Shown: positions 1 through 64,000 of the stretch, in pieces | Numbering within the stretch: position 1 is the stretch's first letter | Layout: each line of letters starts with the position of its first letter | Source of the DNA: Lysobacterales bacterium 63-13 | GTDB taxonomy: Bacteria > Pseudomonadota > Gammaproteobacteria > Xanthomonadales > Rhodanobacteraceae | DNA length: 64,000 nt | Direction of reading: 5' to 3' | NCBI GenBank assembly: GCA_001899855.1 | Contig: MKWR01000027.1 | Location: forward strand, 124,001 to 188,000 | Notes under the pieces: model-generated | The model's database searches: none | What the model saw: only the letters and a program-made list of their open reading frames with translations | Told to the model about the DNA's origin: nothing | Made by a program: the position numbers and the translations under genes

Positions 1-765
1 TTCGATCTGGTCGTGCTGCGCTCGTGCTGGGACTACACCGAGCGTTATGTCGAGTTCCTCATCTGGGCCGAGCGAGTCAGCCATCTGACGCGCCTGCTCA
101 ATGACTTCGAGATCGTGCGCTGGAACACCGACAAGCATTACCTGGCCGACCTGGAACGTGCCGGCATCGCCATCGTGCCGAGCCACTTCATCGAACCGGA
201 AGCCGATGTCATGGCCGAGCTGCAGGCTTTTCTTGATGCGCATGGCGGATGCGCCGAACTGGTCGTGAAACCGGCCATCGGTGCCGGCTCGCGCGATACG
301 CAGCGGCACGCACGCCATGACATCGACGCCATCAGCGCCCATGTCGAACGTCTGCTCAGGGCTGGCCGCAGTGTCCTCCTGCAGCCCTATCTCGATCGCG
401 TCGACGACGCCGGCGAAACCGCGCTGATCCATTTCGACGGCGCGTTCAGCCACGCCATCCGCAAGGGCCCGTTGCTGCGCAAGGATGCGGGTCCGACCGC
501 GGAACTGTATGCGCCCGAACAGATCGATGCGCGCGAGCCGGGTGCCGACGAACGCGCGCTCGCCACGAAGGTGCTGGCCGCCCTGCCCTTTGCCGGCATG
601 CCTGCCTATGCGCGTGTCGATCTGATTCGCGCCGCCGATGGCAGTCCGCTGCTGCTGGAACTGGAATTGACCGAGCCGTCGCTGTTCTTTGCCCACGGCC
701 CCGGTTCGGCGCAATGCTTCGCTGCCTCGTTGCTGGCGCATTGTGCGCAGGATGCGCGCGACTGA
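1..765 (+). CDS. ATP-grasp domain protein, 5' partial
   Basis: The reading frame is open from base 1, so the gene starts left of the window; 254 residues are visible. The segment VVKPAIGAGSRDT looks like the ATP-grasp lysine and glycine-rich loop, and LLLELELTEPSLFF near the C-terminus resembles the metal-binding Glu/Asn region. ATP-grasp enzymes join a carboxylate to an amine or thiol through an acyl phosphate. The closest general type is the RimK-like ligase group, but the substrate cannot be read from sequence. It is followed by about 270 bases holding DnaA-box-like sites and the etfB promoter. Family call is fairly sure; function is unknown. Confidence 0.7.
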   Translation, partial: FDLVVLRSCWDYTERYVEFLIWAERVSHLTRLLNDFEIVRWNTDKHYLADLERAGIAIVPSHFIEPEADVMAELQAFLDAHGGCAELVVKPAIGAGSRDTQRHARHDIDAISAHVERLLRAGRSVLLQPYLDRVDDAGETALIHFDGAFSHAIRKGPLLRKDAGPTAELYAPEQIDAREPGADERALATKVLAALPFAGMPAYARVDLIRAADGSPLLLELELTEPSLFFAHGPGSAQCFAASLLAHCAQDARD

Positions 766-856
766 AACAGGCGCCTCACCGCGACAGTGGGCAGGAATTG
801 CCCAATCCGACGCCCGCGCAAGCAACCCTGCGGGTCAGCGCAATTCCATACCGGTC

Positions 857-891
857 TTGTCCACAGGGCTATCCACGTCGCCTGTGGATAA
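857..891. promoter_or_regulatory. Cluster of three DnaA-box-like 9-mers
   Basis: TTGTCCACA (857-865), CTATCCACG (869-877) and TGTGGATAA (883-891, the reverse complement of the consensus TTATCCACA) lie within 35 bases between the ATP-grasp gene and etfB. The last is an exact DnaA box and the others have one and two mismatches. No dnaA or dnaN gene and no AT-rich unwinding region is nearby, so a regulatory or titration role is likelier than an origin. Confidence 0.5.
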
Positions 892-991
892 AGGCTGGCG
901 ACGCCGGCGCCGTGCCTGCACATGATTTCATCGGCAACCGCCGGCACGGACGCAATGCCGCACGCTTTCCTTGCCGATCGGCAGCCTACGT

Positions 992-997
992 TACAAT
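992..997 (+). promoter_or_regulatory. Candidate -10 box of etfBA
   Basis: TACAAT, 38 bases before the etfB start and followed by GCG. A poor -35 (TTGCCG at 971-976) lies 15 bases upstream. The same TACAATGCGCG string precedes prfC. Confidence 0.4.
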
Positions 998-1035
998 GCG
1001 CGGGTCATGTTTCCCTGCTCAGGAATCCCGCAGCG

Positions 1036-1782
1036 ATGAAGATCCTCGTTGGTTACAAGCGTGTCGTCGATTACAACGTGCGCATCCAGGTCAAGCCGGA
1101 TGGCTCCGGTGTGGTCACCGATGGCGTCAAGCTGTCGGCCAACCCTTTCGATGACATTGCCCTTGAAGAAGCCCTGCGCCTGCGCGAGAAAGGCATCGCC
1201 AGCGAAGTAGTCGTGGTCACCATCGGCCCGGCCAATGCCCAGGCGCATATCCGCAACGGCCTGGCCATGGGTGCCAACCGTGCCATCCACGTGGTCACCG
1301 AGGAAGCGATCCAGCCGCTGACCGCCGCGCGCGCGATGCTCAAGCTGATCGAGAAGGAGCAACCCGGGATCGTCATCCTCGGCAAGCAGGCGATCGATGA
1401 TGACTGCAACCAGACCGGGCAGATGCTGGCCGCGCTGTGGGATCGCCCGCAGGCGACCTTTGCCTCGAAGATCGAAATCAGCGGACAGGTTGCCAAGGTC
1501 ACCCGCGAGGTGGATGCCGGCCTGGAAACGATCGAGGTCGATCTGCCGGCGGTGATCACCACCGACCTGCGCCTCAACGAGCCGCGTTTCATCAAGCTGC
1601 CCGACATCATGAAGGCAAAGTCCAAGCCGCTGGAGACACTGCAGTTTGCCGATCTCGCCGTCACCTCGGGCGATCACCTGAAGACGACCCGCTTCGAGCC
1701 GCCGGCCAAGCGCAGCAAGGGCGTCATGGTCAAGGATGCCGCCGAACTGGTCGCCGCGCTCAAGGCCAAGGGCCTGCTCTGA
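1036..1782 (+). CDS. etfB: Electron transfer flavoprotein subunit beta
   Basis: A 248-residue protein starting MKILVGYKRV, the standard EtfB N-terminus. It has the family features LSANPFDDIALEEALRLRE and the ADP/AMP-binding segment VGP/IGPANAQAH, and ends in the DLVAALKAKGLL-type tail. With EtfA it forms the heterodimer that passes electrons from acyl-CoA and other dehydrogenases to ETF-ubiquinone oxidoreductase. The ATG at 1036 is chosen over an upstream in-frame start at 922 because it matches the family N-terminus. etfA follows 47 bases later, and fadE, a likely electron donor, is about 9 kb away. Confidence 0.95.
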   Translation: MKILVGYKRVVDYNVRIQVKPDGSGVVTDGVKLSANPFDDIALEEALRLREKGIASEVVVVTIGPANAQAHIRNGLAMGANRAIHVVTEEAIQPLTAARAMLKLIEKEQPGIVILGKQAIDDDCNQTGQMLAALWDRPQATFASKIEISGQVAKVTREVDAGLETIEVDLPAVITTDLRLNEPRFIKLPDIMKAKSKPLETLQFADLAVTSGDHLKTTRFEPPAKRSKGVMVKDAAELVAALKAKGLL

Positions 1783-1829
1783 TCGAACCGGCGCGCTCGC
1801 GCCTCCACAGGATTCAGCAAGGAAAACCA

Positions 1830-2774
1830 ATGTCGAAGATCCTCGTCATTGCCGAACATCTGGACGGCAAACTCAATTCCAGCACCGCGCGCTGCGTCAG
1901 CGCCGCCCAAGCAGTCAAGCCCGCAGCCATCGACGTGCTCGTGCTCGCCGCCGATGCCGCCGCGATCGCCGCCGATGCGGCAAGGATCGAAGGTGTCAGC
2001 AAGGTGCTCACCCTGAGCCGCGCCGAGAACGCGCACGCACTTGCCGCCATCCTCGCCCCGCAGATCGCCGCCGTCGCCGGCAATGGCTACAGCCATGTGT
2101 TCGCACCCTCGACCACCTTCGGCAAGGACCTGCTGCCGCGCGTCGCCGCCCTGCTCGGCGTCGCCCAGGTTTCCGATGTGATGACGGTCAGCGCGGCGCA
2201 CACCTTCCAGCGTCCGATCTACGCCGGCAACGCCATCATCACGGTCGAGGCACCGGCATCGAGCGTGGTCGTGGCGACAATCCGCACCGCCTCCTGGCCG
2301 GCCGCCGCCAGCACTTCGGCGAGCGCGCCGATCGAAGCGGCGGGCGCCGATGTCAGCCTGCCCACGCATACACGCTTCGTCGAACTCGCCCAAGGCAAGA
2401 GCGATCGCCCCGACCTGCAAGGCGCGAGCAAGGTCATCTCCGGCGGCCGCGCACTGGGCTCGGCGGAGAACTTCGCGATCATCTACAAGCTCGCCGACAA
2501 GATCGGCGCGGCGGTGGGTGCATCGCGCGCCGCCGTCGATGCGGGTTATGTGCCGAGCGACCTGCAGGTCGGCCAGACCGGCAAGATCATTGCCCCGGAA
2601 CTGTATGTCGCCATCGGCATCTCCGGCGCCATCCAGCACCTCACCGGCATCAAGGACGCCGGCACCATCGTCGCCATCAACAAGGATGCCGAAGCGCCCA
2701 TCTTCGAGATTGCCGACTACGGCCTCGTCGGCGACCTGTTCAAGATCGTGCCGGAGCTCGAAGCGGCGTTGTAA
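1830..2774 (+). CDS. etfA: Electron transfer flavoprotein subunit alpha
   Basis: A 314-residue protein starting [15 protein letters not shown]. The C-terminal FAD-binding domain is clear: [42 protein letters not shown] and [17 protein letters not shown]. It binds the redox-active FAD and partners EtfB. The start is the ATG at 1830, after a purine-rich AAGGAAAA stretch 47 bases downstream of etfB, so the two genes form one operon. A long hairpin follows the stop. Confidence 0.96.
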
Positions 2775-2783
2775 CGCGCAAGG

Positions 2784-2847
2784 CCGTCGCGTGTGCATTG
2801 CCACGCGACGGATGCCGGGCATCGCAGCAGGAGCCGTTGCGGCTCCT
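2784..2847. terminator. Two hairpins between converging etfA and M48 genes
   Basis: The first hairpin has a perfect 10-bp stem (CCGTCGCGTG at 2784-2793 with CACGCGACGG at 2802-2811). The second has a 7-bp stem (AGGAGCC at 2829-2835 with GGCTCCT at 2841-2847). Neither has an immediate T-run on the plus strand, but the position between convergent genes suggests transcription stops from both sides. Confidence 0.5.
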
Positions 2848-2855
2848 CGTTGCGA

Positions 2856-4103
2856 TCAGAAACCCTTTTTCCCTTCGACGGCTGATTTGTCGCAGGCACC
2901 GGAATCGGCGCCTGCAGCAGCCTCGTCATGCCCTGCGCTTTCCCCGGCATCGGTGCAATCCGCATCGTCGCAATCGCCGACTTCCGAGTCCTCGTCCTCA
3001 TCGGCACAGATGCCTTCGTCCGCGCAGGCATCGTAGCCTGGCGTTTCGCGGATCAGTTCGGGATGAGCGGCGATGAACGTTTCGCCTTCGGCTTCCGCGG
3101 CGGCGATGCGGGCGAAGCTGCTTGGATGGCTGGAAAGGTAGGCGATGCCTTCATCCTCATCACTGTCGTGGTGGAAGTCATCGAGCTTGCGCATGGCGGC
3201 GGCAAACCATGCGGGTGAGGTGCCGTGGGCGGCCAGCGTGGCGAAGGCAAAGGCGTCGGCCTCTTCCTCGAAGCCGCGCGAGTAGTGGTTTTGCAGGAGG
3301 AAGGCCGGCACGCCGACGACGATGGCGCTGGCCGAGCTGACATCGCCGGTGAACAACGCGGCAATGACCAGCACGAACGAACTGCGCAGGGTCTGGCGCA
3401 AGGCATGCCGGTGCTGCTGGTGGCCAAGCTCGTGGGCGACCACGGCATCGAATTCGCGGTCATTATCGAACAAGCCGGTCAACTGGTCGGTGACCACGAT
3501 GGTGCCGCCCGGGATGGCCAGCGCATTCGGGCCGATCGATGCAGCATCGCGAAACACCAGCTGGTAGTCGCGCGCGTCCGGCATGTCCGCGCGCAACATG
3601 TCGAAACGTGCGGACAATTCATCCTGGCGCGCCTGGCTGACTCCGCTCGGTGCGAATCCGAAGTATTCATCGAGCTGGCCGAGAACTTCGCTGCCCAGCT
3701 TTTCCTCGATGCCAGGCGGAACCCGCGTGGCTATGCGGTCGGCAAGCCACGGCACGCCCCAGGCAAACGTGGCAATGCCGACGACAAGGCAGAGGACGAT
3801 CGACGCGGCAACGGCATGGGCATGGCGTTCAAGGCGATCGACCATGCGCTGCAAGCGGTCCTCCTGCGGAAACCACTGGTCGAGCAGGGGATGATCGCTG
3901 GCGAGGATGCGCGCGCCATCGCTGAACTCGATCGTGCGCGTGATGCGCGCCAGCCGCGGCGATATGCGCAGGCTGGATGCCACGGCGCTGCGGTCGATGC
4001 CATCGCCAAGAACGCGAATCGTATGGACATCTAGGCGCTGCACCTCGACCTCATGCAGGCGACTGCTCTGGCCATCGAAATAGTGCGCCTTGAATGCGTT
4101 CAC
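2856..4103 (-). CDS. M48 family membrane metallopeptidase
   Basis: A 415-residue protein. It has an N-terminal domain, a hydrophobic segment near residues 97-118, then an M48 catalytic domain with zinc motif HELGH (224-228) and the downstream glutamate motif EEEADAFAFA (about 279-288). The C-terminal 40 residues are rich in Asp, Glu, Cys and Ala and look disordered. The start overlaps the stop of the upstream DUF898 gene by four bases (ATGA), so the two are translationally coupled. Substrate unknown; membrane-linked protein quality control is plausible. Confidence 0.85.
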   Translation of the reverse strand: MNAFKAHYFDGQSSRLHEVEVQRLDVHTIRVLGDGIDRSAVASSLRISPRLARITRTIEFSDGARILASDHPLLDQWFPQEDRLQRMVDRLERHAHAVAASIVLCLVVGIATFAWGVPWLADRIATRVPPGIEEKLGSEVLGQLDEYFGFAPSGVSQARQDELSARFDMLRADMPDARDYQLVFRDAASIGPNALAIPGGTIVVTDQLTGLFDNDREFDAVVAHELGHQQHRHALRQTLRSSFVLVIAALFTGDVSSASAIVVGVPAFLLQNHYSRGFEEEADAFAFATLAAHGTSPAWFAAAMRKLDDFHHDSDEDEGIAYLSSHPSSFARIAAAEAEGETFIAAHPELIRETPGYDACADEGICADEDEDSEVGDCDDADCTDAGESAGHDEAAAGADSGACDKSAVEGKKGF

Positions 4104-5218
4104 AGGCCGATGTCGATGTCGAACAGACCATCCACCTCCGCGGCCGTGGCATCGACGCCGGTAGCTCGCTCGGCGAGCATGTCGTTGAAATCATCCGCCG
4201 CCAGCAGGCACAGGCAGTCGGCGCGGTATTGCGCAAGGCGGATCTTTGCCCACGGAATCAGCAAGCCGGCGCTGCCGAGGATGGCGATCGTGTTGCTCGC
4301 GTAGATCCACAGCAGTTGCCTGCCCTTGAGGGTCGAACGCAAGCGCCGGCCACCGATGTCGATGTGGTTGTAGATCAGGTTGGCGATGGCGGCGGCGAGG
4401 AAGGCAAGCACGACGAAATAACCCAGGTACATGAATGCGGTCATGCCGAAGACCAGCAAGCCGGCCGGACCCTCGCCGCTTCGCACGCTGCCACTGGCCA
4501 TGATCACGCCGAACATGAGCATGCTGAAAACGAACATCCATGCGGAAAGCACGCCCCAGGCGATCAGGTACGGCGGATAGAACTGGCCCGGGCTGAGCAG
4601 GAACTTGAACCAGCTGCCGCCGAAACGGTGGTTCTCGACGATGAAGGCTTTCTGCTTGCCCTTGACCCACGGATAGAGCAGGCCGAGGCTCAGGATCAGC
4701 GGCAGGCCGAGGACGAGGAAGCGGATATAGGCCTCGCCGTAATCGGGAATGAATCGGAAATTGAGACCGCGCCAGGACGAGTAACGCGCACGGAACGCGG
4801 CGCCGCGCACGATCAGCCACGGCGTCAGCACGGCGATCAGCAGGGCCAGGCCCAGCTGCATGAAAAGGCTGTATTGCCCGGCCACGATGTAGGCCGAAAA
4901 GAGGCTTACGGCAATGATGCGGCCCTTGAGGATGGGCAATGGTTTCGCCGTGTACTCGAAAGGCACGCCGGCAAGGCGCGTGCTGCCGTAGAAATAGCGT
5001 TCGCTGCGCACCTTGGCCCAGGCCGAGAAGATGCCAAGGCTCAGCAGGGTCAGCGCCAGGTTGACGATCCAGATGCGGAAATATTCGTCGGCGCGGCCAT
5101 CGAAAACGAAGCGGTGCTCGAACACCGACGGCACGCTCGGCAGCCCTGGTCCCGCGGGAACCGGCGGCTCAGGCAATGCCGGCGGCAGCGGCGGCACCGC
5201 GTCAAGTTGTTCTTCCAT
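4100..5218 (-). CDS. DUF898 (YjgN-like) multi-pass membrane protein
   Basis: A 372-residue protein. After a proline-rich N-terminus (about 35 residues) it has the DUF898 pattern: F.FDGRADEYFRIWIVNLALTLL, then a repeated WAKVR.ERYFYG-type element and several hydrophobic helices, including the second copy near PWVKGKQKAFIVENHRFGG. The molecular function of the family is not established. It overlaps the M48 protease gene by four bases, so the pair probably act together at the inner membrane. Confidence 0.85.
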   Translation of the reverse strand: MEEQLDAVPPLPPALPEPPVPAGPGLPSVPSVFEHRFVFDGRADEYFRIWIVNLALTLLSLGIFSAWAKVRSERYFYGSTRLAGVPFEYTAKPLPILKGRIIAVSLFSAYIVAGQYSLFMQLGLALLIAVLTPWLIVRGAAFRARYSSWRGLNFRFIPDYGEAYIRFLVLGLPLILSLGLLYPWVKGKQKAFIVENHRFGGSWFKFLLSPGQFYPPYLIAWGVLSAWMFVFSMLMFGVIMASGSVRSGEGPAGLLVFGMTAFMYLGYFVVLAFLAAAIANLIYNHIDIGGRRLRSTLKGRQLLWIYASNTIAILGSAGLLIPWAKIRLAQYRADCLCLLAADDFNDMLAERATGVDATAAEVDGLFDIDIGL

Positions 5219-5303
5219 GCGGATCCCCGTGCGGCCCCAGTGCCCGCGCGTACAAAGTGTACTCGAATCCGTTCCGCGCGAGGGCGAAAAGGCGCGAACG
5301 GAT

Positions 5304-6899
5304 TCACGCCGTGCCGAGAATCAGCTCCGCGGCACGCTCGGCAATCATGATGGTCGGCGCATTCGTGTTGCCGGTCGGCACATCGGGCATCACCGATGCA
5401 TCGACCACGCGCAGGCCGCTGAAGCCATGCACGCGCAGCTCGCTGTCGACGACGGCATCGTTGTCCGTGCCCATGCGGCAGGTGCCGACCGGGTGATAGA
5501 CGGTTTCCGCCTTGCGCCGGATGAAGGCCTCGATGGCGCGATCATCATTGATGTCGGCTGCCGGGAAGATCTCCGCGCCGCGATAGCGATCGAATGGCGC
5601 CTGGGCAAGTATCGTGTGCGACACGCGTGCGGCCTCCATCATCATCTGCAGGTCGTGGCCCTCGGCATCACTGAGGTAATTGGCGTGGATCGCAATCTGC
5701 TGCTGCGGATCGGTCGACTTGAGGCGCAGCGTTCCGCGCGATTGCGGATGCAGCAGGCAGGCATGCAGGGTGTAGCCGTGGCCTTCGAGGCGGTGGCGAC
5801 CATGATCGTCAAGCAGGGCCGGCACGAAATGGAACTGCAGGTCGCAGCGCTCATCCCGGGCATGCCGCGAGCGCAGGAAGCCGCCGCTCTCGGCAATGTT
5901 CGAGGTGCCGATGCCGCTGCGCTTGAAGAAGAATTCCAGGCCCACCGCGATCTCGTTGACCTTGTCGTAGGTGATCGCCTCGGTGCACTGCGTCAGCGAG
6001 CAGATATCCAGGTGATCCTGCAGGTTGCTGCCGACGCCCGGCAATTCCTGGCGCACGCCAATCCCGTGTTCGCGCAAATGCGCCGCCGGACCAATGCCGG
6101 AGAGCATCAGCAGTTGCGGCGAATTGAGCGCACCGCCGGCAAGGATGACCTCGCCGGCCTCGGCGCGCTTGAGGCGGCCATGGTGGCGGTAATCGACACC
6201 GATCGCGCGCGCGCCGGAAAAGAGCACATGCTGGACTTGCGCATGGGTGCGGATTTCCAGATTCGATCGACGACGCGCCTCGCGCAGGAACGAGGCAGCC
6301 GTCGAGCAGCGCGCACCGTTTTTCTGGGTGACCTGGTAGAAGCCGAATCCGGCCTGTTCGGTACCGTTGAAATCCGCATTGGCGGGATGGCCCGCCGCGC
6401 GCGCCGCATCGAGGAACACCTGCGACAGCGGGTTGCGGTATTTCAGGTCGGAGACGCCAAGCGGCCCCTCGGCGCCATGCAGCGCACTGGCACCGCGCGA
6501 GTTGCTTTCCGAACGCCTGAAGTAGTCGCGGACGTTGTCCCAGCCCCAGCGCGGATCGGCGGTCGCGCGCGCCCACTCGTCGTAGTCTTCACGCACGCCG
6601 CGGATGTAGCACATGGCATTGATCGAACTGGAACCGCCAAGCACCTTGCCGCGAGGCCACCACAACCGGCGTCCGTCGAGATTCGGTTCCGGCTCGGTGT
6701 GGTAGTCCCAGTTGTGGCGGGGATTCTCGGCCAGCTTGCCGAGACCGGCCGGCATGTGGATGTAGGGATGCCAATCGCGGCCACCGGCTTCGAGCAGAAG
6801 CACGCGATTGGCCGGATTGGCGCTGAGCCGGTCAGCCAGCACGCAGCCGGCGGAACCGGCACCGACAATCACGTAGTCGTAGGTCATTGCTTGCAGCAT
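5304..6899 (-). CDS. GMC family FAD oxidoreductase (choline dehydrogenase-like)
   Basis: A 531-residue protein. It has the N-terminal dinucleotide-binding motif YVIVGAGSAGCVLADRL, the GMC signature GKVLGGSSSINAMCYIRG, and the C-terminal motif TVYHPVGTCRMG with its catalytic His, followed by GNTNAPTIMIAERAA. GMC enzymes oxidise alcohols with FAD. It resembles BetA/AlkJ-type alcohol dehydrogenases, but no betaine genes are nearby, so the substrate stays open. An alternative start is the ATG at 6887 (MTYDYVIVGAG), which gives the usual short N-terminus and may be the true one. Confidence 0.9.
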   Translation of the reverse strand: MLQAMTYDYVIVGAGSAGCVLADRLSANPANRVLLLEAGGRDWHPYIHMPAGLGKLAENPRHNWDYHTEPEPNLDGRRLWWPRGKVLGGSSSINAMCYIRGVREDYDEWARATADPRWGWDNVRDYFRRSESNSRGASALHGAEGPLGVSDLKYRNPLSQVFLDAARAAGHPANADFNGTEQAGFGFYQVTQKNGARCSTAASFLREARRRSNLEIRTHAQVQHVLFSGARAIGVDYRHHGRLKRAEAGEVILAGGALNSPQLLMLSGIGPAAHLREHGIGVRQELPGVGSNLQDHLDICSLTQCTEAITYDKVNEIAVGLEFFFKRSGIGTSNIAESGGFLRSRHARDERCDLQFHFVPALLDDHGRHRLEGHGYTLHACLLHPQSRGTLRLKSTDPQQQIAIHANYLSDAEGHDLQMMMEAARVSHTILAQAPFDRYRGAEIFPAADINDDRAIEAFIRRKAETVYHPVGTCRMGTDNDAVVDSELRVHGFSGLRVVDASVMPDVPTGNTNAPTIMIAERAAELILGTA

Positions 6900-6959
6900 T
6901 GGCGGGATATTGTCCTGACCCTAAACGGCAGCAATAGAGCAGATGCTCCATACGCCGCG

Positions 6960-7760
6960 TCAGGCGATGATCGATACCGGATCACCGATGCGGATCTTGC
7001 CTTGGCCACGCGGAATGAGGTTCTGGCCGAAGGTCACGCCTTTCGCGCCACGCCGATAGGAAACCAGGGTGCGCAGCGGCTCGCCAGTCGGATCGAACGT
7101 GCCGGTTGCCGGATCCACCGTGGTCAGCACGCAACGCACGCACGGCTTGACCACATCGAAGGCGACCTCGCCAATGCGGATCGCCTGCCAGCCATCTTCG
7201 GCATGTGCGGCGGTGTTGGCGACAACGACACTCGGACGAAAGCGCAACATCGGCAAAGGTGACGCGAGTCGACCATTGAGATCGTCGAGCGCTGCCTGCG
7301 AGATCAGCAGCAATGGAAAGCCATCGGCGAAACTGACCTCGTCGCCTGGTTTGGCGTAGGCCGCGTCGATCGGCCGCACGCATGCCTCCGCCATGAACAC
7401 GAAGCGCGCCGGAAATCCGAGATAGCTGCTGATCCAGGCATCGGCGTCGTCCCGCGCCGGCATGCCGGCAACGACATCGGCCCACACCGTCACCGTCGCT
7501 GCCGTTTTGTCCGCCGCGGCCAGCAAGTGCAGGCGCGGCATGCCGGGTGCATCGAGCAGCAGGGAATCGCCGGCGAACACGGCGCGGACCAGCAGCAGCC
7601 GCGGCTGCTTGCGTGCGCTGATGAAGGTCCCCTCGGCATCGACAATCATCCAGCGCCGATCGCCACGCAGGCCGCGGCTTTCGACGACGGCGTGATCGAC
7701 CATCAATGGCGCGCAGGATTTGACCGGGAAGATGTTGATATGGACAAGCGTCGGCTGCAT
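6960..7760 (-). CDS. MOSC domain protein (YcbX-like)
   Basis: A 266-residue protein. It has the MOSC N-terminal beta-barrel (IFPVKSCAPLMVDHAVVESRGLRGDRRWMIVD) followed by a MOSC domain with the conserved cysteine in RCVLTTVDPATG, expected to hold the molybdenum cofactor. Relatives such as YcbX and mARC reduce N-hydroxylated compounds, usually with a ferredoxin-like partner; no ferredoxin domain is present here. It is divergent from the transporter gene at 7836, with about 75 bases between them. Confidence 0.85.
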   Translation of the reverse strand: MQPTLVHINIFPVKSCAPLMVDHAVVESRGLRGDRRWMIVDAEGTFISARKQPRLLLVRAVFAGDSLLLDAPGMPRLHLLAAADKTAATVTVWADVVAGMPARDDADAWISSYLGFPARFVFMAEACVRPIDAAYAKPGDEVSFADGFPLLLISQAALDDLNGRLASPLPMLRFRPSVVVANTAAHAEDGWQAIRIGEVAFDVVKPCVRCVLTTVDPATGTFDPTGEPLRTLVSYRRGAKGVTFGQNLIPRGQGKIRIGDPVSIIA

Positions 7761-7835
7761 GGCTGCATTATGCCGCTGACTTGTCCCGGCTGTTCCGCGT
7801 GCTAGTCTGCTGCGCCTTGCCGACGGATCGAAGCC

Positions 7836-9134
7836 GTGCCCAAACGTCCCGCCATCCAGTCACATGAATGGTTTGTCGTCAGCATCGCGTTTGCCTATTT
7901 CTTCTGCGTGCTGGCCGCGTATTACGTGATCCGGCCGGTGCGCGACCAGCTTTCCGCGGCGGTCGGCTCGACGGCACTGCCGATTTTCTACGCGGCGACC
8001 TTTGTCGTGACCCTGGCGCTGGCACCGGTGTTCGGTGCCCTGGTCGCGCGCTTTCCACGACGCAAGTTCGTGCCGGCGGTGTATCTGTTTTTCCTGCTCG
8101 GCATGCTCGCCTTCATTCCCCTGTTCCAGATGCAGGAGGCGATCGGTGCGCGCCTGCTTGGTTCGATCTTCTTTGTCTGGGTAAGCGTCTTCAACCTTTT
8201 CGTGGTCGCCGTGTTCTGGAGTTTCATGGCCGATCTGCTCGATGCCGAACAGGCGCATCGCCTGTTTCCGGTGATCGCGCTTGGCGGCACCCTCGGCGCG
8301 ATTGCCGGCCCGGCCCTGACCCGCTCGCTGAACACGATCATTGGCGTGTCCGGCCTGCTGGTCGTGTCATCGCTGCTGCTCGGTTTCGCCATCGCCTGTA
8401 TCTTCGCCTTGTCGGCGTGGTCGCGTCGGCACCCGATTGCTGGCGACGAGCACCGCGACACGCGCGTGATTGGCGGCAGTTTCATCGCCGGTGCAATCGA
8501 GACGCTGAAATCACCGCTGATGCGCCGACTGGCCCTGCTCATGCTGCTTGGGGATGCGGTCGGCACGGTGATCTATGCCTTGCTCGCCGATTACAGCGGC
8601 GCGACTTACGCGACGCGCGAGGCGCGCATCAATTTTTCGGCCAATATCGATTTCTATGCCAACCTGCTGCAGGTCTTCCTGCAGCTCGGCCTGACCCGCA
8701 CCCTGCTCGTGCGCTACGGCCCTGCCCCGCCGCTGGCTCTGGATGGCGCGATCAAGGCGCTGATGCTGGCCGGCCTGACGATCTTCAGCGGTGCGTGGAT
8801 TGCCGTCGTCGCCGTGGTCACCCGGGCCAGTGCCTACGGCGTGTTCAAGCCGGCCATCGATGCGGCGTACACGCGCGTCGATGCGGAAACCCGTTACAAG
8901 ACCAAGAACTTCATCGATACCTCGGTCTGGCGCTTTGGTGATCTCGTCGTCACCAGCAGTTTCAACCTGCTGCGCGGACTTGGCACCAGCGTGCCCGGCT
9001 TTGCCGTGTTGGCGATGCTGGCCGCGGGCTGTTCGGGCTGGGTGGGCTGGCGCGCGGCGCACATGCTTCCGCACGACATGGCCGCCAAGCCCGGCGAGCC
9101 GGTTGCCGGCGCGGCACCGGAACGCCCTGTCTGA
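7836..9134 (+). CDS. Multi-pass membrane transporter, Npt/TLC or MFS-type
   Basis: A 432-residue protein with about 12 hydrophobic segments. The N-terminal motif AYYVIRPVRDQL resembles the signature of the bacterial relatives of nucleotide (NTP/NDP) exchangers; the general fold is MFS-like. The start is a GTG with only a weak ribosome-binding site. It lies 30 bases upstream of fghA and probably shares its mRNA. The transported substrate is unknown; ADP/ATP exchange should not be assumed, since free-living bacteria carry homologues of unclear role. Confidence 0.6.
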   Translation: MPKRPAIQSHEWFVVSIAFAYFFCVLAAYYVIRPVRDQLSAAVGSTALPIFYAATFVVTLALAPVFGALVARFPRRKFVPAVYLFFLLGMLAFIPLFQMQEAIGARLLGSIFFVWVSVFNLFVVAVFWSFMADLLDAEQAHRLFPVIALGGTLGAIAGPALTRSLNTIIGVSGLLVVSSLLLGFAIACIFALSAWSRRHPIAGDEHRDTRVIGGSFIAGAIETLKSPLMRRLALLMLLGDAVGTVIYALLADYSGATYATREARINFSANIDFYANLLQVFLQLGLTRTLLVRYGPAPPLALDGAIKALMLAGLTIFSGAWIAVVAVVTRASAYGVFKPAIDAAYTRVDAETRYKTKNFIDTSVWRFGDLVVTSSFNLLRGLGTSVPGFAVLAMLAAGCSGWVGWRAAHMLPHDMAAKPGEPVAGAAPERPV

Positions 9135-9164
9135 GCATTCGCCCTTCCCTCACCAGGAGCCAGC

Positions 9165-10013
9165 ATGTCGATCGCCATCATTTCCGAACAACGCTGCCAT
9201 GGCGGCGTGCAGGGCTTCTATGAGCATGCCTCGAAGGCAACCGCCGGCAGCATGAGGTTCGGCGTGTTCCAGCCTCCGCGCACGGCCGGGGGAAAATTGC
9301 CCGTGCTGTATTTCCTCGCCGGCCTGACCTGCAACGCCGAAACCGCGGCGATCAAGGCCGGCGCGCAGAAACTGGCCGCCGAACTGGGATTGCTGCTGGT
9401 CACCCCGGACACGAGCCCACGCGATACCGGAATCGAAGGAGCTACCGGCGACTGGGAGTTCGGCGAAGGTGCCGGCTTCTACCTCGATGCGACCACTCCG
9501 GCATTTGCACAGCGCTTTGGCATGTATCGCCATGTCACCGAAGAACTGCCCGCGCTGGTCGCGGCGAACTTCAACGCCGACATCGATCGCCAGGGAATCT
9601 GCGGGCATTCCATGGGCGGGCATGGCGCCTTGACCATCGCCCTGAGGAATCCACAACGCTACAAATCAGTATCGGCATTCGCCCCGATCGTCGCGCCGAG
9701 CCGCGTGCCGTGGGGGCAGAAGGCGCTGCCGCGCTATCTTGGCCAGGACCCGGCGCGCTGGCGTGCCCATGATGCCTGCGCCCTGATCGAGGACGGCGCA
9801 CGCTTCCCCGGCACGATCCTCGTCGACCAGGGCGATGCCGATCAATTCCTCCAGACACAATTGCAGCCGGAGCTGCTTGCGGCCGCATGTGCCGCGACCG
9901 GCCAGGCGCTGGATCTGCGCATGCAGGCCGGCTATGACCACAGCTACTGGTTCATCCAGAGCTTCATCGAGGACCACCTGCGTCACCACGCGCGCGCGCT
10001 GCGCGCCTGCTAG
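9165..10013 (+). CDS. fghA: S-formylglutathione hydrolase
   Basis: A 282-residue esterase-D-type alpha/beta hydrolase. The nucleophile motif is GHSMGG with Ser149; the likely acid and base are Asp225 (in DQGDADQFL) and His259 (in YDHSYWF). The family segment FLAGLTCNAE is present near residue 51. It hydrolyses S-formylglutathione to formate and glutathione, the second step of glutathione-dependent formaldehyde detoxification. The partner alcohol dehydrogenase gene is not in the window. The start has a good AGGAG site 8 bases upstream. Confidence 0.93.
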   Translation: MSIAIISEQRCHGGVQGFYEHASKATAGSMRFGVFQPPRTAGGKLPVLYFLAGLTCNAETAAIKAGAQKLAAELGLLLVTPDTSPRDTGIEGATGDWEFGEGAGFYLDATTPAFAQRFGMYRHVTEELPALVAANFNADIDRQGICGHSMGGHGALTIALRNPQRYKSVSAFAPIVAPSRVPWGQKALPRYLGQDPARWRAHDACALIEDGARFPGTILVDQGDADQFLQTQLQPELLAAACAATGQALDLRMQAGYDHSYWFIQSFIEDHLRHHARALRAC

Positions 10014-10047
10014 TGCAGTTCTTGGCTATTCTTTGAACTGAGCCGTT

Positions 10048-10184
10048 CAGAAGCGTTCGATCACAGATCGAACCCACCAGAGCTGCTTCTGCGCAAGTAC
10101 CGCACCGGCCCTTGTGGGTCAGTGCTGCGCGCTGACGCTCTCATGATCCCGACCAGAAGCGTTCGATCGCAGATCGAACCCACC
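10048..10184. repeat. Two copies of a 31-bp palindromic intergenic repeat
   Basis: Copies at 10048-10078 and 10154-10184 differ at one base. Each carries GTTCGATC-RCA-GATCGAAC, an 8-bp perfect stem with a 3-base loop, flanked by CAGAAGC and CCACC. They fill much of the 235-base gap between fghA and the converging DUF4442 gene. The form resembles REP-type dispersed palindromes; no transposase is nearby. Confidence 0.75.
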
Positions 10185-10248
10185 CAAGCCGATTGCACCC
10201 TGCAAGGGCTGAAGCCAGCACGAACAATTCAATTTTTTTGTAGTCACT

Positions 10249-10713
10249 TCACTGACGCGGCGACACCCACATCGTGATGTCGGCGTCGAAGACCAGCTCA
10301 TCGGCGGCATTGCGCACCTCGACCAGGGCATGAAGCTCCTGGCTGGCGCTGCCCTCGGCAATCGTCGCGACGCGCGCACTGGCATGCAGCACGCCGCGCG
10401 CCTTTTTCAGATAACGCACGCTCATGCCTTTTGGAATCCAGCGCATGGAAGGCGGGATGGTCACTTCGGTGGCCATGCCGCCGGCCAGCTCGGCGGCATT
10501 GCACATGGCGATCGCGTGCACGCTGCCGATATGGTTCTGCACGGAGCGACGCTGGCGCAGGCGCACCACGCAGCGACCCGGCTCGAGCACCTCGATGCGC
10601 GGCGCGATCGAGCCGAAGTACGGCGCCTTCCAGCAGATGATCCGCGAATACAGCCAGCGGCCCAGGCCTGAGCCGCCGAACTTGCGAAACATCACCAACG
10701 CTTGCGCGGCCAT
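10249..10713 (-). CDS. DUF4442 hotdog-fold thioesterase-like protein
   Basis: A 154-residue protein matching the DUF4442 pattern: an N-terminal helix region (FGGSGLGRWLYSRIICWKAPYFGSI), then R.SVQNHIGSVHAIAMCNAAELAGG and the strand segment GMSVRYLKKARG. The NHIGSVHA...AELAGG segment is the hotdog-fold hydration helix region of PaaI-like thioesterases. It begins three bases after fadE ends, so the two are co-transcribed. A role in acyl-CoA handling is likely but unproven. Confidence 0.8.
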   Translation of the reverse strand: MAAQALVMFRKFGGSGLGRWLYSRIICWKAPYFGSIAPRIEVLEPGRCVVRLRQRRSVQNHIGSVHAIAMCNAAELAGGMATEVTIPPSMRWIPKGMSVRYLKKARGVLHASARVATIAEGSASQELHALVEVRNAADELVFDADITMWVSPRQ

Positions 10714-10716
10714 TGC

Positions 10717-13188
10717 TCAGGCCACGTTGCGCAGGGTCTTCTGCGGTTTCCTGGCGACGGCCGAACGCAACTCCTCGGAGGCGAAATCATCGACCGAGAT
10801 GAACTCGAACGTGGCGGCGCGGACGTGGGCGAGCAAGGCGCGTTCGGCGACGCCGATGATGCCCTTGCTTTCCGCGTCGGCGAGTTGCGCCTCGTAGTCG
10901 AGCCCTTCCACCTCACCGGACTTGACCGCCTTGAGGAACTTGCGTTCGACCGGTTCCGCAGCGATCACGTCCGGCAACAAGGCGTTCATGCGACCGATCG
11001 GATTGTTTGCCGTCGGCGTCAGGTAGGCACCCGACATGAGCCGCGTCCGCGCCTCGTTCGGCGCGGTCAGGATCGCCGCGACGCGATGACCGAGGCGGTC
11101 CGAGGGCGGCACCTCGCGACGGCCAAACGGAAACACCAGCGCACGCAGCAGCCAGGCCACCGGACGCACGGGGAAATTGCGGATCACGCCATCCAGCGCC
11201 ATCTGCATGCGCCAGACGCACTCGTGGAAGGCCCAGGCGAGCAGCGGCTGATCGGCCACCGGACGGCCTTCATCCTCGTAGCGCTTGAGCATGCTCGAGG
11301 CAATGTAGAGGCAAGACAACACGTCACCCAGGCGCGCGGAGATCTTTTCCTTGAACTTGAGTTTACCGCCGAGGACGAGCATCGAGGTATCGGCGACGAG
11401 GGCAAGCGCGGCCGAATAACGGTTGAGCTTGCGGTAGAAGCGGCGTGTATAGGCATCCCCGGGGGCCATGCCGATCCTGGCGTGGGTGAGCCCGAGAATC
11501 AGGCTGCGCACGCCGTTGGAGAAGCCGAAACCAATGTGCTTGAACAGCACATCATCGAAGCGGCGCAGTCGCTCGCCGTAGTCGGGCAAGGCGGCGGCCT
11601 GCATTTCCTCCAGCACGTAAGGATGGCAGCGGATCGCGCCCTGGCCAAAGATCATCAGGCTGCGCGTGAGGATGTTCGCGCCTTCGACCGTGATCATGAT
11701 CGGCACGCCTTGCCAGGCGCGACCGAGATAGTTGTTCGGGCCAAGGATGACGCCCTTGCCGCCGTGGATGTCCATGGCATCCTGACAGACCTGGCGACCC
11801 CATTCGGTGGCGTGGTACTTGGCGATTGCCGAAGGCACGGACGGCTTCTCGCCACGATCCACGGCGGCGGCAGTGGCGCGGGACAAGGCCGTCATCGCAT
11901 AGGTCAATCCGCCAATGCGCGCGAGTGCCTCCTCGACACCCTCGAAGCGGCCGATCGCCAGGCCGAACTGCTTGCGGATGCGCGTATACGCGCCGGTGGC
12001 GGCCACGCCGGCGCAGGATCCGCCGGTGGCGCTGGAAGGCAAGGAGATCGCGCGACCGACCGACAGGCATTCGACCAGCATGCGCCAGCCCTGCCCAGCC
12101 ATTTCCGGACCGCCGATCAATTGCGACAGCGGCACGAAGACATCCTTGCCGCGCACCGGGCCATTCTGGAACGGCACGTTCATCGGCATGTGCCGACGGC
12201 CGATTTCCATGCCCTCGGTGTCGTGCGGAATCAAGGCCAGGGTGATGCCGCGATCTTCTTCGTCGCTGAGCAGGTGATCCGGATCGAGCATGCGGAAAGC
12301 AAGGCCGACGATGGTCGCAACCGGTGCCAGGGTGATGTAGCGCTTGTCGAACGTCAGGCGTACGCCGAGGACGTTGCCGCCTTCCCATTCACCCTTGCAT
12401 ACGATGCCGTAGTCCGGCAACGAGGTGGCATCCGAACCCGCATACGGGCCGGTCAGGGCAAAGCACGGCACATCGCGGCCATCCGCCAGGCGCGGCAAGT
12501 AGTGGTTCTTCTGCTGCTCGGTGCCGTAATGCAGGAGCAGCTCGGCCGGACCCAGCGAGTTCGGCACCGCCACCGTCGAGGACACGGTCGCCGACATGCT
12601 GGCGATCTTCTGCAGCACGGCCGAATGCGCCAACGCCGAGAACCCGAGTCCACCGTATTGCCTGGGGATGATCATGCCGAAGAACTTGTTGTCCTTGATG
12701 AACTTCCACATGTCCTCGGGCAGGTCGGCCAGCTCATGGGTGATCTGCCACTCGTTGATCTGCGCACAAAGCTGTTCGACCGGGCCTTCAAGGAAGGCGC
12801 GTTCCTCGATGCTCAATTCCGGCCTGGGCTGGCCCAGCAGTTCCGACCAGTCCGGCTTGCCGCTGAACAGTTGTCCTTCGAAACCGACGGTGCCGGCTTC
12901 CAGCGCGGTCTGCTCGGTCTCCGACAGGCTCGGCGTGATCTTGCGATAAATGGCGAGGAGCGGCGCACTCAGGCGCGCACGGCGGAACGCCGGCAGGTTC
13001 AGCGGCACCGTCACCAGGGCGAAGACCAGCAACGGAATGGCGATGGCCAGCCAATGGCTGCCGGCAAGCAAGCCAGCGCCGACGATGGCGACCGCCGTGG
13101 CGATGGTCCAGGTGCGCAAACCGATACGCAGGTAGGCGGCGGCCAGGCAGACCAGCAAACCGGCCAAGAACGGGGTCAAGTTCAACAT
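10717..13188 (-). CDS. fadE: Long-form acyl-CoA dehydrogenase
   Basis: An 823-residue protein of the FadE type, twice the length of ordinary acyl-CoA dehydrogenases. The N-terminus has two hydrophobic segments (residues about 1-70) that should place it at the inner membrane. The dehydrogenase core includes FGMIIPRQYGGLGFSA, CFALTGPYAGSDATS, VGRAISLPS, and DIHGGKGVILGPNNYLGR with AWQGVPIMITVEGANIL. It makes the first oxidation of fatty acid beta-oxidation and would hand electrons to EtfAB. The ATG at 13188 is chosen because AGAGGAG lies 8 bases upstream; an earlier in-frame start at 13218 lacks this. Confidence 0.94.
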   Translation of the reverse strand: MLNLTPFLAGLLVCLAAAYLRIGLRTWTIATAVAIVGAGLLAGSHWLAIAIPLLVFALVTVPLNLPAFRRARLSAPLLAIYRKITPSLSETEQTALEAGTVGFEGQLFSGKPDWSELLGQPRPELSIEERAFLEGPVEQLCAQINEWQITHELADLPEDMWKFIKDNKFFGMIIPRQYGGLGFSALAHSAVLQKIASMSATVSSTVAVPNSLGPAELLLHYGTEQQKNHYLPRLADGRDVPCFALTGPYAGSDATSLPDYGIVCKGEWEGGNVLGVRLTFDKRYITLAPVATIVGLAFRMLDPDHLLSDEEDRGITLALIPHDTEGMEIGRRHMPMNVPFQNGPVRGKDVFVPLSQLIGGPEMAGQGWRMLVECLSVGRAISLPSSATGGSCAGVAATGAYTRIRKQFGLAIGRFEGVEEALARIGGLTYAMTALSRATAAAVDRGEKPSVPSAIAKYHATEWGRQVCQDAMDIHGGKGVILGPNNYLGRAWQGVPIMITVEGANILTRSLMIFGQGAIRCHPYVLEEMQAAALPDYGERLRRFDDVLFKHIGFGFSNGVRSLILGLTHARIGMAPGDAYTRRFYRKLNRYSAALALVADTSMLVLGGKLKFKEKISARLGDVLSCLYIASSMLKRYEDEGRPVADQPLLAWAFHECVWRMQMALDGVIRNFPVRPVAWLLRALVFPFGRREVPPSDRLGHRVAAILTAPNEARTRLMSGAYLTPTANNPIGRMNALLPDVIAAEPVERKFLKAVKSGEVEGLDYEAQLADAESKGIIGVAERALLAHVRAATFEFISVDDFASEELRSAVARKPQKTLRNVA

Positions 13189-13345
13189 GTCCAGAACTCC
13201 TCTCTGATGATCTGACACTTGCTGCTGCCGGGAAACCTGGACGGTTCATGCGGCGGCAGCGCGGGGACCAGCGTGCAGGTGTCGCCGGAGCGAGGCCTGC
13301 CTTGAAGCGCGGACCGCCCAACGATCCGCTTGTTTGCCTTGCCTT

Positions 13346-14209
13346 TCAAACTCCACCCAGCGTGGCCAGGAACTCCAGCACGTGATGGTTGAACTGCGTG
13401 TTCTCGTCGCCGGCAACCATGTGCGCGGCTTTCGGGACTATGGCATGGCGCGCGTGGGGTACCAGCTCTAGAAATTCCTGGATCGTCGTTTCCGAAACGA
13501 CGTCGCTGGCCGCGCCGCTGATGAGCAGGGTCGGCACGCGGATACGCGTCGCCGCGGCGAGCAGGTCGGCCTGGTGGCGCGCGCCCTCCTCGGCGATCGG
13601 CTCCAGCATGCGCGGATCCCAGTGCCAGCGCAGGCGACCGTCCGCCGATTCAACCAGCAACTTGCGCAATCGCCCGGGTGACTTGCGTGTGCCGCGATGC
13701 GGCAGATAAGTGGCAATCGCCTGCGCCGCTTCGTCGAGGCTGGCAAAACCGGCCGGATGCGCGCGCATGAATTCGAGGATGCGTTCAACCCCGGCCGGCT
13801 CCCAGCGTGGGGTGATGTCGACCAGGACCAGGGCGCGACAACTTTCCGCATCGGCACCGGCCATGGCGATGCCGACCAGTCCACCCATCGAGGCCCCCAC
13901 CACCACCGGCGGTACCCCGGCGCTGGCGCACACGCAGCGCAGGTCGGCACTCAGCTGATCGACCGCATAGTCGCCGGAGGCGAGCCAGTCGCTTTCGCCG
14001 TGCCCGCGCGCGTCATAGGTGAGATTGCTCCAACCCGATGCCGCGCACGCCGTGGCACAACTCGTCCAGGCTGCGCGGGTCTGGCCAAAGCCGTGGGCAA
14101 AGACGACGCCGGGCGTGCCGCTTCCGAACTGCTCGACTGCCAAGCCGATGCCGTCCGCCGTCGACAGACGCCGCGGGTTCGGGAAACTGGACGGAGAAAT
14201 CGTGACCAT
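13346..14209 (-). CDS. Alpha/beta hydrolase
   Basis: A 287-residue hydrolase. It has the oxyanion HGFGQ motif (VVFAHGFGQTRAAW), the nucleophile elbow VGASMGGLVG, a late acid region near LLISGAASDVVSE, and the catalytic His in PKAAHMVAGDEN. The substrate cannot be inferred. The start is uncertain: the ATG at 14209 gives MVTISPSSF, and an in-frame start at 14257 would add 16 residues. It is divergent from a TetR gene, which may control it. Confidence 0.8.
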   Translation of the reverse strand: MVTISPSSFPNPRRLSTADGIGLAVEQFGSGTPGVVFAHGFGQTRAAWTSCATACAASGWSNLTYDARGHGESDWLASGDYAVDQLSADLRCVCASAGVPPVVVGASMGGLVGIAMAGADAESCRALVLVDITPRWEPAGVERILEFMRAHPAGFASLDEAAQAIATYLPHRGTRKSPGRLRKLLVESADGRLRWHWDPRMLEPIAEEGARHQADLLAAATRIRVPTLLISGAASDVVSETTIQEFLELVPHARHAIVPKAAHMVAGDENTQFNHHVLEFLATLGGV

Positions 14210-14313
14210 ACGCGAAAGTATGGAGCCAGTTCCGGTGCAAATCAATCGCGCCGCCAAGGCCGGGGCGCGACCGCTTGCTTCTCATCACGGCTGCGCTCGG
14301 TCACACTGCACAC

Positions 14314-14898
14314 ATGAGCGCACCTGAACAAAAACCCGATTCGCGTGGACGCCTGTCCGCCACGGATTGGGAGCAGGCGGCACTCGATGTCCTTGCCCAG
14401 GGCGGCGTTGCCGCGGTCGCGGTCGAATCGCTGGCCCGCACTCTGGGCGTGACCAAGGGCAGTTTCTACTGGCATTTTCCGACCCGCGAAGCCTTGCTCA
14501 AGGCGGCCATCGACCGTTGGGAGCAACGCGACGAGGATCAGGTCATCGCCCATGTCGAGCGCATTGCCGATCCCCGCGAACGCCTGCGCGAGCTGTTCCA
14601 GCGCGTCAGCCGCGAAGTGCAATCGCACCTTGTCTATGCGGCACTGCTGCAGGCCTCGGACCATCCGCTCGTGCAGCCGGTCATCGAACGCATCTCCCGG
14701 CGCCGCCTGGCCCTGCTCACCGCCGCCTACGCCGAAGCCGGATTCGAGCCACGCGCCGCCCAGCACCGCGCCCGGCTTGCCTATACCGCCTACAGCGGAT
14801 TCCTCCAGCTCAACCAGCGTCACGGCATGCCGCGCATGGACCAGGAGGAATACCAGGCCTACATCGATCACGTCATCGAGACCCTGGTCCCGGCCTGA
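14314..14898 (+). CDS. TetR family transcriptional regulator
   Basis: A 194-residue regulator. The N-terminal helix-turn-helix is clear: WEQAALDVLAQGGVAAVAVESLARTLGVTKGSFYWHFPTREALLKAAI. The C-terminal ligand domain is helical. The ATG at 14314 gives the compact MSAPEQKPDSRG N-terminus; an upstream TTG at 14275 is less likely. It is divergent from the alpha/beta hydrolase gene, with about 100 bases between, the usual arrangement for a local repressor. The effector is unknown. Confidence 0.88.
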   Translation: MSAPEQKPDSRGRLSATDWEQAALDVLAQGGVAAVAVESLARTLGVTKGSFYWHFPTREALLKAAIDRWEQRDEDQVIAHVERIADPRERLRELFQRVSREVQSHLVYAALLQASDHPLVQPVIERISRRRLALLTAAYAEAGFEPRAAQHRARLAYTAYSGFLQLNQRHGMPRMDQEEYQAYIDHVIETLVPA

Positions 14899-14924
14899 GG
14901 CGGCGGCCGCGTGCGGCATCTGAC

Positions 14925-14980
14925 CTTGCCAAGGCGGGGGCTGGCCGCTACCGTTCTTCCCCTTATCTTGGCAAAGCGGG
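14925..14980. promoter_or_regulatory. Paired 14-bp repeats upstream of pckG
   Basis: CTTGCCAAGGCGGG (14925-14938) and CTTGGCAAAGCGGG (14967-14980) are offset by exactly 42 bases, about four helical turns. Each core is nearly self-complementary (CTTGSCAAG). They end 24 bases before the pckG start and are a candidate operator pair for an unknown regulator. Confidence 0.35.
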
Positions 14981-15004
14981 CCGCGGCCTGCGCAGAAGGA
15001 CCAC

Positions 15005-16789
15005 ATGGCAAGTTCGCTGCAATCCTTGAACCGATGGGTCGAGGACGTCGCCCGTTTGACCGAACCCGCGCAAATCCACTGGTGTAACGGCTCGAGCGGG
15101 GAAATCCGCCTGCTGACCGAGCAGATGCTGGCAAGCGGCGAGCTGATTGCCCTGAATGACGCAACCCACCCGGGATGCACCCTGCATCGCTCCCGCCCGA
15201 CCGATGTCGCCCGCGTCGAGCACCTGACCTACATCTGCACGCGGGATCGCGATGATGCCGGTCCGAACAACCACTGGATGGATCCGGCCGAGGCGCATGC
15301 CAAGGTTGACGCGCTGTTTGCCGGCTCCATGCGCGGGCGCACGATGTATGTCGTTCCTTATTGCATGGGCCCGATCGATTCACCGATCTCGCGCTGCGGG
15401 GTCGAAATCACCGATTCGCCGTATGTGGTGGCGAACATGCGCATCATGACGCGCATGGGTGCCGCAGCATTGAGTCGCATCGAGCAGGAAGGCAGCTTCG
15501 TCAAGGGCCTGCATTCGATCGGCGAACTCGATCCGGACAAGCGCTTCATCATGCATTTCCCGGAAGAACTGGCGATCAAGTCGATTGGCTCCGGCTATGG
15601 CGGCAACGCCCTGCTGGGCAAGAAATGCCATGCCTTGCGCATCGGCTCCTGGCAGGCACGCAGCGAAGGCTGGCTGGCCGAGCACATGCTCATCGTCGGC
15701 ATCGAGAATCCGCAGGGTGAAACCCGTTATGTCGCGGCGGCATTTCCCTCGGCCTGCGGCAAGACCAACCTGGCCATGCTGATTCCACCGGCAGGCTATC
15801 GCGAGGCCGGCTGGAAAGTGTGGACGATCGGCGACGACATCTGCTGGATGAAACCGGGCGCGGACGGCCAGCTCTGGGCCATCAATCCCGAAGCCGGCTA
15901 CTTCGGCGTCGCCCCGGGCACCGACCACAAGACCAACCCCAACGCGCTGGCAATGATCCAGCACGACACGATCTACACCAATGTCGCGGTCAGCGACGAC
16001 AACCAGCCGTGGTGGGAAGGCTTGAGCGACGGCCGGCCGGTGACCGACTGGCAAGGCCGCGACTACGATCCGGCAAACGGCCCGGCCGCGCATCCAAATT
16101 CGCGCTTTACGGTTGCCGCGCAACAGTGCCCGAGCTGGTCGCCGCAAGCCGAAGCCGCGCAGGGAGTGCCGATCAGCGCCATCATCTTCGGTGGCCGCCG
16201 TCCTTCGCTGGTGCCACTGGTGTTCGAGGCGCGGGACTGGGCGCATGGCGTCCTCGTCGGCGCGGCCATGGGTTCGGAAACCACGGCCGCGGCAACCGGT
16301 GCCGTGGGCGTGCTGCGTCGCGACTCGATGGCGATGAAGCCGTTTTGCGGCTACAACTTTGCCGATTACTTCAAGCATTGGCTGTCATTTGACCAGCCGG
16401 GCGCAAAGCTGCCGAAGATCTTCCACGTCAACTGGTTCCGCAAGGGTGCCGACGGCAAGTTCCTCTGGCCCGGGTTCGGCGAAAACCTGCGCGTGCTCGA
16501 ATGGATCCTTGGTCGCTGCGACGGCACGGCGGGTGCCGAGGAGACGGCAATCGGCCTTGTTCCAGGCGTCGCCGATCTCAACCTCGATGGCCTCGCCATC
16601 ACGCCTGCGGCAAGTCGCGAACTGCTGGACGTCGACGAGCAGGCCTGGCAGTCGGAGCTGGACGCCATCGGCAAGTATCTCGATGGTTTCGGCGCGCGCA
16701 TGCCGCAACGCCTGAAAGACGAGCAACGCAGGATTGCCGAGGCCCTGGCGGCCAGCGAATCGACGACGGTGCGCGCGGCCAGCGCTTGA
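15005..16789 (+). CDS. pckG: Phosphoenolpyruvate carboxykinase (GTP)
   Basis: A 594-residue protein. The kinase-1a P-loop FPSACGKTN lies near residues 246-255. Other family features are the N-terminal WCNGS, the substrate loop RGRTMYVVPYCMGP, the metal/GTP segment WTIGDDICWMK and the C-terminal VNWFRKG. It converts oxaloacetate and GTP to PEP, CO2 and GDP, or runs in reverse as a PEP-carboxylating step. The ATG has an AAGGA site 8 bases upstream. Length and motifs match the GTP class, not the ATP class. Confidence 0.96.
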   Translation: MASSLQSLNRWVEDVARLTEPAQIHWCNGSSGEIRLLTEQMLASGELIALNDATHPGCTLHRSRPTDVARVEHLTYICTRDRDDAGPNNHWMDPAEAHAKVDALFAGSMRGRTMYVVPYCMGPIDSPISRCGVEITDSPYVVANMRIMTRMGAAALSRIEQEGSFVKGLHSIGELDPDKRFIMHFPEELAIKSIGSGYGGNALLGKKCHALRIGSWQARSEGWLAEHMLIVGIENPQGETRYVAAAFPSACGKTNLAMLIPPAGYREAGWKVWTIGDDICWMKPGADGQLWAINPEAGYFGVAPGTDHKTNPNALAMIQHDTIYTNVAVSDDNQPWWEGLSDGRPVTDWQGRDYDPANGPAAHPNSRFTVAAQQCPSWSPQAEAAQGVPISAIIFGGRRPSLVPLVFEARDWAHGVLVGAAMGSETTAAATGAVGVLRRDSMAMKPFCGYNFADYFKHWLSFDQPGAKLPKIFHVNWFRKGADGKFLWPGFGENLRVLEWILGRCDGTAGAEETAIGLVPGVADLNLDGLAITPAASRELLDVDEQAWQSELDAIGKYLDGFGARMPQRLKDEQRRIAEALAASESTTVRAASA

Positions 16790-16861
16790 TTCCTGGCGGG
16801 GCCGCCGTCTGCGCTCCCGATGGGATCTTTTCGCAACGTGTTGAATGGCATCGGGCCTGAA

Positions 16862-16881
16862 GGCCCTTCCTGCGAAGGGCC
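16862..16881 (+). terminator. Hairpin after pckG
   Basis: Perfect 8-bp stem GGCCCTTC/GAAGGGCC with loop CTGC. An alternative pairing of the upstream CATCGGGCC with the downstream GGGCCGATG would compete with it. There is no T-run, so terminator function is uncertain. Confidence 0.35.
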
Positions 16882-16974
16882 GATGGCCGGCGCGGGCTTT
16901 GATGGAGTGCCTCGCGTTGCTGCTCCGTGGTTGCCTTAAACCCTTGGCTGCACATCGGCATCCAAACTGGCACC

Positions 16975-17559
16975 ATGAGTACCGCCTGCCTTGCCATGCC
17001 CTTGCCGATGACCGACGCACCACGGAGCGAACCCGAGGATGGCGATCTGGTCAGGCGCGCCGCGGCCGGCAATATCGGCGCGTTCGAGCAGCTCTATCGT
17101 CGTCATTGCGGACGCGTGCACGGAGCCGTCTGGCGCCTCTCCGGCATGAACCCCGCGCGCGCCGAGGAGCTGACCCAGGAAGCCTTCATCCGCGCCTGGC
17201 AGAAACTGGACAGCTTCCGTTTCGAGAGCGCGTTCGGCACCTGGCTGCACCGCCTCGCCGTCAATGTCGCGTTGATGGAACTGCGCAAGCACGATGCCGA
17301 GGAACTGGTCGACGACAGCGTGCTCGAAGCAGCGAGCGAACCACTCCGGCCATTCTGCGCCGGCGAGCGTGCCGATCTGGAACGCGCCATCGCCAACCTG
17401 CCGCCGCGCGCGCGTGCGGTCCTCGTCCTGCATGACATCGAGGGCTGGAAGCACGAGGAGATCGGCAACGAACTCGGCATGGCCGTCGGTTCGTCAAAAG
17501 CCCAATTGCATCGCGCCCGCGGCTTGCTCAAGCGTGCGCTCGGAGAACGCCATGAATGA
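16975..17559 (+). CDS. ECF-type RNA polymerase sigma factor
   Basis: A 194-residue sigma factor. Region 2 is seen in GAFEQLYRRHCGRVHGAVWRLSG and EELTQEAFIRAWQKLDSFRFESAFGTWLHRLAVNVAL; region 4 in LPPRARAVLVLHDIEGWKHEEIGNELGMAVGSSKAQLHRARGLLKRAL. The start may be the ATG at 16975, or MPLPMTDAP and MTDAPRSEP further in. It overlaps the next gene by eight bases (ATGAATGA), the usual coupling of a sigma factor with its anti-sigma. Confidence 0.9.
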   Translation: MSTACLAMPLPMTDAPRSEPEDGDLVRRAAAGNIGAFEQLYRRHCGRVHGAVWRLSGMNPARAEELTQEAFIRAWQKLDSFRFESAFGTWLHRLAVNVALMELRKHDAEELVDDSVLEAASEPLRPFCAGERADLERAIANLPPRARAVLVLHDIEGWKHEEIGNELGMAVGSSKAQLHRARGLLKRALGERHE

Positions 17560-18019
17560 TTTTGAATTGCGCCGCGAATTGCGCGCGCTGCGCGGCCCGC
17601 GTGAACCACAGCATGACCTGTGGCCGAAAATTGCCCGGCAGCTTGCCGCATCGACGCAAGCGACCACCGTGCCGGCGCGTCACCGACGCTGGCCGTGGGC
17701 CGTCGCCGCCGGCCTGGCGATGGCAATCGCCGCCGGCGTGTTCTCGCTGGCACTCGAGGATCGCGGCGAGCATGTCGCGAGCAAGGATCCCGCATTGCAC
17801 GGCGGCCTGCAGGTCAGCGCGCAGATCCAGCGCGCCCGCGAGCTGGCGGCAACGGGCGATCCGCGCCTGGCCAGTGCCGAAGTCGTCCTCGATGTGGCCA
17901 GCCAGGAACTCGACCACGCCCTGCAGCAGCAACCCGATGCGATCTTTCTTGTCGGCCTGATCAACCGCACCCATGCACAGCAACGCAAACTCGCCCGACT
18001 TGGCCTTGATGCCAGCTGA
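17552..18019 (+). CDS. Single-pass membrane protein, probable anti-sigma factor
   Basis: A 155-residue protein with a soluble N-terminal part of about 45 residues, a transmembrane segment near residues 48-66 (WPWAVAAGLAMAIAAGVFSLAL) and an outer domain with helical character. It has no zinc-binding His/Cys motif. Its place right after an ECF sigma gene, the eight-base overlap and the membrane topology are the basis for the anti-sigma call; the sequence itself does not prove it. DUF4097 follows after nine bases. Confidence 0.6.
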   Translation: MNDFELRRELRALRGPREPQHDLWPKIARQLAASTQATTVPARHRRWPWAVAAGLAMAIAAGVFSLALEDRGEHVASKDPALHGGLQVSAQIQRARELAATGDPRLASAEVVLDVASQELDHALQQQPDAIFLVGLINRTHAQQRKLARLGLDAS

Positions 18020-18028
18020 GGATCCACG

Positions 18029-18931
18029 ATGAAACCGATTTCCCGATTGATGACTGCACTGTTGCTCGCCGGCAGCGCCACGGCCTTTGCTGGAACGCCG
18101 ATCCAGGAGAGCCGCGACGCCGACGCGACCGCCCGCATCGATATTGCAAATGTGCGCGGCTCGGTGACGGTCAGTGCCTGGGAGCAGGACCGCATCGAGA
18201 TCACCGGCACGCTTGGCAAGGGCAGCAAGGGCCTGCGCATCGACGGCAGCGGCTCAAGGATCGACATCGAGGTCGAGAAACCGGAATCCTCGGGCTGGTT
18301 CAACTGGGGCTCGAACGCGCAGATGGAAGACTCCGTCCTCGACATCCGCGTTCCGCAGGCAGCGGAGCTGCATATCGAAACCATCAGTGCCGAAGTGACG
18401 GTTACCGGCACCGGCGGTCGCCTGCTCGATGTCAGCAGCGTCAGCGGCAAGATCCGCCTCGACAGCAATGCGCGGGAACTCGAGGTCGGCAGCATCAGTG
18501 GCCGTATCGAACTCAGCGGCAACGGCGAGCGCGCGCATGTCGAGACGGTTTCGGGCGACATTGATTCGCGGGCCAACCGCGAGCGCCTGAAACTGGAAAC
18601 CGTATCCGGCAACATCGCGGTGAGCACGGACAGCTATCGCGAATTCTCGGCCAGTTCGGTTTCCGGCGACATCAGCCTGCGCGGCAAGCCGCTCGACGAC
18701 GCACGCGCCGACGCGGAAACCATGAGCGGCGACATCCGCATCGATGCGGGCAGCGATCTCTCGGCGCGAATCGAGGCGGAAACCTTCAGCGGACGCATCC
18801 GCAGTGACTTCGGCAAGGTCGAGGAACCCGAGCACGGCCCCGGGCGTTCACTGGATACCAGCGTCGGTGATGGCCGCGCACGCATCAAGATCGACACCTT
18901 CAGCGGCGACATCAGCATTCGCCGCGACTGA
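18029..18931 (+). CDS. Secreted DUF4097 beta-repeat protein
   Basis: A 300-residue protein with a signal peptide (MKPISRLMTALLLAGSATAFAG, cleavage near residue 21). The body is a series of short beta-strand repeats with the recurring pattern ETVSGDI/SSVSGKI/TFSGDIS spaced about 20-25 residues apart, typical of DUF4097. Such proteins probably fold as a beta solenoid in the envelope; the role is unknown. It is the third gene of the sigma/anti-sigma operon and may be its main target or an envelope sensor component. Confidence 0.85.
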   Translation: MKPISRLMTALLLAGSATAFAGTPIQESRDADATARIDIANVRGSVTVSAWEQDRIEITGTLGKGSKGLRIDGSGSRIDIEVEKPESSGWFNWGSNAQMEDSVLDIRVPQAAELHIETISAEVTVTGTGGRLLDVSSVSGKIRLDSNARELEVGSISGRIELSGNGERAHVETVSGDIDSRANRERLKLETVSGNIAVSTDSYREFSASSVSGDISLRGKPLDDARADAETMSGDIRIDAGSDLSARIEAETFSGRIRSDFGKVEEPEHGPGRSLDTSVGDGRARIKIDTFSGDISIRRD

Positions 18932-18994
18932 TCGTCCGCAGCAGCCGGCGGCGCACCGCTGCCCGACAGACCTGAAGCGGGCGTCCGCCTCGCG

Positions 18995-19000
18995 TACAAT
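18995..19000 (+). promoter_or_regulatory. Candidate -10 box of prfC
   Basis: TACAAT followed by GCGCG, with a weak -35 (CTGAAG at 18972-18977) at 17-bp spacing. Confidence 0.4.
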
Positions 19001-19053
19001 GCGCGCCCCGCAAGCTGCCAGCCCTGGCGCCTGCAGCAGATCCAGGCCTGGCC

Positions 19054-20655
19054 ATGAGCAATCCGATCAACGAGATGCGCCGACGGCGCACGTTCGCCAT
19101 CATTTCCCATCCCGATGCGGGCAAGACCACGCTGACGGAAAAGCTGCTGCTGTTTGGCGGTGCCATCCAGATGGCCGGCTCGGTCAAGTCGCGCAAGACC
19201 GCACGCCACGCGACCTCGGACTGGATGGCACTGGAAAAGGAGCGCGGCATCTCGGTGACCAGCTCGATCATGCAGTTTCCGTATGCCGGAAGGGTGATCA
19301 ACCTGCTCGACACGCCCGGCCATGCCGACTTTTCGGAGGACACCTATCGCGTGCTCACCGCCGTCGATTCCGCGCTGATGGTGATCGACTGCGCCAAAGG
19401 CGTCGAGGAGCGCACGATCAAGCTCATGGAAGTCTGTCGCTTGCGCGATACGCCGATCATGACCTTCATCAACAAGCTCGATCGCGAGGGTCGCGCGCCA
19501 ATCGAGCTGCTCGATGAGGTCGAATCCGTTCTCGGCATCGCCTGTGCCCCGGTCACCTGGCCGATCGGCATGGGCTCGCGCCTGAAGGGCGTCTATCACC
19601 TGCTGCTCGACGAGGTGCACATCTTCGAGCCGGGCAGGAACTTCACCCGCCAGGATTCGACGATCTTCAAGGGCATCGACGATCCCGCCCTGCGCGCGCG
19701 CATCGGCGAAGAGGCCTGGCGCGAGCTGCATGAGGAACTGGAACTCGTGCGCGGCGCTTCGCATCCCTTCGACAAGGATGCCTACCTTGCCGGCAAGCTG
19801 ACCCCGGTGTTTTTTGGTTCGGCAGTCAACAATTTCGGCGTGCAGCTGCTGCTCGATTTCTTTGCCGAGCACGCGCCTACTCCGAAATCGCACGAAACCA
19901 CCACGCGCACCGTGCATGCCGACGAACCCCACATGACCGGCTTCGTGTTCAAGATCCAGGCCAACATGGATCCCATGCACCGCGATCGCGTCGCCTTCAT
20001 GCGCATCTGCTCAGGCACCTTCACCGGTGCCATGAAGGCGTTGCATACGCGCACGGGCAAGGAGATGAAGCTGGCCAATGCACTCAGCTTCATGGCCTCG
20101 GATCGCGAAATCGTCGAGCAGGCCTACGCCGGCGATGTCATCGGCCTGCACAACCACGGCACGATCTCCATCGGCGACACCTTCACCGAAGGCGAAATCC
20201 TGAGCTTCACCGGCATCCCGAACTTCGCCCCGGAACTGTTCCGCCGGGCGCGGCTGAAGGATCCGCTGAAGATGAAGGCCTTGCAAAAGGGCCTCGCCCA
20301 GCTTTCCGAGGAAGGCGCCACGCAGTTCTTCCGCCCGTTGATGTCCAACGACCTGATTCTCGGTGCCATCGGCGTGCTGCAGTTCGACGTCGTCGCATAC
20401 CGGCTGAAGGACGAGTACGGCGTCGAATGCGGGTTCGAGAATGTCGGTGTGGTCACCGCGCGCTGGGTGCGCTGCGCCAATGCCAGGAAGCTCGAGGAAT
20501 TCCGCGAGAAGGTCGCGCAAAACCTCGCCATCGATGCCGCCGGCGAGCTGGTCTATATCGCACCGAGCCGGGTCAACCTGCAGTTGACCATGGAGCGCTG
20601 GCCGGACATCGAGTTTGCCGCAACCCGCGAGCACGCCACGGTCGTTGCCGTCTGA
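19054..20655 (+). CDS. prfC: Peptide chain release factor 3
   Basis: A 533-residue translational GTPase. The G1 motif is [13 protein letters not shown], switch region [13 protein letters not shown]3 [14 protein letters not shown] and G4 INKLDRE. It matches RF3 rather than EF-G through [17 protein letters not shown]-type sequence (here [18 protein letters not shown]), [10 protein letters not shown] and the C-terminal RWVRCAN. RF3 removes RF1/RF2 from ribosomes after peptide release. Monocistronic by context; a hairpin follows. Confidence 0.97.
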
Positions 20656-20671
20656 ACCCCTTGACGTGAAA

Positions 20672-20692
20672 ACGCCCGGACATGCCGGGCGT
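20672..20692. terminator. Shared terminator of prfC and the converging anti-sigma gene
   Basis: Stem ACGCCCGG/CCGGGCGT with loop ACATG. Read on the minus strand it is followed by TTTTC, so it fits best as the terminator of the minus-strand sigma/anti-sigma operon; it can also serve prfC. Confidence 0.7.
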
Positions 20693-20717
20693 CTCCTGCA
20701 TCAGCTTCCCGGCGCAA

Positions 20718-21248
20718 TCAGCCGCCGTTGAAATCCGAGCGGAACAAGCCATCGCCAATGTCCATCGGTGCCGGCGCATCGGCTGCGGCAAAGATGCGAT
20801 CCTGGCTGGTGAAGATGCGATCAGGCCGGGCTGCCGCCGTCATTCCCTCATCCGTCAATTGACTCTCTTGCGGTTGCCAGAAGACGAAACCGGCGACCAG
20901 CACCAGGCAAGCCGCCAGTCCCATCCAGCGGATCGAGCCGGCATGACGACGCGCCTTGTCTGCGCCATGGCGCAGGCGACGCCCCCCACGCCCATGCGCC
21001 ACGGGTGCGCGCGCGTTCACGGCTTCGGCAACAATCGCGGCATCGGCCGCCAGCTCATGCAGCAGGCGCACCAGATCGGTCTGCACGGGCGAGCGCGAAA
21101 GGCGGGCAGCAACTTCATCGCGACGATCGCCAGCCAGGCTGCCGGCCGCGGCAGCGACGAGGGTGTCGGCATCGATCAGGTCCGCGCAGCCAGCCTGGGC
21201 CTGCACGTTCATGCGCCGATAGAGATTTGACAGACTGCGCTCAATCAT
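20718..21248 (-). CDS. Single-pass membrane protein, probable anti-sigma factor
   Basis: A 176-residue protein. The N-terminal cytoplasmic part has a helical anti-sigma-like region (LVAAAAGSLAGDRRDEVAARLSRSP), then a basic stretch and a transmembrane segment near residues 107-124 (MGLAACLVLVAGFVFW). The periplasmic tail is short, with two DRIF motifs, and ends DGLFRSDFNGG, similar to the tail of the GH44 enzyme in this window. The start ATG overlaps the sigma gene stop by eight bases (ATGATTGA). The anti-sigma role is inferred from context. Confidence 0.6.
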   Translation of the reverse strand: MIERSLSNLYRRMNVQAQAGCADLIDADTLVAAAAGSLAGDRRDEVAARLSRSPVQTDLVRLLHELAADAAIVAEAVNARAPVAHGRGGRRLRHGADKARRHAGSIRWMGLAACLVLVAGFVFWQPQESQLTDEGMTAAARPDRIFTSQDRIFAAADAPAPMDIGDGLFRSDFNGG

Positions 21249-21792
21249 CGAATTCACCGTATCCCAATTCACGCAGGCGGCCTTTCAAGCCTTCCAGCCC
21301 ACGCGTCACCAGTTTTCTTGCCGCTTCGGCGGAGGTGCCCGCCACATCGGCAATTTCCTGAAACGAATAACCCTGCAGGTGCAAGGTGATCGGCAGGCGT
21401 CGACGTTCCGGGATCTCCGCCAGGCAGCGCTGCAAGCCGCCCATGCGCTCGCCATCACTGGCTGTCTGCTCGGGTCCGATGCCTTCCTCCGGCAACTGGC
21501 CGGGTTCGTCATCGTCCTCGGGCAGCGGCTCGGCGGCCCTGACTTCGGCCCGCCGCAACGCATCGATCACCGTGGTCGCCACCACTCTCTGCACATAAGA
21601 CGCATGAAAGGCCCCGGAGCGGTCACGCGAGATTGCTTTCCACAGGCGGATGCGCACTTCCTGCTCGACGTCGTCGGGATCAATGCCATGCCGATCAAGC
21701 CGATAGCTGCGCATCAGCGCGCCCAGGCGTGAGCCAAAATCGCTCAGGACCTGCTCAAGGCGGGCATCGACGTCTGCGGAATCTCGACTCAT
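21241..21792 (-). CDS. Sigma-70 family RNA polymerase sigma factor
   Basis: A 183-residue sigma factor. Region 2 is in YRLDRHGIDPDDVEQEVRIRLWKAI with the following SYVQRVVATTVIDALRR; region 4 is in LAEIPERRRLPITLHLQGYSFQEIADVAGTSAEAARKLVTRGLEGL. The start MSRDSADVDARLEQ at 21792 is preferred, since an earlier in-frame start would overlap the M48 gene upstream. It is coupled to the downstream membrane protein gene by an eight-base overlap, like the sigma pair at 17 kb. Confidence 0.87.
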   Translation of the reverse strand: MSRDSADVDARLEQVLSDFGSRLGALMRSYRLDRHGIDPDDVEQEVRIRLWKAISRDRSGAFHASYVQRVVATTVIDALRRAEVRAAEPLPEDDDEPGQLPEEGIGPEQTASDGERMGGLQRCLAEIPERRRLPITLHLQGYSFQEIADVAGTSAEAARKLVTRGLEGLKGRLRELGYGEFDD

Positions 21793-21884
21793 GGGTTCAC
21801 GGCTCGCAACGGGGCCGCCATGCTCCACGACCCGCCCGCAGAGCGCAATCTCGTCCGCCGCGAGCCGTGCGCCAGCACGCGCAA

Positions 21885-23840
21885 TCAGGCGGCCTGGTGC
21901 AGGATCGGCGGCAACGGACAATGTAGGGCGGCACAGACCGTGCGCAGGAGCTCCGCTTCATTGACGCTGACCATGCCGTCCGCACTGATGGCATGGGTCA
22001 AGCCTCGCACCACCATCTCCTTGCCCGCCGGGGTCAGCAGATCGAGCCTGGGCAGGGCGCGATCCAGCGCCAGCGCCCAATCCTGCGGCGGCGCGTACAC
22101 GGGTTTGCTGCCTGGCAGCACTTCGTGGAGACCCAGCACATAGGCGCGACGGGCACCTTCGCCATCCTCGTGGCCGTACTCGGCGAGCACGGCAAACAGG
22201 TCGCAAAGTTCGGCCACGGCATCGCCGAGCTTGATCCGGCCCATGACCCGCGTCAGGGCCGGATTCAGCGCATCGACAACCTGCACGCCAACCAGCCGGG
22301 CCAGGCAATACTCATCCAGGCTGACGCGCCCATCGGCCTTGATCAGTTGCTTGAGCAGGATCACGAAAATCTGCAGTTTCGGTCGCGGCTGCCGGCGCAA
22401 GGCAGGAAAGGCAAGCGCCGCCAGCGGCAGGCGCTGCATCGGATGCAGCCGGGCGGTGTGCAATGCCAGTTGTTCGACTTCGGCGACGGTAGCGGCATCG
22501 TGATAGTGGGCAATCAACTCGACCTGCTGCTTGCGCACGGCGGCATTGGCATTCAGCAGCAAGGCAAAAATCACGGCCATCGACTGTTCGCGGCCGTGCG
22601 CCGCTGCACTGAGTACCTCGGGTATCGACGTGTTGAGGGTGGCCGCGGCCTGGTAATCCCCGGTATCCGGATTGCCGACTTGTTCGGAAACCGCGGTGGC
22701 CGACAGCCGCATCGCCTCGGCGGATGACGGCAATTTCCCGGCTCGGCCTGCGGATTTGGGGCGGCCCGAGCCACGCGCCGGCGCGAAGCCCGCCACGGAC
22801 GCTTGCGGATCATCGCTTTCACCGACCCGCCGCGGTTGCGTCCAGTCGGCGGCGATCCCGGCAAGTTCGTCCGGATTGAACTGCGGCTGCAGGCGCTTGA
22901 TGCGATCGACCAGTGGTGGGTGCGTGGCGAACAACGCCGAATAGCCGACGCCGTCACCAAACAGCATGTGCGCCACTTCCTCGCCGTCATGACTGGTCAG
23001 CCTGGAGCCGTCGCTGAGCCCGCCGATCTTCTTCAGGGCACCGGCAATGCCATCGGTCTGCCGGGTGAATTGCACGGCCGAGGCATCGGCGAGGAATTCG
23101 CGCTGGCGCGAAATCGAAGCCTTGATGATGCGGGCGAAAAAGACACCGATATAGCCGACCGCGAGCAAGGCGACGCCGAAAGCGATGATCACGGCGCCGT
23201 CGCGAGCGCGCGAATCCGCCGTTGTCTGGGCAATCTTGCGTCCGATGATGGCCAGCACGAGGATGCCAAAGGCAACCCCGATCAGGCGGATGTTCAAACG
23301 CATGTCACCGTTGAGCACATGACTGAACTCGTGGGCGATGACTCCCTGCAGTTCCTCGCGGGTGAGCTTGTCGAGGCAGCCTCGCGTGACCGTCACCGCG
23401 GCATCGGCGGGTGAATAGCCCGAGGCGAACGCGTTGATCGCGGTTTCCTCCTCAAGCACGAAGATCTCCGGTACCGGCACACCCGAGGCAATGGCGATTT
23501 CCTCGATCACGTTGCGCAGGCGACGGTAGGCAAAATCCGTGGTATCGACCGCAACCGGCGTCGCCCCGAGCTGCCGGGCGACCGCACTGCCACCGCCGCG
23601 CAATGTCGAAATCCGGTACAACGTGGCCAGGCCGATCACGGCAATCACGCCGAGCGTGGTCGCCAGGATGGCACCGCCAGCCGCACCGGTAGCGCCGCGA
23701 CGCTCCTCCCTGCCAATGCCGAGCGCCAGCAGGACGATGAAGTCGACGGCGGCGACGATGCAGATCACGGCGATCGTGAACAGCACGATCATGCGCCGCG
23801 TCTGCTTGCGCGCAAGTTCCTGGTGGGCAAAGAAATTCAG
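21885..23840 (-). CDS. HtpX-like M48 metallopeptidase with C-terminal TerB-like region; likely CTG start
   Basis: About 651 residues if started at CTG 23840, or 635 from the first ATG at 23792. It has two N-terminal membrane segments, an M48 zinc motif HEFSH (170-174 from the CTG start), another pair of membrane helices, and the zinc-ligand region SRQREFLADASAVQF. A long helical C-terminal part (DGRVSLDEY, ADGMVSVNEAELLR) resembles TerB-type domains. The residues before the first ATG read LNFFAHQELARKQTRR, matching the MNFFEHQ.RAR start usual in this family, with GAGGG seven bases before the CTG. It lies downstream of lemA, the usual partner. Confidence 0.85.
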   Translation of the reverse strand: MNFFAHQELARKQTRRMIVLFTIAVICIVAAVDFIVLLALGIGREERRGATGAAGGAILATTLGVIAVIGLATLYRISTLRGGGSAVARQLGATPVAVDTTDFAYRRLRNVIEEIAIASGVPVPEIFVLEEETAINAFASGYSPADAAVTVTRGCLDKLTREELQGVIAHEFSHVLNGDMRLNIRLIGVAFGILVLAIIGRKIAQTTADSRARDGAVIIAFGVALLAVGYIGVFFARIIKASISRQREFLADASAVQFTRQTDGIAGALKKIGGLSDGSRLTSHDGEEVAHMLFGDGVGYSALFATHPPLVDRIKRLQPQFNPDELAGIAADWTQPRRVGESDDPQASVAGFAPARGSGRPKSAGRAGKLPSSAEAMRLSATAVSEQVGNPDTGDYQAAATLNTSIPEVLSAAAHGREQSMAVIFALLLNANAAVRKQQVELIAHYHDAATVAEVEQLALHTARLHPMQRLPLAALAFPALRRQPRPKLQIFVILLKQLIKADGRVSLDEYCLARLVGVQVVDALNPALTRVMGRIKLGDAVAELCDLFAVLAEYGHEDGEGARRAYVLGLHEVLPGSKPVYAPPQDWALALDRALPRLDLLTPAGKEMVVRGLTHAISADGMVSVNEAELLRTVCAALHCPLPPILHQAA

Positions 23841-23907
23841 CGCTCGACCCTCGACCTCGTTCCGGCGTGACGGTTCGCCGATGTCGGCGAACCGTCCGTT
23901 GCAGCCA

Positions 23908-24495
23908 TCAGCTGAATGAAACCTTCACCGCCTCGCGCTTTTCGGGGGCATCGATCTCGAGCAGTTGCGCCGGCGTGAAGGCGAACATGTTGGCGACGAT
24001 CGAGCTCGGGAAAACCTCGCGGGCGTTGTTGTAGGCCATGACCGAATCGTTGTAGGCCTGGCGCGCAAAGGCGACCTTGTTCTCGGTCGAAGTCAGCTCT
24101 TCGCTGAGCTGCATCATGTTCTGGTTGGCTTTCAGGTCCGGGTAGGCCTCCGACAGCGCGAACAAACGCCCCAGCGTCTGGGTCAAGGCATTCTCGGCAC
24201 CGGACAATTGCTGCATGGCCTGTGGATCGCCCGGATTGGCCTTGGCCGCGGAAAGTCCGGAAACTGCCGAATTGCGCGCCTGGACGACGGCTTCCAGGGT
24301 TTCCCGCTCGTGCTTCATGTAGCCTTTGGCAGTCTCGACCAGGTTCGGGATGAGGTCATAGCGACGGGTCAGCTGGACATCGATCTGGGCAAACGCATTC
24401 TTGTAGCCGTTGCGCGCAGTGACCAGTCCGTTGTAGACACTGATGGCATAGAAGGCGAACAGCACAATGACACCGAGGACAATCAATGCAGTCAT
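23908..24495 (-). CDS. lemA: LemA family protein
   Basis: A 195-residue protein. It has one N-terminal membrane segment (TALIVLGVIVLFAFYAISVYNGLV) followed by the LemA helical domain: ARNGYKNAFAQIDVQLTRRYDLIPNLVETAKGYMKHE, with conserved ENALTQTLGRLFALSEAYPDLKAN and the late YNDSVMAYNN. The ATG at 24495 is chosen because GGAGG lies 7-8 bases upstream. It forms an operon with the M48 protease gene. Membrane-linked scaffold or adaptor function is suspected for the family. Confidence 0.92.
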   Translation of the reverse strand: MTALIVLGVIVLFAFYAISVYNGLVTARNGYKNAFAQIDVQLTRRYDLIPNLVETAKGYMKHERETLEAVVQARNSAVSGLSAAKANPGDPQAMQQLSGAENALTQTLGRLFALSEAYPDLKANQNMMQLSEELTSTENKVAFARQAYNDSVMAYNNAREVFPSSIVANMFAFTPAQLLEIDAPEKREAVKVSFS

Positions 24496-24543
24496 TTCTT
24501 TTCCTCCGAAACGCAATGATCAAGCCGCAAAATCGAGCATAAC

Positions 24544-25860
24544 ATGGGCTTGCGATCCCCAATGGCGACCATCGTGAAGCGGAATTTCCTGCTCCTGGCG
24601 GCAACCTTCAGCCTGTTTCTCGGTCTTGCCGGCGAAGGCATGGCAGCCGTGCACAAGACCGCTCACGCACCACGCAAGAACCAGCGCGTGCGCGCCGTCA
24701 CGGTGCCGCCGAAGGTGGATGCAAAGGCAGTCGCCAACGACATCCAGCCGTTCATGGCCGACCTTGATCGCTGGATCGACCAGATCGAGGATGCCGGCCA
24801 GGTTTCCGGCCTCGCCGTGGCCGTGGTCCAGGGCAATGATGTCGTCCACGAGCGCACGCTCGGCTATGCCGACTGGAACAGCCGGGAAAAGGTCGAAACC
24901 GACACCGTGTTCCGCCTGGCATCGCTGTCCAAGGCCTTTGCCACGACCCTCAGCGGCCTGCTCATCGAGAACGGCTTGCTGCACTGGGAGACGACGGTCT
25001 CGAGTGTGTTGCCGACCTTCACCCTGGCCGACCTCGACAGCAGCAACAAGCTGACGGTTGCCGACATCCTCAGTCATCGCGTCGGCCTGCCGCACAACAC
25101 CTACGACAGACTGATCGAGCAGGACGAACCCTATCCCTTGCTGGTCGAGCGCCTCGCCGATGTGCCGATGGCCTGCCCGGTTGGCGAATGCTACGCCTAC
25201 CAGAACATCGCCTTCAGCCTGATCGGCGACATCACCTACGCGGTGACCGGCGACTTCTATTATCACGAAGTGGAGAAACGGATATTCCACCCGCTCGGCA
25301 TGAGCACGGCCACTTATGGGCGCGAAGCGCTCGAACAATCGAAGCATTGGGCGCGTCCGCATCGGCGCAGCGGCAAGCGCTGGAAAGCGTTCCAGCCAAA
25401 TGAAGCCTACTACCGCATGCCGCCGGCAGCCGGTGCCAATGCGAGCCTGCGCGACATGGAAAAGTGGCTCATCGCGCAGATGGGCGGGCGGCCCGACGTC
25501 CTCTCGGCGCAGTTGCTGGAAACATTGCACACGCCACTGGTGGAAACCCCGCGCGACCTGCGCTCCACGCCCTGGCGCCGCGGCCGCTTGCTTGATGCGC
25601 AGTACGCCCTGGGTTGGCGCGTCTATCAATACGCCGGCGAACCGCTGGTCTTCCATGCCGGAGCCGTCCAGGGCTATCGAGCCATGATTGGTTTCCTGCC
25701 CGACCGGCAGGTTGGCCTGATCATGCTCTGGAATTGCGAGTCCGCGGCACCGAGCGGGCTGATGCCGATGCTGTTCGACCGGTACCTCGGCCTGCCCGCG
25801 GTGGACTGGGCCGGTGTCGGCACATCGGCGACATTGAGCAGCGGCGGCGGCATCGACTGA
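24544..25860 (+). CDS. Serine hydrolase of the beta-lactamase (class C-like) family
   Basis: A 438-residue protein with an N-terminal signal peptide or anchor (FLLLAATFSLFLGLAGEGMAA). It has the penicillin-binding fold motifs SLSK (Ser127/Lys130), YQN in CYAYQNIAFSLIGD, and a C-terminal HAG in VFHAGAVQGYRAMIGF. This triad fits AmpC-like esterases, D-aminopeptidases or peptidases of the S12 family. Antibiotic hydrolysis cannot be claimed. An alternative start is the ATG at 24562. Only about 48 bases separate it from the divergent lemA. Confidence 0.85.
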   Translation: MGLRSPMATIVKRNFLLLAATFSLFLGLAGEGMAAVHKTAHAPRKNQRVRAVTVPPKVDAKAVANDIQPFMADLDRWIDQIEDAGQVSGLAVAVVQGNDVVHERTLGYADWNSREKVETDTVFRLASLSKAFATTLSGLLIENGLLHWETTVSSVLPTFTLADLDSSNKLTVADILSHRVGLPHNTYDRLIEQDEPYPLLVERLADVPMACPVGECYAYQNIAFSLIGDITYAVTGDFYYHEVEKRIFHPLGMSTATYGREALEQSKHWARPHRRSGKRWKAFQPNEAYYRMPPAAGANASLRDMEKWLIAQMGGRPDVLSAQLLETLHTPLVETPRDLRSTPWRRGRLLDAQYALGWRVYQYAGEPLVFHAGAVQGYRAMIGFLPDRQVGLIMLWNCESAAPSGLMPMLFDRYLGLPAVDWAGVGTSATLSSGGGID

Positions 25861-25988
25861 GACCCTGGCCGGGGCGATGGTCCTCGCCGGCGGTCGAGGA
25901 TCGTGCCACCGACAATCGGGTAGCATAGTGCACGATTTCCGACTGATAATTGCTCAGGAAAGCATCACCCCCTCGCCGGAGGCCGCGA

Positions 25989-26615
25989 ATGCTGATTGCC
26001 GAACAACTGATGTTGTTGTGCATTGACCCGGTATCGGGAAAGTTCGAGGTTTCGCGCAGCCATGCCGATATCGACGAGCTGGCCGCAGCGGCGATCATTC
26101 TCGATCTCTACGAGCAATGCCGACTGCGCTACCAGGGCGGGCATATCGTCATCGAAGCCTTGCTGCCGACAACGCAACCGCAGCTGGCTGCGGCCGAGCA
26201 GGTGCTGGCTGGCCAGGTCAACGGCCTGACCGTGGCAGCGGCGATCGAACTGCTCGTTGCGCGCCTCGATCCCATCAGCACCCATCTGCTGGAAAGCCTG
26301 TTTCGCCGCGACGTGCTGCACCAGGTACGCGAATCGTGGTGGCCGTGGAGCAGGAAGCATTTCCCGTTGCGTTCGATCCAGGCACGCAACGAGGCGTCGG
26401 CAAAGCTGCAAATCGCCGCGACTTCGCGCACGAATACGGTGCGCGAGCTTGGCCTGCTGATCCTGACCGATCTCGCCGGAATGATGGCGGAGAGCCTGAG
26501 CGGGAATGCCCATGAGGCCGCGGCGCAAAAATTGCTGCATCTGCCGGATCAAGCGATGGATGACCGGAACGGGCACGAACTGCTCGTGCACATTCGCCAG
26601 TACCTTACTCCCTAG
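25989..26615 (+). CDS. GPP34 (Golgi phosphoprotein 3-like) domain protein
   Basis: A 208-residue protein. The N-terminus MLIAEQLMLLCIDPVSGKFEVS is the GPP34 start pattern (LLAEELLLLALD..G), followed by the helix pair AAAIILDLYEQCRLRYQGGHIVI and later VRELGLLILTDLA. Eukaryotic GOLPH3 binds phosphatidylinositol 4-phosphate; the bacterial family has no settled role. Start chosen at 25989, with GGAGG 8 bases upstream. It is a single gene, converging on the TonB-like gene. Confidence 0.75.
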   Translation: MLIAEQLMLLCIDPVSGKFEVSRSHADIDELAAAAIILDLYEQCRLRYQGGHIVIEALLPTTQPQLAAAEQVLAGQVNGLTVAAAIELLVARLDPISTHLLESLFRRDVLHQVRESWWPWSRKHFPLRSIQARNEASAKLQIAATSRTNTVRELGLLILTDLAGMMAESLSGNAHEAAAQKLLHLPDQAMDDRNGHELLVHIRQYLTP

Positions 26616-26630
26616 CAGAATCCCGCGCGC

Positions 26631-26672
26631 GCAGCGACGCGCTGCACGCGCCATGCCTGCGCGAGCGCGCAG
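26631..26672. terminator. Two small hairpins between converging genes
   Basis: GCAGCG-ACG-CGCTGC (26631-26645) and CTGCGC-GAGC-GCGCAG (26657-26672), between the GPP34 gene and the converging TonB-like gene. No T-run is present, so the assignment rests on position. Confidence 0.35.
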
Positions 26673-26675
26673 CAA

Positions 26676-27698
26676 TCAGCGCCCGAGCTTGAATTCAATC
26701 CGTCGACGCACGGTGGAATTGACCGCAACGCCATTTTCCAGGCGCGGACTGAACGTCGTGCGCTCGATCGAACGCACCGCTTCGCGGTCGAAGATGCGCG
26801 GCGGATTGGAGGCAGTGACGTTGGCGTTGGTCACCTTGCCATCGGCGGTCACCGTGAACTCGACCTCGACCCAGCCTTCTTCACGATTGCGTGCGGCCTG
26901 CGGTGGATAGGTCGGCGCGACCGGAGTCACGACCAGCACGTCGCGCGTCTCGCCCTGCGGCGCAGCGGGTTTGGGCGCTGGCTGCACGGGTGGCGGTGGT
27001 GGAGCGGGTGTCGTCGTCGCCGTGGCGGCAGCGCTGCCGGCAGGTGAACCGGATGCCGGCGTGGACGAAGTTTCCGCAGTTCCTGCTGTCGTTTCCGGCG
27101 TGGTCGGCGCAGTGGCCGGCGCGGCGGCAGCGGCAGCGGCGGCAGCAATTTGCGCTTCCTGCTGTTCAACCTGTTTGCGCTTTGCATCCATCTTGCTGCG
27201 CAGGATCGTCAGCGTGTAGTTGCTTGGATCGGCCTTGGCCAGGGAGTCGATGATGCGGGTCGCCTCTTCCAGATTGCCCTGGTTGATTTCCTGTTCGGCA
27301 GTGCCGCTGGCAAATGGAAACAGTTCGCGCAAGGCGTCGGCGGCGCCGGTATTGCCCGCGTCCTTCTGCAGGATCGCCAGATAGAACTCAAGTGCGTTGT
27401 TGCCGGCCGGCGCAACCATGCGTTGCTCGGCCATCGCCTTACGCGCTTCCCGATACAGCTGATCGATGCCGAGGCCTTCGACCGCCGCAGAGACAACCGG
27501 AGCGGCCGCTTCCTCGCCACTGGCCGCCGGGGTTGCCGCCGTCGGAGCGGATCCCGGTGCAGTCGTCGTGCTGGCGCGGTTGGAATACCAGAAATACCCT
27601 CCGGCGAGTGCGGCAAGGACCAGGACGATGATGATGATGATGATGGTCATCGCCGCAGATCCACGGATCGAACGCATATTCATTGAGGAAGATTTCAT
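26676..27698 (-). CDS. TonB-like energy transducer with helical middle region
   Basis: A 340-residue protein. A single N-terminal membrane segment contains a run of six isoleucines coded by a (GAT)6 tract on the plus strand (27627-27644). Then come a helical, TPR-like region (QLYREARKAMAEQRMV...GNLEEATRIIDSLAKADP), an Ala/Pro/Thr-rich linker with five prolines, and a TonB C-terminal domain (PTYPPQAARNREEGWVEVEFTVTADGKV..., IFDREAVRSIERTTFSPRLENG). Such proteins link the proton motive force to outer-membrane receptors; no exbBD or receptor gene is nearby. Start MKSSSMNMRS at 27698, with GGAG 10 bases upstream; later ATGs are possible. Confidence 0.8.
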   Translation of the reverse strand: MKSSSMNMRSIRGSAAMTIIIIIIVLVLAALAGGYFWYSNRASTTTAPGSAPTAATPAASGEEAAAPVVSAAVEGLGIDQLYREARKAMAEQRMVAPAGNNALEFYLAILQKDAGNTGAADALRELFPFASGTAEQEINQGNLEEATRIIDSLAKADPSNYTLTILRSKMDAKRKQVEQQEAQIAAAAAAAAAPATAPTTPETTAGTAETSSTPASGSPAGSAAATATTTPAPPPPPVQPAPKPAAPQGETRDVLVVTPVAPTYPPQAARNREEGWVEVEFTVTADGKVTNANVTASNPPRIFDREAVRSIERTTFSPRLENGVAVNSTVRRRIEFKLGR

Positions 27699-28163
27699 TG
27701 GCCACACGCTCCGGGGATGCAGGACGGAATACCCGCGCTCGCAACTGGCGCGTCCAAACAGCGGCATCGACGGAAATCCGAACCGGGTTCGCTGCACGGT
27801 GGGCAACAGCAAGCCAATGAATGCAGCGGCTTGCTTCAGGCCCACGCGTGCCGGCACCTGTCCTGAAGTTTCCTGCATGAACCGACCAGATCCGCGTGAT
27901 TGATCGGCTCGCGCACCCCTGTCCTCAGCGTCAATCAACGTACGGACGAAGGGAAGATAGCGCATTCCGACGCGGGGTGTCACATCCCGCAGGGATCCCC
28001 GGGCGCGCAGGCAATGGCGGGAACACCCCAACCGTCGCCCATGCCGGGTGGCGACGCTCCCAGCCATGCGCGCTTCAGCATGCGCGTGCCAGCATCGACA
28101 CACGGCGTCTCCTCCGCAAACCGATGTTGAAATGACGCCGGCCAACCCATCGAGGAGTCGAAT
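27699..28163. other. Divergent intergenic region without a convincing gene
   Basis: 465 bases between the TonB-like gene and the yqjD-like operon. Open frames here look like GC-rich noise. It holds a hairpin at 28033-28056 (CGTCGCC/GGCGACG stem) that could be an RNA structure. The only other clear signal is a GAGGAG ribosome site before the ATG at 28164. Confidence 0.4.
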
Positions 28164-28469
28164 ATGAGCAGCACGGCAAATGTGACCTCCAAACCGGCAG
28201 CCGACGACAGCCGCCTTGACAAGGTGACCAGCCAGATCAGCGAAGGCATTGACGAGGTGGCGCGCAGCGCCAGTCGCTTCAGCGAAAAATTGCGCAACAA
28301 CGGCGCGGCCTTGAATGAAGAACTGTCAGCCGCCGGCGAACGCTTTGGCGAAGGTGCAAAGCGCCTTGGCAGCATCGCCAGCGAACAGATCCGCGCTCAT
28401 CCCCTGGCCGCCGTCGGCATCGCCGTAGCAGCCGGGGTGATTGCATCGCGCTTGTTGCGTCGTCGCTGA
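28164..28469 (+). CDS. DUF883/ElaB-YqjD-like membrane-anchored protein
   Basis: A 101-residue protein. It has a charged helical N-terminal part (residues about 15-75) and a C-terminal membrane anchor HPLAAVGIAVAAGVIASRLLRRR with a Gly/Ala-rich zipper. This matches YqjD/ElaB, inner-membrane proteins that associate with ribosomes in stationary phase in E. coli. It heads a three-gene operon laid out like yqjD-yqjE-yqjK. Confidence 0.85.
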   Translation: MSSTANVTSKPAADDSRLDKVTSQISEGIDEVARSASRFSEKLRNNGAALNEELSAAGERFGEGAKRLGSIASEQIRAHPLAAVGIAVAAGVIASRLLRRR

Positions 28470-28479
28470 ATCCGCGCGC

Positions 28480-28905
28480 ATGACTGAGCGCGGCGTCGAA
28501 GCGGACAGCGAGGCTCCGCCCGTTTCCGAGCGGGGCCTCGTCGATGCCGCGCACGATGCGTTTGCCGCGGCCATGCAGGTGGCCGAAACCACCCTCGCCT
28601 TGTTGCGCGCCGAGCTTCGCCTCGCCCGCCGCAGTGCCGTCAACCTCATCGGGCTTGCCATCGCCCTGGTCTTCCTCGCCACGGCGGTGTGGTTGGCACT
28701 CAACGCCGCCATCGTCGTCGGCATTTTCCAGTTGAGCGGGAATCTATTTCTGGGCATCGCCGTTGTCGCCGCGCTCAACATTTCCGGAGTCCTGTGGACG
28801 GTGGCCGGCATGCGCCGCGCGTGGCGCGATCTCACCCTGCCACATACGCGCGCCCTGGTTGCATCGTCGTCCGAGCGGCCAGCGCAACTGGAGGAGAAGC
28901 CATGA
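28480..28905 (+). CDS. YqjE-like phage-holin-superfamily membrane protein
   Basis: A 141-residue protein. After a helical N-terminus come two membrane segments (VNLIGLAIALVFLATAVWLALNAAI and LFLGIAVVAALNISGVLWTVAG), then a basic cytoplasmic tail. This is the YqjE pattern, grouped with phage holin-like proteins by hydropathy, though holin function is not implied. Its stop overlaps the next start by four bases (ATGA). Confidence 0.8.
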   Translation: MTERGVEADSEAPPVSERGLVDAAHDAFAAAMQVAETTLALLRAELRLARRSAVNLIGLAIALVFLATAVWLALNAAIVVGIFQLSGNLFLGIAVVAALNISGVLWTVAGMRRAWRDLTLPHTRALVASSSERPAQLEEKP

Positions 28906-29234
28906 ACAACCTGCGCCGGGATCGACAGCACGTTCGCGATGCAGCCATGCGCGCGATTGATGCACGCGGGCAGTTGCAGCGGCACACTTCCGGCCTGCGC
29001 GAGCTTTACGATCGCTACCGGCCGGCCATCCTTGTCGGTGGCGGTTTGCTTGCCGGCCTCGTCCTCGGGCGCAAGCAGTTCGTGCACGCTGCGCGATCGG
29101 CATTCACGATCGCCAGTCTCGGCATCGGCGTCGCGCGCTCCACGCTGGGTTCCGTGCTGCTCGCCACAACCCTGCACAAGGGGTCACCGACCGCCCGGCA
29201 CGCACGCCCTGCCGCGCGTGCCGATCAAGGCTGA
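28902..29234 (+). CDS. Small YqjK-like membrane protein
   Basis: A 110-residue protein that starts MNNLRRDRQHVRD with GGAGGAG upstream. It has a basic helical N-terminus, one membrane segment (RPAILVGGGLLAGLVLG) and a second weakly hydrophobic stretch. Sequence similarity to YqjK is weak; position after yqjD- and yqjE-like genes is the main support. Its stop overlaps the convergent GH44 gene by 10 bases. Confidence 0.65.
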   Translation: MNNLRRDRQHVRDAAMRAIDARGQLQRHTSGLRELYDRYRPAILVGGGLLAGLVLGRKQFVHAARSAFTIASLGIGVARSTLGSVLLATTLHKGSPTARHARPAARADQG

Positions 29235-30946
29235 TCGAAGCCGTCGGCAAAGATGCGATCGGAATCGGGCAGGATCAGCAGGCTTGCCGAACGCGGCGGG
29301 AGATTCGCCAGGCTGATGCTCGTGCCGTCGAGGGTTCCGGATGCGACAAGGGCGATGTCGCTGCTGCCGCTGAACTGGTAGAGCTGCCAGGGTCCGCTCA
29401 GGTGCGTGCCGAGATTCACCGCGGCCGTCGTTGCCGTGGTCGCCTTGTTGAACAGCAGCAGCATGACGTGCGCGCCCGGCTGGTGAATCGCATAGGCGCC
29501 AAGCGCATCGATGCTGGCGCTGCTTGCGCGCGTGCTGTGCCCGCTGACGTGCCCGCCGCTGCCATCGAAATCAAGATAGAGGCGAAATGCGCGCTCGACC
29601 GGGGACCCGGTCTCGGGCGCCACCCAGCGTGCCGCCATGTCGACGCCTTCGCGGGCAAAGATGGCCAGCGCTTCGGCCTGGGCCAGGGCGCTGCTCGCAC
29701 CGTTGTCCGCCCCCCAGTTGTACTCGCTGATCGACAAGCCGGTGCCTGGGCACGAAGCGTCGATCCAGGCACGCACGCGCGGAATCAGGTTTGGTCGGCT
29801 GTAGTGCCACGGCGCGCTGTTGCCGAGATCGGAAAGCCATGATTCCGAATCCCAGGCGGGATCATTGAGCTCCTTCAGCGAGCGCAGGCGGCGCGCCGAG
29901 ATGATCGCGGTTTCCGAGCCATTCGGCGGGTCGGAGAAATCCACCACGCCATCGCCTTGCGGGTAGTAGTGAAGATCAAGGTAGTCGACCAGACGCACGC
30001 CGTGCGCGGCCTGGTAGCTGCACACCTGTTGCAGGTACCACTGCACGAACGGAGTGCCGCCATGCGCGGCACGATCGTCTCCGTCGAGGCAATTGTCGGC
30101 TGCCGAACCGAACAAGTCGCAGTAACCCCAGGTCACCGGGCCGAGGATCTTTGCCGCCGGATCCTGCGCCTTGATCGCCGACGCGTAAGTCACCGTGCGC
30201 TGCCAGATCTCGTCGTAGGTCAACGGCGCAGGGTGCACATCGCGGTGCGTCGAGTTCCACAACATGGGCTCGTTGTCGAGCGCGTAGTAGCGCACCCCGC
30301 CGTTGGCCGCCGTGCCGAATCGTTGTTGCAGATGCGCCACCCAGTTGGCCTGGGTCTGCGCGGTCGAGATATCAGAGGTGTCGAGCGGATCGTTGCCGAC
30401 GATGTATCCCGCCGCGTTGCAGAATCCGGTCTGGTTCTGCGCCGGATTGCATCTCCCGTTGCCAGCATCAGCGGTGCACCAAGGGGGAGGCGGAGAAAAA
30501 TAGCTGCACTCGGTGACGAGCTGCGCGCCATACTTCACAACCGAGAAACCCCAGCGCTTCTGCTGCACCGGCTTGGGCATCCAGCCGATGGTGCTGAGGG
30601 TCAGCAAGGGTTGCGATCCTGCGGCGAGCGTCGACGCAACCAGGCCCTCCAGCGATGAGCCCGCCGGCGTGCCGTTGCCATCGGGAATATTCATGTAGAA
30701 CCAGTCAGCTGCCGTGTTGTGCACGTCTGCTTGCCAGTTGTATCGCGTCGTCGAATTGCCGCCGCGGCGGATCAAGGGATAGGCAAGATGCGAAAGATCC
30801 GGTGCACCGCTGACACCGAAGATCAGTGGATTGAGCGGGCGATGATCGGACTGCAGGTCGACCTGCACGGCAACCGTCGCCGCCTGGACAGGCATCGCAA
30901 CGGCAAGGGAAAGGACAAGCAAGGCACTCGCGACTTCGCTACGCAT
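29225..30946 (-). CDS. Secreted glycoside hydrolase family 44 enzyme
   Basis: A 573-residue protein with a signal peptide (MRSEVASALLVLSLAVAMPVQAA). The TIM-barrel catalytic region carries RRGGNSTTRYNW, the likely acid/base Glu in ALDNEPMLWNSTH and the likely nucleophile Glu in SISEYNWG, as in GH44 endoglucanases and xyloglucanases. A C-terminal beta-sandwich follows. The chain ends LILPDSDRIFADGFDQP, an unusual tail also echoed in the protein at 20.7 kb. It should attack beta-1,4-glucans outside the cell. Start MRSEVAS at 30946 has GGGGAG six bases upstream. Confidence 0.88.
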   Translation of the reverse strand: MRSEVASALLVLSLAVAMPVQAATVAVQVDLQSDHRPLNPLIFGVSGAPDLSHLAYPLIRRGGNSTTRYNWQADVHNTAADWFYMNIPDGNGTPAGSSLEGLVASTLAAGSQPLLTLSTIGWMPKPVQQKRWGFSVVKYGAQLVTECSYFSPPPPWCTADAGNGRCNPAQNQTGFCNAAGYIVGNDPLDTSDISTAQTQANWVAHLQQRFGTAANGGVRYYALDNEPMLWNSTHRDVHPAPLTYDEIWQRTVTYASAIKAQDPAAKILGPVTWGYCDLFGSAADNCLDGDDRAAHGGTPFVQWYLQQVCSYQAAHGVRLVDYLDLHYYPQGDGVVDFSDPPNGSETAIISARRLRSLKELNDPAWDSESWLSDLGNSAPWHYSRPNLIPRVRAWIDASCPGTGLSISEYNWGADNGASSALAQAEALAIFAREGVDMAARWVAPETGSPVERAFRLYLDFDGSGGHVSGHSTRASSASIDALGAYAIHQPGAHVMLLLFNKATTATTAAVNLGTHLSGPWQLYQFSGSSDIALVASGTLDGTSISLANLPPRSASLLILPDSDRIFADGFDQP

Positions 30947-31090
30947 GACGGACTCCCCTCGTGGCAACGCCGCCACGCTAGCAAGTTGTCATGCAGGGGG
31001 ATTGGCCGACGTTCACACTTTCGATGCAACCTGGCGTGAGCTTGTCGAGGCGGTGCTCCAGTGCCGGCTGCCGGGCCGGTCGGTTCACGC

Positions 31091-31166
31091 CTTGCAAACC
31101 CTGGATCGGATCCGGAAATCTCTCCCTGCGCTGGGCATACCGCAGGGAGAGCAGTCCGGTTGCAAG
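31091..31166. other. Long imperfect hairpin, possible RNA structure
   Basis: An inner stem of 11 bp (CTCTCCCTGCG at 31120-31130 with CGCAGGGAGAG at 31141-31151, 10-base loop) sits within an outer stem (CTTGCAAACC at 31091-31100 with GGTTGCAAG at 31158-31166). It lies in the 342-base gap between the metJ-H1 gene and GH44. A T-run (31179-31184) follows on the plus strand. It could be a leader structure of the GH44 mRNA or a small RNA. Confidence 0.4.
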
Positions 31167-31254
31167 ATCCAGTGAAGCTTTTTTACCTGCACTTGGTGTG
31201 CAGTGACTCTGTACTGCCCTGCATCAACGATGCGATGCGTGGCATGCAGTGAAA

Positions 31255-31280
31255 AGCCAGTTGCCAGCCGACAACTGGCT
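31255..31280 (-). terminator. Terminator of the metJ-H1 gene
   Basis: Perfect 9-bp stem AGCCAGTTG/CAACTGGCT with an 8-base loop, followed on the minus strand by TTTTC; it lies nine bases past the stop. Confidence 0.8.
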
Positions 31281-31288
31281 GCAACGCC

Positions 31289-31804
31289 TTACTTCTTCGC
31301 AGCTTTCTTTGCCGCTTTCTTGGCGGGTGCCTTCTTCGCAGCCGCTTTCTTGGCCGGAGCCTTCTTCATTGCGGTAGCAGCTTTCGCCCTTGCCGCTTTC
31401 TTTGCCGGAGCCTTCTTTGCAGCGGCCTTCTTGGCCGGAGCTTTCTTGGCCGGAGCCTTCTTCGCGGCCTTCTTGGCCGGAGCCTTCTTTGCCGCTACTT
31501 TCTTGGCAGCCTTCTTGGCGGCCGGTTTCTTCGCAGCGGGTTTCTTTGCAGCTGTTTTCTTTGTGGCCATATCGCGTCTTAACTCCTCGTCAGTTGGCAG
31601 TGGTTGCCCAGTAAAAGCGTGAAGAAATGCTTCGCACAGCAAATTGCTGTTGGTAGCGTGGCGCAGGTTGGCGACCTGGCGCCGGGTCCGTTCGTCGGAC
31701 AGAAGTCGAAGAATGTGCAGTGGAATCGATACCGTGATTTTTCTTACGGCCAATGATTTCAGACCGTGTTCGATATAGGGTTCGACGAATCTGGATGCAG
31801 CCAT
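31289..31804 (-). CDS. metJ: MetJ methionine repressor fused to a histone H1-like Lys/Ala-rich tail
   Basis: A 171-residue protein in one frame. Residues 1-77 are a MetJ ribbon-helix-helix repressor: the strand [25 protein letters not shown] and [16 protein letters not shown], which keeps the SAM-contact helix. The usual MetJ C-terminal 25-30 residues are missing. Instead residues 80-171 are almost only Ala, Lys and Pro (AAKK, APAKK units), as in bacterial histone H1-like proteins. An internal ATG (31570, [10 protein letters not shown]) with GAGGAG 12 bases upstream could also give the tail alone. The MetJ start has AAGGA close by. The core should bind met boxes with SAM; the tail would add nonspecific DNA binding. 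Confidence 0.85.
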
Positions 31805-31840
31805 GATTCCTTTTTTGTTTCCGTTGTGTTGCTGACGCGA

Positions 31841-31869
31841 AAATTATGCTTGTCAGATGCGCGTGTCAA
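31841..31869 (-). promoter_or_regulatory. Sigma-70 promoter of metJ-H1
   Basis: On the minus strand TTGACA (31864-31869), a 17-base spacer and TAATTT (31841-31846); CATAAT is an alternative -10 two bases upstream. It lies about 40 bases before the start codon. Confidence 0.65.
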
Positions 31870-31936
31870 CAAATTTCTGACGGAAAACAAGGGGCTGCAT
31901 TCGACCGCCAGAGGCTGTTTTTCCTCCGGTTTCTTG

Positions 31937-31950
31937 CCGGCAATTGCCGG
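31937..31950. promoter_or_regulatory. 14-bp perfect palindrome CCGGCAATTGCCGG
   Basis: A full dyad between the metJ promoter and the met-box array, of operator form. The regulator is unknown. Confidence 0.4.
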
Positions 31951-31970
31951 TTCTTGACTAAAACATTTTT

Positions 31971-31994
31971 GGACGTAAAGACGTCCATACGTCC
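31971..31994. promoter_or_regulatory. Three tandem met boxes (MetJ operator)
   Basis: Contiguous 8-mers GGACGTAA, AGACGTCC and ATACGTCC match the met-box consensus AGACGTCT at 5, 7 and 6 positions and keep exact 8-base register, as MetJ dimer arrays need. They lie about 165 bases upstream of the metJ start. A plus-strand TTGACT (31954-31959) is close by, so another promoter may overlap them. Confidence 0.65.
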
Positions 31995-32274
31995 AATCAG
32001 AAAATGACCCTCACCCCGGACAACTAGGATTGGCGCGACATACAGGGTAAATGCAGTCTTCCCGGTCAATCGGGATCACGCCATGCGAAGCCGGATGCGG
32101 CCATGCATATTCCGGATCTCGGCACGCCCGTTGCGCGCGGAATCCGTCCAAACGCAAGCACAACGGCGACGAAAATATTTTTCGATTTCGGCGGCTTGCC
32201 GACCGGAAAACGAAAAACGGGCCGATCATCCGGCCCGATTCAAGAACTCGAAAACTTTTTCGGAGCGTGCGAAT
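31995..32274. other. Region between met boxes and gcvH
   Basis: No gene with support was seen on either strand. The left part is moderately AT-rich; the right part holds the gcvH terminator. Confidence 0.4.
32201..32237 (-). terminator. Rho-independent terminator of gcvH
   Basis: Stem CGGGCCG/CGGCCCG (32218-32224 with 32231-32237), 6-base loop, followed on the minus strand by TTTTTCGTTTTCC. Confidence 0.88.
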
Positions 32275-32670
32275 TCAGTCGTCTTCGCTGTCTACGATTT
32301 CGGCATAGGCATCCGGATCGAGCATTTCCTCGAGCTCGTTTCGATCGGAAATCTTGACGACGAAAATCCAGCCGTCGCCGTAGGCATCTTCGTTGATCGT
32401 CTCGGGACGATCGGCCAGCGCTTCGTTGACCGCGACGATCTCGCCGCTCAACGGCGAATAGACGTCCGATGCCGCCTTGACCGATTCAACCACGGCGGCG
32501 GCGGTGCCGGCCTGCGCCATGTCGCCGACGTTCGGCAGCTCGACATAGACCAAATCGCCGAGCAGGCTCTGTGCGTGATCGGAGATGCCGATGGTGGCCG
32601 TACCGTTGTCTTCGACGCGCGCCCATTCATGGGATTTGAGAAACATCAGATCGCCGGGAATCTCTTTCAT
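32275..32670 (-). CDS. gcvH: Glycine cleavage system H protein
   Basis: A 131-residue protein starting [19 protein letters not shown]. The lipoylation site is Lys65 in [14 protein letters not shown]. It carries the aminomethyl group on lipoate between GcvP, GcvT and the lipoamide dehydrogenase. The ATG at 32670 matches the family N-terminus; there is no strong ribosome site. gcvT lies upstream on the same strand but 269 bases away, so gcvH may have its own promoter (TAGAAT at 32708-32713). Confidence 0.96.
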
Positions 32671-32939
32671 GTCTGCTGGCCTGGGATGGAGGATGACGTG
32701 TTGACGGATTCTAGCCCGGATTATTCGTGAAGGGCGCGGATGCTGGCGAGTCTTTTGGTGCGCTTCGCTGCCGTGTAGCGGGTCAAGGGTCGCCGGCGCC
32801 GTGCCGGCGAAGGATGCACCGGGATGAGCCGTCAGTGGCATGGGCATCCGGCAGCACGCCTGCGTGCAACGCATGCGAGGGCATTCTTCGCGACTTCATG
32901 GATGGGACGGATCAGCAGCCGGATTGGATCGCGGCGTGC
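32671..32939. other. gcvT-gcvH spacer
   Basis: 269 bases with no supported gene. A 7-bp hairpin CGCCGGC/GCCGGCG sits at 32791-32809, and TAGAAT on the minus strand (32708-32713) is a candidate -10 for gcvH. Confidence 0.4.
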
Positions 32940-34022
32940 TCAGGCGACGACCGCCTGGCCGTCGCGGACGAATGGATAGCGGACCACGCGCACGGCGACC
33001 TCGCGGCCGCGAATATCCACGCGGACACCGGCATGGGTGCCGGCCGGAACCCGGGCAAAGGCAATTGCCTTGCCGAGTGTCGGCGAAAATGTCCCGGAGA
33101 GGATTTCGCCATCGCCAGCCTCGGTGAGGACCTTCTGGCCGTGGCGCAATACGCCCTTCTCGTCCATGACGATGCCGATCATTTCGCGCCCGCCACCGGC
33201 GGCCTTGTGCTTCTCCAATGCCGCACGACCGATGAAGTCGCGACCTTCGTCGAGCGAGACCGTCCAGGCCAGTCCGGCCTCCCAAGGCGTGATGGTCTCA
33301 TCCATGTCCTGGCCGTACAGGTTCATGCCCGCTTCCAGACGCAAGGTGTCGCGCGCGCCTAGGCCGGCGGGTTGCACGCCTGCCGCGCGCAGGCGATCCC
33401 ACAGCGCGACTGCGGCGGCTTCCTCGACCATGATTTCGAATCCATCTTCGCCGGTATATCCGGTTCGGGCGATGAACAGGCCATCGGCCGCGAACGCGAC
33501 GAACTTGCCCAGCTTGAGCGCCTTTGCCGCCGTCAGCTCGCTGAACACCGATGCTGCCTTCGCCCGCGCATCAGGCCCCTGCACCGCGATCATGGCGAGG
33601 TCGGCGCGCTCGCTGATCTGCACGTCGAAGGCCTTCGCCTGGGCAGTGATCCAGGCCAGATCCTTTTCGCGCGTCGATGCATTGACCACGGTGCGGAAGA
33701 AATCCTCGGCGAGGAAATAGACGATCAGGTCATCGATCACGCCGCCTTCGGCATTCAGCATGCACGAGTACAGCGCCTTGCCGGATACCTTGAGCTTGTC
33801 GATGTTGTTGGCCAGCAGATGGCGCAGGAACTCGCGCGTGCGCGGCCCGTGCATGTCGACAACGGTCATGTGCGAAACATCGAACATGCCGGCGTCGCGG
33901 CGCACGGCATGATGCTCCTCGATCTGCGAGCCGTAGTTGAGCGGCATGTCCCAGCCGCCGAAATCGACCATCTTGGCGCCAAGCGCACGGTGCGAATCGT
34001 TGAGGACAGTCTTGCGCGTCAT
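32940..34022 (-). CDS. gcvT: Aminomethyltransferase (glycine cleavage T protein)
   Basis: A 360-residue protein. N-terminal [35 protein letters not shown] and the segment [15 protein letters not shown], with the folate-binding region, identify GcvT. The C-terminal barrel has [10 protein letters not shown]-type features ([15 protein letters not shown]). It moves the methylene group from the H-protein lipoate to tetrahydrofolate and releases ammonia. gcvP is not in the window. A strong TATAAT lies 27 bases before the start. Confidence 0.96.
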
Positions 34023-34048
34023 GGAATCGGCCTGCAGGGAAAAAGCCG

Positions 34049-34054
34049 ATTATA
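34049..34054 (-). promoter_or_regulatory. -10 box of gcvT
   Basis: TATAAT on the minus strand, 26 bases before the gcvT ATG; the -35 is poor (GGCACA at 17-base spacing). The short leader leaves no room for a glycine riboswitch. Confidence 0.55.
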
Positions 34055-34153
34055 AGGAACTGCCCCTTGCCTGTGCCGAAGTCCTCGACGTCGCCGGGCA
34101 CGCAAGCGCGGACATCGAACTCGCCAGCCGGCGGCAATACCGACCAGCCGACC

Positions 34154-34615
34154 TCAAGATTGCGGGTCGATCACTACTTGCAGGGTCGTGCCGTTCACGG
34201 CGATCACGCGCACCGCCGTGCCAACCGGGCAATCGCTGCCCTCGACCATCCATACCGAATCGCCGACCTTGACCTTGCCGCGACCGTTGGCGATGGCGTC
34301 AACAACCAGCACGCGGCGACCGATCATGCGATCACCCTTGCGGTTGAGCAGGGGCTGGTCGTCACGCAACTCGGCGGCCGGGCGGATGTATTTCCAGTAG
34401 ATGAAACACACGCCGACCGCGAGCACGGCGAAGAGGATGGCCTGGGCCAGGAAGGACAGCCCCGGGAACACCAGCATGACCAGTCCCATGATCGCCGCGG
34501 CGAGTCCGATCCAGAGCAGGAAATATCCGGGCGCAACCAGTTCAGCCGCAATCAGCAGCAAGGCCAGCAGCCACCAGCCGTAGCTGGCGAGGAGGTTGGA
34601 GATCGTCGCGTCCAT
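34154..34615 (-). CDS. NfeD-like membrane protein
   Basis: A 153-residue protein with two or three N-terminal membrane helices (WWLLALLLIAAELVAPGYFLLWIGLAAAIMGLVML and FLAQAILFAVLAVGVCFIYW), followed by a small beta-barrel (OB-like) C-terminal domain (IGRRVLVVDAIANGRGKVKVGDSVWMVEG). This is the short NfeD form that pairs with SPFH proteins. It starts 12 bases after the SPFH gene ends, so the two make one operon. Confidence 0.88.
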   Translation of the reverse strand: MDATISNLLASYGWWLLALLLIAAELVAPGYFLLWIGLAAAIMGLVMLVFPGLSFLAQAILFAVLAVGVCFIYWKYIRPAAELRDDQPLLNRKGDRMIGRRVLVVDAIANGRGKVKVGDSVWMVEGSDCPVGTAVRVIAVNGTTLQVVIDPQS

Positions 34616-34627
34616 GGTTGCTCCTGA

Positions 34628-35587
34628 TCAGCGGATGACCGGTGCCGGGCGTGGCGGTGGTGGCGGCGGTGGCGTGCTGGATTTTTCCAGCGCGCTCTTG
34701 GCGATTTCCGCGATGCCGGCCAGCGAGCCGATGATGCCGGTGGCCTCGAACGGCAGCATCAGCACCTTCTGGTTCGGCGAATGCGCCATTTCCTTGAGCG
34801 CCTCGACATACTTGTTGGCAACGAAATAATTGATCGCGTTGATGTCGCCACTGGCAATCGCGTCGGACACCATCGTCGTGGCCTTGGCTTCGGCCTCGGC
34901 GAGTCGCTCGCGCGCCTCGGCCTCGCGATAGGCGGCCTCGCGCTTGCCCTCGGCTTCGAGGATCGCCGCCTGCTTCTCGCCATCGGCCTTGAGGATGGCG
35001 GCCTGGCGGAAACCTTCCGCCTCGAGGATGTTGGCGCGCTTCTCGCGCTCGGCCTTCATCTGCCGCGCCATCGAATCGACGAGATCGCGCGGTGGCGAAA
35101 TGTCCTTGATCTCGATGCGGGTGACCTTCACGCCCCAGGGATGGGTTGCCTCGTCGACGACCGTGAGCAGCTTGGCATTGATCTCGTCGCGCTTGCTCAG
35201 CGATTCATCGAGATCCATCGAACCGAGCACGGTGCGGATGTTGGTCATGATCAGGGCCAGCGAAGCCTGTTCGAGATTGGCAACCTCGTAGGCGGCCTTG
35301 GCCGCATCCAGCACCTGGTAGAAGACCACGCCGTCCACGCGCACCACGGCGTTGTCCTTGGTGATGACTTCCTGCGAGGGAACATCGAGCACCTGCTCCA
35401 TCATGTTGATCTTGTGGCCGACGCTCTGCACGACCGGCACGAGCAGATGGAATCCCGGGGTCAGCGTATGCGTGTACTTGCCCCAGCGCTGCACGGTCCA
35501 CTCGTATCCCTGCGGCACGATGCGCACCAGCTTGGCCAGGACGATGAAGGCCATGACCACGACAACCAAACCGATGAAACCACCCAT
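34628..35587 (-). CDS. SPFH/stomatin-like membrane scaffold protein
   Basis: A 319-residue protein. An N-terminal membrane anchor ([18 protein letters not shown]) is followed by the SPFH domain ([50 protein letters not shown]), then a long Glu/Ala-rich coiled coil ([26 protein letters not shown]) and a polyproline tail. It resembles QmcA-type stomatins that form membrane microdomain scaffolds. Paired with the NfeD-like gene downstream. Confidence 0.92.
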
Positions 35588-35647
35588 TTGCCTCTCCCCG
35601 AGAATCCATGTCGATGCAATCTAGCAGGACTGCGCGATGAAGGGGAA

Positions 35648-36997
35648 TCAGGGTGCGGCATTCCCCTTCGCCTGCGACCGCGCAGCATCCTCCGCTTGCG
35701 CCAGGATCAAGGTGACCTGCAGGCCACCCGCGGGACGATTGGCCAGTTGCAGGCGCCCGCCGTGCGCCTCGGCAATCTCGCGTGCCAGGGCGAGGCCGAG
35801 TCCGCTGCCACTGCGCTTGGTCGAATAAAACGGCAACACCGCATTGGCCAGCACGGTCTCGCTCATGCCCGGGCCGCGATCGCGCACTTCGATGCGCACG
35901 TCGCGACCGTGCAGCGTGACGGCAAGCTCGATGTCCTCCACCGCGCCGCCCGACTCGACCGCATTCTTCAGCAGATTGATGAGCAACTGCTCGATCTGGC
36001 CGCGATCGAACCAGCCGGCGGTCGTCGGTGGCGGTCCGGCAAGGCGGAACGGCGAGTGCTGGCCAAGCGCGGCGAGGAATGGCAGCCACTCCACCGTCGA
36101 TCGCTGCGGCACGGGCAGCTTGGCGAAGTGCGCATAGCCCTGCACGAAGCTGCCAAGATGCCGCGCGCGCTCCTCGATCGTGTCGAAGACCCGCTCCAGG
36201 CGATCGAGATCACCACGCCGCGCCAGCTCCCGCCCGGAATGGGAAAGCGAGCGGATCGGCGCCAATGAATTGTTCAGCTCGTGGCTGACCACGCGGATGA
36301 CTTTTTTCCATGTGGCCACTTCCTGGCGCGACAATTCGCGGGTCATGCGACGCAGCATGACCATGCGGTGCGTGCGTCCCTGCAACTTGAACTGGCGTTG
36401 CGAGAGATGGAAGGTTTCCTCCTCGTGGTCGATCTCGATATTGAACAGCACGTCGGTGCCGAGGTTCAGGGCTTCGGAAAACTGCGGCGCGGCCTCGGCA
36501 ACGATGACATTGAAATCCGCGCCGTTCATCGTGCGCCCGCTGTTCAGCAGGCCGCGTGCGGCGAGATTGGCATACACCACGTGTCCGCCGGGCTCGATCA
36601 GGATCATCGCGGTGGGCGTGTTCTGCACGACCGTATCGAGCAGCAGTTCACGCTGGAACAGATTCTGCCGCTGCTCGCGCAGCACGCGCCCCAACTCGTT
36701 GTGCGCCGCGACCAGGTCGCCCACCTCGTCGCGCCGCGTGTTGCGGATCGAGAAACTGAAATCGCCATCGCCAAATGCCGAAACACTGCCGCTCACCGCA
36801 CGGATCAGCGCCGCCACCGGACTTGCCAGGTGTCGGGCGAGAATGAGGGCCGGAAGCACCAGCACGAGCACGCTCGCCGCAATCGCCCAGGCCGCTGAAT
36901 CAAACCACTGCAGCCACAACGCCAACACGACCGAGGTCAGCAGCGACCAGAAGGTCAGTGCCGCGGCGAGTTTTCCTTCCAGCGAGAAGATGCGCAT
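35648..36997 (-). CDS. NtrY-like sensor histidine kinase
   Basis: A 449-residue membrane kinase starting MRIFSLEGKLAAAL. It has two N-terminal helices, a HAMP linker (RHLASPVAALIRAVSG...FGDGDFSFSIRNTRRDEVGDLVAAHNELG), a PAS domain (VVQNTPTAMILIEPGGHVVYAN), the phosphoacceptor H-box VSHELNNSLAPIRSLS, and an ATPase domain (QLLINLLKNAVE, DRGPGM, FYSTKRSGSGLGLAL). The HELNNSL form is typical of NtrY/NtrB-type kinases that partner NtrC-class activators. No response regulator gene is adjacent; the NtrC-type gene at 56-57 kb is a candidate partner. Confidence 0.9.
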   Translation of the reverse strand: MRIFSLEGKLAAALTFWSLLTSVVLALWLQWFDSAAWAIAASVLVLVLPALILARHLASPVAALIRAVSGSVSAFGDGDFSFSIRNTRRDEVGDLVAAHNELGRVLREQRQNLFQRELLLDTVVQNTPTAMILIEPGGHVVYANLAARGLLNSGRTMNGADFNVIVAEAAPQFSEALNLGTDVLFNIEIDHEEETFHLSQRQFKLQGRTHRMVMLRRMTRELSRQEVATWKKVIRVVSHELNNSLAPIRSLSHSGRELARRGDLDRLERVFDTIEERARHLGSFVQGYAHFAKLPVPQRSTVEWLPFLAALGQHSPFRLAGPPPTTAGWFDRGQIEQLLINLLKNAVESGGAVEDIELAVTLHGRDVRIEVRDRGPGMSETVLANAVLPFYSTKRSGSGLGLALAREIAEAHGGRLQLANRPAGGLQVTLILAQAEDAARSQAKGNAAP

Positions 36998-37180
36998 GCG
37001 AGGTGGCGTCCCGGCAAGCAAGGCAGCAGGGTGCATTGTCCGGGCAAGCCCTTGCCGCATACAACCAGCCGACGCCCGGCGCAGCGATTGCGGCCATGCC
37101 CACGTGAACGCGATGCCTCTTCACGATCACGCCGGCCTGCCCGCGCTGGCGCGTGATGCCCACACACACGCGGATGTCGC

Positions 37181-37186
37181 TACAAT
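37181..37186 (+). promoter_or_regulatory. Candidate -10 box of the tRNA gene
   Basis: TACAAT, 58 bases before the mature tRNA 5' end; the -35 is weak. Confidence 0.35.
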
Positions 37187-37243
37187 TCGCCGCCACTGCT
37201 GCGGCCAGGCTTGTCCAGGCCACTTCCTTGCGACACGCGCACC

Positions 37244-37319
<76 letters not shown>

Positions 37320-37566
37320 TCAGCCAGCCTGGTCGTGTTCGACAACGACCGGTGTTTGGCTGAATATGCAAAAGAATTCCACAGCTTGTGTGCGTTTGGG
37401 GCAGTACGCATCGTGGCGCGAGGTTGCGGCGCTTGTGGAATGTGTCTGCAACGATTCTGGTGCGGCCCTGATCAGTGAAAGTCGCCCGGACAAAACAAAT
37501 CTTGCCGATTGCGGGCCACATGCCCCACAAGCCCGTTCTTCGCACTTTCGCCAAGAGCACTGAGCC

Positions 37567-38202
37567 ATGAGTCTCGTAAAGTCCAAACAGCGTGTTGCCG
37601 ACCACGGAGAGGTGTTTACCCCTTCCTGGATGGTCGAAGATATGCTCGATCTGGTGAAAGGCGAGGCCGGGCGGATCGACAGCCGGTTCCTGGAGCCGGC
37701 GTGCGGCAGCGGAAACTTCCTCGTGCACGTCCTGCGGAGGAAGCTCGCTGCCGTCGAACTTAAGTACGGGAGATCCGAGTTCGAAAAGCGCCACTTCGCG
37801 CTGTTCGGGCTCATGTGCATCTACGGCATCGAACTGCTGCCCGACAACATCGCCGAGTGCCGCGACAACCTGCTCGACATCCTTGCAGAGTACCTGCGCA
37901 TCGACGACACGGACGACTTTTACCGTGCGGCCCGCTACGTCTTGTCGCAGAACCTCATTCACGGCGATGCCTTGACCATGCTCGACAGCAACGGCCAGCC
38001 GATTGCATTTCCCGAGTGGGGCTACCTCGGGAAAGGCAAGTTCCAGCGTCGTGACTTCCGTTTGGACGTGCTCACGCATTCGTCGGCGTTCAGCGCGAAG
38101 GATGACCTTTTCTCCCAGCTCGGCAAGCATGAGCTCTTTTCGCCGATCCGGGAGCATCCGGTCATGACGGTGGCTGCCCTTGCGCAAGGAATCAATCTGT
38201 GA
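37567..38202 (+). CDS. Small DNA methylase subunit (N-6 methylase, SAM-binding half)
   Basis: A 211-residue protein. SAM motif I is EPACGSGNFL (residues about 43-52), preceded by DHGEVFTPSWMVEDMLDL as in type I/Eco57I methylases. No NPPY catalytic motif is present, so it cannot methylate DNA alone in the usual way. The C-terminal part (WGYLGKGKFQRRDFRLDVLT) is conserved in small proteins annotated as restriction subunit M. It is the first gene of a five-gene coupled operon; its stop overlaps the next start by GTGA. Confidence 0.8.
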   Translation: MSLVKSKQRVADHGEVFTPSWMVEDMLDLVKGEAGRIDSRFLEPACGSGNFLVHVLRRKLAAVELKYGRSEFEKRHFALFGLMCIYGIELLPDNIAECRDNLLDILAEYLRIDDTDDFYRAARYVLSQNLIHGDALTMLDSNGQPIAFPEWGYLGKGKFQRRDFRLDVLTHSSAFSAKDDLFSQLGKHELFSPIREHPVMTVAALAQGINL

Positions 38203-38732
38203 GCACGCCGGCGCAAGCCAGGCGCATCATTATCATTGCCGGCCCTAACGGTGCAGGGAAAACCACCTTCGCGCACAGCTTCCTGCCTGCCGAGGCACAG
38301 TTGCCGCGCTTCATCAATGCCGATCTGATTGCCGCGGGCCTGGCACCGTTCGCGCCGGACAGCGCCGCCGTCAAGGCCGGACGCTTGATGCTCGAAGAAA
38401 TCGGGCAGTGCGCCCGGCGCGGCGAAAGTTTCGCTTTCGAAACCACGCTGTCCGGCTCGGGCTATCTTCGTCACATCGCGCGATGGCGGGCGGTCGGCTA
38501 CACAGTCAGCCTCTATTTCCTGAGCCTGCCAAATGTCGAAATGGCCATCGCCCGCGTGGCATCACGCGTACGCCAAGGCGGGCACGACATTCCGGAAGCG
38601 GTCATCCGCCGCCGCTTTGCCTCCGGCCTGGAGAATTTCCATCATCGTTACAAACACGCCGTCGATGATTGGGCTTTGTACGACAATGCCGGTATCGAAC
38701 CGGTCCTGCTGGAATGGGGTGAGAACACATGA
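38199..38732 (+). CDS. Zeta toxin-like P-loop kinase
   Basis: A 177-residue protein with GTG start. The Walker A motif is AGPNGAGKTTF at about residues 14-24, followed by LPRFINADLIAAGLAPF and the FETTLSG segment typical of zeta toxins and related kinases. Zeta toxins phosphorylate UDP-N-acetylglucosamine; this family also holds kinases with other targets. It overlaps both neighbours by four bases. The small gene that follows is the candidate antitoxin. Confidence 0.85.
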   Translation: MSTPAQARRIIIIAGPNGAGKTTFAHSFLPAEAQLPRFINADLIAAGLAPFAPDSAAVKAGRLMLEEIGQCARRGESFAFETTLSGSGYLRHIARWRAVGYTVSLYFLSLPNVEMAIARVASRVRQGGHDIPEAVIRRRFASGLENFHHRYKHAVDDWALYDNAGIEPVLLEWGENT

Positions 38733-38917
38733 CGCAGCAAGAACTTTCCAAAGCCAGCAATCCGGTCCTGCGCGCCTCGCTCGCTGCCATGCGACGTGCG
38801 GCGGAACTGGCGCGCCAGAAGGCCATCCAGACCGATACGGAAATCATCGTCGTGCGCGATGGCAAGCCGGTTCGCATACCCGCCGAAGCGTTGCGCGCTG
38901 AGCGCCGCAAGCCATGA
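38729..38917 (+). CDS. Small protein, candidate partner or antitoxin of the zeta-like kinase
   Basis: A 62-residue basic, mostly helical protein (MRRAAELARQKAIQTDTEIIVVRDGKPVRIPAEALR). No DNA-binding motif is clear. Small genes with the pattern of a helix followed by a short beta hairpin (IIVVRDGKPVRI) often follow zeta-like kinases. ATGA overlaps on both sides show it is translated with the toxin-like gene before it and the methylase after it. Confidence 0.6.
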   Translation: MTQQELSKASNPVLRASLAAMRRAAELARQKAIQTDTEIIVVRDGKPVRIPAEALRAERRKP

Positions 38918-40546
38918 ACGACGAAGCTGCAGGGCAGGCAGGATTCGCCCTGAAGGGCCGCAACCCGGACATCCTCACCTGCATCGCCAATCTATCCAAC
39001 GATGAGGTATTCACGCCGCCGGAGTTCGCAAACCGGATGCTCGATACCGTGGCTGAGGCATGGGCAGCGGATCACGAGGGCGCGAACATCTGGGCGAACG
39101 CGGACGTGAGGTTTATCGATCCGTTCACCAAGTCTGGCGTCTTCCTGCGCGAGATCGCCAGGCGGCTGACCGAAGGCCTGAAGGACGCGATTCCGGACTT
39201 GCAGGCGCGCGTCGACCACATTCTTGCCAAGCAGGTGTTTGGTATCGCCATTACTCAACTTACCAGCCTGCTGGCACGGCGAAGCCTCTACTGCTCGAAG
39301 CACGCCAATGGCGAGCACTCCATCGGCAAGTCATTTGATCGAGATGCGGGTAATGTCTGGTTCGAGCGTGTGGAGCACTTGTGGGATGGCGAGAAGTGCG
39401 CGTATTGCGGTGCGAGCAAGAAGGCGCTGGATCGCGGCGGGGGAATGGAAACGCACGCCTATGCGTTTATCCATGCCGACGATATCAAGACGCGAATGGG
39501 CGAGATCTTTGGGGGCAACATGCAGTTCGACGTAATCATTGGCAATCCACCGTATCAGTTGGACGACGGCGGAAACAATGCAAGTGCCATTCCGATCTAC
39601 AACCGTTTCGTTGAACAATCGAAGGCACTGGAGCCGCGTTTCTTGACGATGGTTATTCCATCGCGTTGGCTTTTCGGTGGCCGCGGGTTGGATGATTTCC
39701 GGAAAACGATGTTGACAGACAACCGAATTCGCACCCTTATTGACTATCCCGACAGTCGTCAAGTCTTTCCAAGCGTCGACGTTGCTGGTGGCATCTGCTA
39801 CTTCCTGTGGGATAGAGACAATCCTGGCGGGTGCCGAATTATCGAGTTCGAACACGGCATGGAATCTACAGAAGCCGTGCGTCCGCTTCTGGAAGATGGC
39901 GCTGAAGTTTTCATCCGCAGCAATCGGGCACTTCCCATCTTGCGTAAGATCATGGCGGTCGAGAACAAGCACAGCACAGCATTACTTACGTTACCTGAGG
40001 AAAGACGATTTGATCGGCAGGTTAGCCAGCAGAAGCCGTTTGGCCTTCGCACATTCTTCCGGGGCGTAAAGAAGAAATCTGGAACAAATGACGTGCTAGT
40101 GCTTCAGAGTGGGGGTCGTGCTTGGACATCACGTTCCGAAGTACTCGCTGGTCACGACCTGATCGATAAGTGGAAGGTCTTCACGTCCAAGTCTTCATCG
40201 GAGCACGCTGGGCAGGTTGATAAAAATGGGCAGCGCCGCGTCTTGTCCCTTTCCGGCGTAATACCGCCCGGTTCGGTGGTGACGGAGACCTACATACTAG
40301 TTGGCGCATACGATACTGAGATGGAAGCAAGGAACTGCTTTTCCTACATCATCACAAAGCTATTTCGGTTTCTCATCTCAGTTCGGTCGTCAGCACAAGA
40401 CCTTTCTCGTTCAGCCTATCAATTCGTTCCGATTCAGGATTTCTCAGAATCATGGACCGATGAGAAGTTAAGTTTGAGGTATGGGCTTACGGACGACGAG
40501 GTTGCATATATAGACAAGCTCATCCGACCAATGGAAATTGGCGCTG

Positions 40547-40554
<8 letters not shown>
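38914..40554 (+). CDS. Eco57I-type DNA methylase of a restriction-modification system
   Basis: A 546-residue protein. It opens with NLSNDEVFTPPEFANRML and a diverged SAM motif (FIDPFTKSGVFLREIARRL). A zinc-knuckle-like CAYCGASKKALD lies near residue 165. The catalytic adenine-methylase motif IGNPPYQLDDGG is near residue 210, followed by MVIPSRWLFGGRGLDDFRK. The C-terminal third probably recognises DNA. Base composition falls in the second half of the gene, from about 39.6 kb, suggesting separate ancestry of the recognition region. Overlaps the helicase gene by eight bases. Confidence 0.88.
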
Positions 40555-43090
<2,536 letters not shown>

Positions 43091-43202
43091 GACCGAAAAT
43101 CATCGCGAAATTTTGATGCTGCCTGCACCTTGAGAGGGTGAGGCTCGCGAGATGCGCGTGGCTGAATGCGGGACAATGCAGCAGCTTAATGCCACCACGC
43201 AA

Positions 43203-44696
43203 TCAGTCTTCGCGGGTCACGCGCAACACTTCTTCGGTGGTGGTCTGGCCGGCCAGGCATTTGCGCCAGCCGTCTTCGAGGATGCTCGGTGCGCGCGTGC
43301 GCGCGTGGCGTTCGAGCTCGGCTTCGGATGCACCTTCGTGGATCAGGCGACGCATGACGTCATCCACCGGTACCAGTTCGTAGATGCCGGTGCGGCCCTT
43401 GTAGCCGGCATGGCGGCTGCCGAGATCGCTGCGTGGCCGATACAGGGTGACCACGCTGTCGGCGGCCTGGCCAAATGCGGCAAGCTCGGCCGGGCTGGCT
43501 TGATAGCTTTCGCGGGTTGCCGGATCGAGCGCGCGCACGAGGCGCTGGGCGAGCACGCCAACCAGGCTTGATGAGAGCAGGAACGGTTCCACGCCCATGT
43601 CGCGCAGTCGCGCCACCGCGCCGACCGCCGAGTTGGTGTGCAGGGTCGACAGCACCAGATGGCCGGTCAGCGACGCCTGCACGGCGGTTTCGGCGGTATC
43701 CAGATCGCGGATTTCGCCGACCATGACCACGTCCGGATCCTGGCGCAGGATGGCGCGCAGTCCTCGGGCGAAGGTCATGTCGACGCGCGTGTTGACCTGG
43801 GTCTGGCCGATGCCGTCGATGTAGTACTCGATGGGATCCTCGACGGTCATGATGTTGCGCGAGGAATCATTGAGCTTGAGCAAGGCACCATACAACGTGG
43901 TGGTCTTGCCCGAGCCGGTCGGGCCGGTCACCAGCAGGATGCCGTGCGGACGCGCGATCATCGACTCAAGCCGCGTGCGCGTATCCGCGTCCATGCCGAG
44001 CTGGACCAGGTCGAGACGGCCCGCCTGCTTGTCGAGCAGGCGCAGGACGACACGTTCGCCGTGGCCGGCCGGGATCGTCGACACGCGCACATCGACCGGA
44101 CGCCCGGCGATGCGCAGGCCGATGCGGCCATCCTGTGGCAGGCGCTTCTCGGCGATGTCCAGCTTGGCCATGACCTTGATGCGGCTGACCACGGCATTGG
44201 CGATGCCTTTCTGCGGCGCCAGCACTTCACGCAGCACGCCATCGATGCGAAAACGCACGACCAGGCGACTTTCGAACGGCTCGATGTGGATGTCCGAGGC
44301 ACCTTCTTTCACCGCCTCGGTCAGCAGCGCATTGATCAGGCGGATGATCGGCGCATCGTCCTCGCTTTCCAGCAGGTCTTCCGGTTCGGGCAACTCGTCG
44401 GCGAGGGTTTTCAGATCGAGGCGTTCATCGAGATCCGAAACCATGGCGCGGGCATCGTCGCCCTGCTCGTAGAGATCACGCAGCAGGCGCTCGAAGGCAG
44501 CCGGTTCGTAGGCGGTGAGTTTCAGGTCGACGCCGAGGTGGCGACGCAATTCGGCCAGCACCTCGGGACGCACGCCCTGGCGACAGGCGATGTCGGCCGA
44601 ACCTTCGTGCCATGCCGTCAGGGTCGCGCCGTGCCGCCGCGCGAAGCCGAAGCCGGGTCGCGATGGCCGTGCCTCTGCGCGTGCCGCTTCGCTCAT
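43203..44696 (-). CDS. gspE: Type II secretion ATPase
   Basis: A 497-residue protein. The Walker A motif is GPTGSGKTT (258-266), with the Asp box VEDPIEYYIDGIGQTQVN, Walker B ILRQDPDVVMVGEIRD and His box LVLSTLHTNSA. The N-terminal domain is that of GspE. The four-cysteine motif usual near the C-terminus of GspE is missing: the stretch LYRPRSDLGSRHAGYKGRTGIYELV has none. It powers pseudopilus assembly at the inner membrane. Coupled to gspD by a four-base overlap. Confidence 0.94.
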   Translation of the reverse strand: MSEAARAEARPSRPGFGFARRHGATLTAWHEGSADIACRQGVRPEVLAELRRHLGVDLKLTAYEPAAFERLLRDLYEQGDDARAMVSDLDERLDLKTLADELPEPEDLLESEDDAPIIRLINALLTEAVKEGASDIHIEPFESRLVVRFRIDGVLREVLAPQKGIANAVVSRIKVMAKLDIAEKRLPQDGRIGLRIAGRPVDVRVSTIPAGHGERVVLRLLDKQAGRLDLVQLGMDADTRTRLESMIARPHGILLVTGPTGSGKTTTLYGALLKLNDSSRNIMTVEDPIEYYIDGIGQTQVNTRVDMTFARGLRAILRQDPDVVMVGEIRDLDTAETAVQASLTGHLVLSTLHTNSAVGAVARLRDMGVEPFLLSSSLVGVLAQRLVRALDPATRESYQASPAELAAFGQAADSVVTLYRPRSDLGSRHAGYKGRTGIYELVPVDDVMRRLIHEGASEAELERHARTRAPSILEDGWRKCLAGQTTTEEVLRVTRED

Positions 44697-46750
44697 TGCC
44701 CGTTCCGCGGCTTCGGTGTCTGCGTGCTGCCCACGTCCAAGCCGGGATCGCTGAGGAAGTCGCGCACTTCGGGCAACAGCGGCCGTTCGCTGCGCGGGGT
44801 CAGTGGTGCGCTTTCCTCGCGCAATTGCAGTTGTTCCGTGCGCATGTAGTTGTACTTTTCGCTGGAGACGGCAGCTTCGGTGGCCGCGTCGCGCAGGATC
44901 TTGGGCCGCAGGAACACCATCAGGTCGCGCTTCTCGTTCTTGTTCGAGCGATAGCGGAAGAGGTTGCCGATGACCGGAATGCTGCCGAGACCCGGCACCT
45001 TGCTGTTGCTGTCGCTGACATTGGTGTCGATCAGGCCGCCAAGCACGAGCAGGGCGTTGTCGGCGACCAGCACGCTGGTGGTGAGTTCACGCTTGTTGGT
45101 GACCAGATCGACCGCGCCGCTCACCGGTGGCGCCAGCGAGGAGACTTCCTGATGGATCTCCATGCGCACGGCATCGCCTTCGTTGACGTGCGGAGTGACC
45201 TTAAGCACCAGGCCGACATCCTTGCGTTCGATGGTCTGGAACGGATTGGTGACCTGGCCGTTCTGCCCGCTGCTGGCGGTGTTGGTGTAGGAGCCGGTCA
45301 GGAACGGCACTTCCTGGGCAACCTTGATTTCGGCTTCCTGGTTGTCGAGGGTGAGGATCGATGGCGTCGACAGGATATTGGTCTTGCCATCGCCACGCAG
45401 GGCGCGCACGAGGGCGCCGAGGTTGAGGATCTCCTTGTCCGTGCCCGGCAGCTTGATGGTCCCGTCGATGTAACCCAGCGACAAGCCGCCCAATCCGGAA
45501 AGGCCAAGCGGATTGGTGGCCAGAGCGGTCAGTGCCGAGTTGCCGTTCGGCCCGGGGAAATTGGTGCCGCCGATGACACCCTGGCCCAGCGTGCCATCGT
45601 CGCGCTGCGGCGCGGTGAACCATTGCACGCCAATTTCGCTGGCCGTGGAGTCGGCGACTTCGGCAATGATTGCCTCGATCAACACCTGGGCGCGGCGCAC
45701 GTCGAGCTGGCGCACCACCGAGGCGAGCGAGCGGAACACCGCCGGCGGCGCGCTGATGATCAGCGAATTGGTCTGCTCGTGGGCCTGGATGGTCGCCGTG
45801 GATGCAGCCGCCGAGCCGCCGGCCTCGCCGGGCTTGGGCACGCTCGGCGGGGCGATGCCGGTCAGCGTCGCCGAGATGCCCTGCAGGATCGGCACCAGGT
45901 CCTTGGCATTGGCATTGCGCAGGTAGATGACCTGGGTATCGCCGCCGTTTTCAAGCGGTGTGTCCAGGTGCGCGATCAAGGCACGCAACTTCAGCCGCGC
46001 GTTCTTCGCGCCCGCGAGCAGGATCGAATTGGTCCGCGTATCGGCAAACACGCGCGGCGATTCGGCATTCACCTGGGTGGCCTTGTCATCGGCCAGCGAG
46101 GTCAGCGTGCGCGCCATTTCCGCGGCGTTCGCGTGCAGCAGCGGAATCACCTCGACCTCGGCATCGGAAACCGTGTCGATGCGCTGGATGATGTTGACCA
46201 GGCGCGCGACATTGCCGGCGCGATCGGAGATGACCAGCGAGTTCGACGAGGCATGGGCGATCAACTGGCCGCCCTGCGGCATCAACGGCCGCAGGATCTG
46301 GATCAACTCGTTGGCCGAGACATGCTTGACCGGCACGATCTGCGTGATCAGCTCGTCGGCGGAATGGTTGCGGTCGCCGTTCAAGGCCGCCGAGCCATCC
46401 TGCTGCGCCATCGCCTCGGGGACGATCTTGATCATGCTGCCCTGGGTGATCGCGGCGTAACCGTGCACGCGCAGCACGGAGAGGAACACGTCGTAGATTT
46501 CGTCGGGCTTCATCGGCTTGGCCGAGATCACCGTGACCTTGCCTTGCACGTTCGGGCCGAGGATGAAGTTCTTGCCGGTGATTTCCGAGACCGTGGCGAT
46601 CAGCGCCTGGATATCGGCATCCTTCAAATTGAGCGTATGCCGACCGTCGGCGTTGGCCACAGCCGTGGACGGCGGCGTTTGCGCCTGTGCAGTCGCCAGC
46701 AGCACGCATGCCAACAGCAGGAAGATTCGGGACAGGAAAGCAGACTTCAT
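44693..46750 (-). CDS. gspD: Type II secretion outer-membrane secretin
   Basis: A 685-residue protein with a signal peptide (MKSAFLSRIFLLLACVLLATAQA). Four N domains follow (HTLNLKDADIQALIATVSEITGKNFILGP; ITQIVPVKHVSANELIQILRPL; EVIPLLHANAAEMARTL). Then comes the secretin core: VLIEAIIAEV, SIPVIGNLFRYRSNKNEKRDLMVFLRP with VPGLGSIPVIG. An Ala/Gly-rich insertion (residues about 310-330) lies in the N3 domain. It forms the outer membrane pore. gspC is upstream, 201 bases away. Confidence 0.96.
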   Translation of the reverse strand: MKSAFLSRIFLLLACVLLATAQAQTPPSTAVANADGRHTLNLKDADIQALIATVSEITGKNFILGPNVQGKVTVISAKPMKPDEIYDVFLSVLRVHGYAAITQGSMIKIVPEAMAQQDGSAALNGDRNHSADELITQIVPVKHVSANELIQILRPLMPQGGQLIAHASSNSLVISDRAGNVARLVNIIQRIDTVSDAEVEVIPLLHANAAEMARTLTSLADDKATQVNAESPRVFADTRTNSILLAGAKNARLKLRALIAHLDTPLENGGDTQVIYLRNANAKDLVPILQGISATLTGIAPPSVPKPGEAGGSAAASTATIQAHEQTNSLIISAPPAVFRSLASVVRQLDVRRAQVLIEAIIAEVADSTASEIGVQWFTAPQRDDGTLGQGVIGGTNFPGPNGNSALTALATNPLGLSGLGGLSLGYIDGTIKLPGTDKEILNLGALVRALRGDGKTNILSTPSILTLDNQEAEIKVAQEVPFLTGSYTNTASSGQNGQVTNPFQTIERKDVGLVLKVTPHVNEGDAVRMEIHQEVSSLAPPVSGAVDLVTNKRELTTSVLVADNALLVLGGLIDTNVSDSNSKVPGLGSIPVIGNLFRYRSNKNEKRDLMVFLRPKILRDAATEAAVSSEKYNYMRTEQLQLREESAPLTPRSERPLLPEVRDFLSDPGLDVGSTQTPKPRNGQ

Positions 46751-46951
46751 CGGCTCGGACTCTCAATCAGGTTAATGCTGGCAGATGGCCGATCGTCGCA
46801 TCACGCGCTGTCGCGCCGGATTCCCGACAACCTCCGCATCCCCTCGGCGGCGGACGCGCAAGCGTAGCAAAGCCCGCGATCTGGCGCTGCCTCGATGAAT
46901 TCCCGAATCCCGCTCTCAACAGCCGCACGGCTGCTCATCCCGCACCCCGGC

Positions 46952-47884
46952 TTACCGCAACTGCACCGTGACCTCGATCGGCACGCCGCCGCGACTGACG
47001 GTGACGCGTGCGCTGCCGGCGGTACCCAGGCTTTCGATGATCTGCTGGCCACGCGCGACCGAATCGACCGCTATGCCATTGACGGCAGTGACGATATCGC
47101 CGGGCTGCAGACCCAGCCTGGCGATCAGCGCCGCGTCGCCATTGGCGGCGGAGACGCGCACGCCGGCGATCTGCCCATTGTTGATGACCGGATCGATGCG
47201 CACGTTGCTGGCCAGCTCGGCGGGATTGCCACCGATCTTGTCCATCGTCTTCTGCCAGTCGAGTGCGCCATGGGCCAACTGCGGGGGTGCGAAAATCGGC
47301 AGCGGGCCGGGATCGGTGGCGGGACCCGGTGCCGTGTTGCGCAGGGCTTTCCCACCACGCTGGTCCGCCGGAATCGGTGCCACGCGCTCAGCCGCCTCAT
47401 CGAGCGCAAGGGCGAGAATCTCCTGCACGCCGTCGTGTTTCAGGACAACCCGGTCGGAATGCACTTCATCCAGGATGACGCCGGCGACAATTTCCTCGCC
47501 GACCCGCCAGGCGCGCTCGTTGCCCTGGGCATCGGCAATCACGGCGATGCCGCTGCGCGGATCGGCATCGGCCAGGGTGCCGCGCAGACTCAGGTTGAGG
47601 GTTGTCGTCGGCGCATTGCGCTGCAGCGATTGTTGCTGCAGCGGAGTTCCAAAAAGATGCCATTTGGAAACAGAGACACCCGGCGCGGCACTCGCCGCCG
47701 TGGTCGCCTGCAACGGCCGCGTCGCCAGGCCATCATCAGCCGGCACCAGCAACCAGAACGTGCGCGCCAGCAACCACAGCAGGATCAGCGCGGCAATGGC
47801 AAAGGCGAGCATCGCCGAGCGCTCCGACCAGCGATCACGATCCACTCCGCCCCAGCCTGCATTGCCCAGTCGCTTCAACATCAA
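46952..47884 (-). CDS. gspC: Type II secretion inner-membrane protein GspC
   Basis: A 310-residue protein. It has one N-terminal membrane helix (AMLAFAIAALILLWLLARTFWLLV), the GspC homology region (WHLFGTPL...TLNLSLRGTLADADPRSGIAVIADAQGNERAWRVGEEI) and a C-terminal PDZ-like domain (IARLGLQPGDIVTAVNGIAVDS). It links the inner platform to the secretin. A second ATG three bases in is equally possible. The other gsp genes (F-M) are not next to these three. Confidence 0.92.
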   Translation of the reverse strand: MMLKRLGNAGWGGVDRDRWSERSAMLAFAIAALILLWLLARTFWLLVPADDGLATRPLQATTAASAAPGVSVSKWHLFGTPLQQQSLQRNAPTTTLNLSLRGTLADADPRSGIAVIADAQGNERAWRVGEEIVAGVILDEVHSDRVVLKHDGVQEILALALDEAAERVAPIPADQRGGKALRNTAPGPATDPGPLPIFAPPQLAHGALDWQKTMDKIGGNPAELASNVRIDPVINNGQIAGVRVSAANGDAALIARLGLQPGDIVTAVNGIAVDSVARGQQIIESLGTAGSARVTVSRGGVPIEVTVQLR

Positions 47885-48018
47885 TTCCAGTCACCCCGGC
47901 GAAGGTGGAACTCTAGCAAATCCGGCCAGCCGTCGAAGTCGCCGCCAGGCCGGATTGGCACGTTGGCGGCGCGGGCGGCTTTCGCGCCGGGCAGCGCGAA
48001 GCGTTCCTGCACGGCCGC

Positions 48019-49731
48019 TCAGTGCCGTCCGAAAAAGCTCGCGATGCGATTGAAGAAGCCCGGCTTCTTCTGCGCGGTCGCGGCAACATTTGCCTCCACG
48101 ACGGGCTTGGCGGCCGCGGTGTCGTTGCGCGGGGCGCGCTCGCGGCGGGGCTTGCGCTCATTGCGCAGGGTTTCGGCCTGGCCGCTCGCGCCGTTTGCCG
48201 ATGCCGCCAGCGGCTGCTGCTCATCGCCCTTGCCGCGATTGCGGCCGCGGCCGCCACGACGACGTCGCTTCTTGTTGGGATCAGCGGCGGCAGCGGGATC
48301 GACGCTGGTGGCAACCGGCAATGCCTTGGCCGCAGCCACGGTCGTTGCCGGGGCTTCGGCGCGCCGGGGCGCAGCCGACTCGCGGCGCGGGGCACGCCCG
48401 CCCGCCCGCGAAGCCGCTGCCGGCGGGCCGCGACGCGATGAATGCGACTTCTGTTCCTTCGGCGGCGCACCCGCGGTATTGCGCAGGTCGTCGGCGGCAT
48501 TTGCCTCGGCATCCTCTTCGGATTGCGCGCTCCTTTCACGCACGCGCGGCGGCGGGATCACCAGCAGCTCGGGCTCGACGCGGGCGGTCGGGATCTTCTG
48601 GTCGATATAGGCCTCGATGTCCGGCAGGCCCATCGCATACAGGTCGCAGGCGAAGCTGATCGCATCGCCTTCCGCGCCGAGTCGCGCGGTGCGGCCGATG
48701 CGGTGCACGTAATCCTCGGCATCCTGCGGCAGGTCGAAATTGAAGACATGCGTGACCGCTGGGATGTGCAGGCCGCGGGCGGCCACGTCGGTGGCGACAA
48801 GCAACTCGATGTCGCCCTTCTGGAAACGCGCCAGCAGCCGCTCGCGCTTGGCCTGCGGCACGTCGCCGGAAAGCGTGGCGACGCGATAGCCGTTGCGCTC
48901 CAGGGTGCGCGTCAGGCGCTCGGCCATGGCCTTGGTATTGATGAAGATGATGCTGCGGTGTTCATCGAGCTTGCCGAGCAGATTGAGCAGCAGCGGTATT
49001 TTCTCCTCGGTCGCCGGAAAGTAGACGACCTGGCGCACGCGGTCGGCGGTGACCGTGTCGGTTTCCGCGGTGACCTTCTCCGGGCTGTTCATGTGGTCGT
49101 AGGCGAGCTCGAGCACGCGATAGCTCAGCGTGGCCGAAAACAGCATGCCCTGGCGTTGCTCGCGCGGCGGCATGCGCCGCATCAGGAAGCGCACATCCTT
49201 GATGAAGCCGAGGTCGAACATGCGATCGGCCTCGTCGAGCACGCAGACATCGACGGCGCGGAAGGAGACGACGTGCTGCTTGAGATAATCGATGATGCGC
49301 CCCGGCGTGGCGATGACGATGTCGACGCCGTCCTTCAGCATTTCGCGCTGCTTGTCGTAATCGACGCCGCCGTAGACCAGGGCCGAGGTCAATCCGGTAT
49401 GGCGGCCGATGTTGCGGAAATCCTTCTCGATCTGGATGGCCAGTTCACGCGTCGGGGCGAGGATGACCGCGCGCGGATCGCCGGACTTGCGCTCGGCCAG
49501 AGCCGGTCTGGTCAGCAGGCGGTTGAGCACCGCGACGAGGAAGGCGGCAGTCTTGCCGGTTCCGGTCTGCGCCTGGCCGGCAATGTCGCGGCCCTCGAGG
49601 GCAATCGGCAGGGTCAATGCCTGGATCGGCGTGCAGCGGATGAAGCCGGTGTCCTTGAGGCCGGCCAGCAAGCTCGGGTGCAGGTCGAAACTCTCGAAGA
49701 CGGTATCGGTAAGCGGTTGTGTATGTGACAT
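48019..49731 (-). CDS. rhlB: ATP-dependent RNA helicase RhlB
   Basis: A 570-residue DEAD-box helicase. It has the Q motif region [26 protein letters not shown], motif I AQTGTGKT, Ia [20 protein letters not shown], and [10 protein letters not shown]. The C-terminal 170 residues are low-complexity and rich in Ala, Arg, Pro and Lys, longer than E. coli RhlB. The RhlB assignment is supported by the adjacent divergent trxA-rho, as in E. coli. RhlB is the helicase of the RNA degradosome. Confidence 0.9.
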
Positions 49732-50110
49732 TCAATAGGGATCTCGTGGAGTCGGCGTGCATGCGCTGCGATGCGAGGAGCCCTGGCGGCAGAAATCTTC
49801 GTGGGGCTGGCCGTGGTTCGCCGGCGTGGCCTCGACCAGGCACAGGCGCGACCACGCAGGTGATGGCCAACTCCCCCGTCGCCGGGAAAACCCGGAGACG
49901 CAATGCGAAATTTCTGTCGCCAAGGCTCCTTGTGCGGAAAGGATCCGCCCCCAACTTGCGCAGGACAGCCGATTGGGCTGAAATGGACTGCGATGAGCAC
50001 GCGCTCGTTGAGCAATCCACGCCATGAAGCCGGGCAAGTGTAGCCGAAGCTGCCGCGACCCGCTTGGAATACGGCACAATCCTTGACTCTTGACCCTTTG
50101 GAGGTTCCGC
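49732..50110. other. rhlB-trxA divergent region
   Basis: 379 bases without a supported gene. The trxA side holds a candidate -10 CACAAT (50077-50082) and, before the GTG, a GGAGG ribosome site. Nothing else was recognised. Confidence 0.4.
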
Positions 50111-50440
50111 GTGAGCCAGCAAATCGCCCATGTCAGCGACGACCAGTTCGACGCCGAAGTATTGCAATCGTCCGAGCCGGTACTGGTCGACTTCTGGGCC
50201 GAATGGTGCGGCCCGTGCAAGATGATCGCGCCGATCCTCGATGAACTTGCGGCAACCTACGGCGGCCGCCTCAAGGTGGCCAAGATCAATATCGACCACA
50301 ACCAGAAAACCCCGCGCAACTACAACGTGCGCGGCATCCCGACCCTGATGATCTTCAAGAACGGCAAGGTCGAAGCCACGCAGATTGGCGCAGTCAGCAA
50401 GACCCAGCTGAGCCAGATGATCGACACTGCCATCGCCTGA
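50111..50440 (+). CDS. trxA: Thioredoxin 1
   Basis: A 109-residue thioredoxin. The active site is WCGPC in VLVDFWAEWCGPCKMIAP, with the cis-proline in RGIPTLMIF. The GTG at 50111 is chosen because GGAGG lies six bases upstream and gives VSQQIAHVSD, the usual length; an upstream frame extension at 50090 has no ribosome site. It reduces disulfides in cytoplasmic proteins. It lies between divergent rhlB and rho, the E. coli order. Confidence 0.97.
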   Translation: MSQQIAHVSDDQFDAEVLQSSEPVLVDFWAEWCGPCKMIAPILDELAATYGGRLKVAKINIDHNQKTPRNYNVRGIPTLMIFKNGKVEATQIGAVSKTQLSQMIDTAIA

Positions 50441-50753
50441 AGGGCCGGGATCCGGGATCGGGATTCGTCGGAGCAGATCAGGTGCCTGTGAGTTTTTGGC
50501 CCGGGTTGGAGGGCGTGGAAATTCGCCGAATTGCGAAAGGCTGCCGCAGTTGCTTTTGCAAATCCCCCACCCCGACTCTCGAATCCCCGCCTTTGCCAAT
50601 GCCGACTCCCGAATCCCGGCTTCAACCCTAGACGCCGCGCACGGCGCGGTGCTAAGTTAGCGGCGTAGTGACAGGGAGCGCATCCGCTCCCCCTTCCCGC
50701 AACACCCCCTCCATCCCTTCTCTTTTCCCTTTTACGGCACCCAAGGTCCGTCC
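50441..50753 (+). other. rho leader with heptad repeat element
   Basis: 313 bases. It carries GGGATNN-type heptads at 50447-50468 and inverted CGAATCCC-type heptads at 50562-50617, a copy of the element found in the efflux operon. A pyrimidine-rich run (50695-50735) precedes the GTG start; an unpaired C-rich stretch of this kind could serve as a rut site for Rho autoregulation. Confidence 0.55.
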
Positions 50754-52580
<1,827 letters not shown>

Positions 52581-52604
52581 GCGCAAGCCAGCGCGGATTC
52601 CGGC

Positions 52605-52636
52605 AAGGGCCGCCGCAAGGCGGCCTTTGCGTTTCG
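52605..52636 (+). terminator. Terminator of rho
   Basis: Stem GGCCGCC/GGCGGCC (52608-52614 with 52619-52625), loop GCAA, followed by TTTGCGTTT. The LpxL-like gene converges on it. Confidence 0.8.
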
Positions 52637-52640
52637 GGCG

Positions 52641-53546
52641 CTACGGCTCGGGATGCGCTGCGTAGAGCCTGCGCCGGGTGCCCGGCGGACTGATCGAATA
52701 GCGCTTGTAGTTCCACTGGTACTGCAGCGGCGCGCGACGCACGCATTCCTCGACACCGCGGTTCAGCGCCGTGCAGGCGATGCGCAGGTCGTCATTGGCG
52801 ATGTCGGCGGCAGCGGCCTGCACGTGGATGCGATAACCCGCGCCACGCGGCAGGCGTTCGGCAAACGCAAACAGCACCGTGGCGCCCGTGCGCTCGGCCA
52901 GGCGCGGCACCAGCACCATGGTCAACGCCTCGATGCCGAAGAATGGCGCGAACTCGCCCTCGCCCTGGCGCGGCTGCTGGTCGGGCAGGATGCCGACCAC
53001 GCCACCGGCAGCCAGCCGTCGATACAGGCTGCGCACGCCAGCGCCCTCGGCACGCACCTGTTCGACTTTCGATGCGCCGCGCGCCTTGATCAGCAGTGGC
53101 TCGAAGCGGCCGTGGCGCGGCGGACGGTAGACGATCGCCAGCGACGTGCGCGCGGCCAGCCAGTAGCTCAGAAGTTCCCAGCAGCCCAGGTGCGGCGCGG
53201 CAATGATGACGCCCTTGCCCTTCGCCAGCGCCTCCTCGAACAGATCCAATCCGCGCACCTCGCGAACCAGGGCCAGCGCCTGTTGCGGCCTGCCGGACCA
53301 CACCTTGGCCACTTCCAGCGCCGCCTTGCCGGTCTCGCGCAGGACGCCACGTGCATCCACCTGTCCTGCCAGCGCCCTGTCTTGCGTTTCAAGCAAGGCA
53401 AGGTTGATGGTGGTGATGCGGCGTTCACGCCCGTTGCGCCACCAGAGCAGATCGCCGAAGACGCTGCCGATGGCATGCAGGATGCGCAAAGGCAACAATC
53501 CGGCCAACCACAACACGGCATACAGCAGGCGCATGGACCAGGTCAT
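52641..53546 (-). CDS. LpxL/HtrB-like lipid A acyltransferase
   Basis: A 301-residue protein with an N-terminal membrane segment (LLYAVLWLAGLLPLRILHAIG). The acyltransferase motif is HLGCWE in IIAAPHLGCWELLSYWL, followed by VYRPPRHGRFEPL, GILPDQQPRQGEGEFAPFFG and the C-terminal YQWNYKRYS. The HX4E motif and order fit the LpxL family that adds a second acyl chain to lipid A. It could be an LpxL, LpxM or related acyltransferase. Confidence 0.88.
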   Translation of the reverse strand: MTWSMRLLYAVLWLAGLLPLRILHAIGSVFGDLLWWRNGRERRITTINLALLETQDRALAGQVDARGVLRETGKAALEVAKVWSGRPQQALALVREVRGLDLFEEALAKGKGVIIAAPHLGCWELLSYWLAARTSLAIVYRPPRHGRFEPLLIKARGASKVEQVRAEGAGVRSLYRRLAAGGVVGILPDQQPRQGEGEFAPFFGIEALTMVLVPRLAERTGATVLFAFAERLPRGAGYRIHVQAAAADIANDDLRIACTALNRGVEECVRRAPLQYQWNYKRYSISPPGTRRRLYAAHPEP

Positions 53547-53626
53547 CGCGTCGATTTCAGGGGGAAAGGCATGATTCTAACGGTTGCACTGCATCGGACC
53601 GTCGTTGGCGACTGCGGAAGGCGACG

Positions 53627-54076
53627 GTGATTGCGCTGATCCAGCGCGTCAGCGAGGCGCGCGTCGAAGTCGATGCGGAAATTGTCGGCCAGATCGGAGC
53701 CGGCCTGCTCGCCCTGGTCGCCATCGAGCGCGGTGATGGCGAAGCGCAGGTCAGCCGCATGCTGGAACGCATCCTCGGCTATCGCGTCTTCGGCGACAGC
53801 GAAGGCCGCATGAATCGTTCGCTGCGCGATGTCGGCGGCGGCCTGCTGCTGGTCTCGCAGTTCACCCTGGCCGCCGACACCTCCAGCGGCATGCGTGCCG
53901 GTTTCAGCGGAGCAGCCAGCCCCGAGCTTGGCGAGCGCCTGTTCAATCGCCTGGTCGAACTGGCACGAATTGCGCATCAGCCGGTGGAAACCGGGCGCTT
54001 TCGTACCCACATGAAGGTGCAGCTGGTCAACGACGGCCCGGTCACCTTTCATTTGCGGGTCGCCCCGGAGCTTTGA
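53627..54076 (+). CDS. dtd: D-aminoacyl-tRNA deacylase
   Basis: A 149-residue protein starting MIALIQRVSEARVEVD from a GTG with GGAAGG six bases upstream. Family motifs are SQFTLAAD and the late NDGPVTFHL (GP cis motif). It frees tRNA from D-amino acids and mischarged glycine. Divergent from the LpxL-like gene and upstream of rpoD. Confidence 0.96.
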   Translation: MIALIQRVSEARVEVDAEIVGQIGAGLLALVAIERGDGEAQVSRMLERILGYRVFGDSEGRMNRSLRDVGGGLLLVSQFTLAADTSSGMRAGFSGAASPELGERLFNRLVELARIAHQPVETGRFRTHMKVQLVNDGPVTFHLRVAPEL

Positions 54077-54120
54077 TGCGACATTCAAGCCGACACCGAG
54101 ATCCCAGCATTTTCAACAAC

Positions 54121-54150
54121 TTGGGACGCCCTTGACGGGCCTCCTATACT
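54121..54150 (+). promoter_or_regulatory. Candidate rpoD promoter
   Basis: TTGGGA (54121-54126), an 18-base spacer and TATACT (54145-54150), 35 bases before the start codon. Confidence 0.5.
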
Positions 54151-54184
54151 TCCGAGTCTTTGTTTGAGGCACAGCAGAACACCC

Positions 54185-56053
<1,869 letters not shown>

Positions 56054-56075
56054 GCCGCCAGACCGCACCAACAAG

Positions 56076-56110
56076 AACGCCCGCACTGATCATGCGGGCG
56101 TTTCTTTTTC
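56076..56110. terminator. Bidirectional terminator after rpoD
   Basis: Perfect 10-bp stem AACGCCCGCA/TGCGGGCGTT with loop CTGATCA, followed by TCTTTTTC on the plus strand. The last codons and stop of the minus-strand activator gene lie inside the hairpin. Confidence 0.9.
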
Positions 56111-57463
56111 GATCCGGCCCTGGGTCTCGATGCCCATCTTCTCCATGCGCCGGTACAAGGCCTGTCGCGACAGGCCGAGATCCGCAGCGGCCTGGCTGAT
56201 GACGCCGCGCGCACGCTGCAAGGCAGCTTCGATCATGCCCTTGTCCGGTTCGGCATCCGCTGCCGGACGGCGACCGGCGACACGCGCCGGCTCCACGGCC
56301 AGGTCACGCGCGCTGATCACGCCGTCGCGACACAGCAGGCTGGCCCGATCAATCGCGTTTTTCAGTTCACGCACATTGCCCGGCCAGGCATGCGCGAGCA
56401 GGGCCGCGCGCGCGCCGCTGTCGAGCGTCGCCCTGCCCTGCAGGAAATGTTCGGCCAGCGGCAGGATGTCCTCGCTGCGTTCGGCCAGCGGTGGCAGGCG
56501 CAGCTCGATCACGTTGAGCCGATAGTAGAGATCCTCGCGAAACTGGCCTTCGCGGATCAGGCCTGGCAGGTCGGCATTGGTTGCGCTGATCACGCGCACC
56601 GAAACCTTGCGCGTCTTGCTCGAACCGAGGCGCTCGAACTGGCCGGTCTCGAGGATGCGCAGCAGCTTCATCTGCCCGGCCAACGGCAGGTTGCCGATCT
56701 CGTCGAGGAACAAGGTGCCGCCATCGGCCGCCTCGAAGCGACCTTCGCGCGCACGGGTTGCCGCGCCGGTATACGCCCCGGGTTCGGCACCGAAGAGTTC
56801 GGCCTCGATCAGCTCGGATGGCAAGGCGCCACAATTGACCGTGATGAACGGCCCCTGCGCGCGCGTGGAATTGGCCTGGACGATTTCCGCGATGCGTTCC
56901 TTGCCGGTGCCATTTGGTCCGGTGATCAGCACCGGCACATCGGCGCGGGCGACCTGGCAGGCCAGTTCGATCACCCGCTCCATGGCGCTGGAGGCGTAGA
57001 CAACGCCGCGCAGGTCGAAGCGATCGTCGAGCTGGCGCCGACGGCGGCGACGCTCGTCGCGGAATCGCGAGACCTCGCGCGTCGCCTCGGAAAGCTCAAG
57101 CAGGTTTTCCACCGTCGCCAGCAGCTTGTTGTCGTCCCACGGCTTGCCGAGGTAATCGCCGGCACCGGCCTTGACCAGTTCAACCGCCGTCTCCAGGCGC
57201 GTCCATGCGGTCAGCAGGATGATCGGCAAATCGGAATGCTCGCGCCGGATGGCCCGGTACAGCTCGATGCCTTCCTCGCCGGACGTCGTATCGGCGCTGA
57301 AGTTCATGTCCTGCACGACCAGGTCAATGTCCTCGCGGGCAAGCAGGTCAAGGCCCTGCGCCGGCGAAGTGGCAACCAGCGTGCGAATGTCATGCAGCGC
57401 AAACAGCACGTCGAGTGCGGTTCCCACTGCCGGATTGTCGTCGATCACCAATACGGTGCGCAT
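56090..57463 (-). CDS. NtrC-family sigma-54-dependent response regulator
   Basis: A 457-residue activator. The receiver domain has [11 protein letters not shown] with the phosphoacceptor Asp in LVVQDMNF and the Lys in YLGKPWDD. The AAA+ domain carries a Walker A-like GPNGTGKER, the sigma-54 contact motif as GAYTGA (GAFTGA in most), and Walker [12 protein letters not shown]. The Fis-type helix-turn-helix is in [21 protein letters not shown]. It is the last gene of the efflux operon, whose sigma-54 promoter and GCGGACA repeats are its likely target. Kinase partner unknown; the NtrY-like kinase at 35.6-37.0 kb is a candidate. Confidence 0.94.
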
Positions 57464-57534
57464 GGTTCGGTTCTGTCGTGGGCATCGACGCATGCTGCTT
57501 GGATGCAGCACGGCGCGAAAGGGTTGGATTTTAC

Positions 57535-57619
57535 GGGAATGGGGAATGGAGAATAGGGAATCGGGTTGGAGCAGAAGCTTGCGCTCGTTGCTCTGACAAT
57601 TCCCTATTCCCTATTCCCA
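57535..57619. repeat. GGGAATN heptad element, copy A
   Basis: GGGAATG/GGGAATA heptads at 57535-57566 are followed by GGTTGGAGCAG, and inverted ATTCCCT heptads lie at 57598-57619. It sits in the gap between the activator and permease genes and can form a long hairpin. Confidence 0.75.
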
Positions 57620-57624
57620 GCCCC

Positions 57625-58836
57625 TCACACACTCCTCGTCGCCACCGCCGGGGAGACGCGGGAGGCGCGCATGGCCGGGCCGAGGACGGCGAGCTGGCCG
57701 AGCGTCCACAGGCAGAGGAAGCCGATCGGCACGTAATACCAGGGCAGTCGCGGTGACTGGTAGCTCATCATCATCCACAGGCTCAGCGCGTACGCGAGCA
57801 CGCCGCCGACGATCAGCCCCAGCGTGGTGATGATGAAGTTCTCGGTCTGGAAATAGCGCAGGATGTCCTTGCGCGATGCCCCGAGTGCACGGCGGGTGCC
57901 GATCTGCCGGGTGCGCTGGGCGACCCAGAAACTGGCCATGCCGACGATGCCGAGCGCGGTGATCGCGAGCAGCGAGAAGATCACCACGCCAAGGATGATC
58001 GCCATGGCACGATCCCCGGAATATGCCTCGGCGCGGGTTTCCTCCATGCTGCGCACGCTGCCGATGATGCGGCTGGTGTTGGATTCGGAAAGTTTCTGCT
58101 CGACCGCCTTCATGACTTCATCGCGACGCCCGGGTTCCGTGCGCACGAGATAGCGCGAGGAGTTCCCGTACGGCATGTAGGCTGGCACGAAGGTCGAGTT
58201 CTCGACCGTGCTGCTGCTCATCCACGGTTGCTGCGTGCGCTCGACAATGCCGATGATGGTGCTGGTCGGCGGATCCTCCTGCAGGTAGACCGATTTGCCC
58301 AGTGCGTCGCCATCCGGGAACAATTTGTCGGCCAGTGCCTGGGTGACGATGATCACGGCCGGACGCAGGCTGTCACCGAATTTCGCATCGACGATTTCCT
58401 CGGGCTTGAAGTCGCGACCGGCAACCAGCTTGCTGCCGAACGTGTCGAGTCCCTTGTCATCGACAATGTAGATCGCCGAATCGGCCGTGGAAGTCTTCTG
58501 CTTGGGCTGCAGGCTGATGCCGGTACTCCAGCCGCCCTGGCTCATCGGCACGGAATTGCTGGTCGTCGCCGAAGCGACGCCCGGCATCTGGCGGAGGATG
58601 GCGAGATCCTCGCGGATCATCGCCATCGCATCAAAGCCCTGGCCGAAACCGGAGCTGCCGAAGTGGAAGGTGTCGGCCTCGTTCATGCCACTGGGTCGAG
58701 CCATGTGATCAAGGCGCTGGCCAATGATGAAGAGCGCGTTGCAGACGATCGCCAGGGTCAACGCAACCTGCACGCCAATGAGGATCATCGAGACCTTGCT
58801 GCGCATCAGGGCGGAAAGGATGGGGCGGATTTCCAT
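57625..58836 (-). CDS. FtsX/MacB-like ABC transporter permease
   Basis: A 403-residue protein starting MEIRPILSALMRSKVSMILIGVQVALTLAIV. It has one N-terminal membrane helix, a large periplasmic domain (about residues 50-270, MacB-PCD-like) and three C-terminal helices, with [20 protein letters not shown] as the conserved cytoplasmic coupling region. It is the second permease gene of the operon and would dimerise with the other permease. Substrate unknown; peptide or antibiotic efflux is usual for the class. Confidence 0.88.
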   Translation of the reverse strand: MEIRPILSALMRSKVSMILIGVQVALTLAIVCNALFIIGQRLDHMARPSGMNEADTFHFGSSGFGQGFDAMAMIREDLAILRQMPGVASATTSNSVPMSQGGWSTGISLQPKQKTSTADSAIYIVDDKGLDTFGSKLVAGRDFKPEEIVDAKFGDSLRPAVIIVTQALADKLFPDGDALGKSVYLQEDPPTSTIIGIVERTQQPWMSSSTVENSTFVPAYMPYGNSSRYLVRTEPGRRDEVMKAVEQKLSESNTSRIIGSVRSMEETRAEAYSGDRAMAIILGVVIFSLLAITALGIVGMASFWVAQRTRQIGTRRALGASRKDILRYFQTENFIITTLGLIVGGVLAYALSLWMMMSYQSPRLPWYYVPIGFLCLWTLGQLAVLGPAMRASRVSPAVATRSV

Positions 58837-58847
58837 GGCTTGGGTCC

Positions 58848-58992
58848 GGGAATAGGGAATGGGGAATGGGTTTGAAACCGGCTTTGGCGCGGCTTTCACT
58901 GTCTCGCCAATTCGGGCGCTGCGGAAAATCGAGTGGGGCGGGAAGCAGGGCACCAGCTTTTCCGTCTCCCTGTTCCCCATTCCCGATTCCCG
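58848..58992. repeat. GGGAATN heptad element, copy B
   Basis: GGGAATA/GGGAATG heptads at 58848-58870, followed by TTTGAA, and inverted CCCCATTCCCGATTCCCG at 58975-58992, between the two permease genes. Confidence 0.7.
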
Positions 58993-58997
58993 CCTTT

Positions 58998-60302
58998 TCA
59001 TATCTTCAACTGCGCGGCAGGTTGCACGCGGCAGGCGCGCCAGGTCGGGTAGAGACCGGCAAGCACCGCCGAAACAATGGCCAGGGCGATGGTCACTGCG
59101 GTCATCGTCCAGTCCAGGTGGGCGACGGTCTTGTACTCGGAGTAGAGCGCGCGCACCGCGAGCAGGCCGAGGCCGGTCAAGGCCAGGCCGAGCAGGCCGC
59201 CGCTGAGGCCGACGACGCCCGATTCAATGAGGAACTGGCTGAAGACGTCGCGCCGACTGGCACCCAGTGCACGGCGCAATCCGATTTCGCCGGACTTGCG
59301 CGTGAACTTGGCCAGCAGCAGGCCCACGGTGTTGACCAGGCAGACCACGAGGAAGGCAAACGCCAGACCAGTCTGCACCTGCACATCGCGTGACACCACT
59401 TCCTGATCTTCCATCCACTGATTGACATCGAGCAGACGGTTGTTGAGCGGTCGCGGGAAACGCCCGAGCTTCTTCTGCTCGGTCACATAATTGTCGAGGA
59501 AGGATTTGTATTCGGCCAGCCGTGTCGGCGAATCAAGCTGCACCCACATCTGGATCCAGACGCAATCCGAATCCAGATAGGCATCCCAGCCGTCGCCTGG
59601 TGATTTCCAGCAACTGTTGTTGCCGGAAGATCGCTGCTTGAGGTCGATCGCCGTGGAGAACGGCATGAAGAACTCGTCGGGATCGGCGAATGCCCCGTTG
59701 GTCAGGTCGTAGTAGCGCGAGCGCAGCTTCCAGTCATCGAGCACGCCGACGATGGTGTAATCAATGTCGTCCATGCGCACGGTGCGGCCGCTGCTGTCCT
59801 GGCCGCCAAACAGCTTTTCGTTCATTTCCTTGCCAAGCACGACAACGCGCTCATGGCCGACATCCTGATCCCGGCTCCACGGCCCGCCGTACTTGAATGA
59901 TGGTTCGAACATGCCGAAGAAATCGGCGTAGGTGACCCGGCCCAGGGCACGAAACGGCTTCAGTTCCTTGTTCTCCGGCTGGATCGGCAGGGACAGCTTG
60001 AACATGGCCGCCTGCTTGTCCGCCTTGGCGGCCTCCATCAAGGCCACCGCGTCGCGATAGGTCACCTGGTCCGGCGGCCGGCCATTGTCGTAATAGCCGT
60101 CATCCGCACTCCAGTTGTCGAGTTGGACATAGTGCAGTTTGTCGCTTTTCCACGGAATCGGATCGCTGCCCATCAGGTGCATGACGGTCAGCGTGGTCAT
60201 GCTCGCGGCAATGCCGAGGCCGATGCCGATGACCATCAGCGCGGTCAGGATCGGGTTGCGCCGCAGGCTGCGCAGGCCGAGTTGCAGGTAGTAGGTAAAC
60301 AT
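58998..60302 (-). CDS. FtsX/MacB-like ABC transporter permease
   Basis: A 434-residue protein starting [40 protein letters not shown]. It has a long periplasmic domain with Trp- and Cys-rich segments ([24 protein letters not shown]) and three C-terminal helices with the [22 protein letters not shown] coupling motif. The two permeases of this operon are distinct in sequence, so the transporter is probably a heterodimer. Confidence 0.88.
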
Positions 60303-60313
60303 GGTCAATGGCC

Positions 60314-60478
60314 GGGATTCGTGATTGGGGATTGGAGATTCGGGTACAGCAAGCCGCGCATCATTGGAGCTTGCCCCACTTGCGGGCAGCGGATCTGCAA
60401 CTGCGCACATTCACGAATTCGGGACTTCATGCCACAACGCCTGCTTTGTCGAATCCCGAATCCCCAGTCCCGAATCCC
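60314..60478. repeat. GGGATTN heptad element, copy C
   Basis: GGGATTC-type heptads at 60314-60344 and inverted GAATCCC heptads at 60451-60478. The right arm lies inside the 3' end of the ATPase gene and codes for [10 protein letters not shown]. Confidence 0.7.
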
Positions 60479-61173
60479 GGCTGCACAGCGCGCAGCGCCG
60501 GTTCGCCATCGAAATCCGTGACCTGGCCATCGATGACGTGCACGTTGCGCTGGGCGCGGGCGGCGAGTTCGGGATCGTGGGTGACCATGACGATGGTGGT
60601 GCCTTGGCGATTCACTTCCTCGAGCAGTTCCATGACCCCGCGCGCCATCAATGAATCGAGATTGCCGGTCGGCTCATCGGCCATCAGCAGGCGCGGCGAT
60701 CCGGCCAGTGCGCGGGCAATGGCCACGCGCTGCTGCTGGCCGCCGGAGAGTTCCGCCGGGTAGTGCTTCATGCGCGAGGACAAGCCGACGCGGGTCAGCG
60801 ACTCCTCGATGCGCTTCTTGCGATCGGCGGCGGAAAACCCGCGATATCGCAACGGCACGTCGACGTTGTCGAACAGGTTGAGGTCGGGAATCAGGTTGAA
60901 GCTCTGGAAGATGAAACCGATCTTCTCGTTGCGCAGCTTCGAGCGCGCGTTGTCGTCGAGACCGCGCACATCGACTCCATCCAGCCAGTATTCGCCACCG
61001 GTGAATTCCTCCAGCAGTCCGGCAATGTTGAGGAAGGTGGTCTTGCCTGAACCGGAAGGCCCGGTCACGGCAACGAACTCGCCCTCGCGAACATGGATCG
61101 AAAAATCACGCAACGCATGCGTCTCGATCAGGTGCGTACGGTAGACCATCTGCAGGTGGGTCATTTTCAGCAT
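60427..61173 (-). CDS. ABC transporter ATPase, MacB/LolD type
   Basis: A 248-residue ATPase. The Walker A motif is [13 protein letters not shown], signature [17 protein letters not shown], Walker [14 protein letters not shown] and the switch His in VMVTHDPE. It matches the MacB/LolD-type class that drives FtsX permeases. The last 20 residues are coded by a heptad repeat array and look acquired. Start ATG at 61173 ([13 protein letters not shown]). Confidence 0.94.
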
Positions 61174-61190
61174 CGGCTTGGCCTCTGTTC

Positions 61191-61302
61191 GGGAATGGGG
61201 AATGGGGAATGGGGAATCGGTTTGAAGCAGTCCACGAAATACCGGGAATTTCCGTATTGATACGGATGTCGAGAACGGGCCTTTGCCGATTCCCGATTCC
61301 CG
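61191..61302. repeat. GGGAATN heptad element, copy D
   Basis: Four perfect GGGAATG/GGGGAAT heptads at 61191-61220, followed by GGTTTGAAGCAG, and inverted GATTCCCGATTCCCG at 61288-61302 after CCTTTGCC. It fills the gap between adaptor and ATPase genes. Confidence 0.8.
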
Positions 61303-61304
61303 TG

Positions 61305-62576
61305 TCAATTGATTGCCACTCGTTGCGCGCCGTTGAACTGGTCGGTGCCGGAGATGACGATGCGATCGCCCTCCTTGACGCCGGAAATGATCTCGACTGC
61401 GTTGAGACTGGTTGCGCCGAGTTCGATCGGCGTGCGTTCGGCGACACCATCGCGGATCACGTAGGCAACGCGGCCTGCTCCGCTGTCGACGAAGGGACCG
61501 CGCTCGACCATCAGCACATCGGGATGTTCGTCCATGAGGATGCGCGTGGTCAGGCGCTGGTTCTGGCGCAGGCCCGCCGGCTTCTTCTCGCCGAAGCGGA
61601 TGCGGCCGCTGACCTGGCCATCGATGACTTGCGGCGAGACCGCGCTGATCGTGCCGCCGTAGGTGGCGGAACTGTCGCGGATCTCGGCGGCCATGCCGAT
61701 GCCGAGATCATGCGCAAACACTTCGGGCACCTTGATCTCGATTTCCAGCGCGCTGAGATCGACCACGGTGAGGATCGGCGCATTCGCGGCGACGTTGGCG
61801 CGCTGCTGCACGATCAACTGGCCGACCTGGCCATCGACCGGCGAGCGCACCTTCAACTCCTCGACCTGGCGCTGCAGGTCCTCGGCCAGCAGGCGCTGGC
61901 GATCCAGTGCAAGCCGCTTGCTCTTCAGTTCAAAGGCGAGGCTTTCGACATCGAGTTTCATGTCGGCCTCGGCATTGGCCACAGTGATGTCGGCCTTGGC
62001 CAGCGCATCCCTGGTGCGCAGCAGATCCATTTCCGACATGGCGCCGGCATCGAAGGCGCGTTGCGTGCGTTCGACTTCACGCTTGGCCGTCTGCCGGTCG
62101 ATCATCGCCTGGTCGAGCAATTTCTTCGCTGCCAGTTGCTGCTTGCGGTGATCGAGGCTGGCGCGCTGCACATCGATCTCGAGGCTTTCGCGGGTGGCTT
62201 GTTCCTGCTGCAGGCGATTGCTGAGCTCCGGACTGACCACCTCGGCCAGCACCTGATCCTTTTGCACTTTGTCGCCGGCATTGATGTCGAGGATGACCGT
62301 GCCGGCACTGGCCGCGTACAAGGTCGGGCTGACCGCGGCAACCACGCTGCCCTGCACCGAGACATCGCGGGTCAGCGTGCCGCGCTTGACCTCGGCAATG
62401 CGCAGGCGGCTCATGCTTGCCGAGCTGTCCGAGGAAAACAGGCGCGCCGCCGTCGGCACGATCAGGGCCAGCAGCACGATCAGCACCACCGCGCCAATGC
62501 CCAATTTCAACCAGCGCTTGCCACGCTGCGGCTCGTGCTTGATCTGCCTGTCCTGTGCCGAGGTGTCGCGAATCAT
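61305..62576 (-). CDS. Periplasmic adaptor (HlyD/MacA-like) of an efflux system
   Basis: A 423-residue protein with an N-terminal membrane anchor (LKLGIGAVVLIVLLALIVP). It has a lipoyl-like hairpin domain (VSVQGSVVAAVSPTLYAASAGTVILDINAGDKVQKDQVLAEV), a long alpha-helical coiled coil (about residues 110-240), the second lipoyl half (LKVRSPVDGQVGQLIVQQRANV) and C-terminal beta-barrel domains. Start ATG 62576 has GGAG six bases upstream; the ATG at 62588 is an alternative. It connects the permease to an outer membrane TolC-like channel that is not encoded here. First gene of the operon. Confidence 0.9.
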   Translation of the reverse strand: MIRDTSAQDRQIKHEPQRGKRWLKLGIGAVVLIVLLALIVPTAARLFSSDSSASMSRLRIAEVKRGTLTRDVSVQGSVVAAVSPTLYAASAGTVILDINAGDKVQKDQVLAEVVSPELSNRLQQEQATRESLEIDVQRASLDHRKQQLAAKKLLDQAMIDRQTAKREVERTQRAFDAGAMSEMDLLRTRDALAKADITVANAEADMKLDVESLAFELKSKRLALDRQRLLAEDLQRQVEELKVRSPVDGQVGQLIVQQRANVAANAPILTVVDLSALEIEIKVPEVFAHDLGIGMAAEIRDSSATYGGTISAVSPQVIDGQVSGRIRFGEKKPAGLRQNQRLTTRILMDEHPDVLMVERGPFVDSGAGRVAYVIRDGVAERTPIELGATSLNAVEIISGVKEGDRIVISGTDQFNGAQRVAIN

Positions 62577-62622
62577 CCAGCTCTCCATGGGCGGCTCAAG
62601 GCGGCCGCCACGAGATCTCTTC

Positions 62623-62638
62623 AGCAAGCCCCGTGCCA
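62623..62638 (-). promoter_or_regulatory. Sigma-54 promoter of the efflux operon
   Basis: On the minus strand TGGCACGGGGCTTGCT, which is the consensus TGGCACG-N4-TTGCT with exact -24/-12 spacing, about 46 bases before the adaptor ATG. Confidence 0.85.
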
Positions 62639-62686
62639 GCGCTCAAGTCATTGAATGCATGTGATTTTCCGGTAATCCCCGTGGCT

Positions 62687-62728
62687 GCGGACAGTGTCCG
62701 CGACGGCTCTGCGGACAGTCGCGGACAG
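62687..62728. promoter_or_regulatory. GCGGACA repeat cluster, likely activator binding sites
   Basis: A perfect dyad GCGGACA-G-TGTCCGC (62687-62701), then GCGGACAGTC (62711) and GCGGACAGCC (62721). The cluster lies 50-90 bases upstream of the -24 element, the usual place of an upstream activator sequence for NtrC-class proteins. Confidence 0.65.
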
Positions 62729-62816
62729 CCGCCGTCGCGCTTCCTGCCCGGCGGGGTTTGCCAGCGCGGGTGGCCCGCGCCGGGGGCACTCGCGGATATT
62801 CGGCATGCGCCGTGGC

Positions 62817-62832
62817 GCGGCAGTACTGCCGC
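62817..62832. promoter_or_regulatory. 16-bp perfect palindrome upstream of the kinase gene
   Basis: GCGGCAGTACTGCCGC, 78 bases before the kinase start, close to its candidate promoter; operator-like. Confidence 0.35.
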
Positions 62833-62876
62833 CGCGGCCATGGCCTGGCCGTCGATCAAGAATCGTTCCGAGGCTT

Positions 62877-62885
62877 TGCTATGAT
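62877..62885 (+). promoter_or_regulatory. Candidate extended -10 of the kinase gene
   Basis: TGCTATGAT (TG-N-TATGAT), 25 bases before the kinase ATG. Confidence 0.45.
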
Positions 62886-62909
62886 CGGGCCGCACGAGGG
62901 CAGGGGAAC

Positions 62910-64000
62910 ATGGCCGACCGCTTCCAGGACATTCCTGGCTACGAAATGATCAGCGAGCTGGGCGAGGGCGGCATGGCGACCGTCTACCTCGCCATCCAGC
63001 ATTCGCTGGACCGCAAGGTCGCGATCAAGGTCATGCGTCGCGAGTTGCGGGTGGGCAGTGGCCCGATGCCGGAATTCGAGCGGCGCTTCCTGCTTGAAGG
63101 CCGCACCATGGCCAAGCTGCCGCATCGCAATATCGTCGCCGTCTACGACATCGTCACCCGCGACGACATTGCCTATATCTCGATGGAGCTGCTGGAAGGC
63201 GGCACGCTCGCCGAACGCATGCGCAGCGGACTTTCCCTGGGCGAGGCGATTGGCGTCATCGTGCAACTTGCCAATGGACTCGAGTATGCGCACCGCAACG
63301 GCGTCATCCATCGCGACCTGAAACCCTCGAACGTGATGTTCCGCGATGCCGCGACGCCGGTGCTGACCGATTTCGGCATCGCCAAGCATGCCGATGTGCT
63401 GGCCTCGCGCATCACGCAGACCGGCCTCGTCCTCGGCACGCCGACCTACATGAGCCCCGAGCAGGCCGCCGGTCGCGAGATCGATGGCCGTGCCGACCAG
63501 TACGCGCTCGGCATCCTCTTCTACGAAATGCTCACCGGCACGCCGCCATTCACTGGCGACAACCCGATGGCGGTGTTGATGGGCCACGCGCTGCAGCCAC
63601 CGCCGCCGCTGCCCGACGACCTGCGCCCGCTGCAGCCGATCTTCGATCGCATGCTGGCCAAGGATCCAAACGACCGCTTCGCCAACCTGCAGGATTTCGT
63701 CAAGGCCCTGCGCGGGCTGGTGGTCGGCAATGACGAGCTGGTCAAGCAACTTGGCGCCATCACCACGGCAAGCACCTCCGAGCGTTTGCGCGCGCTGGGT
63801 TTCTCCGGCGAGTACACCGGTGGCGACAGCGGCTTTGCCCTCGATCTGCTGCGCATGCCGCAGACCGATCCGTCGATCAGCCAGCACGCCACGACCTCGA
63901 TGATCAACCAGGCGTTGCAACGACCGCGCCTGTTGGCGATGGTCGTGGCGGGTGTCGGCGTGCTTGTCCTCGGCCTGGTGCTGTGGGCGGCGTTCAAGCC
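62910..64000 (+). CDS. Hanks-type Ser/Thr protein kinase, 3' partial
   Basis: 363 residues are visible and the frame runs off the window. The glycine loop is LGEGGMATVYLA (17-28) and the catalytic Lys is Lys40 in KVAIKVM. The catalytic loop is VIHRDLKPSNVMF, the metal motif DFGIAKH, and the activation-segment end GTPTYMSPEQAAG. A membrane helix begins near residue 344 (LLAMVVAGVGVLVLGLVLWAAF), so a periplasmic sensor domain probably follows outside the window. The ATG has AGGGG six bases upstream. Confidence 0.93.
   Translation, partial: MADRFQDIPGYEMISELGEGGMATVYLAIQHSLDRKVAIKVMRRELRVGSGPMPEFERRFLLEGRTMAKLPHRNIVAVYDIVTRDDIAYISMELLEGGTLAERMRSGLSLGEAIGVIVQLANGLEYAHRNGVIHRDLKPSNVMFRDAATPVLTDFGIAKHADVLASRITQTGLVLGTPTYMSPEQAAGREIDGRADQYALGILFYEMLTGTPPFTGDNPMAVLMGHALQPPPPLPDDLRPLQPIFDRMLAKDPNDRFANLQDFVKALRGLVVGNDELVKQLGAITTASTSERLRALGFSGEYTGGDSGFALDLLRMPQTDPSISQHATTSMINQALQRPRLLAMVVAGVGVLVLGLVLWAAFK

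Follow-up and report, generated by a model that had tools for sequence, protein, structure and literature searches.

In the source genome a MetJ repressor core and a histone H1-like Lys/Ala/Pro tail are encoded by a single open reading frame, metJ-H1, and this MetJ-H1 fusion is real and family-wide. An internal start at the junction between the two parts is strongly supported by sequence comparison within the family and with related families, and it is probable, with some assurance, that this one gene specifies two nested products, the MetJ-H1 fusion and a free H1-like protein. The features discussed below lie in a 64,000 nucleotide stretch of DNA, referred to in its entirety as the window, and their positions are collected in Table 1.

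Table 1. Positions in the window of metJ-H1, its parts and its neighbouring features
Feature	Position	Strand	Remarks
metJ-H1 ORF (fusion product)	31289..31804	(-)	171 aa; ATG start; profile matches
MetJ ribbon-helix-helix core	31571..31804	(-)	Residues 1-78; Pfam match residues 5-85
H1-like Lys/Ala/Pro product	31289..31570	(-)	93 aa from internal ATG 31570-31568
Segment of 45 nt frozen at synonymous sites in f1	31574..31618	(-)	The 15 final MetJ codons, followed by a spacer codon and the internal ATG
Box A, ACTGGGCA	31605..31612	(-)	Core recurs in f2 and f3, in the untranslated leader of the free H1-like gene
Box B, ACTGACGAGGAG (internal Shine-Dalgarno region)	31583..31594	(-)	
Promoter-like pair	31841..31869	(-)	TTGACA 31869-31864, 17 nt, TAATTT 31846-31841
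Three tandem met boxes	31971..31994		About 180 nt upstream of metJ start
gcvH ORF, conserved upstream neighbour	32275..32874	(-)	GcvH match residues 70-196
Terminator-like hairpin and T run, 3' of ORF	31256..31272	(-)	Weak: 4 such sites in region, 2.0 expected from shuffles

The reading frame occupies exactly the position at which an earlier note on this DNA had described a MetJ core continued in the same frame by a Lys/Ala/Pro tail, and it contains neither a stop nor a frameshift. Residues 5-85 match the Pfam profile PF01340 at 128.2 bits (cut-off 25), the core matches the NCBIfam model NF003622 at 133 bits (cut-off 110), and a PDB sequence search aligned it with solved Met repressor chains at 1e-32. 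A genome-wide profile search showed this to be the sole MetJ match in the source genome. The tail is H1-like in composition, although its matches to HC2 (23.4 bits) and to the Burkholderia H1-like model NF038053 (35.2 bits) fall short of the curated cut-offs of 40 and 80 respectively. The enterobacterial MetJ C-terminal region, beyond about residue 80, is absent from the fusion. The same note had described this region as replaced by the tail, which holds only relative to E. coli, since free-standing MetJs from other families of this order are likewise only 79-97 aa long; as the region is absent or different in these proteins too, it does not define a MetJ. A GH44-type glycoside hydrolase-like gene (window 29225-30976) adjoins metJ-H1, an arrangement seen elsewhere, among the loci searched, at two same-genus loci only.

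The distribution of the fusion was examined in a sample of 398 genomes of the order, 125 of which belong to the family of the source genome (f1). MetJ is present in 145 of the 398, comprising every f1 genome (125/125) and 20 genomes in families f8, f9 and f12; a wider search of f1 found it in 227 of 233 genomes. Three short MetJ frames that were checked (G408, G409 and G445) proved to be contig ends. The 125 f1 loci, including the source locus, were parsed and 124 have a readable end. In all 124 the MetJ part is followed by a K/A-rich tail of 41-310 aa, with K+R making up 29-47% and A 26-44% of the residues. Acidic residues (D+E, the spacer Asp being counted) number zero in 104 of these tails, one in 18 and two in 2. 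None of the 124 junctions is interrupted by a stop or a frameshift, the finding that had been named as refuting the fusion. Since the architecture is the same in every f1 locus with a readable end it represents more than chance. The free-standing MetJs of f8, f9 and f12 carry no K/A tail, and those of f12 (L159-L164) are only 79-82 aa long and end just past the D-E-E-L region, from which it seems that the core alone is a complete natural MetJ. The proposal that the same architecture be sought in other Xanthomonadales was thus borne out throughout f1 and in no other family of the sample, f8, f9 and f12 having MetJ without the tail and f2 and f3 having an H1-like gene without MetJ. We infer that f1 corresponds to the Rhodanobacteraceae and f2 to the Xanthomonadaceae from two reports: Leyn et al. 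(2014, PMC4239095), who in their account of four Xanthomonadales genomes report another regulator, SamR, and not MetJ, and a proteome of Rhodanobacter R12 that contains MetJ (PMC12146267).

The internal ATG, the upstream GAGGAG and the length of 93 residues for the predicted internal product, all noticed earlier, were confirmed, with 12 nt separating GAGGAG (31583-31588) from the ATG at 31570. Across f1 the MetJ part closes with RR (or KR), and a Met lies directly after this pair or one codon past it at 123 of 124 readable junctions; GAGGAG is found upstream of this Met in all 123. The intervening distance is 12 nt in 115 members and 9 nt in 8, indicating that one codon has been lost or gained beside the Met while the Met itself was kept. 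The last 15 MetJ codons before this point are nearly frozen at synonymous sites. The codon counts leave out L023, whose contig stops at the junction, and L121, which has a stop within MetJ. In the remaining loci these codons show 45 synonymous changes in total on the tree, or 3.0 per codon, whereas 46 core codons average 16.4, and none of 100000 degeneracy-matched resamples reached a value as low as 3.0. The frozen codons are in part rare ones: AGA is used in 117/117 cases where the residue is Arg, GGG in 122/123 and ACT in 123/123. Among 30 other MetJs examined this codon wording was found only in L032, a MAG locus from an unnamed phylum, together with the same fusion start. A 30-mer of the frozen segment, with up to 3 mismatches permitted, is present in 124/125 f1 genomes and in 0/273 others.

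Pairing with the anti-Shine-Dalgarno sequence is stronger at the internal start than at the main start in all 122 members compared (L023, L121 and L105 being left out), with medians of -11.5 and -5.7 kcal/mol respectively; the corresponding values at the source locus are -8.4 and -3.5 kcal/mol. When the ends were randomised synonymously the median was -5.5 rather than -11.5 kcal/mol, and about 3.6% of these controls pair as strongly as the median internal site. Twenty loci fetched later served solely as a held-out check. One of these ends at the junction; the 19 that are readable all have the Met, and 11-15 of their 15 frozen codons match. The frozen 45 nt are longer than a ribosome-binding site needs and may therefore be, or contain, something else. 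Folding of three segments revealed no unusual RNA structure in the frozen stretch (z of +0.88 and +1.01 at the source locus and -0.26 in L032), and no Rfam family was found near metJ-H1, the sole match at the gathering threshold in the 64-kb window being a tRNA elsewhere.

Further evidence for the internal start came from families in which the H1-like gene stands free. No MetJ match was found in 128 f2 genomes or in 3 f3 genomes. A search with the tail as protein in 26 genomes recovered the source locus alone and missed a same-genus relative known to carry the tail; since protein searches fail on the biased composition of the tail, gcvH synteny and DNA patterns were used instead. The upstream neighbours of metJ-H1 are gcvH and gcvT, and gcvH lies upstream on the same strand at 113/125 f1 loci; at the other 12 it was not found in the stretch of sequence covered. 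Twenty-four f2 genomes were searched by way of gcvH. An H1-like K/A-rich ORF was found at 20 of these loci, and in the remaining four genomes (G288, G258, G345 and G341) it is present in longer stretches; most of these ORFs begin MATKKAAKK, MAMKKAAKK or similar. In f3 a free H1-like ORF with a matching leader was found at 2/2 gcvH loci. The f2 leaders consist, in order, of box A, a variable stretch, box B as CACTGACGAGGAG or a near form, 6-10 bases (a gap that the 12 nt of most f1 members exceeds) and ATGGC. The CTGGG of box A is present in 18 of 19 leaders compared, and box B deviates in three of the 19 (L227, L235 and L246). In both f3 loci ACTGGGCAACACACACAACCACTAACGAGGAGCTAAGAC directly precedes the H1 start, and the third f3 genome, G024, gave a match to a looser pattern with CGAGGAGCTAAGAC. 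AGAC, with the rare Arg codon that is frozen in f1, is also present in these leaders. The exact leader pattern, ACTGAYGAGGAGN{3,15}ATGGC, occurs in 114/125 f1 genomes, 111/128 f2 genomes (being missing in 17) and 1/145 other genomes. Since the same leader, untranslated, stands before the free H1-like gene near gcvH in f2 and f3, the internal ATG appears to be the H1 gene's own start, and the most fitting interpretation is that the free gene and the H1-like part of the fusion are one and the same gene.

Beyond f1 and f2 the exact pattern was matched only in G077 (f8), where a dehydrogenase-like gene follows; this was taken as chance, as was a looser match in G004 (f5), which precedes a long protein without a K/A tail. 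At one locus of f4 (L293) a K/A-rich ORF also lies close to gcvH, but its leader is unrelated. At f2 loci L226-L248 box A is often preceded by CGGGTCCGACTCCCG, a hairpin-like sequence rich in G+C. A tRNA-like arm was considered upstream of the f2 H1 genes and discarded, no tRNA being found in 19 loci; no credible Rfam match was obtained upstream of these genes in 10 of the 24 f2 loci. A likeness of CUGAYGA to the hammerhead core was dropped as the other parts of the core are missing.

The suggestion in the earlier note that two products come from one gene therefore has strong comparative support, in the form of a frozen internal Shine-Dalgarno sequence, a conserved Met and a matching leader on free H1-like genes, and both proteins are probably made. 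Translation from the upstream start would give a SAM-dependent MetJ repressor with a long, positive and presumably disordered H1-like C-terminal tail. Its MetJ part would locate met boxes before methionine and sulphur genes, while the tail, by analogy with tail fragments of AlgP, probably adds sequence-independent DNA binding that may strengthen or spread repression. The tail may also, as that note proposed, increase affinity for DNA, compact the DNA at met operators or connect methionine control with chromosome structure. Translation from the internal ATG, using its own Shine-Dalgarno sequence written in the last MetJ codons, would yield the H1-like protein alone, and this free product would coat the nucleoid. 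The fusion would also repress its own gene.

Two natural variants bear on these possibilities. In G238 (L105/L305) the internal Met and GAGGAG have been lost, GTC GTG and otherwise ordinary codons standing in their place, and the fused tail is kept in frame; the free product is thus not indispensable in this genome. In G390 (L121/L306) an in-frame TGA, either genuine or a sequencing error, lies inside the MetJ core, and the H1-like part and its start are intact, so that the fusion is not always intact. It could be argued that only the fusion is made and that the frozen 45 nt have another role, for example as a promoter within the gene, as an RNA element or as a site where ribosomes pause ahead of the tail. 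Box A, at 35-42 nt upstream of the ATG, is indeed too distant to serve as a Shine-Dalgarno sequence, the rare codons AGA-CGA could slow ribosomes and in G238 the fusion has persisted by itself. We nevertheless regard this explanation as unlikely: a strong Shine-Dalgarno sequence and ATG in the frozen block survive the gain or loss of a codon beside the ATG, the free H1-like genes of f2 and f3 start at a matching ATG behind a matching leader, and neither the three folded segments nor the Rfam search near the gene gave any sign of an RNA element. Slightly less probable still is that two independent genes share a frame by accident, translation from the internal start supplying the H1-like protein and the fusion being a functionless by-product. 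The internal Shine-Dalgarno sequence does out-pair the main one in every member compared, the H1-like gene exists without MetJ in f2 and f3, and G390 combines a stop in MetJ with an intact tail; against this, the junction is open in 124 loci, although a stop at the spacer codon would spare the H1-like product, and G238 keeps its tail in frame without an internal start. That the fusion is an artefact of assembly or sequencing, or a peculiarity of one genome, can be dismissed, for although the contigs of some draft genomes stop in or near the tail, the same structure is present in one-contig genomes such as G031 and G224, and its conservation at 124 of 124 readable loci across the family already refutes this.

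How the two genes came together can be addressed only tentatively. One possible order of events, which we put forward without placing it above even likelihood, is that metJ and the H1-like gene were fused in the common ancestor of these families, the H1 leader then arising from the codons at the end of MetJ (T-G-Q ... T-D-E-E-L-R). Family f1 would have kept the fusion, running two DNA-binding proteins from it and so making the amount of a nucleoid protein depend on the SAM level, and the others would have lost MetJ and kept its codons as an untranslated leader. Alternatively, metJ may have been captured in f1 onto an older H1 leader. We lean slightly towards fusion having come first, as this explains why an untranslated leader should spell T-G-Q and T-[DN]-E-E-L codons as in tail-less MetJs. 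The strict T-G-Q ... T-[DN]-E-E codon pattern fits 7/21 leaders (19 from f2 and 2 from f3) and 1/42000 shuffles, a fit that counts as one observation and not 21 because the leaders are related. Against an early fusion, one or two losses of MetJ are needed, and boxes A and B are 2 nt farther apart in f3 than in f1, which places them out of frame with each other. A GcvH tree (69 rows, 130 columns) was too short to resolve f1, f2, f3 and f4. If fusion did come first, the leader of f2 and f3 would be a relic of protein-coding sequence that has taken on a control function.

Each part of the fusion resembles known proteins. Its core is identical to Buttiauxella MetJ at 55 of 77 aligned residues and shares with E. 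coli-type MetJ the ribbon-helix-helix core, the DNA-contact and co-repressor positions and tandem met boxes before methionine genes; it differs from this type in having an H1-like tail and an internal start, in being without the enterobacterial C-terminal region and in its predicted targets cysJ and cysG. Free H1-like proteins (Hc2, NF038053 and the f2/f3 ORF) have a similar Lys/Ala/Pro composition with few acidic residues, and the f2/f3 ORF also shares the gcvH neighbour and the matching leader, but in the fusion the gene is nested in frame behind metJ. Free-standing proteins of this kind are known from Xanthomonas campestris, for which three histone H1 entries are given in a listing within PMC8578834. 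AlgP of Pseudomonas aeruginosa (and PhaF) similarly joins a separate N-terminal domain to an H1-like KPAA tail in one chain, and AlgP tail fragments bind DNA; in passages of PMC9239181 on AlgP, by contrast, the N-terminal domain is putatively alpha-helical and is not described as a specific repressor, and a nested start is not mentioned. Internal in-frame starts of the Cas11b type also give two products from one frame (PMC11899642), whereas in the present case related families have the inner product as a gene of its own, and its leader is written in the codons of the outer gene. No description of a MetJ-H1 fusion was found by title or abstract in the open-access literature searched. The combination of a metabolite-sensing specific repressor with a general DNA-coating tail offers a natural test of how target search and repression respond to such tails. 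Should the inner product be made, a single gene in f1 would tie the sensing of methionine/SAM to how much of a histone-like protein is present. The natural variants, in which the fusion has an internal start, the fusion lacks one or H1 stands alone, provide material for studying a ribosome-binding leader and a coding end held in the same bases.

The MetJ part looks functional. Residues K23 and T25, which we take to be DNA contacts, and E59, F65 and L70, which we take to line the co-repressor pocket, are each present in 124/124 f1 members including the source locus (L121 being left out of the residue table and of the met-box counts). At position 42 (E. coli numbering) Arg is replaced by His in 25 and by Tyr in 15 of the 124, and Cys58 is Val in 97; altered handling of the co-repressor is a possible consequence of these changes. 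The best met-box sites of the source genome lie before a metX-like gene, an aspartokinase, cysJ, cysG and metJ-H1 itself. The metX-like gene has three met boxes and scores 274 bits with the MetX model (cut-off 296). The aspartokinase, of which only the first 388 aa fall in the sequence examined, is best matched by the model for bifunctional aspartate kinase/homoserine dehydrogenase (AK-HSD), and its site lies about 330 bp upstream within the preceding ORF. The sites before cysG and cysJ (L042, L049; G000 contig 29) are strong tandem met boxes and suggest that MetJ also controls sulphate assimilation in the source genome. Genome-wide, sites with up to 3 mismatches numbered 9 compared with 8 for a reversed-pattern control, and 32 compared with 214 in a second scan; as these counts do not rise above the control, the argument for MetJ targets depends on a handful of the best sites, together with the genes they precede.

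Upstream of metJ itself, a three-box score of at least 15 was obtained in 86/124 f1 members and in 5/372 shuffled sequences, and 85 of the 86 scoring sites sit 150-200 nt before the metJ ATG. The score is below 15 in 38/124, including 18 of the 19 members of genus g8 examined (1/19 scoring at least 15), so that autoregulation is not universal. TTGACA occurs within 110 nt upstream of metJ at 124/124 f1 loci and is followed by a TA[AG][CT]TT-like sequence in an alignment of 27 of them; a consensus promoter scan reported no promoter at the TTGACA/TAATTT pair, the second hexamer of which is weak. At the source locus some 100 bp separate the end of the met boxes from the TTGACA downstream of them, an unexpected position for a repressor to act from. 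In Rhodanobacter R12 with nitrate, MetJ is reported to be up and four Met enzymes down (PMC12146267).
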